Origin: Methanosalsum natronophilum | GTDB lineage: Archaea > Halobacteriota > Methanosarcinia > Methanosarcinales > Methanosarcinaceae | NCBI RefSeq assembly: GCF_024808815.1 | Contig: NZ_JANUCS010000018.1 | Coordinates: 1 to 34,884 of the forward strand | DNA: 34,884 bases | Direction of reading: 5' to 3' | In this document: positions 1-34,884 of the stretch, piece by piece | Position numbering within the stretch: the stretch's first letter is position 1 | Layout of the letters: each line of letters opens with the position of its first letter | The notes under the pieces: model-generated | What the model was told of the DNA's origin: nothing | Seen by the model: only the letters and a program-made list of their open reading frames with translations | Databases searched by the model: none | Made by a program: the position numbers and the translations under genes

Positions 1-26
1 ACCGAATGGGATATTGAATTATTTAA

Positions 27-1400
27 GTGTTAAAAGAGGATATTGGGAAGGGAACATATCCAATAAAGTTTAACACCAAAGTTTTTGACAGCCTCGAGAA
101 CGTGAATGAGCCATTAATGAAATACGTACATGAACATGATAAAGTTACATACATTGCACGTTTTAAACCATTCTTTAAAAAGCCGGAAAATAAAACACTT
201 GAACTGAAGTTCTTAGACAAAGATAATGAAATTGTTCATATGGAGATCAAGGGGCATAAAGAACAAACTGAACAGTTCGAGTTCATTTCAGATAATAACA
301 ATATCGAGTCACTGATACTATTAACATTCAACGATATAACTGATCGAAAAAATGCTGAAGATGCACTGAACAAGTCACATGAACGGCTTAAAGGTATTCT
401 TGACCATAGCCCACTCTTGATCTCAGAGATTTCTCTTGATGGTGAATACCTTATGATGAACCGATCATTATCCCAATTCCTTGGTATAGATCCTGATGAT
501 AAAAATGGGAATGGGAATGAGAATAAGAATGAGAATGAGAATAAGAATGATACTGGGCTAACATTTAAACATCTGTTACCCCAAGATGTAGCTGACAATT
601 TCATGCGACGTATCAATAACGTAGTCGAGGCAGAAGAACCAATCACGGTCCTTGATTCGTTCGAGTACGAGAATAAGTACCAGATATTCAGTACAACTCT
701 GTTCCCCCTTTACGACAGTTATGGTAATATAAGGGCAGTGGGTAGTGTAGGAGAGGATATCACTGAACGCAAACGTGTAGAGGAACTTGAGAGAAACCAA
801 TTATTGGTCCATGAGATACATCATCGAGTAAAAAACAACCTGCAGGTGATAATCAGTTTACTTAACCTCCAATCAAAGCTCTTCAAAGACAATGAAGATG
901 TGGTCAATGCATTCAGAGAAAGTCAGAACAGGATTCGATCAATGTCACTTGCACACGAAAAACTGTACAATACATCCAATGTTGCTAATATAGTAACACG
1001 AGACTATATTGAAGGATTAGTACAATACATCTCAGGCATTTACGGTACACATGAAGCTAAGATCGATATTAAACTGGATATAGATGACCTGAGCCTTAAC
1101 ATGGATACCACCATCCCATTAGGCCTTATTATTAACGAAATACTCACAAACGCATACAAGCACGCATTCAACGGTCTAGATGAAGGTGAGATCAATGTCT
1201 CATTCAAGAAAAAGGAACCTGGATATGAACTTATCATTACAGATAATGGAATTGGGATTAGTACATCCAAAGAAGATGTGGCAGCTGAACACAAAAGTTT
1301 TTCCTTAGGTGAAACCATTATTGACCTTTTAGTAAAACAACTTGAAGGTAATATTACCGTGAAAGATAATAACGGTACATTTTACCGTATTAATTTCTAA
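27..1400 (+). CDS. PAS-domain sensor histidine kinase (HisKA_2 type), 5' part missing or frameshifted
   Basis: Cytoplasmic sensor kinase fragment of 457 residues. Two PAS-like regions are visible: the C-terminal part of one ending in [16 protein letters not shown] (about residues 105-120), and a full one at about 124-250 ending in [11 protein letters not shown] HisKA_2 dimerisation/phosphoacceptor helix follows, with [10 protein letters not shown] at 262-271 and probable phosphorylated His near 265. The HATPase has an N box ([12 protein letters not shown]) and a G1 box (DNGIGI). No membrane segment is seen. The GTG at 27 directly follows an in-frame TAA and has no ribosome site. Frame 1 is open from base 1 and reads TEWDIELFK up to base 27; adding one G there would join it to VLKEDIGKG. 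The gene therefore probably begins outside the window and carries a one-base deletion or a sequencing error. Seven GGGAAT/GAGAAT/AAGAAT units encode an N-rich linker inside the PAS domain. The input signal is unknown. Confidence 0.85.
507..548 (+). repeat. In-frame hexanucleotide repeat (GRGAAT-type, 7 units)
   Basis: Seven consecutive 6-base units (GGGAAT twice, then GAGAAT or AAGAAT) encode alternating G/E/K and N residues within the second PAS domain of the kinase. Changes in unit number would keep the frame, so the linker length could vary between strains without inactivating the protein. Confidence 0.9.
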
Positions 1401-1594
1401 TTCTACTTGTTTCAGTCACGAATAACAAATCTCTAAGTTATTTATATAATTTTTCAATATAAACAGCTCTTAACCTCGATTTAAATCAGAACAGTCCTAG
1501 TAATATATTCAAAAAGTTAACTAAAATAACTATTGTACCTTAATAGCTCAGAAAAATACATTTTTCTTCTTTTGACCTTAATCTTATCTTGATT
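1401..1594. other. Intergenic region between convergent genes
   Basis: AT-rich spacer between the convergent ends of the kinase and the acidic protein. It holds short T-rich runs on both strands that could end transcription; no RNA gene or convincing hairpin was seen. Confidence 0.4.
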
Positions 1595-1945
1595 TCAATC
1601 ATCATCTTGACCTACTAGTTCAGAACCAATATTTTCTTCTTGCTCGAATTCCGATTCATGTTCTTGGAATATAATAGGTTCAATATCGTATATCCTGCAA
1701 TGATGGATCTCAGCTTCCTCGAACTCACCACCAAAACTGTCACCCCACTCGATCTCCTTATTCTGGCGTTCAAGCCAGGTAAGAAAACTTGACCTAAAGA
1801 ACATGTAATATGTAGTAACAAGTTCATTACTATCCATACTAATCTCATCGATCCAGAAATGGAAACACATATCGTCAGTACAACCGTACAACTGTATATC
1901 ATCACGATCTAGTTGTACCTTAAACTCATCGAAACTGTTTATCAT
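1595..1945 (-). CDS. Small acidic protein, unknown function
   Basis: 116-residue protein that I do not recognise. It is rich in Asp and Glu, with a strongly acidic tail (about residues 88-116: many E/D, ending GQDDD) and aromatic residues in the middle (YYMFFRSSFLTWLERQ at about 46-61). Three cysteines (CTDDMC near 22-27 and one in HHC near 83) could bind a metal, but there is no clear motif. No signal peptide or membrane helix is visible. The ATG at 1945 lacks a clear ribosome site. The gene stands alone between the kinase and the GyrI-like gene. A real gene is supported by its length, normal codon use and low-complexity acidic tail that stays in frame. Confidence 0.6.
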   Translation of the reverse strand: MINSFDEFKVQLDRDDIQLYGCTDDMCFHFWIDEISMDSNELVTTYYMFFRSSFLTWLERQNKEIEWGDSFGGEFEEAEIHHCRIYDIEPIIFQEHESEFEQEENIGSELVGQDDD

Positions 1946-2028
1946 TCTATTCTAATCTATCAGTATGAAAATAATATGAATTAAACCTTGTTACTTGCTA
2001 AAACGGTACAATTCAACTTTTCAGAATT

Positions 2029-2544
2029 TCAGAATTTTAGTGGAAATACAATTTTTGTCAAGAGTTCGGATTCTGGAACTTCGGCAGGTGAATTGTAATA
2101 ATACTCGTATGCAGTACCAGTAACCTCGACACCCATTTGTTCAGCGAATTCTAACAGTTTATCATAAGCTTCTGCACTCTCAGCATAAGGTCCTTTATAC
2201 ATACACGATATCTCACGACCCGGGGGAATGATATTGAACTTGATACCATCCTCATTATCATTATTATCATCATCACCATCTTGATGACCTTCTGGCATGG
2301 AAAGTACCACAAACCCGATCTCAACATCAAGGTTCTCCATATTCATATTGTAATATGCCACAAAGGGTTCCTCCATGGGTTCCACATTCAATCGAGACAT
2401 ATATTCCATGATCTTAGAATACGATGTACCTATAATTTCAGGTAATTTCGATGCTGGTGTGGTTGTGCGTATAGTTAACGTATTACGTTCAGATACATTA
2501 CTGATAGCAAATACATCTTTATCCATCTGGTTACACTTCCCCAA
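2029..2544 (-). CDS. GyrI-like / AraC effector-binding domain protein
   Basis: About 171 residues. Its pattern fits the GyrI-like small-molecule binding fold: an N-terminal strand (RNTLTIRTTTPASKLPEIIG), a helix (SKIMEYMSRLN), the AYYNMN and EIGFVVLS strands of the first half, then a repeat with REISCMYKGPYAESAEAYDKL, where KGPY matches the conserved "G.Y" turn, and a C-terminal strand ending KIVFPLKF. A DNA-binding domain is absent, so it is a stand-alone effector-binding domain. An acidic insert (DGDDDNNDNED) lies near residues 89-99. The start is uncertain: TTG at 2544 has a GGGTGAG site about 11 bases upstream, while ATG at 2526 has GGGGAAG further upstream. Such proteins bind hydrophobic or cationic ligands; the ligand here is unknown. 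Confidence 0.75.
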   Translation of the reverse strand: MGKCNQMDKDVFAISNVSERNTLTIRTTTPASKLPEIIGTSYSKIMEYMSRLNVEPMEEPFVAYYNMNMENLDVEIGFVVLSMPEGHQDGDDDNNDNEDGIKFNIIPPGREISCMYKGPYAESAEAYDKLLEFAEQMGVEVTGTAYEYYYNSPAEVPESELLTKIVFPLKF

Positions 2545-2645
2545 TAATTGTTATACTCACCCTATTTTTTTATTCTTTGATTATAGTAAAAAATTAAAAT
2601 TAAAATTGAAATTAAATTAAAATTGAAATGTGATGAATCTTAATA

Positions 2646-3584
2646 TCATTCAACCACTGTTTCTTTCTCTTCCTTTCCCTTTTCCTTCCCATTTTCATTT
2701 TCTGTAGTACCGTGTATTGTCCACCCAGTCTTTCCTATATAGAGGAATGTCCACCATACGGTTAATACCGCGGGTATTACTGCAACACTTATTATGAACG
2801 TAACTGCACTCCATAACGTTGCGAGATACTCGAATTGCATTGTCACTATATCGACCATATTGAGCACCACCATTACTGTAATGATAATGACCCAGAGTAT
2901 AATGACAGCTGCCTTGTTTGCGAAAAAGAACTTTATGGATGCCAGAACTGAACTGAAGATACCACGATCGTCCACGACAAGTGCATAGTACATCACTGAA
3001 AGTAATAATGTGACTATCACCGAATAAATGAACCATACACCAAATCCTCCCAACAATGGTGTGATGTTTGGTATAACAGTATCAGGAGTATATGTTTGGA
3101 GTCCCATCAATCTCAGTATACCAGGTATTGTGAACACTGCACCCACCAATATAACAATATAATATATTATCTGGAGGAAAAAGTAGCGTACTGCAAACAG
3201 TTTCCCATAATTCACCATATCCTCATAACTCGCATGACCCGTAATGGCAGCTGAGCGTGACATCCCGATCGCGCCTGAGGTGAAGAACGATTGTACTAAC
3301 ATCGAAATGATCATAACAAGAACGAAGCTGGCAATTACTGGTATAAGGTAAGGTTCAATGTAAGGTAAGAATGTGTATAGAGTATGCATCCCCATAACAC
3401 CAAGGTCAAGTTGTGCTGTATAGAATGCGGGTATGGCTACAAAGAGTGCTAATATAATAGCATACGCGGTCCATATCAACCCGACCACAAGTAAACTCAA
3501 TATGAAAGGTACGGATATTTTCAAGTTCCGTGTCCATGCTCTAAATCCCTGTTCTAATACTGTATCTAAACTCGATGATGACAT
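2646..3584 (-). CDS. Polytopic membrane protein, about six helices
   Basis: 312-residue integral membrane protein. About six hydrophobic segments can be seen, roughly at residues 22-48, 85-112, 148-175, 195-220, 225-248 and 255-280. The N-terminus (DTVLEQGFRAWTRNLKISVPF) is an amphipathic start followed by a helix, as in archaeal membrane proteins of the DUF7847 or glycerophosphodiester phosphodiesterase membrane-domain type. The segment FTSGAIGMSRSAAITG between helices 2 and 3 resembles the conserved small-residue loop of that group. The C-terminal tail is Lys/Glu-rich (ENENGKEKGKEEKETVVE). GGGGTGA lies about 10 bases before the ATG at 3584, which supports the start. Function unknown; transport or membrane organisation is possible. 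Confidence 0.75.
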   Translation of the reverse strand: MSSSSLDTVLEQGFRAWTRNLKISVPFILSLLVVGLIWTAYAIILALFVAIPAFYTAQLDLGVMGMHTLYTFLPYIEPYLIPVIASFVLVMIISMLVQSFFTSGAIGMSRSAAITGHASYEDMVNYGKLFAVRYFFLQIIYYIVILVGAVFTIPGILRLMGLQTYTPDTVIPNITPLLGGFGVWFIYSVIVTLLLSVMYYALVVDDRGIFSSVLASIKFFFANKAAVIILWVIIITVMVVLNMVDIVTMQFEYLATLWSAVTFIISVAVIPAVLTVWWTFLYIGKTGWTIHGTTENENGKEKGKEEKETVVE

Positions 3585-3707
3585 TGTATATAATTCACCC
3601 CACTGATATGATAGACGAATCTTAGTGATTAAGCTAATAATATTATTTAAACTATATATAGATATAGAATAGGTTTTGATTTTGGTTTTGGTTATGTACC
3701 CTTAATT

Positions 3708-3902
3708 TCATTTTTTAATTTTGATAGTATAATGTGTACCCTGTGTACAATCAATATCGATCTTTGCACCCAGCTGTAATACCAGCATATCAATGAGCCT
3801 TAGGCCGAGTGAACGTGAATTACATGAATTCGTACTCCGAGGTATACCAGCACCATTATCACCCATTTCAAATACATATTGATCTTCAACAAGTTCCTTC
3901 AA
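3708..3902 (-). pseudogene. C-terminal fragment of a sensor histidine kinase
   Basis: 64 codons matching only the end of a HATPase domain of the HisKA_2/HWE class: a G1-like box (GDNGAGIP), a SLGLRLIDMLVLQLG segment equal to the SLGLQLVNTLVDQLDG segment of the intact kinase at 30430, and a final strand HYTIKIKK. The phosphoacceptor helix, N box and sensor region are absent. Homology stops exactly where an IS200/IS605-like relic end begins (about 3900), so the gene appears to have been cut by insertion and deletion. It is unlikely to make a working kinase. Confidence 0.75.
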
Positions 3903-3945
3903 CTACCCTCCCTTAAGGGAGGAGACAACTGCTTTTTTAGTTAAG
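3898..3945 (-). mobile_element. Solo IS200/IS605-type right-end relic (E1)
   Basis: Holds a perfect 16-base palindrome (CCTCCCTTAAGGGAGG, 3907-3922) flanked by AACTA on the left and CTGCTTTTTTAGTT on the right. Read on the minus strand this is GCAG...CTCCTCCCTTAAGGGAGGGTAGTT, the arrangement typical of right ends of tnpB-carrying IS200/IS605 elements. No transposase remains next to it. It shares CTGCTTTTTTAGTT with the copy at 15247-15293. Family recognition is from memory. Confidence 0.55.
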
Positions 3946-4196
3946 AAACTCTTCTTCTCACTTTTAGTCAATAAAGTGACTAAGTCTTTATAACATCTTA
4001 ACATGAAATAATAACCTACTCAACCCACTAAATTAAATAATATCAATATTAAAAAACAAACATCTCATACAAGTCTAATTATAAATAAATATATTGTTCT
4101 TTGCTATCTAACAATTCTCAATCTATAAAAAAACAGTTGTATTAAATTTATATACAGTTTGTATGCCTCCTTTTTCTTTAGAAGGGGTAAGTTCGA
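3946..4196. other. AT-rich intergenic stretch
   Basis: Region between the relic end and the RHH-like gene. The last part, around 4140-4165, contains TTTATATAC, a plausible TATA box for the gene at 4197. Nothing else was recognised. Confidence 0.35.
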
Positions 4197-4427
4197 ATGA
4201 ATCATAAGATATGTGCAACTGTGGATAGAAAGACATTAGCAATCCTACATAAAGTAATGGAAGATGAAAAGTGTACACGAAGTCAAGCACTTGATCATAT
4301 CAGTGCATATTATCAGAAAAGGTGTACAGATAAACATGAATTAGATGAGGTCACAGAACATGTTATCCAGAAACTGGGTTGGAACAAGTATCCACCAAAA
4401 CCAACCTATTCATCAAAAAAAAATTGA
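4197..4427 (+). CDS. Small ribbon-helix-helix-like protein
   Basis: 76 residues. The N-terminal half (KICATVDRKTLAILHKVMEDEKCTRSQALDHI, from residue 4) has the strand-helix-helix pattern of CopG/Arc-type DNA-binding proteins: a short alternating strand, then a helix, a turn with TRSQAL, and a second helix. The C-terminal half is charged and ends in a Lys-rich tail (KPTYSSKKN). A TATA-like TTTATATAC lies about 45 bases upstream, and AGGGGTAAG precedes the ATG. It sits next to, but convergent with, the toxin-antitoxin pair, so it may be an orphan antitoxin-like regulator. The family assignment is an inference from the pattern. Confidence 0.6.
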   Translation: MNHKICATVDRKTLAILHKVMEDEKCTRSQALDHISAYYQKRCTDKHELDEVTEHVIQKLGWNKYPPKPTYSSKKN

Positions 4428-4448
4428 TCAGAAAATAAATCATTCATT

Positions 4449-4721
4449 TCAAGATTGGTATTTACGATAGATTGTTTTACGATTACCAACTTCTACAATA
4501 AATATCAACATTTTATTGTTTTCGATTGTTAGGATGACTCTATATCCTCCAACCCGGTGAGAATATATAGGCTGTTTACCTATACCTTTAAGTCTTTTTA
4601 TGTTACTATATGGATCGTTTTTCAGTTCAGTTAATGAATTGATTATGTCCTCAATTACAGTTTCAGGTAGTTTTTTCAACTGTTTCAGTGATTTGTTTGT
4701 ATAGATTACTTCGTAGCTCAC
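4449..4721 (-). CDS. RelE/ParE-family toxin
   Basis: 90 residues matching the RelE fold: YEVIYTNKSLKQLKKLPETV at the N-terminus, then the helix hairpin, DPYSNIKRLKG, the central strand YSHRVGGYRVILTIENNKMLIFIVEVGNR and the C-terminal KTIYRKY. The conserved Arg in RVGGYRV and the basic/Tyr C-terminus correspond to RNA-contacting residues of RelE-type ribosome-dependent mRNA interferases. The gene starts with GTG at 4721, overlapping the antitoxin stop by four bases (GTGA), so the two are translationally coupled in the usual antitoxin-first order. Confidence 0.9.
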   Translation of the reverse strand: MSYEVIYTNKSLKQLKKLPETVIEDIINSLTELKNDPYSNIKRLKGIGKQPIYSHRVGGYRVILTIENNKMLIFIVEVGNRKTIYRKYQS

Positions 4722-4948
4722 AGTAAACCAAGCTCTTTTTTGACCTCATCTTCACTATATGTCCTGCCCATTTTGATGTCTTCTAAAGCTTCTTCAATGC
4801 CTTGAATAGCTTCATCACTTAGTTCATCCTCATCAAGTGCCATGCTGGTTAATCTCTCTATCACTGAATTAAAGGATTCTTTTGGGTGTTTTTTTATAAG
4901 TTTAAGTTTTTCTTTTGTTTGTATATTCACACAGATAGTAGTTGACAT
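4718..4948 (-). CDS. Antitoxin of the RelE-type pair
   Basis: 76 residues from the ATG at 4948; this start is chosen because AAAGGAGGAT sits five bases before it, whereas the upstream alternative at 4975 has no ribosome site. The N-terminus (STTICVNIQTKEKLKLIKKHPKESFNSVIERL) has the strand-helix-helix form of a ribbon-helix-helix DNA-binding domain similar to DUF7557-type antitoxins. The acidic C-terminal half (DEDELSDEAIQGIEEALEDIKMGRTYSEDEVKKELGLL) is the expected toxin-wrapping region and keeps the motif "G+.YS.EEV..ELGL" common in archaeal antitoxins. It is followed directly by the toxin gene. Autoregulation is likely through the repeated TATCTATAG sites upstream. Confidence 0.88.
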   Translation of the reverse strand: MSTTICVNIQTKEKLKLIKKHPKESFNSVIERLTSMALDEDELSDEAIQGIEEALEDIKMGRTYSEDEVKKELGLL

Positions 4949-4988
4949 TTTAATCCTCCTTTGCACCAATTGCATAGATGTTATGACA

Positions 4989-5030
4989 TATATCTATAGT
5001 ACACTATAAGTATCTATAGATATAAAAGTC
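4989..5030 (-). promoter_or_regulatory. Promoter/operator of the toxin-antitoxin operon
   Basis: TATCTATAG occurs at 4991-4999 and again at 5011-5019, exactly 20 bases apart (two helical turns); the second is part of the perfect palindrome TATCTATAGATA (5011-5022). On the minus strand CTTTTATATC at about 5020-5029 is a good TATA box, so the palindrome overlaps the promoter. This layout fits RHH antitoxin autorepression. Binding is inferred. Confidence 0.6.
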
Positions 5031-5142
5031 CATCCATTGAACCGTGAAATTATCCTGGGCAAGTCGTATCTAATTGAAATCAAATAAAAAAATGATTGAG
5101 CTGAATTTTTTAGACTTAAAAATCCTAAAATTTAATCAAAGT

Positions 5143-5814
5143 TCATTTACCAAACCGTCGTTGTCGTTTCTGGTAATCCCTGATTATTCTGAGTACATCA
5201 ATGTCACGGATACTATTCCAGCTTACATCTGTAAAATAAAGTTCTGAATAAACTGATTGCCATATCAAGAAATCTGACAGGTTCTTGTCATGTGTACGTA
5301 TAATTATATCAGGTTCTTCTCTGATAAGCAATTCTGACTCTATAGCATCTTCATCGATATCATCTATACCAATAGATCCATCTTCAACTTTCTTGAGAAC
5401 TGATCTCATTGCATACAGTATCTCCTTCTTACCACCAAAACCTGGTGAGAATATCAGATGTAGATCGTCAGAATCGGATTCAAGGTATGTATCGCCATTG
5501 ATGGTATATATAGTAAGTTTTGGTTTGAAGTCGAGCTTTGATACCATGGATTCGAACTGGGATATAAGGATTTGAGAGACTTCTTCTTTCAGTTCAATGT
5601 CAGTATCAATAATATCAACATAAATGCTAATAACACTCATATCCATTTCACGTAAAAGGTCAATGAACTCTTTCAATGACTTGTATCCTTTTTTAGTTGA
5701 GAGGTCAGTTTCAGATAAGACTAGTGTTATATGATGAGGAAAATATTCCTTTTTCTGCATTATCCTATGTTTTATGTAAAGTCTATATAGATGTGATATC
5801 ATGGTTTTATTCAA
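5143..5814 (-). CDS. cis-Prenyltransferase homologue lacking the catalytic motif (NgBR/Nus1-like subunit candidate)
   Basis: 223 residues with the C-terminal half of an undecaprenyl/polyprenyl diphosphate synthase: EPDIIIRTHDKNLSDFLIWQSVYSELYFTD (about 167-196), where active enzymes have "EPDLIIRTSGE.RLSNFLLWQ.AYSEL.F", followed by W and RDYQKRQRRFGK. The N-terminus is degenerate: the substrate-binding DGNGRWA motif after the first strand is replaced (HHITLVLSETDLSTKKGYKSL), so the essential Asp is missing. The tail RRFGK contains the RxG motif that is important in the non-catalytic NgBR/Nus1 subunits of heteromeric cis-prenyltransferases; a two-subunit enzyme of this type has been described in Methanosarcina mazei. 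It probably pairs with a catalytic subunit encoded elsewhere to make the glycosyl carrier lipid. The start is TTG 5814 or ATG 5802; neither has a clear ribosome site. Confidence 0.8.
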   Translation of the reverse strand: MNKTMISHLYRLYIKHRIMQKKEYFPHHITLVLSETDLSTKKGYKSLKEFIDLLREMDMSVISIYVDIIDTDIELKEEVSQILISQFESMVSKLDFKPKLTIYTINGDTYLESDSDDLHLIFSPGFGGKKEILYAMRSVLKKVEDGSIGIDDIDEDAIESELLIREEPDIIIRTHDKNLSDFLIWQSVYSELYFTDVSWNSIRDIDVLRIIRDYQKRQRRFGK

Positions 5815-5930
5815 CTTATAGATTTTAGAATTTTATCCAAAAAAACTACCCAACTCTAAACATCCCATCACATATTTAACATTTTTTGAATTTGTGAAAA
5901 AGGTCTATACTCAATTAGGTTACTTGTTAA

Positions 5931-6716
5931 TCAAATCTCAGTTATTTTTTTAGAATATTGCATATAATGTTGAAACAGTTCATGTCCCCATTTCAATGAT
6001 GTGGAACTAGTGCACAGCATTCTTTTAGAAGAAATTTCTCCGTTTTTCTTAAACAAACTCAGGATAAGAGAATGATCATTGAAAGAAACATATTGAAAGT
6101 TCAACTCTTTTGAACATACAAAAACATTTACCTTCTCATACCCAATAACTTGTCTGAAATCTTCGTATCTCTTCCTCTTCAATACATCAAAAAGATATTC
6201 TGATATTAGAAAACTGACATTCACACCATTATTTACTAGATCGTCAACAAGTTTTGGGAAGTTTGGATGCATGAACGTTGTCATTACATAATGTTCAGAT
6301 GAATTCATTGAATCTTCATGGAAGTCAGGATTGAGCTCATACATTTCAGTTATGTGTGGTATTATACACTTACATTCTCCAAGATAACCAACTTTTTTGA
6401 ATAATGATCTTGGTATGAAATCTAGATCACATTCACCCCAAAAATTAATATCAATACCAAAAATATCAGTTTTTGCTAAAAGAGACTGTATATCTTCCAC
6501 TAATATCTCACCAATAGAAGATAGTTTGTACATATCATTGAGGTGTATTATTAGATGATAGTCTTCCAGAATTCTAAGTTGGGGTAACAAGGCTTGTCTT
6601 GTAGTACCTAACTCTTTTAAAAGATAATCTGTTTCTTTTGGCCCCTCTTTTAAAATTAAGAGTACTTTCTTTCGTTTTTCGGATAGGAACAGAACATCTA
6701 ATAAATCTTTTTTCAT
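5931..6716 (-). CDS. Msr/FilR1-type winged-helix regulator (DUF1724)
   Basis: 261 residues. An N-terminal ArsR-like winged helix (about 8-75: LSEKRKKVLLILKEGPKETDYL, then TTRQALLPQLRILEDYHLI and SIGEILV) is followed by the FilR1 middle domain (DUF1724) with INFWGECDLDFIPRSLFKKVG, a SLILSLFKKNGE strand and the typical end LKWGHELFQHYM. The family includes the Methanosarcina Msr regulators of methyltransferase genes. It is one of three in this window (others at 32710 and 33574), all on the minus strand, but this copy has no methyltransferase neighbour in view. A GTGGGGT site lies just before the ATG. The palindrome AAGTAT-TTT-ATACTT upstream coincides with the TATA box, suggesting autoregulation. 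Target and effector are unknown. Confidence 0.88.
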   Translation of the reverse strand: MKKDLLDVLFLSEKRKKVLLILKEGPKETDYLLKELGTTRQALLPQLRILEDYHLIIHLNDMYKLSSIGEILVEDIQSLLAKTDIFGIDINFWGECDLDFIPRSLFKKVGYLGECKCIIPHITEMYELNPDFHEDSMNSSEHYVMTTFMHPNFPKLVDDLVNNGVNVSFLISEYLFDVLKRKRYEDFRQVIGYEKVNVFVCSKELNFQYVSFNDHSLILSLFKKNGEISSKRMLCTSSTSLKWGHELFQHYMQYSKKITEI

Positions 6717-6742
6717 GACCCCACTTCTGAAAATTGTCCCTT

Positions 6743-6757
6743 AAGTATTTTATACTT
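6743..6757 (-). promoter_or_regulatory. Promoter palindrome of the Msr-like gene at 5931-6716
   Basis: AAGTAT-TTT-ATACTT is a perfect inverted repeat; on the minus strand it reads AAGTATAAAATACTT, whose centre is a good TATA box about 34 bases before the ATG. A regulator bound here would block TBP. The site is inferred from symmetry and position only. Confidence 0.45.
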
Positions 6758-6889
6758 GCTTTTAACACTTATCTCACTTCATTTAAAGGTATTACTGTAA
6801 TTCGAATTTTTTATACTAACCGAGATAAGAAGTTAGATAAGTAGAACAATGCTGTTTAAAATTATAAAGGTTTTGAAAGTTTATTACAT

Positions 6890-7055
6890 TCATTTAATTA
6901 ATGTGAAAATAGGTTAAATACGGTAAATACTATAGGTATATTTGTAAGGAACTAACCTATCCAAAAATGATGATAATGGGTTGGGGTAATGGGAGAAAGG
7001 ATTAGGAGTTAATAGAATATCGGTGGGTTTGAAGCCGATATTTCATTATTCCTAT
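6890..7055 (+). ncRNA. Candidate structured RNA, copy 1
   Basis: The G-rich strand of the conserved core can form helix A (ATAGGTTA 6909-6916 with TAACCTAT 6953-6960, perfect), enclosing an inner AAATAC/GTATATTT stem. It can instead form helix B (AACT-CCTA-TCC within 6950-6962 with GGA-TAGG-AGTT within 6999-7010), which shares bases with helix A. A third hairpin, AATATCGG 7016-7023 with CCGATATT 7035-7042, is followed by a T-rich stretch. AAATTATAA at about 6859-6867 could be the TATA box. Exclusive helices followed by a terminator-like hairpin resemble a riboswitch, but no known class was recognised and expression is not shown. Confidence 0.4.
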
Positions 7056-7080
7056 TCACTAATTTTAGTTAAAAACGTGT

Positions 7081-7193
7081 TCAGAAATGGTTCACTAAAC
7101 AATAGTTTAAGCCAAATAGTTGTACAGTATCATTATTCACGGGACTGTGTATGATGATCTGGCCACGTTTCATGATAGGTATTCTTTTTGCAT
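7081..7193 (-). pseudogene. Duplicated 3' end of herA
   Basis: Minus-strand reading gives KRIPIMKRGQIIIHSP followed by VNNDTVQLFGLNYCLVNHF and a stop, matching the last 35 or so residues of HerA (KRIPFLKRGQMIIHSP, then DNSDTVELIGLKHCLVNHF). No start or upstream coding sequence accompanies it, so it is an inert product of the 346-bp duplication. The frame has survived, and several changes are conservative. Confidence 0.85.
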
Positions 7194-7273
7194 GAAGTCA
7201 CATCAGAACATTCTAAAATCATTTTTTATCTATTATTTCAAACTGAACTGTAAAAAAAGTCAATAACCTGGAT
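7194..7273. other. Spacer between the two repeat copies
   Basis: 80-base AT-rich unique spacer that separates the two copies. No coding or structural signal was seen. Confidence 0.5.
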
Positions 7274-7619
7274 AATGCTGTTTGAAATTATAACGCTATT
7301 GAAAGTTAATTACATTCATTTAATTAATCTCAAAATAGGTTAAATACGGTAAATACTATAGGTATATTTGTAAGGAACTAACCTATCCAAAAATGATGAT
7401 GATGGGTTGGGGTAATGGGGGAAAGGATTAGGAGTTAATAGAATATCGGGGTTAGAGAAGCGATATTTTATTATTCCTATTCACTAATGTTAGTTAAAAA
7501 ATGTGTTCAAAAATGGTTCACTAAACAATGTTTTAAACCAATTAGTTCTACAGTATCACTATTATCGGGACTGTGTATGATCATTTGACCACGTTTCAGG
7601 AAAGGTATTCTTTTTTCAT
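7274..7619. repeat. Direct repeat copy 2 (346 bp), overlapping the herA 3' end
   Basis: Second copy of the repeat. Its right 113 bases are the functional end of herA, and its left 233 bases lie downstream of the herA stop. This copy is the likely original, because it is joined to an intact gene. Confidence 0.95.
7316..7480 (+). ncRNA. Candidate structured RNA, copy 2
   Basis: Repeats all helices of copy 1. Helix A and helix B are unchanged in sequence. The last hairpin is AATATCG (7442-7448) with CGATATT (7461-7467): the stem is kept while the loop has changed and the closing pair differs. It is followed by TTTATTATT. If transcribed on the plus strand, it would run towards, and be antisense to, the end of herA. 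Alternatively it is part of the herA 3' untranslated region on the minus strand. Confidence 0.4.
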
Positions 7620-9354
7620 ATTTCTTAGGGATCTGTAACGATGTTATCGCGGACTCGTTGTTCAAGTTAAGTACAATCTTAGTATTGATCTGTTTCATCA
7701 CAGTATCAGCTATATCCTGAGGATCCTGTGTTATAAACAGGAGTCCTAATGATTCTTTTCTACCCTGTCTTGCAGCATCAGTGAACTTGCCTACAATAGC
7801 TCGTGCCTGTATCGACCTGGCATTGGATAGGTATCGATGTGCTTCATCGAGTGTAAGAATAATTGGTGTGTCCTTGATAACCTTTTCACCATTGTTCTTG
7901 AGTTTATTGTCCACTATCAGTGTCATTAATGTCAGTATCAGGATATCCCTTGATTTTGTGGATGAGATGTATTCTGTAGGGAACAAACTTACCTGTCCCG
8001 GTACAAATATCTGGTCAAGGATATCAGTGATCTTATCTGCACCTTGATCGAAGACGTTCCTGTAATGATTATTATCGATACGTCGTACAATACTGTCATA
8101 AGTGGCTTCATGGATAATATTCGTATCTTCAGTATACTCTTTCTTGTTATCAATATCAGTAACAAAATCAATGAAATCATTATATGAATAATTACCCTGT
8201 TTCGAGTTGAAATAATCGTTTATTAACCTTTCAAGCCCGTATATTTGGTTTTCGTTCATTTCTGCCCCGTGTAATAACCAATGGTTCGATCTTACTATCT
8301 CAAACGGAACAGTGAATTCCTTGTTAGATGCCGAGGTTGTAGGAGAATAGGACCGATCATTCCCAATCTTTGCAGTGAATGTCTTTGTTTTCGGGACACC
8401 ACCATGTTCGATCTTAACCGTATTCATCTGATCCACATAATCTTGAGGCATTTCAGGATTATCTTCCTTTATTTGAGAATACTCGTCCTGAGGATCAAGA
8501 ATAACCACACATGGCTGGAATTCGCCTTTGATCGCAGGGTCACGTATACTGTACCTCACATTATCTGAAATGAATTGTCTAATAATGTTCTTACCCACAA
8601 ATGTTTTACCGGTACCTGTAGAACCACATATAAGCGCGTGCCTGAATATGAGCGGTTCACGTGTAGGATCGTTGTTCTGTAAATAATAAGATACATTATA
8701 TGGATATGTAGTAGTCTCTATCATCTCACCACCAACACTTACATACCCTAAAAAAATACCTTCGTTTGGTATATTAAGACCAGTTTGAATACTGTCAATG
8801 TCCTTTACATGTGTTGCAACAGTGTTAGGTTTTGGGATTTTATCAACTAATCTTCTTGCGAGTTTAGTACCAGTCTCGTTATAAAGTATACATAAAGGTT
8901 CAAGGTATGCTAGGAGCTTAAATTCCTCTTCATCAAGTGTAGTATTCTCAACACGGATCGAATGCAGTTCATTAGCGTCATCTGATGGATATTTCTGCAT
9001 GTACGTCAATTCTTTGACACGTGCAAACATTTTCTCATTGTTTGGGTAAGGTACTACCAAATAACTTCCGATCTTGATATTATCACGATTTTCTGCCCTA
9101 ACATAGATTATAACAACCGATTCATTCTCAGTGATTCTGAGATTCTCCGGACCCGTGACAAGAGTACCTAACGAACTTGATCCCGAATTAGATACTTGTT
9201 TGGGTACCTGAGTACCTTGCATGAACATATCAGTAGCAATATCATCCTCTTGATCTTGAGTATCATTGTTAGGTTTATTAGCCGACACAAAATCGTCACC
9301 CTGTGCAAACGCCAATATTTCATCTTCGCTATATTCTTCATTCGTATGATCCAT
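7507..9354 (-). CDS. herA: HerA bipolar DNA helicase/translocase
   Basis: 615-residue hexameric ATPase that drives DNA through the HerA-NurA complex during end resection. Seen: an N-terminal HAS-barrel-like region after an acidic leader (about residues 1-200), Walker A GSTGTGKT near 244-251, Walker B IILTLDEAHRYL near 498, the arginine-finger region DAARQGRKESLGLLFITQDP near 530, and a C-terminal end KRGQMIIHSP. The length is normal for the family (500-620). The ATG at 9354 has GGTGAT five bases upstream and overlaps the end of nurA by 17 bases, so translation is coupled. It is the last gene of mre11-rad50-nurA-herA. Its final 113 bases lie within the 346-bp duplication. Confidence 0.96.
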   Translation of the reverse strand: MDHTNEEYSEDEILAFAQGDDFVSANKPNNDTQDQEDDIATDMFMQGTQVPKQVSNSGSSSLGTLVTGPENLRITENESVVIIYVRAENRDNIKIGSYLVVPYPNNEKMFARVKELTYMQKYPSDDANELHSIRVENTTLDEEEFKLLAYLEPLCILYNETGTKLARRLVDKIPKPNTVATHVKDIDSIQTGLNIPNEGIFLGYVSVGGEMIETTTYPYNVSYYLQNNDPTREPLIFRHALICGSTGTGKTFVGKNIIRQFISDNVRYSIRDPAIKGEFQPCVVILDPQDEYSQIKEDNPEMPQDYVDQMNTVKIEHGGVPKTKTFTAKIGNDRSYSPTTSASNKEFTVPFEIVRSNHWLLHGAEMNENQIYGLERLINDYFNSKQGNYSYNDFIDFVTDIDNKKEYTEDTNIIHEATYDSIVRRIDNNHYRNVFDQGADKITDILDQIFVPGQVSLFPTEYISSTKSRDILILTLMTLIVDNKLKNNGEKVIKDTPIILTLDEAHRYLSNARSIQARAIVGKFTDAARQGRKESLGLLFITQDPQDIADTVMKQINTKIVLNLNNESAITSLQIPKKYEKRIPFLKRGQMIIHSPDNSDTVELIGLKHCLVNHF

Positions 9355-10636
9355 TAGTTATCACCGTACTCTCCATTCCACCCCATCGATGGGAATTATA
9401 ATCATATACTCTATTCTTCCTATCCACCAGGTCCCTTAATCTGTTAGTCTCATATCGACTTATCTTTGCGAGATGGTCAGCATTATTTAGTACCTTTGGT
9501 ATCGAACCCGTTAATGCCATGTCTGAGAGAATCTGTCGAGTTATTCTTGTTCTAGTAGCAGGGTCCTTGACAAAGCCGTATAAGGATTCTATCTTGAACA
9601 GGGAATGTGTACGAGGAATGTATGCCATGAAAAAAGCAATATCATAATCTTCGGGTGGATATAATGGTGTAATATTATCAGTATCTAGGAGTGGTGATGA
9701 TCTATCAACTGAAGAACCGTATATCCGATTCTCTTGCCTGAACCATCCTGTATAAGTAATTCCATTCTTCATTATACTAGTATCATCACATGAGTTCAGT
9801 AAGTATTGGAACAGTTGTGCATCATTTGACCAATTATTCATGTCAGACATTGTATCCGACCTCATGATCTGAGAATCTGTTGGGTTTTTCACAAAACCTA
9901 GTACGGGTACATTGAGTTTGAATGCCTTTTCCATGATATGAACATAGTTTTTCAGTACTCTCTGTGTCACTGGTTCATATCTTATCATCATTGAAAGACC
10001 ACTATCAACTACCCAATACATCAATTCCTTTGGATATATTGAACCGTCAATGATAAACATGCTATTGAATGCAAGTTTATCTAATAACCATAACATATGT
10101 TCAGATTCAGTATATTTCATATTGATAGTGTGCACTATATCGTTAATATGCCGTGTGACCATCGTACCACTTACAGTAAGTTTCATTGACCTCGCATAAC
10201 CCTTATCATAATAATTCCAACCAGTATCAGGACTAATATTAAAATCGTTATTTGGTACATAGATCAATGAACTGATCGTTCTGTACCTCTCAAGCTCTTT
10301 TCTAACAGGTACACTGCTAATAAGACCATGGCATATATCAAAAACTGCACCATTAGCGTACGTTATAGGATTAATTGTACCACTATCTATCGCATAAAGT
10401 TCATTGAAATGAGACATATATTCATCTGCGAGATCATGTCTGTGATCCTTATACAACATACTCTCATCATCGATCAATTTGATCAGAGTATCATTTTTGA
10501 CCGTAGTCTCCCTGATTTTACTTATAATATCATTGATATTATCCTGTTTATGGCTCGTATCGTATTCTGAGACCAGGGTATCAATATCCCCGATGATCCG
10601 TGTTACGTGGTCCATATGTGTTGGGTCGAGTACCAT
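9338..10636 (-). CDS. nurA: NurA 5'-3' nuclease
   Basis: 432-residue nuclease, partner of HerA. The RNase H-like NurA fold is indicated by the first acidic motif AIDSGT near residues 79-84 followed by a strand (GAVFDICHGLISS), a second metal-binding motif in FIIDGSIYPKELMYW near 194-208, and the C-terminal region with DIAFFMAYIP. In the complex, NurA degrades the 5' strand after Mre11-Rad50 has opened the end. The ATG at 10636 has AAGGAA about 13 bases upstream. The gene lies 68 bases after rad50 and overlaps herA. NurA sequences diverge strongly between lineages, but the operon position makes the call firm. Confidence 0.93.
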   Translation of the reverse strand: MVLDPTHMDHVTRIIGDIDTLVSEYDTSHKQDNINDIISKIRETTVKNDTLIKLIDDESMLYKDHRHDLADEYMSHFNELYAIDSGTINPITYANGAVFDICHGLISSVPVRKELERYRTISSLIYVPNNDFNISPDTGWNYYDKGYARSMKLTVSGTMVTRHINDIVHTINMKYTESEHMLWLLDKLAFNSMFIIDGSIYPKELMYWVVDSGLSMMIRYEPVTQRVLKNYVHIMEKAFKLNVPVLGFVKNPTDSQIMRSDTMSDMNNWSNDAQLFQYLLNSCDDTSIMKNGITYTGWFRQENRIYGSSVDRSSPLLDTDNITPLYPPEDYDIAFFMAYIPRTHSLFKIESLYGFVKDPATRTRITRQILSDMALTGSIPKVLNNADHLAKISRYETNRLRDLVDRKNRVYDYNSHRWGGMESTVITNGSYE

Positions 10637-10704
10637 AGTGATATAACATTCCTTATCTAATTGATTAGCTTGATCGATTGGTTATTATGATTTAGTTTAG
10701 GTAT

Positions 10705-13700
10705 TTAAATGAACAATTGTGGTCTGGAGTGGGTCATGGGTACCATATGCGAGATATTAGTGGATGGGTCCTTATCCACTCGATATACCGAATCTGCAGC
10801 ATCTATTAAAGTATCATCGTGTGTCACCACTATGATCTGATTTACGCCAAGAGATCTCATGGTATCGAGTAACTGTATTAATTGTTTTATGTGTTCCCTA
10901 TCAAGAAACGTTGTAGGTTCGTCCATTATAATGGGTGGTAATGATTCACTTGATTCATGACCAAAACCGTGTGCTAATAATCTATAGATGGCACACCTGA
11001 AAACTATGTTCAGGATAGCTCGTTCACCACCACTTAACTGGTTAGGACTTAATGAACTACCTTCCTTATCATATATCTCAATATGATAATCATTATCTAG
11101 AAGTACATGAGAATATGCATTATCAACTGACATGAGATTAAACATCTCATTTATGTACTTGTTCAATATATTGATATTCTTTGTCCTGATCTCAGTTCGG
11201 GTCTGCATATAAGTTTCATCTAATGTCTCGATATCACTCAGAACAGATTCCAGGTATTCTTTTTTCTGATCCAGTACATCAATGTTATCTTGTAATGACT
11301 TTAAATGTTCAATCGTTGTATGCAGGTGACCTAATTTTTGCTGAATTTCATTATTCTCTTGATTCTTTTGCTCGATCTTATCGTCCAATTTACCTAACGA
11401 GTTTTTCAGCTCTGCCAGTTTTGACTGAACTTGTTCTATCTGAATATCACCCAATTTAGTTTCAAGTTTCTTGACAGAATCCTGATATTCTTGGATTTGT
11501 CTTGTTAATAGATGGATAGTTTCCTGGTTAGCTGTGATCTTTTGTGTTCGTTCATGAATATCGCGTTTATATGAATCGATCTGTACCAGATCGGTCTTTA
11601 TCTGCTTAAGTACACTTAACCTATATCGTTGCGTCTCATATTCCTGTTCAATCATTTCCTTCTCTTCATTCAATTTAGATTGAGTGGACCTGAGTTCGGT
11701 TATCTTAGCATCGATCACTTGTATCTCTTTTTTAAGTGATTCGATCTTATCGTGACCTTTCTGTATAGTTTCATTCAAGGTAGAACGAGTCTTATCTAAA
11801 TACTTGAGTTCTGATTCGATATCTTTGCGGTCCTGATGATCGGTTCGAAGCTGGTCAAGTAGAGATGAATAGGTTTCAAGTTCTGTTTTTAAGGTTTCAT
11901 GTTCAGATCCCAGTTTAGATACTTGTTCTGATACTTCTTCCTTTTGTGTTTTTAGCTTGGATACAGATTCATCTATACCTTTTATTTTCTCATTCAATTC
12001 AGTTTTTCTTTGTATACTCTCATCATGGGACTTTTTCAATGTAGTTACCTTTTCTTTAAGATGTGAAATGGATGTTTCAATTGTGTTCAGACTAGATTCA
12101 AGTGGTGGAATGTTCGTGTCATATATCGATAGAGTTTCTTTTACAGTTTCATACACACTTGTATTATTATCCAATGCGGTATTGACACGCTCGATCTTCT
12201 CATTGATCTCAGCTACTTCTTTATTCTTAGTATCGAGCTCGTTATGAAAATGAGTTTCATCGATCTTTTGTTCACATGTAGGACATATGCCTTTATTGAG
12301 TAACGATTCGTCTTTATCTATTTGTTCTTTTAAGAAGGTTAAACGTGTCTCGAACTGTTTCTGGTACCCCGCGAGTTCGAGACGTTTATCAGCAAGGTCT
12401 GTTAGAACAGAGTTCAGGTCAATACGAGTGAATTGTTGTGGTAGCTCAATATCAATACCAATATCTTCAAGTTTGGATCGAATAGTTTCCAGGCATGACC
12501 CAATATCCTTTTTAGTACGATCTAATTCTTCTATTCTCATTTCGATCTTGGATTCGGTTTCCTTCAATTGTTCCTGAATATTATGGATAGTTTCATCTAG
12601 AGTATTGAGTTGGTCCACATATTGTTCCCTGGAATTCTCGGAGTTCCTGATCTCATAATCAATAGATTGGGCTTTGGTACGTTCATCATTCAATGAAGTG
12701 GTTAGAGATTGGAGCTGGTCATTTAATTCTTTCACATGGTCCTCAAGGTCAGTGATGGAGTCCATACCAGCTTTATCGAAATTGTTTATTAGTTTTTCTC
12801 GTACAAGTTTCAACTTTTCCTGATACTCATCCATTTTCGAGCTTATACGTGATATCTCATCTAAATGTTCAGTTTCTTGTTCCTTGATATCAGTAATATC
12901 AGATTCGTATTTTTCTTTTAATTGAATATTAGAATTAATTGTATCAGAAACGGAACTATGCTCATTTTCCTTTTTTTTCAGGTGAGTGTAAAGATCAGTT
13001 ATACGTTCATTCTGAGATTCAAGGATATTCTCTATGTTTTCCATATCTGGACGAGTTTGGAGTTCAGCTTTTTCCTGGAGTTGGGTTATACTCGTATCCA
13101 GTTCATTGATATTTTGTCTAAGTGAATCTATACTGGTACTTAATTCCTTGATCTCAGTATCGATCTTTTGTTTTTGTTTTTTAGTATTCTCGATCTTGGT
13201 CTCGAGTTCAGTTTTGTCATTGGAATACGATTCATAGTCCGATATTTGTGCATTACGTACATTTATTCGGTCAATTAACTTGGTTCTCATATTATGAGAC
13301 TGATCAAGCTCGGATTTGATATGAGATTCCTGTGTTTTCAGGGTACTTAGAGTCTTATAGGGATCAGTTTCTTCTATTTGCTCCATTTCATTTGATCTAT
13401 CTTTTAAAAGTGTATTGGTGTCCCTTAACAGACGATTAATACCAGTAGTTGCATCCTTTAATCTGCTGTGATACTCTTCAAGTTTCCCGATCTGTAACAG
13501 GTCATCTATCATTTTCTGTCGTTCTGTAGGAGCTGCATTGATCAGGATATCGATCTCACCTTGTCTTATATAGACACAGTTTCTGAACGAATCCTCGTCC
13601 ATATTGAGTATCTGGCATATCTTTTCATACGTCATACCAAACTGTTCTGCAAAGAACGAGCCGTCTCGTTTGAGTAAAGATTTTTTATTACTAGCATTAC

Positions 13701-13986
13701 CATTCTTACCGATCGTATATACTCTTTCAATACTATAATCATGACCAAAATGTGTGAAATCCAGTTTACAGCTACCCTCATTACTGGAATTGTTGATAAT
13801 GTCACTTATCTTCCTATCCTTATCAACGATCGCTTTATTCCCATACAATGCAATAAAGAGAGCATCCAATGAACTCGATTTACCACTCCCGTTTGGGCCT
13901 GTGATAACTGTGATCCCGTTATTGAACTCGATATTCTGGTCCCTATAACTCCTGATATTATTGATACTGATAAAATTGATCTTCAT
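10705..13986 (-). CDS. rad50: Rad50 DNA double-strand break repair ATPase
   Basis: 1093-residue SMC-like protein of the Mre11-Rad50 complex. The N-terminal ATP-binding half contains Walker A GPNGSGKSSSLDALF near residues 33-47. Long coiled coils flank a zinc hook, CPTCEQK, near 567, almost exactly in the middle. The C-terminal half has the ABC signature LSGGERAILNIVFRCAIYR, Walker B PIIMDEPTTFLD and the H-loop VVTHDD. It is longer than crenarchaeal Rad50 because of the longer coiled coil. It starts 11 bases after the mre11 stop, so the two are translated from one message. The complex binds and tethers DNA ends and controls Mre11 nuclease activity by ATP hydrolysis. Confidence 0.98.
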   Translation of the reverse strand: MKINFISINNIRSYRDQNIEFNNGITVITGPNGSGKSSSLDALFIALYGNKAIVDKDRKISDIINNSSNEGSCKLDFTHFGHDYSIERVYTIGKNGNASNKKSLLKRDGSFFAEQFGMTYEKICQILNMDEDSFRNCVYIRQGEIDILINAAPTERQKMIDDLLQIGKLEEYHSRLKDATTGINRLLRDTNTLLKDRSNEMEQIEETDPYKTLSTLKTQESHIKSELDQSHNMRTKLIDRINVRNAQISDYESYSNDKTELETKIENTKKQKQKIDTEIKELSTSIDSLRQNINELDTSITQLQEKAELQTRPDMENIENILESQNERITDLYTHLKKKENEHSSVSDTINSNIQLKEKYESDITDIKEQETEHLDEISRISSKMDEYQEKLKLVREKLINNFDKAGMDSITDLEDHVKELNDQLQSLTTSLNDERTKAQSIDYEIRNSENSREQYVDQLNTLDETIHNIQEQLKETESKIEMRIEELDRTKKDIGSCLETIRSKLEDIGIDIELPQQFTRIDLNSVLTDLADKRLELAGYQKQFETRLTFLKEQIDKDESLLNKGICPTCEQKIDETHFHNELDTKNKEVAEINEKIERVNTALDNNTSVYETVKETLSIYDTNIPPLESSLNTIETSISHLKEKVTTLKKSHDESIQRKTELNEKIKGIDESVSKLKTQKEEVSEQVSKLGSEHETLKTELETYSSLLDQLRTDHQDRKDIESELKYLDKTRSTLNETIQKGHDKIESLKKEIQVIDAKITELRSTQSKLNEEKEMIEQEYETQRYRLSVLKQIKTDLVQIDSYKRDIHERTQKITANQETIHLLTRQIQEYQDSVKKLETKLGDIQIEQVQSKLAELKNSLGKLDDKIEQKNQENNEIQQKLGHLHTTIEHLKSLQDNIDVLDQKKEYLESVLSDIETLDETYMQTRTEIRTKNINILNKYINEMFNLMSVDNAYSHVLLDNDYHIEIYDKEGSSLSPNQLSGGERAILNIVFRCAIYRLLAHGFGHESSESLPPIIMDEPTTFLDREHIKQLIQLLDTMRSLGVNQIIVVTHDDTLIDAADSVYRVDKDPSTNISHMVPMTHSRPQLFI

Positions 13987-13997
13987 TATAGAACACC

Positions 13998-15182
13998 TTA
14001 TAGGAAACTGTTTAATGTCTGACTTGATACACGAGGTTTTTTCTTTGGTTTAGTTCCGATCTTCTCTAACTGTTCAGCGATTCGAGTACTGACCTCGTCA
14101 TCAACTTTGCTTTTCGGGATCTCTAAGTTGCGTACAATATAATCCACTTTCTGGCCGCCTTCTGTAAGATGTAATTTGTTGAGTTTTTGTTGTACGGCTT
14201 CATCGGGTTCCAGGAACACTAAGGTTTGATTAATGTCCTGTTCCATATATTCGTTCATTACACGTTTATCATTGACTCGCGATACTACGGCACCTTTACT
14301 TAATAGAAATTCATCGATCTCAGAATGGGATAAGGTCGAGCTCGAATTACCATCTATGCTTAGTATCACTACTGAACCTTCGATCTCGTTGATCCTTTCA
14401 CGTACTTTATCAAAGATATACTGATCCGGTCGTTCAATGTGGTCGTTAAGTGTTATAGAGATGTAGACGAAGTTGCGTGTAGGTATACGTATCCTGGTAA
14501 TATCGATCCTACCATTATCAGTATCAATGAAGTTATATGTCCGTTCCTCATGCTCAACACTGGAATGACGTTCAGTACTACCACTATATGTCACTATAGT
14601 ATCACCGATACGTGTTGAAGTATATTTGTGATAATCACCTAGTAAGAATAGGTCTATATTGAATGGGAATTCTTTTAACATCAGGTCACAGTTGAATGTG
14701 CCCTGTGGGACATGAGCTGCTAATTGATGCATTGTAAGAAATGTGTATTTAGTGCCCTGGACTGGTTCTTCTATATTTAAACACTGTTCATCCACTTTTG
14801 TCTTTGGGACATAATCAATACCATATATAGCAATGTCATCTAAATAATATGGTTTAATTGATAGCCTTTTAGCAATACCGATCTGTTCATAGAGGTCAAG
14901 CCATTGATAGTCTTGTTTACTCTCATGGTTACCAACAATACCAAGGAATGGTATATCATGGTCACTCAATTTCGAGAGAATATGCATTGTTCTTAATATA
15001 TCTGTTAATGGCGGATTCCTCATATCAAAAAGATCACCCGCGTGAACTATAGCATCAACATTATGTTCTATTGCATCATCTACAACCTTTTCAAATGCTA
15101 GAAAGAAATCATCTTTTCGCACTTCACTGTTATACTGTCTATAACCAAGATGGGTGTCTGCTATATGAATAATTTTAGCCAT
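13998..15182 (-). CDS. mre11: Mre11 DNA double-strand break repair nuclease
   Basis: 394 residues from the ATG at 15182; a GTG nine bases upstream is possible, but AAGTGA lies at a good distance before the ATG. All five phosphodiesterase motifs are visible: HIADTHLGYRQ, HAGDLF, GNHES, TMHQL and LGDYHKYTS. They bind two manganese ions for exonuclease and endonuclease activity. A capping domain and a Rad50-binding tail follow; the end (KKKPRVSSQTLNSFL) resembles the C-terminal helix of archaeal Mre11. First gene of mre11-rad50-nurA-herA, so the operon promoter should be just upstream of about 15200. Confidence 0.97.
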   Translation of the reverse strand: MAKIIHIADTHLGYRQYNSEVRKDDFFLAFEKVVDDAIEHNVDAIVHAGDLFDMRNPPLTDILRTMHILSKLSDHDIPFLGIVGNHESKQDYQWLDLYEQIGIAKRLSIKPYYLDDIAIYGIDYVPKTKVDEQCLNIEEPVQGTKYTFLTMHQLAAHVPQGTFNCDLMLKEFPFNIDLFLLGDYHKYTSTRIGDTIVTYSGSTERHSSVEHEERTYNFIDTDNGRIDITRIRIPTRNFVYISITLNDHIERPDQYIFDKVRERINEIEGSVVILSIDGNSSSTLSHSEIDEFLLSKGAVVSRVNDKRVMNEYMEQDINQTLVFLEPDEAVQQKLNKLHLTEGGQKVDYIVRNLEIPKSKVDDEVSTRIAEQLEKIGTKPKKKPRVSSQTLNSFL

Positions 15183-15246
15183 GTATTTCACTTATTTCTG
15201 CTGGAATATATTTCTTAGCCAAAAAATTAATTGATATCTCTATTTG

Positions 15247-15293
15247 TCAACTACCCCTCCCATCTGAAAGAGGACTCCTGCTTTTTTAGTTGA
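15247..15293 (-). mobile_element. Solo IS200/IS605-type right-end relic (E2)
   Basis: Bounded by TCAACTA (15247-15253) and TAGTTGA (15287-15293), a perfect 7-base inverted repeat, with an inner CCTC/GAGG stem. It shares CTGCTTTTTTAGTT with E1 at 3898-3945. On the minus strand it reads GCAGGAGTCC...GGGAGGGGTAGTTGA, like a tnpB-type right end. It lies between mre11 and the small-RNA candidate and carries no coding remnant. Confidence 0.55.
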
Positions 15294-15391
15294 ATACTGT
15301 ATATAGATGTATAGATAAATATTACTTATATGCTAAAAAACTTAGGTATGATTTGATTGCCTGCGAGCTTAGCCATGCAAACTAGCAAAGG

Positions 15392-15400
15392 TTATAAATA
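15392..15400 (+). promoter_or_regulatory. TATA box for the C-rich-loop RNA
   Basis: TTATAAATA lies about 25 bases before the first base of the predicted RNA stem region (about 15421-15427), the standard archaeal spacing. Confidence 0.55.
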
Positions 15401-15420
15401 ATCTCGAATCCTACTATATA

Positions 15421-15520
15421 TCGTAGTTGGGGTTAGATTCATTTGTGGTGACTTCTTTACCCCCACCCCCCAGAAAGGCCACAAGTTATTGGATCTAACC
15501 CTTGCACCACATTCTTTTTC
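15421..15520 (+). ncRNA. Candidate small RNA: long hairpin with C-rich loop
   Basis: A nested hairpin in otherwise AT-rich DNA. Outer stem GGGTTAGAT (15430-15438) with ATCTAACCC (15493-15501), perfect. Middle stem ATTTGTGG (15441-15448) with CCACAAGT (15479-15486), one wobble pair. Inner stem TTCT (15453-15456) with AGAA (15472-15475). The 15-base loop holds five Cs, an A, then six Cs (15460-15471). A TATA box lies at 15392-15400 and a T-rich tail (TTCTTTTTCTG) follows at about 15512-15522. No open reading frame occupies it. The C-rich loop could pair with G-rich ribosome-binding sites, so post-transcriptional regulation is a reasonable guess. I cannot assign it to a named RNA family. Confidence 0.65.
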
Positions 15521-15660
15521 TGATTTTCATTAACAGGTTATTTTGAACTGCACTGATTTTAGAAAATTTAGAATCCAAAAATAAATATTATTTGTATACC
15601 AGAAAGTGAAAAAATTGAATGAGAATGGAAATCCTATCATCCTCATTTTATCTTATCTTC

Positions 15661-15906
15661 TTAGACCCTACGCCTGAAGCCTGCATATATTGCAACTACA
15701 GAAAGAAGTACCACAATAGTACCAATTAGCTCGGCTCCTGAGAATGTTGCCATTAGACCAGATTCGGAATCCGGGTCTTCTTGCTGTGGTTCCATTTCAT
15801 ACCCTTCAACATAGTCATCAGGAGTTGTAGGTCCTGGCTCTGGAATATCAATGCCATAGCCTGCATCGCCTTCAACTGTCTGATTGGTCATGGTATCATC
15901 CCTCAC
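15661..15906 (-). CDS. Small protein with C-terminal membrane anchor
   Basis: Up to 81 residues (GTG 15906; ATG 15891 is an alternative). The first 50 residues are acidic and Pro-rich (GIDIPEPGPTTPDD and similar). A single hydrophobic helix (ELIGTIVVLLSVVAIYAGF, about 59-77) is followed by the basic end RRRV. This resembles the C-terminal anchor of archaeal surface proteins, but there is no signal peptide, so it is either a small tail-anchored protein or the remaining end of a longer surface protein. In the same frame the sequence stays open for about 17 more codons upstream without a start codon. No clear ribosome site was seen. Function unknown. Confidence 0.55.
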   Translation of the reverse strand: MRDDTMTNQTVEGDAGYGIDIPEPGPTTPDDYVEGYEMEPQQEDPDSESGLMATFSGAELIGTIVVLLSVVAIYAGFRRRV

Positions 15907-16105
15907 AGTTTGTTCTGCAAGGTCACGACTGCTGGAAAGAGAACTTGAATATCGGGTTCAGTTTGACTGTGTATGTCATCTATGTAAAACCACCCACTAT
16001 CGAGAAATTAATGCAACAATAAGTTCAAAAATATCGGATTAAGCTCTATCAGCTTCTTACTTGTTTTAAATAGGAATAGGGATGAAGCAGAAAACAATTA
16101 AGTCT

Positions 16106-16918
16106 TTAGCTCAGGTATAGTTCACCTTTCACATCAGAATAACATTGCTCAATAATCGAGCTAGTACCCCTAATTTCTTCTACTTTAAAGTCAAACTTTG
16201 CTGCAAACTGATCAATCTTTAGATCAAATTCAGTTTCATAGTTGATCCCTGTATCAATTTTAATCAAAGTTTTGACTCCCATCATTTTGAAAAACTTTTT
16301 CTTTTTTTCATCACATTTGATACTTTTTTCAATATCTCCGAACAATATATCCCAGTTTGATGACCACATTGGTGTAAAGAATAAGGCATCTGGATATTGC
16401 TTTAAAAGTGAATGATATTTTTCATCTCCACCAACTACAGCTGATATGCAGTCTGTAACTTGTTTAGTGCAACTCATTTTACTTTCGCCTAAAATGTGGA
16501 CATTAACATCAAGGTCATAATATGTATTGTCGAGATTGTTAAATGCTTTCCCGCAGGAACCATAGAATAATAGGATGCTATCAACATAAGGTTCTTGTTC
16601 TTTAATTGTTTTGTACGTAGTGTCCTTTAGTTTCTTTGGAGAAGAATGAAGATGCTTTGGTTGGATCAAAATAACTACATTAAATTGATTTGTACCATAG
16701 CAACCTTGTTCATGTCTTGACCAAAAAGTTTCTTTAGGAAGTATTTCAGGCACAATGCCAACATTCTTTACTTTTTCAACAAAATCTGTAATTTCTCCAT
16801 TATCTATGATTACAGTGCTTCCTACACCCCTATCATTAGCTAATACATGTACAATTTCATCTTCCATTATTTTACAGCCTAATAAAAACAAAAAACGGTT
16901 ATGAATTGTTTTTTTCAT
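16106..16918 (-). CDS. DUF1638 family protein
   Basis: 270 residues. Family features are seen: FLLGCKIMEDEIVHVL at the N-terminus, SILLFYGSCGKAF in the middle (near 114-126), DDCISAVVGG-like DCISAVVGGDEKYH, and FFTPMWSSNW. DUF1638 proteins are common in methylotrophic methanogens and are often encoded near corrinoid methyltransferase genes; their biochemical role is not established to my knowledge. Several conserved Cys residues (in LGCKIM, GSCGKA, MSCTK and DCISAV) suggest metal or thiol chemistry. GAGGT seven bases before the ATG at 16918 supports the start. The gene is divergent from the pRiA4b ORF-3-like gene, with a 316-base intergenic region that holds inverted repeats. Confidence 0.85.
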   Translation of the reverse strand: MKKTIHNRFLFLLGCKIMEDEIVHVLANDRGVGSTVIIDNGEITDFVEKVKNVGIVPEILPKETFWSRHEQGCYGTNQFNVVILIQPKHLHSSPKKLKDTTYKTIKEQEPYVDSILLFYGSCGKAFNNLDNTYYDLDVNVHILGESKMSCTKQVTDCISAVVGGDEKYHSLLKQYPDALFFTPMWSSNWDILFGDIEKSIKCDEKKKKFFKMMGVKTLIKIDTGINYETEFDLKIDQFAAKFDFKVEEIRGTSSIIEQCYSDVKGELYLS

Positions 16919-17234
16919 ATAATTACCTCATATAGACCTATCATTGTGCATAATTAGATTTTTTCAAACTTAAAATGAAATTGTAATCACTAAATTACTT
17001 GTGCAACTTTTAGTTATTCTTTAATAATCAGTATTCTTTAGTAGATTTTTATAGAACTGTACCATTTTTGATTTTCATCTTATGTTTTAAAAGCGTTTAA
17101 AGTAATCTATTTAGATAATACTGATTATCTTTGTAACTAAGATAAGATTAAAAGAACATAAAATAACAGTAAAAATAGTTGTTTTACAATTAGCATAATA
17201 TGATCTATATCCACGTAGAGGAAAGGAGAGAATA
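16919..17234. promoter_or_regulatory. Divergent intergenic region with inverted repeats
   Basis: ATAATCAGTATT (17024-17035) and AATACTGATTAT (17117-17128) form a perfect 12-base inverted repeat about 80 bases apart; the second arm also lies in GATAAT-ACTG-ATTATC (17114-17129), itself symmetric. These could be two operator half-sites for a regulator of one or both divergent genes. No RNA gene was recognised. Confidence 0.4.
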
Positions 17235-17780
17235 ATGACACAAGATGAAGTCTACATTTTAAAAGCATCTTTGAAAGATAGAAAAAGAATATGGCGTCGT
17301 ATTGAAATTAAAGGAAACCAAACACTTAGAGATTTTGATGATGTCCTCCGAGAAGCTTTCAAACATGATCATGAAGACCACCTTAGTGGGTTTTTTTCAG
17401 GCGATGCATGGAAATCAAAACAATTAGGAGTAATTGAGCCTTATGGTGGAGGTACCAATTCTAAAAAGAAAATATCTAAACTTGATCTCTTAGAAGGCAC
17501 CACCATAGAATATGTTTATGACTTTGGTGATAATATCCAACATGTGATCAAACTAGAGAAAATTGTAGATTCTATTCCTGGTACTAATTACCCCCGTATC
17601 ACGTCTCAGAACAAGCCTAAGTACCAATACTGTGTGGCCTGTGAGAAGATACAAAAAAATTCGGTAGCTACATGGATATGTATTGAATGTTCTAGTGAAA
17701 AGCAGGAGAATGTGCTTTTGTGTGATGATTGCTTGGATGAAGAGCATCCCGACCATTATGCAGAAGAACTACTTTTTTAA
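17235..17780 (+). CDS. pRiA4b ORF-3-like protein with C-terminal zinc-finger-like domain
   Basis: 181 residues. The first 120 match the plasmid pRiA4b ORF-3 (IS1096 TnpR-like) family: YILKASLKDRKRIWRRIEIKGNQTLRDFDDVLREAF, then HLSGFF and the signature TTIEYVYDFGDNIQHVIKLEKI. The family is widespread but its activity is unknown. The last 50 residues add a Cys/His-rich module, CVAC (132-135), CIEC, CDDC and H..H in EEHPDHYAEELLF, spaced like a B-box or ZZ-type double zinc site. GGAGAG lies just before the ATG at 17235. The gene is divergent from the DUF1638 gene. The zinc-finger tail may mediate protein contacts. Confidence 0.85.
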   Translation: MTQDEVYILKASLKDRKRIWRRIEIKGNQTLRDFDDVLREAFKHDHEDHLSGFFSGDAWKSKQLGVIEPYGGGTNSKKKISKLDLLEGTTIEYVYDFGDNIQHVIKLEKIVDSIPGTNYPRITSQNKPKYQYCVACEKIQKNSVATWICIECSSEKQENVLLCDDCLDEEHPDHYAEELLF

Positions 17781-17866
17781 AATTTTCGGGTGAAAGTCAA
17801 TATGTTGGTAGACTAGTTTTTTATTCCTGACCCTGAACAAATCATCACTTGAACACCTTCATCGGT

Positions 17867-17902
17867 CAGCTAGCCCTCCCTTCCGGAAAGAAACTCTTGC
17901 TT
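17867..17902 (-). mobile_element. Possible IS200/IS605-type right-end relic (E3)
   Basis: On the minus strand: AAGCAAGAG...CCGGAAGGGAGGGCTAGCTGAC, with the same order of elements as the relics at 3898-3945 and 15247-15293 but more diverged (TTCCGGAA at the hairpin centre). No transposase is nearby. It lies between convergent gene ends and could also act as a terminator. Confidence 0.35.
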
Positions 17903-17920
17903 AATCTATCATTACCATAT

Positions 17921-18322
17921 TTAATTATTTGTTCCATATCCTCGGCCTTTACCACAACCCCTCGTTCCTGAAATGGCTGAATTTGTGGGGCTGGTTACTG
18001 GACTTGCTTTCTTTTTCTTGAACTCTTCAATCGTTTCCAGAACTGTATCATCGATATCACTAAATACCTCTATTCCTGCTCCTGTAACTATCTTGAAAGC
18101 ATTGGGTCCAATATTTCCTGTTATCAATACATTAATACCCTTATCTAAGATCGATTTTGCGGCTTTTACCCCTGTACCACCTGTTGTAGATACAGCCGGA
18201 TTTTTTATTGATTCGAACTCCATTGTATCAAAATCAACTATAACAAAGTAATTACACCTTCCAAACCCTCTATCCGTAATAGCATTTAATGAACCTTCAG
18301 TTGATGTAACACATATTTTCAT
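17921..18322 (-). CDS. NifX/NifB-associated (dinitrogenase iron-molybdenum cofactor) domain protein
   Basis: 133 residues with the RNase H-like NifX/NafY fold: MKICVTSTEGSLNAITDRGFGRCNYFVIVD, then GTGVKAAKSILDKGINVLITGNIGPNAFKIVTGAGIEVF. A Gly-rich tail (CGKGRGYGTNN) follows, common in small archaeal members that bind iron-sulfur or metal clusters. Nitrogenase genes are not in view, so a general metallocluster carrier role is more likely than nitrogen fixation. GGAGGA lies six bases before the ATG at 18322. Divergent from the DUF134 gene, a pairing seen often in archaea and bacteria. Confidence 0.9.
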   Translation of the reverse strand: MKICVTSTEGSLNAITDRGFGRCNYFVIVDFDTMEFESIKNPAVSTTGGTGVKAAKSILDKGINVLITGNIGPNAFKIVTGAGIEVFSDIDDTVLETIEEFKKKKASPVTSPTNSAISGTRGCGKGRGYGTNN

Positions 18323-18504
18323 ATTGTTCCTCCTTTCCTATTTAATTTCAGGCATAAATTGCCAAGATACCATTGGTTTTTGGTACAGAACATTTCATAC
18401 CCATATATGAGCATATGAGATAAAATATATATACTTTTCTAACAAAGCATGTATAGTTTAAATATAACACTGAGAAGTATAGTGTACAAGAAATAGGTGA
18501 ATGA
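18323..18504. promoter_or_regulatory. Divergent promoter region of the NifX-like/DUF134 pair
   Basis: Contains ATATGAG-C-ATATGAG direct repeats near 18402-18417 and two TATA-like blocks (AAAATATATATAC near 18421-18433 and TTTAAATATAAC near 18455-18466). A DUF134 binding site is a reasonable guess. Confidence 0.4.
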
Positions 18505-18819
18505 ATGAGTAAAAGATGTAGAGGTAGACCAAAGGCATTAAGAAGAGTTGAAAGTACACCAAAGGTGAAATATTTCAAGCCAAGGGGAGTGCCACTTTCT
18601 GAAATTGAAATTATTGTTATTACGCATGAAGAGCTGGAGTCATTGAGGTTAGTTGACCTAGAAGGATTACATCAGGTCGAAGCTGCACAGAAAATGGGTA
18701 TTTCGAGAAAGGCATTTTGGCAAGAGTTGCAAAGTGCTAGAAAAAAAGCGGTTTTTGCACTTACTACAGGAAAGGCCATTGAGATAAAAGGTGGAAACTA
18801 TGTTAGTAGTAATGATTAG
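18505..18819 (+). CDS. DUF134 family helix-turn-helix protein
   Basis: 104 residues. The start [26 protein letters not shown] (from residue 3) is the basic arm typical of DUF134, followed by an acidic region ([48 protein letters not shown]) that contains a helix-turn-helix. AGGTGA lies a few bases before the ATG. Family members are predicted DNA-binding proteins that usually sit beside NifX/NifB-type genes, as here, so it probably regulates the divergent gene. Its ligand is unknown; metal or Fe-S status is an inference from the neighbour. Confidence 0.9.
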
Positions 18820-19228
18820 AGCCAAGAGACAATGATTCTTCCTCACTCTTGCTTATACTACCGTATTCCCTGATAAGCGACCTAATGTTTAAGTGGTATC
18901 TTTTTTTTAACTGGTATCCTAGGTTTGCAGGTTTAACTTTTTTTAATTAACTTTGTTCATTTTATCGAATAATAAAAAATCTAATAATACTTTTACTCCT
19001 TATGACGGCAAACTTTGGCTTTAACTATCAAATTTTAAAATTCACCACACGCTGATCCGCTTGTAACTGGAAGTATATTAATTTTAAGTATATCTAAATA
19101 ATTTAGGTATCCCGGAATAAATATATATTATAAATCACATCTGTCATTTGTTAAGGCATCCTGATTATCTAAGGTGACCCAAAAAAAACTAACTTATTAG
19201 CTGAACAAGGTGAAGTTGGAGGATGTGA
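18820..19228. other. Intergenic stretch
   Basis: 409 AT-rich bases. AATAAATATATATTATAAATC near 19116-19136 is a strong TATA-like region oriented for the 86-codon frame downstream. T-runs near 18900-18910 and 18935-18955 could end the DUF134 transcript. No convincing hairpin or coding signal was found. Confidence 0.4.
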
Positions 19229-19489
19229 ATGAAAAATATTGATCTTTTTAGTGATTACACACTATTGAAAAAGGAAAGGAAAAAAGGACAGTTACTTTAT
19301 AGATGGTCTCGTTTTGAACTTTTAAATCTTGAAAACGATCTAATCAAGCCCAGTGAGCATATATTTAATAAAAATATTTGTTGCAGCTGTAAATCTACAC
19401 ATGCCGAAAATGGAAAAAAAGTTCAAAGGGTAGTTGTTTGGTTCCATGTTCAAACTGTACTTGTGGAGTACGATTCATCCCACCACTAA
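19229..19489 (+). pseudogene. Unrecognised frame running into an IS-like end
   Basis: An 86-codon frame preceded by GGAGGATGTGA and a good TATA region. The N-terminal 55 residues are basic and unfamiliar. A CxxC pair occurs in NICCSCKSTH; near the end a shift to the neighbouring frame would give CSNCTCGVRFIPPLK and a stop, so a Cys4 zinc ribbon may have been broken by a frameshift. Its last codons read into the hairpin at 19477-19505. It may be a decayed zinc-ribbon gene or a small real gene; I cannot decide. Confidence 0.35.
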
Positions 19490-19505
19490 AGTAGTGGGCT
19501 TTCTC
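19474..19505 (+). mobile_element. IS200/IS605-like end hairpin (E5), plus orientation
   Basis: CCCACCACT-AA-AGTAGTGGG forms a stem with one mismatch, preceded by ATTCAT and followed by CTTTCTC, an arrangement common at ends of tnpB-bearing IS200/IS605 elements. It is opposite in direction to the other four relics in the window. Confidence 0.4.
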
Positions 19506-19520
19506 TACACCTACACCCAG

Positions 19521-19643
19521 TTAGTCGTAAACGATATGATTAATCCATAAATTATAGGCTTCTCTATACTGCATCATATATTGAGATGCAAAACCACCTA
19601 ATAAACCTAAAAGTAACACCATAAAAATAAATAAGCTCATCAT
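19521..19643 (-). CDS. 40-residue membrane microprotein
   Basis: A 41-codon frame starting ATGATG at 19643. The product begins MMSLFIFMVLLLGLLGGFAS, a single hydrophobic helix, followed by a polar tail QYMMQYREAYNLWINHIVYD. AAGGT lies about 10 bases before the first ATG. The codons are normal for the genome, and the hydrophobic-then-amphipathic pattern is typical of small membrane regulators. It begins about 25 bases beyond the relic right end of the tnpB element, in the same direction, so it may be read from a transcript entering from the relic. It could also be a chance frame. Confidence 0.5.
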   Translation of the reverse strand: MMSLFIFMVLLLGLLGGFASQYMMQYREAYNLWINHIVYD

Positions 19644-19667
19644 AGTGATAATACCTTAACTAATCAC

Positions 19668-19740
19668 TTGAACTACCACTCAGCTAAAGACTTCGTGCTC
19701 CCTGTTTCATCCCTTGAACCATTGTTCACAAGTCCACATG
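19668..19740 (-). mobile_element. Right end of a decayed IS200/IS605 element (E4), candidate omega-RNA region
   Basis: On the minus strand, directly after the tnpB stop, comes GGGATGAAACAGGGAG, then CACGAAGTCTTTAGCTGAG and TGGTAGTTCAAG, the usual layout of a tnpB right end. In active elements this region is the scaffold of the TnpB guide RNA and the sequence just beyond (about 19650-19667) would be the guide. Whether it is still transcribed is unknown. Confidence 0.6.
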
Positions 19741-19764
19741 CTCTTCCCCTTGTTTCGCTGGTGC

Positions 19765-20012
19765 TCATATTCCTATTAAGTTCTGCTCTTGAAGAGCGAA
19801 TTTCTTAATGTTGATAGAGGGATTTATGTCCCTATCATGATTAGTATTACATTCCAGAAAGTTCCATTTCTGTCGGCTAATGTCATGGGAATGTTATAAT
19901 AGCCACATACTTTGCATATTTTTGTACTTGGCTCGAATCTTCCGATGCTCAGAATTGTTTTTCCGTACCATTCTGCCTTATATTCGAGTTTTGTTATAAA
20001 AAGTTGAAACAA
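19765..20012 (-). pseudogene. TnpB (IS200/IS605 OrfB) C-terminal relic
   Basis: Reading from 20012: LEYKAEWYGKTILSIGRFEP, then STKICKVCGYYNIPMTLADR, matching the RuvC-III/zinc-finger end of TnpB. Near 19867-19871 a one-base deletion shifts the frame; the neighbouring frame continues WNFLECNTNHDRDINPSINI and KKFALQEQNLIGI to a stop at 19765. In intact proteins the second zinc pair is C..C before HDRD; here the first of these Cys is Phe. About three quarters of the protein is missing; the relic abuts the stop of the DUF3467 gene. It cannot make an active nuclease. Confidence 0.88.
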
Positions 20013-20013
20013 A

Positions 20014-20352
20014 TCATACCATAAATTCTGCTTCTTTTCTTTCTTTGGATACTTTTATTTCTCCATTCTTTTCTTCATAGTTTTGAATACATTCATTTAA
20101 ATCCATCAATAATTTCTTTGCAGCTTCAAAAGTTAGAATAACTGAACCATCACTATGATATACCCATTTATCTTCAACCTTAAACTTTTCATTGAACAAT
20201 TCAATTCTAAAGTCAGAGTCGGTATGCGCGACTAATACATTTGTTGCATATTTTTTACTAAATAAAGGTGTTCTAGCAACTGTAAACTTATCCATTACTT
20301 TTTCTTTTTCAGTAGTTGCAAACTCCTCACTTTTATTAGATCTTGATTCCAT
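20014..20352 (-). CDS. DUF3467 family protein
   Basis: 112 residues. The centre (about 30-95: PLFSKKYATNVLVAHTDSDFRIELFNE, then SDGSVILTFEAAKKLLMDLNECIQNYEEKNGEI) matches the DUF3467 pattern, in which a strand-rich half is followed by a "TP..AK.L...L...I..YE...G.I" helix. N- and C-termini are charged and probably flexible. AAAGGGAT lies before the ATG at 20352. It starts 11 bases after the winged-helix gene, so the two are one operon. The family often sits beside regulators and is of unknown function. The tnpB relic begins two bases after its stop. Confidence 0.82.
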   Translation of the reverse strand: MESRSNKSEEFATTEKEKVMDKFTVARTPLFSKKYATNVLVAHTDSDFRIELFNEKFKVEDKWVYHSDGSVILTFEAAKKLLMDLNECIQNYEEKNGEIKVSKERKEAEFMV

Positions 20353-20363
20353 AGCTATCCCTT

Positions 20364-20813
20364 TTATGCAGATATGGCCGTACCAATTTGATGTCTATTT
20401 AGCTTATATTCATTTATATATCTGGGTTCTTCTAATATCTGTTCAGAAGTCCCACAGTAACATCTAATCTCCTCTTCCTTTGAAAGAGAGCCAACATTTA
20501 GATCTGCATCAATGAGTTCTTTATCTTCATCTTCAATGTCTGCATACATGAAGCTGTTAATCATTGATGCATTGATTAGCATCTTAACCAAATCATTTTG
20601 CTGCAGTTGATAGGTCTTCATGTGCCCTGCCTCTTCTTTTACCTCTATCAGCCCATTTAGAATCATTTCAGGAAACTTATGATTAACCATGCCTCTAGAG
20701 ACTCCTGCACACCTTGCAATTTCTGATTGGTTGTAATTGGAACCTATATTCTCTGCTAAAAAGTCAAATATTTTTATTACGGTAGTCGAACCGAAAATAT
20801 CCTCAAGTGCCAT
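20364..20813 (-). CDS. Winged-helix transcriptional regulator
   Basis: 149 residues from the ATG at 20813, chosen because GGAGGAG lies seven bases upstream; a longer frame to 20837 lacks such a site. The N-terminal part (ALEDIFGSTTVIKIFDFLAEN, NYNQSEIARCAGVSRGMVNHKFPEMILNGLIEVKEEAG, HMKTYQLQQNDLVKMLI) is a MarR/TrmB-like winged helix. The C-terminal 60 residues are acidic with one CYC pair. First gene of a two-gene operon with DUF3467, which suggests that it controls or works with that protein. Target unknown. Confidence 0.85.
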   Translation of the reverse strand: MALEDIFGSTTVIKIFDFLAENIGSNYNQSEIARCAGVSRGMVNHKFPEMILNGLIEVKEEAGHMKTYQLQQNDLVKMLINASMINSFMYADIEDEDKELIDADLNVGSLSKEEEIRCYCGTSEQILEEPRYINEYKLNRHQIGTAISA

Positions 20814-21033
20814 AAATACTCTCCTCCTGTATTTCACTCATGTATGTGCTATAACTTGCATTTTCATGTATCACACACTAATAGCACACAAATGATTCTA
20901 ATAAAATTACTATATTTTGGATCTACTCCTCCACAACCATCTATAACCTTCCACAATTATATAAATATATTGAACAGAGTGTTTAATTGAATGAACAATT
21001 AACACTTATTAACTTTTAATACTATTTAATTTT

Positions 21034-21330
21034 ATGAGGTGTGTTTTCTCAAAGTACGAGTTATATTTGATTTGGAAAATAGTATATAAGCGTAGATGGT
21101 GCCCAAAAAAACATATTAGTAAGAGAGATTTGATTAAAGGAAAGCCATGCAATGATGATTACAAAAAAGCGCTACATCAGTTGGTAAAAGAAGGAATTTT
21201 CCAAGAATATAAATCCCAAGGGCGAAACGACGTCTGTATACCAAAGATCCACAAAGCAGAAATCATGAAAATCCTAAAAAAGCATAAGGATCAATATGAC
21301 TTTATAATTGGGTTGGAATTTATCCAATGA
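21034..21330 (+). CDS. Small basic protein, winged-helix-like
   Basis: 98 residues, Lys-rich. The middle (SKRDLIKGKPCNDDYKKALHQLVKEGIFQEYKSQGRNDVCIPK) has the helix-helix-wing shape of a winged helix: a helix with KALHQLVKEGI, then a two-strand wing. The rest is helical and basic. The ATG at 21034 has no ribosome site and may be a leaderless start. Similar short proteins are common in archaeal accessory DNA, but I cannot name a family. Confidence 0.6.
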   Translation: MRCVFSKYELYLIWKIVYKRRWCPKKHISKRDLIKGKPCNDDYKKALHQLVKEGIFQEYKSQGRNDVCIPKIHKAEIMKILKKHKDQYDFIIGLEFIQ

Positions 21331-21533
21331 ATTAGCACTTGTATGCATTTTTAAAGTAAGTTAATAACATGTATTTGGAAGTCCTTCATATTTTAGCAAA
21401 CGCAAATTATAAACTAAATTTGCTAGTTTAAAATTAACCAATCATACTTTAAACTAAAGAGGATATAGATTCAAAACATCCTTGAAGTGTAAATTTAAGA
21501 TTACGATATTTTAAAAGAAATTTATTGAAAGTA

Positions 21534-21618
21534 TGCGGGGGGAGGGATTCGAACCCTCGAACTCCTGCGAGACAGGGTCCTAAGCCCTGCGCCTTTGACC
21601 TGGCTGGGCAACCCCCGC
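21534..21618 (-). tRNA. tRNA-Leu (UAG)
   Basis: On the minus strand the acceptor GCGGGGG pairs with CCCCCGC and the discriminator is A. The anticodon stem CAGGG/CCCTG encloses CTTAGGA, giving anticodon UAG. GTTCGAATC in the T arm and a long variable arm (TCTCGCAGGAG region) confirm a class II leucine tRNA. No intron is seen. CCA is not encoded. 85 bases. Confidence 0.97.
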
Positions 21619-21752
21619 ACGATGAAGTGATTGTTTTTGTATAGGAAGCCCGACCAAAAAGAATACGTGTTTGATACGTTGCAAATGTAAAACATAGCAC
21701 TGATATATTAAGATTACGAAAGTGCACTTGAATTTAATACCTTACTTCAATA

Positions 21753-23135
21753 TTAAACTGACTTAAAGATAGATAACGTTAAATTTCTTTCTCGTGCATG
21801 ATCTACAATAGGTTTTGGATACTGTGAATATTCACTTAAATCAGTTTTCATCCAGTTATGTATTATGCCAGGTTCAGTATCTTTTAGTTCTGGTATCCAT
21901 TGCTTGATATACTTACATTCGGGATCAAACTTCTTCTGTTGTGTCCATGGATTGAATATACGAAAATAGGGTTGTGCATCCGAACCCGTAGATGCGGACC
22001 ATTGCCAGTTCCCATTATTCACACATGGATCATAGTCAATTAACTTGCTAGCAAAATATTTTTCACCCCATCTCCAGTCGATATGCAGGTCTTTGGTGAG
22101 AAACGATGCTGTTAACATTCGTACACGGTTATGCATATATCCTGTGTCATTAAGTTGTCTCATCCCAGCATCAATTAGAGGAAAACCTGTAGTACCTGAA
22201 CACCATCTTTGGAAATGCTCCTTATCATTCAACCACTCGATATTATCGAACTTTGTCTTGAATGCATTTCCAAATACATGCGGGTTATGGTATGCTAGGT
22301 GTGTATAGAAGTCACGCCAATAAAGTTGTCTTATTAGAGAATGGCCACTACCCAACTCTGAAGAAATTGTATGATAAACTTCTCTTATAGAAACTGTTCC
22401 AAACTTGTTGTGTGGGGATAGATGGGTTGTTGAGTCAATGTATGGATAATCGCGATTAGTATCATAATCTACATGGCTATCTAAACTATCAAGTATTCTA
22501 AGACCACCAGTTCGACCACCCTCAATGTTCGCAGTAGATAAATTTTGCTCCTGTATTATACCACTAGCACCATACTCATCCTCGAGTTCCAGTTTATCAG
22601 TGAAATAGTTGTTCATATCATTAGCACGTGGATACTCTACCTCCATACTCGCAGCTTTCTTGTAAAAGGGAGTGAATACAGAATAAGGCTTGCCTGACCC
22701 ACTCAAAACATCACCTGGAACTGTTAGTAGAGAATCATGGAATTTAACAAGGTCCATATTTTCTTTATCACATATTTCACTAATTGCAGTATCTCTGCGA
22801 ATACTGAACGGTGTATAATCAGTATTCATAAAAACAGCACTCAATCCAAGATCAGTACCCATCTTTGATATTATATCTACTGGAAGACCTTTAAGAACAA
22901 TTAACCTTGAACCCATCTTGTTCAATCTCGAGTTGAGATCTGTAAGCGAGTTTAGCATGAACTTGAAAGCAGTCTGGCTAAAGTACTTGTTATTAATATG
23001 ACTTTGTCTCGGATCAAAAATAAAACATGGTATAACTTCACGAGAATGATTTAGGGCTTCGATAAGACCAGTATTATCCTCTAATCGAAGATCACGCCTG
23101 AATATGAAAAGAGAAATATCATGGTATGGTTGCAT
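21753..23135 (-). CDS. phr: Deoxyribodipyrimidine photolyase, class I
   Basis: 460 residues. The N-terminal alpha/beta domain begins ISLFIFRRDLRLEDNTGL, with an antenna-cofactor pocket at TPFSIRRD. The FAD-binding helical domain shows LIRQLYWRDFYTHLAYHNP, then DAGMRQLNDTGYMHNRVRM, DWRWGEKYFASKLIDYDP and NNGNWQWSASTGSDAQPYFRIFNP, with the Trp residues of the electron-transfer chain. It repairs cyclobutane pyrimidine dimers with blue light; class I is common in Methanosarcinales. The gene lies between two tRNA genes. The start at 23135 has no clear ribosome site; TATATTC lies directly upstream. Confidence 0.96.
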   Translation of the reverse strand: MQPYHDISLFIFRRDLRLEDNTGLIEALNHSREVIPCFIFDPRQSHINNKYFSQTAFKFMLNSLTDLNSRLNKMGSRLIVLKGLPVDIISKMGTDLGLSAVFMNTDYTPFSIRRDTAISEICDKENMDLVKFHDSLLTVPGDVLSGSGKPYSVFTPFYKKAASMEVEYPRANDMNNYFTDKLELEDEYGASGIIQEQNLSTANIEGGRTGGLRILDSLDSHVDYDTNRDYPYIDSTTHLSPHNKFGTVSIREVYHTISSELGSGHSLIRQLYWRDFYTHLAYHNPHVFGNAFKTKFDNIEWLNDKEHFQRWCSGTTGFPLIDAGMRQLNDTGYMHNRVRMLTASFLTKDLHIDWRWGEKYFASKLIDYDPCVNNGNWQWSASTGSDAQPYFRIFNPWTQQKKFDPECKYIKQWIPELKDTEPGIIHNWMKTDLSEYSQYPKPIVDHARERNLTLSIFKSV

Positions 23136-23203
23136 GAATATATAATAAGAACTTCACATTATTTAGCATACTTGCATTAAGAAAAGCAGAACGTACTATA
23201 TTA

Positions 23204-23275
23204 TGCGTCGACCGGGATTCGAACCCGGGTTTAGGGCTTGGAAGGCCCCAGTCATAGCCACTAGACCATCAACGC
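23204..23275 (-). tRNA. tRNA-Gly (UCC)
   Basis: Minus strand: acceptor GCGTTGA pairs with TCGACGC (one wobble), discriminator A. The anticodon stem GGGGC/GCCCT encloses CTTCCAA, anticodon UCC. The T arm is CCGGGTTCGAATCCCGG. 72 bases, no intron, no encoded CCA. Confidence 0.97.
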
Positions 23276-23457
23276 ATTCGATACCACATAGTAGTATTTC
23301 TCAAATATATGGTTTTCGGTAATCTCAGAATATATGAGGAGTTCCAACAGAACCCAAAAAAATTACCTGGGGACTAAAGTATAAATACCGTTAAAGCCAA
23401 AAAAGTGTTAGTGAGAATCTGCATAGAACTAAGAATTATAGGGGTCTGGAAACAAAA

Positions 23458-24162
23458 ATGGTTACAAACAATAGGATGAGTAATGGTCTCCCAAAAGGAA
23501 TCTATTTTGATATGGATAACACATTGTTCGACTTTGTTGAAGCGAAGTTGATCGCATGCGAATGTATGATCGATCATATGGGTAGTGGTGATCCTGAAGA
23601 CCTGTTAAACTATTTTCTTCGAGGTAAATACCATTTCGAGCATTTATCCAATATAAAAGAATATATCGAGGACCAGGGAATATACTCAGATGACCTCTTC
23701 ATTCAATGTTGTGATATATATCGAAGAACCACTTTAGATAATATTAAACTTTATCCTAATGTTATGGACACATTAGAATTATTGAAAAAGAAAAATATTT
23801 CAGTGGCCATCGTAACAGATGCATATAAACAAAATGCTGCCAGAAGATTAAAAAAAGCAGGTATCTGTCATCTTATAGATAAACTAATAACCAGAGATGT
23901 ATCGGGTGCAAAAAAACCTGAACTTGAAGTGTTCTATTACGCCTTAAATGAATTTAAATATTCACCTAATGAAGTTGTTTTCGTAGGCGATAGCATGAGG
24001 AGAGATATAGCACCTGCAAAACAGATTGGTATGATCACCGCACATGCATTATATGGTGATAAGAACAGAAATTACGGTATTTCACTCAAACCTGACCATG
24101 TCCTAAAAGACATCAAAGACATACTCCAGATAATAGATTCGAGTGATCACCATAATTGCTGA
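23458..24162 (+). CDS. HAD-superfamily hydrolase
   Basis: 234 residues (ATG 23458; ATG 23476 is also possible). HAD motif I YFDMDNTLF near residues 17-25, motif II VAIVTDAY near 120, the Lys of motif III in SGAKKPELEVF near 155-162, and motif IV VFVGDSMRRDIAPAKQIGM near 175-195 are all present. The cap is of the C1 helical type. This is a small-molecule phosphatase or dehalogenase of the TIGR02253/phosphoglycolate phosphatase-like group; the substrate cannot be told. It is followed by aIF1A in the same direction with a short gap. Confidence 0.92.
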   Translation: MVTNNRMSNGLPKGIYFDMDNTLFDFVEAKLIACECMIDHMGSGDPEDLLNYFLRGKYHFEHLSNIKEYIEDQGIYSDDLFIQCCDIYRRTTLDNIKLYPNVMDTLELLKKKNISVAIVTDAYKQNAARRLKKAGICHLIDKLITRDVSGAKKPELEVFYYALNEFKYSPNEVVFVGDSMRRDIAPAKQIGMITAHALYGDKNRNYGISLKPDHVLKDIKDILQIIDSSDHHNC

Positions 24163-24258
24163 TATTTTTTATACGGTCCCATTTTCAGCACAAGATATAA
24201 GTGTAGTTAGTTTGTTTTGTGTAGTAGAGGAATTAATCTGGCAAACCATAGAAGTAAT

Positions 24259-24585
24259 ATGAGAAAGAGCAAAAATAACGCAAATAAAGGTACTGGCGAA
24301 CCACAAGCTGTCACCAGAGTTCGTGTACCAAGAAAAGATAAAAATGAAGTATTAGCAACAGTCGTCACATTGATGGGTGGCAGTCGTGTGAAATTGCATT
24401 GTATGGACGGTAATTCTAGAATGGGAAGAATACCTGGTTCCAAGAAAAAGAGAATGTGGGTTCGTGAAGGCGATATTGTTATTGCAGAACCATGGAATGT
24501 CCAAGATTCCAAAGCTGATATTGTTTGGAAATATACCAGACCACAAGTGGATTGGTTAGACAGAAAAGGTTACCTACAACGCTAA
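24259..24585 (+). CDS. eif1A: Translation initiation factor aIF1A
   Basis: 108 residues from ATG 24259. The S1/OB-fold core is clear: [55 protein letters not shown] and [23 protein letters not shown]. It helps to open and scan the 30S P site during initiation. The start is doubtful: there is no ribosome site before the ATG, whereas AGAGG is seven bases before an in-frame CTG at 24238 that would give [12 protein letters not shown], similar to the N-termini of relatives that begin MAN. The N-terminus may therefore be seven residues longer. Confidence 0.95.
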
Positions 24586-24656
24586 TATAATTATAATTAT
24601 AATTTAAAATTTAAAGTTTTCCAATTTCTTAAAAACCCTTTTTTTAAAAATTTAAG

Positions 24657-24694
24657 TTAATTAATTAATTAATTAATTAATTAATTAATTAATT
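24657..24694. repeat. (TTAA)n tetranucleotide tract
   Basis: About nine and a half TTAA units without interruption, overlapping the stop codon and last residues of the coiled-coil gene. Slippage here would change the C-terminus (KYN end) of that protein. Confidence 0.95.
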
Positions 24695-25987
24695 ATATTT
24701 AATTTCAATATTTTGCTCGAATGCAGAATTTACATTTGAGTCTAATTCTTGTTTCGTATCTTCAAGTTTCTGTTCGAGATGATGTAAATGTGACGTAGCG
24801 TTTTCTATATCTTCCTGAACCGACTTTAAGTTAGTCTGTTTTTTACCAATATCAGTTTCGATTCGTTTCTTCTGATTATAAACACTCATCTGATCAAGTT
24901 CATTTTCCAGTTCTTCTATATTTGAATCAAATGACCTCATCTTCTCACAAAGCTCAGATAGTTCATTAGTACTCTTCAGGCGTTCAAGTTGTTCCAGTGT
25001 CTTTTCTTTTTTCTTATCCTTAAGACCAAGGGAACCATCCTCAATACGTTGTATCAATTCATTGTATAAAGGTTCTAAATCAAATTCCATTGCACTCACT
25101 GGATCGTTTACAAGTGTATCGACCATGGACCTCTTCTCTGGTGAAAGAGAATACATTTTATTATCATCCTGTTTCTGCATTCTTGAAAGTGCTTTTGAGA
25201 CCGGGGTGAACATACGGTCAATGTCAGAAGCTACAGAGAATTTCTGTGATTTCAAGTGTTCAATTTCCTTCTCAAGCTCTTTTGCTCGTGAATATTCTGG
25301 ACCGTTGACCAGTTCTTGGAATTCTGATTCCTTTTCTTTAACCCCTACCTCGATATTTGCCTTTTTGAGTTCGAGGTTTGAAATGGCTGATCTTGACTCT
25401 TCGATCTCTTTCATCAACTTATTCACATAATCCATTTCTTCAAAAATATCATTGATGGTATCTAGTTTGTTCTTAGAGTCCTTTATTGTAGAAAAGAGGG
25501 AACTCAACTGTTCGTGCATCCGATCAAGATCGTCGTCGAGTTGTCGATACTCTTCTGGGTAAAGAGCCTTTGCATATATCATACTTTTCCTGGCATTATC
25601 CAGGAATGTATTCATGGTAGCTTTAGTATCAACATAAAAACTATAAGAGCCCTGTAATGAAATTGTTTTTGGGATACTGATCTTTTCACGAACCATTTTC
25701 AAATTATCCACTATATTATCCCTGTTAGAGTCACCTACTTTCTCCATCCTCTTATCAGCAGTTTCTACGGGCTCAGCGTCCAATAACTGTTCCCGGTCAC
25801 GATCAAGGTCATTTAATATTGTCTCGATTTCAGTATAGATATCTTTGATAAGGGGTCGGAGTTCTTCAAGCTCTTTTTCACTCTCCTCCTTACACCATTC
25901 CCCAAGTTGTGAAAAATCTAGAGTGAGTGATTCTGCCTCTTCTTTTTTTTGACCAAACAGTTTCTTTATGAACTCGAACATACTCAA
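24689..25987 (-). CDS. Coiled-coil protein, unknown function
   Basis: 432 residues (ATG 25981, giving MFEFIKKLFGQKKEE, is an alternative). Globular part at about 25-150 with WCKEESEKELEELRPLIKD and a segment ISIPKTISLQGSYSFYVDT. Then two long coiled-coil regions (about 155-235 and 345-425) separated by a break with SLSPEKRSMVDTLV. No membrane segment or Walker motif. The heptad pattern with many E, K, L and S suggests a structural or scaffold protein. I do not recognise a named family. Its stop overlaps a TTAA repeat. It is convergent with aIF1A. Confidence 0.85.
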   Translation of the reverse strand: MSMFEFIKKLFGQKKEEAESLTLDFSQLGEWCKEESEKELEELRPLIKDIYTEIETILNDLDRDREQLLDAEPVETADKRMEKVGDSNRDNIVDNLKMVREKISIPKTISLQGSYSFYVDTKATMNTFLDNARKSMIYAKALYPEEYRQLDDDLDRMHEQLSSLFSTIKDSKNKLDTINDIFEEMDYVNKLMKEIEESRSAISNLELKKANIEVGVKEKESEFQELVNGPEYSRAKELEKEIEHLKSQKFSVASDIDRMFTPVSKALSRMQKQDDNKMYSLSPEKRSMVDTLVNDPVSAMEFDLEPLYNELIQRIEDGSLGLKDKKKEKTLEQLERLKSTNELSELCEKMRSFDSNIEELENELDQMSVYNQKKRIETDIGKKQTNLKSVQEDIENATSHLHHLEQKLEDTKQELDSNVNSAFEQNIEIKYN

Positions 25988-26280
25988 CTAAAAAACGTAG
26001 TGCATGATTAAAAAGGTTTTGGGATACGAGTTTCACTAACATGAAAAGCTAAAAATACTTGTGATCATTTAATAGGACCCTAGCACGGATTGATAATAAG
26101 AGACGTGTTAACCAACACTCTTATATACCAATTACCCTTTAAACTGTATTTAGTCAAATAGTTCATCACGCCTCCCTTGAATAAGCATATTTAAGCTAAA
26201 ATAATAGTGAGTGGCAATTTTTTTTAGATGATTTTTGATCTAAATAGAGATATAATCGAGTTAAAGGGAGGTAAATATAT
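25988..26280. promoter_or_regulatory. Divergent upstream region of the zinc-ribbon and coiled-coil genes
   Basis: 293 AT-rich bases. GCATATTTAAGC near 26185-26196 resembles a TATA box for the zinc-ribbon gene, leaving a leader of about 60 bases. GGGAGGT lies at 26267-26273. No other feature was seen. Confidence 0.4.
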
Positions 26281-26457
26281 ATGGAACGTAAAGGATTCCA
26301 ACGCAGAGGTAACTTTGATCGCGGACCAAAGGAAATGCATCCTGCAAAATGCACAGATTGCGGTGAAACTACAGAAGTACCTTTTGTACCAGATAAAGAA
26401 AGACCAGTATACTGCAGAGACTGTTTCCAAAATCATAGACCTGCTAAAAGGTTCTAA
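26281..26457 (+). CDS. CxxC-x17-CxxC-type zinc-ribbon microprotein
   Basis: 58 residues. The start MERKGFQRRGNFDRGPKEMH is basic and RGG-like, followed by AKCTDCGETTEVPFVPDKER and PVYCRDCFQNHRPAKRF. The CTDC and CRDC pairs form a zinc ribbon, and "VPF.P...RPVYC..C" is the signature of the small archaeal CxxC-x17-CxxC group. GGGAGGT is eight bases before the ATG. The RG-rich N-terminus suggests RNA or ribosome binding, but no function is proven. A longer frame overlaps it in another register and is a shadow. Confidence 0.9.
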   Translation: MERKGFQRRGNFDRGPKEMHPAKCTDCGETTEVPFVPDKERPVYCRDCFQNHRPAKRF

Positions 26458-26568
26458 GATTCGAGAACATCTTTTCAATTAATAAAAATTTTTAAATCAT
26501 GTACATAGATAACTATTAGTATCTCTGTACAATCTTTTTTTCAATTTGTTTTGTTAGTTACATAACAT

Positions 26569-27741
26569 TCACAGGAATATCGCAAAATATCTTTGTATTA
26601 TCATCAGTGCGATCACAGCAAACAGTGCCCAAAACCACTTATTATATTCGAATATCCTTTTACCTGCATAGAATTGGAATGGTGTGAAAATGAATAAGAT
26701 ATCAAATAGAAGAAACGATATACCAATCAGAAACATACTGTTCCACAAAATCTCAGGTACAAATCCCGGATATAGTAATAATAAACTTAATGTTACCAAC
26801 ATTAGAGTAGCTGAGATCGAATACCCTATTCCAATACTATCCAATTTACCCTTATAACTCCATTTATGGGTAGCAGGGTACTGTGCACCAGTCATTGGAA
26901 GGTAGGTCCCAAATACCAATGCTATGACCGAACTGAGTGGATACCCATTATGCCAACCACGGTATACCCATTTCTCATTCTTTAATAGAGTGATCAATTT
27001 TAATGGGAGGTATCTATAAATTAAAAATATCAGTAAAGCAATTATTGGATACTGTACATTCTCTAGCCCGTAACTTAACCCGAACCCTGATATAAATGCT
27101 AGTGATACAATTGCAATATTGCTCACCCATGCCAATCCGAATCCTGAAGATTCTTCTTTTGAAGGTTCAATACCCTTGACCCAAAGAAAATGACCTAATT
27201 CAAAATAATATTGGAGTTCTGCCCATAATCTAAAATAGTCCTTGAAACCAAGGTTGATCAAAACATTGGTATTAGTGTTAAGCTTAAATCCATTATGTGA
27301 AAATATTTTACTGGAACTCGTATTATATCCATCAATTACAGTAACTATAGTGTCACATTCAAGTGATTCTAGATATTCTACTGCACTTACTACCAAACTC
27401 TGGCCCGCACCAAGTCCCCGTGAACTCTGTGATGTGAACAGCCAGGAAATAATACCAACATTACCTTTACCATTCCCAGTGCAATTACGGTCAAGTATTT
27501 CCATAATGACACCACCAACAATATCGCCATTATGTTTGGCTACAAGTGTATGTGGAGTTGTCTTGACAAAAATCGAATGGAATAATGGAAAAGCTTCCTT
27601 TGCAATAGCTATAATTTGTTCTTTTTCATGCTCAGTCCTGAGTGCTTCTATAACCATGTTACTACTCAGTTCAGTCTTATCAGTAGAACAAGTATGGTCC
27701 ATTGACCTTTCACAGGAATCCTTTTGATTTGATGGTACCAT
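26569..27741 (-). CDS. GNAT acetyltransferase fused to a degenerate M50/S2P-like membrane domain
   Basis: 390 residues. Residues about 28-175 are a GNAT acetyltransferase: AIAKEAFPLFHSIF, VAKHNGDIVGGVIME, an acetyl-CoA loop SSRGLGAGQSLV, then YNTSSSKIFSHNGF. Residues about 200-390 hold five or six membrane helices. The region GTYLPMTGAQYPATHKWSYKG, SIGIGYSISATLMLVTLSLL and DILFIFTPFQFYAGKRIFEYNK has the order of archaeal site-2-protease-like proteins ("...NLLP..PLDG.K.F.W..."), but HExxH and the NxxPxxDG Asp are missing, so it is a non-peptidase homologue. It may acetylate a substrate at the membrane. A start at 27657 would remove the first, poorly conserved 28 residues. Confidence 0.8.
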   Translation of the reverse strand: MVPSNQKDSCERSMDHTCSTDKTELSSNMVIEALRTEHEKEQIIAIAKEAFPLFHSIFVKTTPHTLVAKHNGDIVGGVIMEILDRNCTGNGKGNVGIISWLFTSQSSRGLGAGQSLVVSAVEYLESLECDTIVTVIDGYNTSSSKIFSHNGFKLNTNTNVLINLGFKDYFRLWAELQYYFELGHFLWVKGIEPSKEESSGFGLAWVSNIAIVSLAFISGFGLSYGLENVQYPIIALLIFLIYRYLPLKLITLLKNEKWVYRGWHNGYPLSSVIALVFGTYLPMTGAQYPATHKWSYKGKLDSIGIGYSISATLMLVTLSLLLLYPGFVPEILWNSMFLIGISFLLFDILFIFTPFQFYAGKRIFEYNKWFWALFAVIALMIIQRYFAIFL

Positions 27742-27809
27742 AAAAATAAAATTAAAAAGTGTAGCTTATAATAATTGAGTTTTAAAAAAATAAAGTGAAT
27801 ATAATAAAA

Positions 27810-28301
27810 TTATTCTACTTTATCAAACTTGGATTTAGTTGCACCACAAATAGGACACATGTCAGGTGCTTCGTTTTCTACAGTATTACCACATACACTG
27901 CATACGTAATAGTCTACTTCTTCATTTCCGCCTATATTTTCGAGCGCTTTCTTGTAGAGGTCAGCATGAATCTCTTCTACCTGATTTGCAATATCAAAGC
28001 TCCATACTGCATCCTTATTACCTTCATTCTTAGCTTCTTCTATAAAATCAGGGTACATTTCATGAAATTCGTAGGTTTCACCCTCGATTGCTGCTTTCAA
28101 ATTATCTTCAGTGCTCTTAATACCATCAAGGAGCTCGAAATGATTATGTGCATGTACTGTTTCTGCTGCTGCAGCTGCTCTGAAAAGTTTAGCGATCTGA
28201 GGATAACCATCTTCATCTGCTTTCTTTGCAAATGCTAGATATTTCCTGTTTGCCATAGATTCGCCTGTGAATGCTGCTTCTAAGTTTTCTTTTGTACTCA
28301 T
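27810..28301 (-). CDS. rbr: Rubrerythrin
   Basis: 163 residues. The diiron four-helix bundle has EAAFTGESMANRKYLAFAKKAD, ETVHAHNHFELL, IEGETYEFHEMYPDF and FDIANQVEEIHADLY with the Glu and His ligands. The C-terminal rubredoxin-like iron site is VCSVCGNTVE and MCPICGATKSKF. It reduces hydrogen peroxide in strict anaerobes. GGAGGT lies nine bases before the ATG at 28301, so the start is secure. It appears to be a single-gene transcript. Confidence 0.97.
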   Translation of the reverse strand: MSTKENLEAAFTGESMANRKYLAFAKKADEDGYPQIAKLFRAAAAAETVHAHNHFELLDGIKSTEDNLKAAIEGETYEFHEMYPDFIEEAKNEGNKDAVWSFDIANQVEEIHADLYKKALENIGGNEEVDYYVCSVCGNTVENEAPDMCPICGATKSKFDKVE

Positions 28302-28382
28302 GTTGTAATAACCTCCATAATGTATTTTTTTGACTATAATATGTGATTACGTTATATTATTTTAACTGAATCGACATTTTTT

Positions 28383-29081
28383 TTAGAGCCCAGGTTTTCT
28401 TGTCACCACTATATAAAGTTTTTTAGGTTCATTGAGTGAAGGGATCATACCTTCCTCAAAATTATCTATCTGTAAAATCTCAAAATCTTCACATAATTTA
28501 GAAATATCTTCTTTTGAGAGAAAATGAACAATGAACCCGCCATCGATCTCCCACAAACCTTCACCGCGATGAAGTCCTGTACGATATTGTGGGTCTTTGG
28601 TGTTCCGCGTAGTGAATATGTTGAGACCACCAGGTTTTAGTATGCGATATATTTCTGATGATAGTTTGGATAATTCAGATTTTGAAAGTGGCATACAGTA
28701 TAACATATGTGAATAACAGGCATCAAAAGAATCATTTTCAAATGGCAATAATTCGCGTACATCTTGCTGAACCGTTTGAATAGAATCATCTAAACACTGA
28801 TCCGTTGCCGTGATATTTATGGCCTCTATACCCTTATGAGAATAATCAAGTGCTGTTACATTGAATCCGGAACGAGCAAAGTATAATGTATCTCGACCCT
28901 GCCCAGCACCAAGTTCGATGAGAGAGGTTTTTGATTCTTTTTTTAAAAGTGTTGAAGTGATCTTCGCAGGTTCGCTAGGTATAGTCCCAAATTTATCTGT
29001 GTTCGAAGAATACACGGATTCCCAGTGTTCTTTTTGTGCATCACACTTTCCATGATCAACATTCGGATTTTCAGTACCCAT
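28383..29081 (-). CDS. SAM-dependent methyltransferase
   Basis: 232 residues of the class I fold: motif I LIELGAGQGRDTLYFARSGF near 55-74, acidic motif LDYSHKGIEAI near 77-87, motif II DVRELLPFENDSFDACYSHML near 105-126, and ILKPGGLNIFTTRN near 147-160. This is the Methyltransf_11/25 type, often annotated TehB-like. The substrate is not evident. It begins 34 bases after the SUMF1-domain gene on the same strand, so the two may form an operon. No strong ribosome site is seen before the ATG. Confidence 0.88.
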   Translation of the reverse strand: MGTENPNVDHGKCDAQKEHWESVYSSNTDKFGTIPSEPAKITSTLLKKESKTSLIELGAGQGRDTLYFARSGFNVTALDYSHKGIEAINITATDQCLDDSIQTVQQDVRELLPFENDSFDACYSHMLYCMPLSKSELSKLSSEIYRILKPGGLNIFTTRNTKDPQYRTGLHRGEGLWEIDGGFIVHFLSKEDISKLCEDFEILQIDNFEEGMIPSLNEPKKLYIVVTRKPGL

Positions 29082-29115
29082 TTTATCAGAACCAGTTACA
29101 ATATCTTAATATTAA

Positions 29116-29889
29116 TTATACATCACTAGCAATCCTAAATCCAACTCTGCTACTTCTTCGATGAACATCAGGTGGATTGAAGAAGCGTGAACTTGATCTA
29201 CATCCATATGATGATGTTTGCCAACTCCCACCTCTTAATACCCTCATCTCAGTTGCATCTGGTGGACTTGATAGATTCGCAGATCCATCTGTTGGCGTAT
29301 TATTATAGTCTGGGAGATAAATGTCCTGAACCCATTCCCATACATTCCCGTGCATGTCATGAAATCCCCAATTATTAGGTTTTTTCTGGCCAACCGGTTG
29401 TGGACCACGAACACCATCGTCTCTACACCACCCATATTCCATCAATAGTTCATTATCAGCACCATAATAGAACCTGGTAGTAGTACCTGCACGACATGCA
29501 TATTCCCATTCAGCCTCTGTAGGTAATCTGTACTTATCAGTATTCTCAATCTCATTTAAACGATCAATGATTCCCTGTGCATCATTCCAAGATATCTTAC
29601 TTACAGGTTTATCATCAATTATGAACTTTGAATTTGGAACTTCACCCAAGATATTAACAAGTTGTCTATTGGTTAAAGGATATTTCCCAAGATAAAACGG
29701 GTTAGTTATACGAACCTGATGAGCTGGCCTTTCATTATCGTACCATTTTTGTTCACGATGATCTGAGCCCATTTGAAATGTACCAGGTTCGACCAACAGT
29801 AATTCAATATCAGCTGAGTTCTTATAAAGATCAGGAAGGTTTGAATCCTTTTTCACATGACTAGATATGGTTTCATTCTCCTCTTTCAA
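29116..29889 (-). CDS. SUMF1/FGE-domain protein without the full catalytic Cys pair
   Basis: 257 residues, starting with TTG at 29889 because GGAGGT is six bases upstream. The formylglycine-generating enzyme fold is clear: LVEPGTFQMGSDHREQKWYD, NPFYLGKYPLTNRQLV, VSKISWNDAQGI, YRLPTEAEWEYACRAGTTTR, GFHDMHGNVWEWVQD and RVLRGGSWQTSSYGCRSSSR. In true FGE the last motif is GGSF.C....C; here the first Cys is Thr and only the second is kept. It is therefore probably not a sulfatase-modifying enzyme. A partner methyltransferase follows. Such domains also occur in ergothioneine-type enzymes and in ligand-binding surface proteins; no signal peptide is visible. Confidence 0.92.
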   Translation of the reverse strand: MKEENETISSHVKKDSNLPDLYKNSADIELLLVEPGTFQMGSDHREQKWYDNERPAHQVRITNPFYLGKYPLTNRQLVNILGEVPNSKFIIDDKPVSKISWNDAQGIIDRLNEIENTDKYRLPTEAEWEYACRAGTTTRFYYGADNELLMEYGWCRDDGVRGPQPVGQKKPNNWGFHDMHGNVWEWVQDIYLPDYNNTPTDGSANLSSPPDATEMRVLRGGSWQTSSYGCRSSSRFFNPPDVHRRSSRVGFRIASDV

Positions 29890-30012
29890 ACAAATACCTC
29901 CAAAAAAAAGGTATTTATTAGTATGTTAAATGGACATATAAATAGATATACTTATACTTCGATTTTAGTGTACCTATTCCAAAAAAAAATGATAGTTTAG
30001 AGCATTATTGTA

Positions 30013-30408
30013 TCATTGAGTTTCTTGCATTTCCTTTTTATGTTTATTTAATGCCATCTCAATAGTAATTTTCATATCTTCTTCTTTAAAGGGTTTTAAT
30101 ATATATCCATAAGGATTGGTCTCTTTAGCTCTTAAGATAGTCTCTTCATCAGAATAAGCTGTCAAGTAAATGATTGGTATATTGTGTTTTTGACGTATCG
30201 TGTCAGCTGCCTCAATACCCGTCATATCCCCTTTAAGCATAATATCCATTAAAATAATATCGGGATATGTAGTTGCAGCTTTATTAATAGCGTCCTGTCC
30301 CGTCTTGGCTACAGCGTGTACTGAGTAACCTAATTTCTTGAGCCTTTTTTTTATCTCAAAACCTACAATGTTCTCATCTTCCACCACAAGTACTTTAATT
30401 TTACTCAT
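30013..30408 (-). CDS. CheY-like response regulator
   Basis: 131 residues, single receiver domain: VLVVEDENIVGFEIKKRL at the N-terminus (acidic pair E/D), phosphoacceptor Asp in DIILMDIMLKG near residue 55, Thr in IIYLTAYSDE near 81-88 and Lys in YILKPFKEEDM near 105. No output domain, so it acts by phosphotransfer or protein contact. It lies 21 bases after the sensor kinase gene and is its likely partner. Confidence 0.95.
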   Translation of the reverse strand: MSKIKVLVVEDENIVGFEIKKRLKKLGYSVHAVAKTGQDAINKAATTYPDIILMDIMLKGDMTGIEAADTIRQKHNIPIIYLTAYSDEETILRAKETNPYGYILKPFKEEDMKITIEMALNKHKKEMQETQ

Positions 30409-30429
30409 ATGTATCAGAACTCTATTAAA

Positions 30430-32673
30430 TTATACTTTATTTATCTCCCTAAAAGTTATCTTGAACTGAGTACTTCCATCATCTGATTCCAGATCTATAG
30501 TACCATCTAGCTGATCTACCAATGTATTAACCAATTGTAACCCTAGAGAATCGGTGTTCCTGAAATCCACATGTGATGGAAATCCTTTTCCATCGTCGCT
30601 CACCAACAATAAATAATTATCCTCTTTGCTTTTAAGTACAATATCTATTTGTCCATTCTCAGCTGGATCAAAAGCATGTTTTAACGAATTGGATACCAGT
30701 TCATTTACTATCATTCCTAAGGGGATAGAAGTATCTATACTTAAATAAACTTTTTCAATATCCAGATTAAGCTGGATCTTACCATTACCTATATTGTACG
30801 CTTCCAGTAGATATACTCCAAGTTTATTCACATAATCCGTGAAATCAACACTCCTCATATCCTCGGATTTATATATCTCTTCATGGATCAGAGCCATTGA
30901 ACGTACCCTATTCTGACTGTTTTTAAACGATTCTATCACTTCAGGGTCACTGAAATGTTCAGATTCAAGATAAAGCATACTAGAAATTACCTGTAAATTA
31001 TTCTTTACTCTATGATGTATTTCTTTCTTGCGTACCTTTTCAATGTTCAATAAAGCATCTTCGGCTTGTTTTCTGTCAGTGATATCGAGTATTATACCTT
31101 GCAAGTATGTGACAGTACCGTTTTGGTCAAGTCGTAATAGAGTTCGTTCATCAACCCACCTAACATCACCAGACTTGGTAATGATCCTGTACTCCGACGT
31201 GAAATATTCGGGAATTGTATCAATTATTTTGTTCTTTTGAACAGACTTTGTACCATTATAATATGTATGTTGGGCCACAAGTTCGTCAAGGTCTTTTTCT
31301 ACTTTATGTAAATCTTCTGGATGAACAATATCAGCATATAACAATTTACCTGATGTGAATTCTTCGGGCTGGTATCCGAACTGAGTAATATTGTCTGAAA
31401 CAACTTCAACTGGCCATTTATCTTCAGGTAACCACAGGAATACCACTACCTGACTGCTGTTAATGACTACCCGCATTTCTTGCATTGTCTTGTTAGATTC
31501 CTTTAATTTACTAGCGTAGTCTTCTAGTATTGAGAGTATTTCATTCAGTCCTATAGGAATATCCTTAAAATCAATAGCTACATCAGTATCTGCACGTGAA
31601 TCCAGTTTCCCTTTGGACACATCTGTTGAAACTTTACCAAAACTGTCCACAATATTTTTTATAGGACGAGTTATGGATAATGCTATCAGGTATCCCATAC
31701 TACCCATGAAAATGACTGCTAATGTTGAAATGATGATAAGTTTATCCCTCAAACCAATTGCATCAGCAAGCATTTCGTCTTTAGGAATTGATAGAATAAA
31801 TGCAAAGTTCCCCATATCTACAGGTTCGTAGAATATTATTGATTTCTTACCAGTTATTGGATCGTTAACTTCTATATGACCTGATATTCCCTCATTTATA
31901 TCAGCTAACAGCATGTAAACAGGTTCATCATGCAAGTCCATGATGTTCGTGGTACCAATAGCATTCTTGTCCTGAGGATGAGATAGGAGAGTCCCAGAGT
32001 TACTGACAACCATAGCATACCCGTTCTCAAGTACCTGTATGTCATGAACTGAGTCATCTATATAATCTAATGAAACATCAACTCCGGCAATGCCTTTAAA
32101 CTCATCATCTACAATAATAGGTGATACAAAACTTACAATAAGTTCACCTTGGTAAAGATAAGGTTCTGTGACAACATCGGTCCTCATTTGTTTTGGTAAT
32201 TGGTAATAATCTTCAGTATCGTAGTCTATCAGAGGTTCAACATCTACCTCACCACCGATACGGTTCCAAAATGGGAGAAAACGGCCAGTTTCATCATGAT
32301 AATCTGCATTAACATATTCCAGATCATTACCATCAAAAGCATCCGGTTCATATCCCACATAAACACCAATTAGTCGAGGGTTTTCTCTCAATATATGCTC
32401 CAATTTCTGGTTGATCTCAAACCTATCATCTGATGAGTATCGTTCTAAACTTCGAGCTACAGTATTCGGTATTGCCATATTCTCCCGCATATCCGCATTG
32501 AACTGGTTCGCATAATTCTGGGAGATCTCAGTGGACCTCGAATACTCGATATCTATCTTTTGAGTCGTGACAATTGATACGATAATAGCAGTAGATGACG
32601 CCATTATGAAAAGAACAGCTATTGTAATGTATAATATAAGTTTAAGTTTAAGTGGTGTCTCATCCCAATTCAT
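30430..32673 (-). CDS. Membrane sensor histidine kinase (dCache-HAMP-PAS-HisKA_2)
   Basis: 747 residues. First membrane helix at about 12-36, an extracellular double-Cache domain at about 37-305 (IGVYVGYEPDAF, RTDVVTEPYLYQGELIVSFVSPI, GIAGVDVSLDYI and NGYAMVVSNSGTLLSHP are typical), second membrane helix at about 310-336, a HAMP region (ITRPIKNIVDSF), a PAS domain (about 400-545, ending GIILDITDRKQAEDAL), and HisKA_2 ([19 protein letters not shown]) with a HATPase (NELVSNSLKHAF, DDGKGF). It probably senses a small extracellular ligand. GGAAT lies close to the ATG at 32673. Confidence 0.95.
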   Translation of the reverse strand: MNWDETPLKLKLILYITIAVLFIMASSTAIIVSIVTTQKIDIEYSRSTEISQNYANQFNADMRENMAIPNTVARSLERYSSDDRFEINQKLEHILRENPRLIGVYVGYEPDAFDGNDLEYVNADYHDETGRFLPFWNRIGGEVDVEPLIDYDTEDYYQLPKQMRTDVVTEPYLYQGELIVSFVSPIIVDDEFKGIAGVDVSLDYIDDSVHDIQVLENGYAMVVSNSGTLLSHPQDKNAIGTTNIMDLHDEPVYMLLADINEGISGHIEVNDPITGKKSIIFYEPVDMGNFAFILSIPKDEMLADAIGLRDKLIIISTLAVIFMGSMGYLIALSITRPIKNIVDSFGKVSTDVSKGKLDSRADTDVAIDFKDIPIGLNEILSILEDYASKLKESNKTMQEMRVVINSSQVVVFLWLPEDKWPVEVVSDNITQFGYQPEEFTSGKLLYADIVHPEDLHKVEKDLDELVAQHTYYNGTKSVQKNKIIDTIPEYFTSEYRIITKSGDVRWVDERTLLRLDQNGTVTYLQGIILDITDRKQAEDALLNIEKVRKKEIHHRVKNNLQVISSMLYLESEHFSDPEVIESFKNSQNRVRSMALIHEEIYKSEDMRSVDFTDYVNKLGVYLLEAYNIGNGKIQLNLDIEKVYLSIDTSIPLGMIVNELVSNSLKHAFDPAENGQIDIVLKSKEDNYLLLVSDDGKGFPSHVDFRNTDSLGLQLVNTLVDQLDGTIDLESDDGSTQFKITFREINKV

Positions 32674-32709
32674 AGCCTTATTCCTTTAATGAAATAAGTA
32701 TTCCAATTA

Positions 32710-33492
32710 TTAAACTTTACTTGAATTAGAAATGAAATGTGAGAACAGGTCATTACCCCATCTGATCGATCTTTGGTCATACCCCACAACATCTTTATGG
32801 TCATAATTGCCATTCTTATCAAATAAACTTAAAAGAAAAGCCTTCTCCGAAACTACAATGCCGGGAACTTGGCGTTTACTGGCATTCACAAAAATATTAG
32901 AGTGCTCTGATTGCTTTATCGGTTCAAGCTTATCCGTATATTCTTCTTCTAGTCTATTAAGCACACAATCTTTAAAAATGAGATTAAGTTTTGTACCATT
33001 TGATGCTAACCTTGAAAAGATGTTGATATATTCGGGATGGAAAAAAGGTAACATTGCATTGATATGTTGGCAGTTACAAAGTTCATTGACAAACTCTTCA
33101 TCAAGTTCAAATATTCGGTCAAGAGCTGGGTCTAACATTTCACAGTCACCGATCTCTCCCATCCTTGTAAGTAAATTAAGTGGAATTGAATCAAAGTCAC
33201 GGGATTTCCAATAATGGTAATCTGATTCGAAAAGGTCAACTATTTTAATTAAAGGGATCATATTCTCAGTCAATGCCTTACCTATATATGAAAGACGATA
33301 AACATGATCATCATCGTTCTGAACAACAAGCCCCTCTTCTTTCAGTTTCTTCATAGGAGAAATAAGTGGTCTCCAACTACACCCAAATTCTTGCTTAATT
33401 TCATTTGACGTTTTAGGACCTGTGAGGAGCAGACTTAATATCCGTTTTCTTTTATCTGAGATCCAAATCGTATCACTTAATTCTGAATCCAT
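32710..33492 (-). CDS. Msr/FilR1-type winged-helix regulator (second copy)
   Basis: 260 residues with the same two-domain layout as the gene at 5931: winged helix (DTIWISDKRKRILSLLLTGP, KTSNEIKQEFGCSWRPLISPMKKLKEEGLV), DUF1724 middle domain (YHYWKSRDFDSIPLNLLTRMGEIGD) and terminal RSIRWGNDLFSHFI. GGGGGT lies nine bases before the ATG, and a TATA box (TTTTATATTTATTT) sits about 20-35 bases upstream. It follows another Msr-like gene with 81 bases between, so the two probably have separate promoters. Close to a corrinoid methyltransferase gene, so a methylotrophic target is likely. Confidence 0.9.
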   Translation of the reverse strand: MDSELSDTIWISDKRKRILSLLLTGPKTSNEIKQEFGCSWRPLISPMKKLKEEGLVVQNDDDHVYRLSYIGKALTENMIPLIKIVDLFESDYHYWKSRDFDSIPLNLLTRMGEIGDCEMLDPALDRIFELDEEFVNELCNCQHINAMLPFFHPEYINIFSRLASNGTKLNLIFKDCVLNRLEEEYTDKLEPIKQSEHSNIFVNASKRQVPGIVVSEKAFLLSLFDKNGNYDHKDVVGYDQRSIRWGNDLFSHFISNSSKV

Positions 33493-33573
33493 CTATAATA
33501 AACCCCCTAAATAAATATAAAACATAAATGATCTAAATATTGAACAGTTGTAAATCGGTACTTTAACAACATC

Positions 33574-34365
33574 TCATCCCACCTCATGTTTAACACAACT
33601 TCCTTTTTCTTTACAGTGTTCAAATAACTCCTCTCCCCATTTCAAAGCATTTGAATCAAAGCTCATCACAACCTTGTGGTCATAACGACCTAACTTATCA
33701 AAGAACGATATGTAAAGGAACCAGTCAGTTACAGTTACTGTAGGAAAGTTCATGTTTGAATCACAAATGTAAACTGCGCTATTATCAGCTTTAATGATGG
33801 CTTCAAGCTCACTATAATAATCTCTTTGCATTCGCTCGAAAACCTTTCGTGTAAAAACTAGAGATATGTTAGCATCATTTTCAATCAACTTTGAGTAAAT
33901 CGAAGGATACGATGGATGAAAATATGCTGCAAAGGACATGACATTATTAGATTTATAGATATTTTCTGTGAACTCTTTTGGCAGTTCGAACAAATGGTTG
34001 ATATCAGGTTCTATTATGAAATAATGTCCAAGGTCTCCAAGACGCTTCAATAGGTGAGGAGGAATACAACTAAGGTCTCTTTCAGTCCAATAATCCCTGT
34101 ATTCTTCAATTACATTAAGGGTGTTTAAAAGAGGTAACATGTTATGCACAATGACCCTACCAGTATCAGTTAAGCTATAAAGATCACCATCTTGGCTTAT
34201 CAGGCCCCAGTCCTTTAATATCTTTACCTGAGGCATCATTGATCTAGAATTAACATTGAGTGCTGCCTTTATCTGATCAATATCCCTTGGACCTTCTGTG
34301 AGAAGTAAAAGCAAGTTCCTTCTTTTTTCCGATATCCAGATAGTGTCACTCAAAGCCAGTTTCAT
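33574..34365 (-). CDS. Msr/FilR1-type winged-helix regulator (third copy)
   Basis: 263 residues: winged helix (SDTIWISEKRRNLLLLLTEG, RDIDQIKAALNVNSRSMMPQVKILKDWGLISQDGD), DUF1724 domain (YRDYWTERDLSCIPPHLLKRLGDLGHY) and the end ALKWGEELFEHCKEKGSCVK. It shares about half of the winged-helix residues with its neighbour at 32710, so the pair likely arose by tandem duplication. AGGTG is nine bases before the ATG. Transcribed away from the corrinoid protein gene at 34794 across a 428-base region that holds palindromes. Confidence 0.9.
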   Translation of the reverse strand: MKLALSDTIWISEKRRNLLLLLTEGPRDIDQIKAALNVNSRSMMPQVKILKDWGLISQDGDLYSLTDTGRVIVHNMLPLLNTLNVIEEYRDYWTERDLSCIPPHLLKRLGDLGHYFIIEPDINHLFELPKEFTENIYKSNNVMSFAAYFHPSYPSIYSKLIENDANISLVFTRKVFERMQRDYYSELEAIIKADNSAVYICDSNMNFPTVTVTDWFLYISFFDKLGRYDHKVVMSFDSNALKWGEELFEHCKEKGSCVKHEVG

Positions 34366-34793
34366 ATAGATTTACACCTGATAAATATATCTAGACGTTT
34401 TAAATGTCATTTTTTTCTTTTTATTTCATACAATCATTGTCTATGATTTTTTTTGGGCTGCTAACCAGATCATTCGGATTAATAGAATCACTGATGACCA
34501 TTTAATCTCTTATTACTTAAAAATACTTTTGGTATAGTTGAGTATCTTAAGTTATGTTAAGTACTTCACCCCTTGAAATTGACAAGGTCATTGATTTAAT
34601 ACTTATAATAAGATTAGTCATGAACATTATATAATGTTTTCCAAGTGGATTATAGTACTTTTAAATTAAATTGTGGAGTCTATTCGTTATATGATAGTCA
34701 AATGATGCTATATACAAGTATCACACAATCATTAAGCAGAGGAAACACAGTAAGGCTGGTTTCTTAAATATAATAAAACAGAAAGGTGGCAAA
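34366..34793. promoter_or_regulatory. Divergent intergenic region with palindromes and long leader
   Basis: Holds AGTATCTTAA-(6)-TTAAGTACTT (34541-34566), an imperfect inverted repeat, and AACATTATATAATGTT (34623-34638), a perfect 16-base palindrome that contains a TATA-like core. If transcription starts about 25 bases further on, the corrinoid gene has a leader of roughly 130 bases; long leaders are known for methyltransferase genes in Methanosarcina. GAAAGGTGG lies just before the ATG at 34794. Confidence 0.5.
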
Positions 34794-34884
34794 ATGGCAA
34801 ATCAAGAAATTCTAGATAAGCTAAAAGAAGCAATTGTAAACCAGGATATTGAAGGTGCAAAGCAAGGTGCACAAGAAGCATTGG
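34794..34884 (+). CDS. Methyltransferase corrinoid protein (5' end only)
   Basis: The window ends after 30 codons. The reading starts MANQEILDKLKEAIVNQDIE and continues GAKQGAQEAL, the start of the helical cap domain of corrinoid proteins that carry methyl groups from methylamines or related substrates to coenzyme M. I recognise the family but cannot decide between the MtmC, MtbC and MttC subtypes from this part. AGGTGG before the ATG is a good ribosome site. The adjoining Msr-like genes are the probable regulators. Confidence 0.8.
   Translation, partial: MANQEILDKLKEAIVNQDIEGAKQGAQEAL

Follow-up and report, generated by a model that had tools for sequence, protein, structure and literature searches.

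Downstream of herA lies a duplicated element in which a non-coding core differs less between the two copies than the coding sequence that was duplicated with it. Does this uneven divergence reflect selection on the core, and if so, selection for what? We examined the question in the window, i.e., the whole stretch of 34,884 nucleotides that was analysed, and in the genomes of relatives.

Uneven divergence of a duplicated segment

A repeat search and a global alignment identified two direct copies (6837-7194 and 7263-7620) with a start-to-start offset of 426, as the original prediction of direct repeats downstream of herA had proposed. Both copies are housed in the 790-bp intergenic region between herA and the gene of a FilR1_middle regulator. 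The features of this region are as follows.

5931-6716, minus strand: transcriptional regulator with a FilR1_middle domain, next gene past the duplicated element
6837-7194: left copy of the duplicated segment, with left flank, conserved core and decayed herA 3' fragment; 357 sites aligned with 7263-7620
7081-7194, minus strand: decayed second copy of the herA 3' end; 38 codons counting the stop, 11 amino-acid differences from HerA
7263-7620: right copy of the duplicated segment, with the functional herA 3' end and the region downstream
7507-9354, minus strand: herA (HerA/DUF87 ATPase), last gene of the co-directional mre11-rad50-nurA-herA cluster

The two copies aligned over 357 bases, with 40 substitutions and 2 single-base indels. 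The segment matched these two places only in the 2.03-Mb assembly. A mobile repeat (MITE- or REP-like) was rejected, as dispersed copies were absent from this assembly and the duplication takes in gene sequence. Homology between the spacer 7194-7262 and the stretch 6760-6836 was not significant (p = 0.07-0.23), which neither supports nor excludes an exact tandem duplication.

Divergence between the copies varied strongly from block to block. In the left flank (6837-6907) 12 of the 71 sites differed, and in the herA tail (7076-7193) 16 of 118. The core (6908-7023) differed at only two of 116 sites, both A/G (6975 and 6994). It is followed by a short block (7024-7036) with seven differences at 12 sites plus one indel, and by a block (7037-7075) with two differences at 39 sites plus one indel. 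The contrast between the core and the rest of the duplicated segment was highly significant (Fisher p = 2e-5). In permutations, a 116-nt window with two differences or fewer had p = 0.00065 and a 120-nt stretch with two or fewer had p = 0.00035. The binomial probability of so few differences in the core (2/116 or fewer), taken at the rate of the flanks, was about 2e-6 to 8e-6. Hence, even divergence across the segment is ruled out, and the unevenness is not due to chance. The alignment and block counts that the original prediction had called for thus gave the uneven pattern, and its counts by eye (2 in the core, about 15 in the herA part, about 7 in the left flank) were accurate.

The left edge of the core is sharp: positions 6903 and 6905 differ, and are followed by 69 identical bases. 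Low divergence was also found further out, in the AT-rich region 6883-6902 to the left of the core (0/20 differences; P = 0.04 at the flank rate) and in the right arm past the loop of a predicted hairpin, called hairpin A below (1/27; P = 0.075 by the same measure). The conserved unit comprises about 6906-7060, interrupted only at this loop. The near-identity of the core as drawn originally (6903-7023) therefore holds, but its end at 7023 does not, since the unit runs to about 7060.

The duplicated gene end provides an internal yardstick. The left herA tail has accumulated 11 amino-acid changes in 37 codons and synonymous changes in four further codons, and has gained no stop. The HerA C-termini of relatives match the right copy, including conserved positions M, D, S and E. 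By this comparison of sequences the left tail is a fragment that drifts, and its divergence sets the neutral rate of a single lineage at about 14%. Neutral cores could drift in both copies, so that 2/116 is more striking still.

Predicted fold and class of the conserved unit

When read on the minus strand, both copies are predicted to adopt the same fold, in which an open, C-rich linker (35-40 nt) joins two hairpins.

6906-7060, minus reading: left sRNA candidate, with hairpin A, C-rich linker and hairpin B; folding z-score -3.0 to -4.6
6998-7060, minus strand: hairpin A, left copy; arms 7060-7036 and 7022-6998 around a loop (7035-7023) that diverges between the copies
6963-6997, minus strand: C-rich linker, left copy; predicted unpaired, 35 nt, or 40 nt with the outermost pairs open
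6907-6962, minus strand: hairpin B, left copy; arms 6962-6952/6917-6907 with an inner stem at 6943-6938/6930-6925, then UUUU
7332-7485, minus reading: right sRNA candidate, starting 22 nt past the herA stop codon; z-score -3.0 to -3.3
7424-7485, minus strand: hairpin A, right copy
7333-7388, minus strand: hairpin B, right copy

The differences between the copies follow this predicted fold. Hairpin B shows none, and both core substitutions fall in the C-rich linker. The divergent block 7024-7036 (12-13 nt) coincides with the apical loop of hairpin A, beyond which the far arm (7037-7057) is conserved again. The arms of hairpin A differ at one of 42 positions and the loop at seven of 12 (p = 3e-5; scoring the loop by minimal gapped events raises this to p = 0.009). 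Each of the 38 pairs on the minus strand is kept in both copies, and the stems show a single change, from G-U to A-U. Moreover, the minus strand of segment 6901-7055 had a folding z-score of -4.64, the lowest among the 464 segment-strands in the 34.9 kb. Other low z-scores in the window, mostly intergenic, were obtained at 24601-24755 on both strands (-3.9 and -3.3) and at 4051-4205 on the plus strand (-3.8).

Fold stability and conserved pairing point to an RNA but fall short of proof. The comparison of the two near-identical sequences yielded no compensatory pairs, i.e., no covariation, and outside the loop paired and unpaired columns were equally conserved (p = 0.6).

Several other roles were considered for the conserved unit. 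A coding role was rejected, as a 12-codon plus-strand open reading frame has two amino-acid changes between the copies and a minus-strand open reading frame is without ATG in the right copy. At the gathering threshold, Rfam families gave nothing in 6717-7506, and the whole window yielded two tRNAs only. The plus strand contains one AUGAUGA, similar to a C box (RUGAUGA), but the D-box motif CUGA is absent from both strands of 6906-7060, and a C/D box sRNA was rejected. An intrinsic terminator was likewise rejected: none was found in 6600-7700, and hairpin B has an AU-rich stem followed by UUUU only.

Potential promoters were scored with a crude hand-made BRE/TATA matrix. On the minus strand, an archaeal BRE/TATA-like site (AAAACCTTTATAAT; 6861-6874) scored 9.7, compared with a 99.9th percentile of 6.6, and predicts a start near 6836. 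This site probably serves the regulator gene at 5931-6716. It is weaker in the right copy, from which it differs at 6868, 6870 and 6872. With the same crude matrix, no convincing minus-strand promoter was found directly upstream of 7060 or 7485, and no plus-strand site scored in the region. Two further regulators with a FilR1_middle domain lie in tandem elsewhere in the window (32710-33492 and 33574-34365), beside a dCache/PAS histidine kinase and a response regulator (30013-32673 region). The window also contains a small ParE-type toxin gene that overlaps an antitoxin-like gene (VAPB_antitox/DUF7557) at 4449-4975.

Homologue searches and a possibly displaced repair cluster

A covariance model built from the two copies, as the original prediction had suggested, gave no match at E <= 0.1 in 111 other Methanosarcinaceae genomes, nor with laxer filters in six of the nearest genomes. 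The assignment of these genomes to the Methanosarcinaceae, with nearest relatives of the Methanosalsum kind, was drawn from gene content, genome sizes and kinship in the searches. In 393 genomes of the phylum it gave one match (E = 0.038; genome G235), as expected by chance over that number of genomes. A DNA search of 60 relatives returned short matches at chance level only. Furthermore, the exact core pattern was absent from the genome contigs and viral contigs searched, and blastn of the core against phages and plasmids gave no match.

Lack of conservation in relatives that carry herA had been named at the outset as an argument against a conserved function. Taken literally this is what we found, with a match in none of the 111 other Methanosarcinaceae, but it is weak evidence, as herA neighbourhoods differ. 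The majority of the relatives sampled, both those of the same genus among them, have tRNA-Lys(CTT) behind herA. In the source genome this tRNA gene sits at another locus (G000:C7:47355-47438), with part of the old neighbourhood and without herA; together with its flanks, over 84 bp, it matches the sister species at 100% identity. The herA cluster thus sits elsewhere in the source genome, and the relatives offer no orthologous intergenic region for comparison. Because the neighbourhood of the element is missing from the relatives, absence of the core there says little about its function.

The mre11-rad50-nurA-herA cluster itself (7507-15191) is co-directional and 36-50% identical to the version of the same genus, in which rad50-mre11 and nurA-herA are divergently oriented, with tRNA-Lys(CTT) behind them. 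The repair cluster of the source genome seems, from these arrangements, to have been displaced or replaced. HerA of the window (7507-9354) has a very long branch, placed outside every relative of the family that was sampled and apart from its own genus, which would fit either a foreign origin or unusually fast evolution. A search for its origin by peptide patterns gave no match.

A putative pair of small RNAs and its alternatives

Which process kept the cores alike? The reading that we favour, with somewhat more confidence than doubt, is that the duplicated core encodes a structured non-coding RNA of ~155 nt, most likely from the minus strand, and has been under selection in both copies as a trans-acting sRNA. 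A duplication of the herA 3' end and the region downstream would have produced the pair. The second herA tail would have been useless and drifted, while both RNA copies would have stayed under selection, each as a working small RNA acting in trans. The hairpins would give the RNA stability, and the open pyrimidine-rich linker may pair with target mRNAs at purine-rich sequences of the leader or the ribosome-binding site. Our search for such pairing covered the start regions of the window genes, where the linker did nothing better than shuffled linkers; for the start of the regulator at 5931-6716 the comparison gave p = 0.29 and 0.44.

The conservation of both copies bears on whether the core acts in cis. 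A cis role needs one copy only, the right one for herA or the left one for the regulator, and since both were kept, a role for either gene alone is disfavoured and a trans product or gene conversion is left to explain the pattern. The core could still be a DNA element, for instance an operator or binding region of the regulator promoter, or an element for processing or termination at the herA 3' end. The left core indeed lies directly upstream of the good minus-strand BRE/TATA site before the regulator, and the right core starts just behind the herA stop codon. We nevertheless consider a cis element unlikely: constraint over about 150 nt is long for an archaeal operator, the promoter-like site itself varies between the copies, and no terminator-like site was found in 6600-7700.

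Gene conversion makes no demand on function, as a single recent tract of about 118 bp (6906-7023) could have made the cores uniform. Conversion is generally common where direct repeats lie close together, the sharp left edge of the core fits a tract boundary, and the likelihood of a conversion-block model was only 1.4-1.9 log units below that of the selection model, as compared over two copies. However, only chance would place the end of such a tract within a hairpin and precisely at the loop, the low divergence beyond it in the right arm and in 6883-6902 would need another cause, and the unusual fold stability would be a coincidence. Because conversion has to accept that chance ending and ignore the stability signal, we prefer selection on an RNA and hold conversion to be doubtful. 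The original prediction had left open selection for an RNA or a binding site and gene conversion; the structure tilts this choice towards an RNA, but conversion follows closely in likelihood.

If the core encodes an RNA, it might also be read from the plus strand, against the direction of every gene nearby, for example as an antisense RNA that reaches into the end of herA. Plus-strand folds are stable as well (z = -1.9 in the left copy, -2.9 to -3.0 in the right copy), and the AT-rich conserved stretch 6883-6902 would lie before such an RNA. Yet no TATA/BRE site scores on this strand in the region, the minus strand has the lower z-score in the left copy, and the plus-strand hairpins differ between the copies, whereas the minus-strand fold is identical in both. 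A plus-strand RNA is therefore the least probable of the explanations considered here.

The putative sRNA pair recalls a known pair from a methanogen of the same family. In Methanosarcina mazei, sRNA162 and its paralogue sRNA171 arose by local duplication, are lineage-restricted, and comprise three stem-loops in 191 nt (PMC3510493). The stem-loops of sRNA162, which is located in a 739-bp intergenic region adjoining an ArsR-family regulator, surround a single-stranded linker of 39 nt, and this linker binds the regulator mRNA at its ribosome-binding site (PMC3510493). The pair described here, predicted from sequence, likewise consists of two paralogous intergenic elements with a local duplication and a restriction to one lineage. 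Its linker, predicted to be unpaired, has 35-40 nt, and its 790-bp intergenic region adjoins a regulator, in this case with a FilR1_middle domain. In contrast to the M. mazei pair, it has two hairpins in about 155 nt, its layout relative to the regulator is not the same, and its linker shows no significant pairing with the start of the neighbouring regulator, whereas that of sRNA162 masks the ribosome-binding site of the adjacent ArsR-type regulator. Our covariance model had no match among the other Methanosarcinaceae genomes, which included Methanosarcina. A search for sRNA162 in a Methanosarcina genome (L086 and L087) led to other regulator loci, and sRNA162 itself was compared by its description. 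The candidates resemble sRNA162 and sRNA171 in layout, and look as though they may act in a similar way, without being demonstrable homologues.

Duplicated sRNAs also occur in bacteria, e.g., the Hfq-dependent OmrA/OmrB and PrrF1/PrrF2. These are tandem paralogues as well, with a conserved functional part and a divergent remainder, a likeness for which we claim no sequence relation. Hairpin B, with its internal loop between two stems, is superficially similar to the pocket of H/ACA guide RNAs. For archaeal guide RNAs conservation throughout a family is usual, whereas the core described here lacks it, and it differs from both C/D and H/ACA guide RNAs in having no Rfam match.

We can also imagine a wider role, although the full scenario is decidedly improbable. 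A young, lineage-specific pair of trans-acting sRNAs, born at the 3' end of the mre11-rad50-nurA-herA cluster, might link transcription of the repair operon to a regulon of the C-rich linker sRNAs and to the adjacent FilR1-type regulator, with the right copy released from, or contained within, the herA 3' untranslated region.

If both copies are expressed, methanogens would have a further example of paralogous sRNAs, one discovered from sequence data. The accidental duplication of a gene end served here as an internal neutral clock, and the comparison of a decayed gene tail with a conserved non-coding core could reveal lineage-specific archaeal RNAs that lack homologues for covariation analysis. 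Another duplicated non-coding stretch by a regulator of this kind occurs in a relative of the same family (genome G031), where two 300-bp repeats (L087:13844-14143 and 16590-16889) are 98% identical. One of them lies upstream of methyltransferase and corrinoid-protein genes, the other immediately follows a regulator that belongs to the same family.
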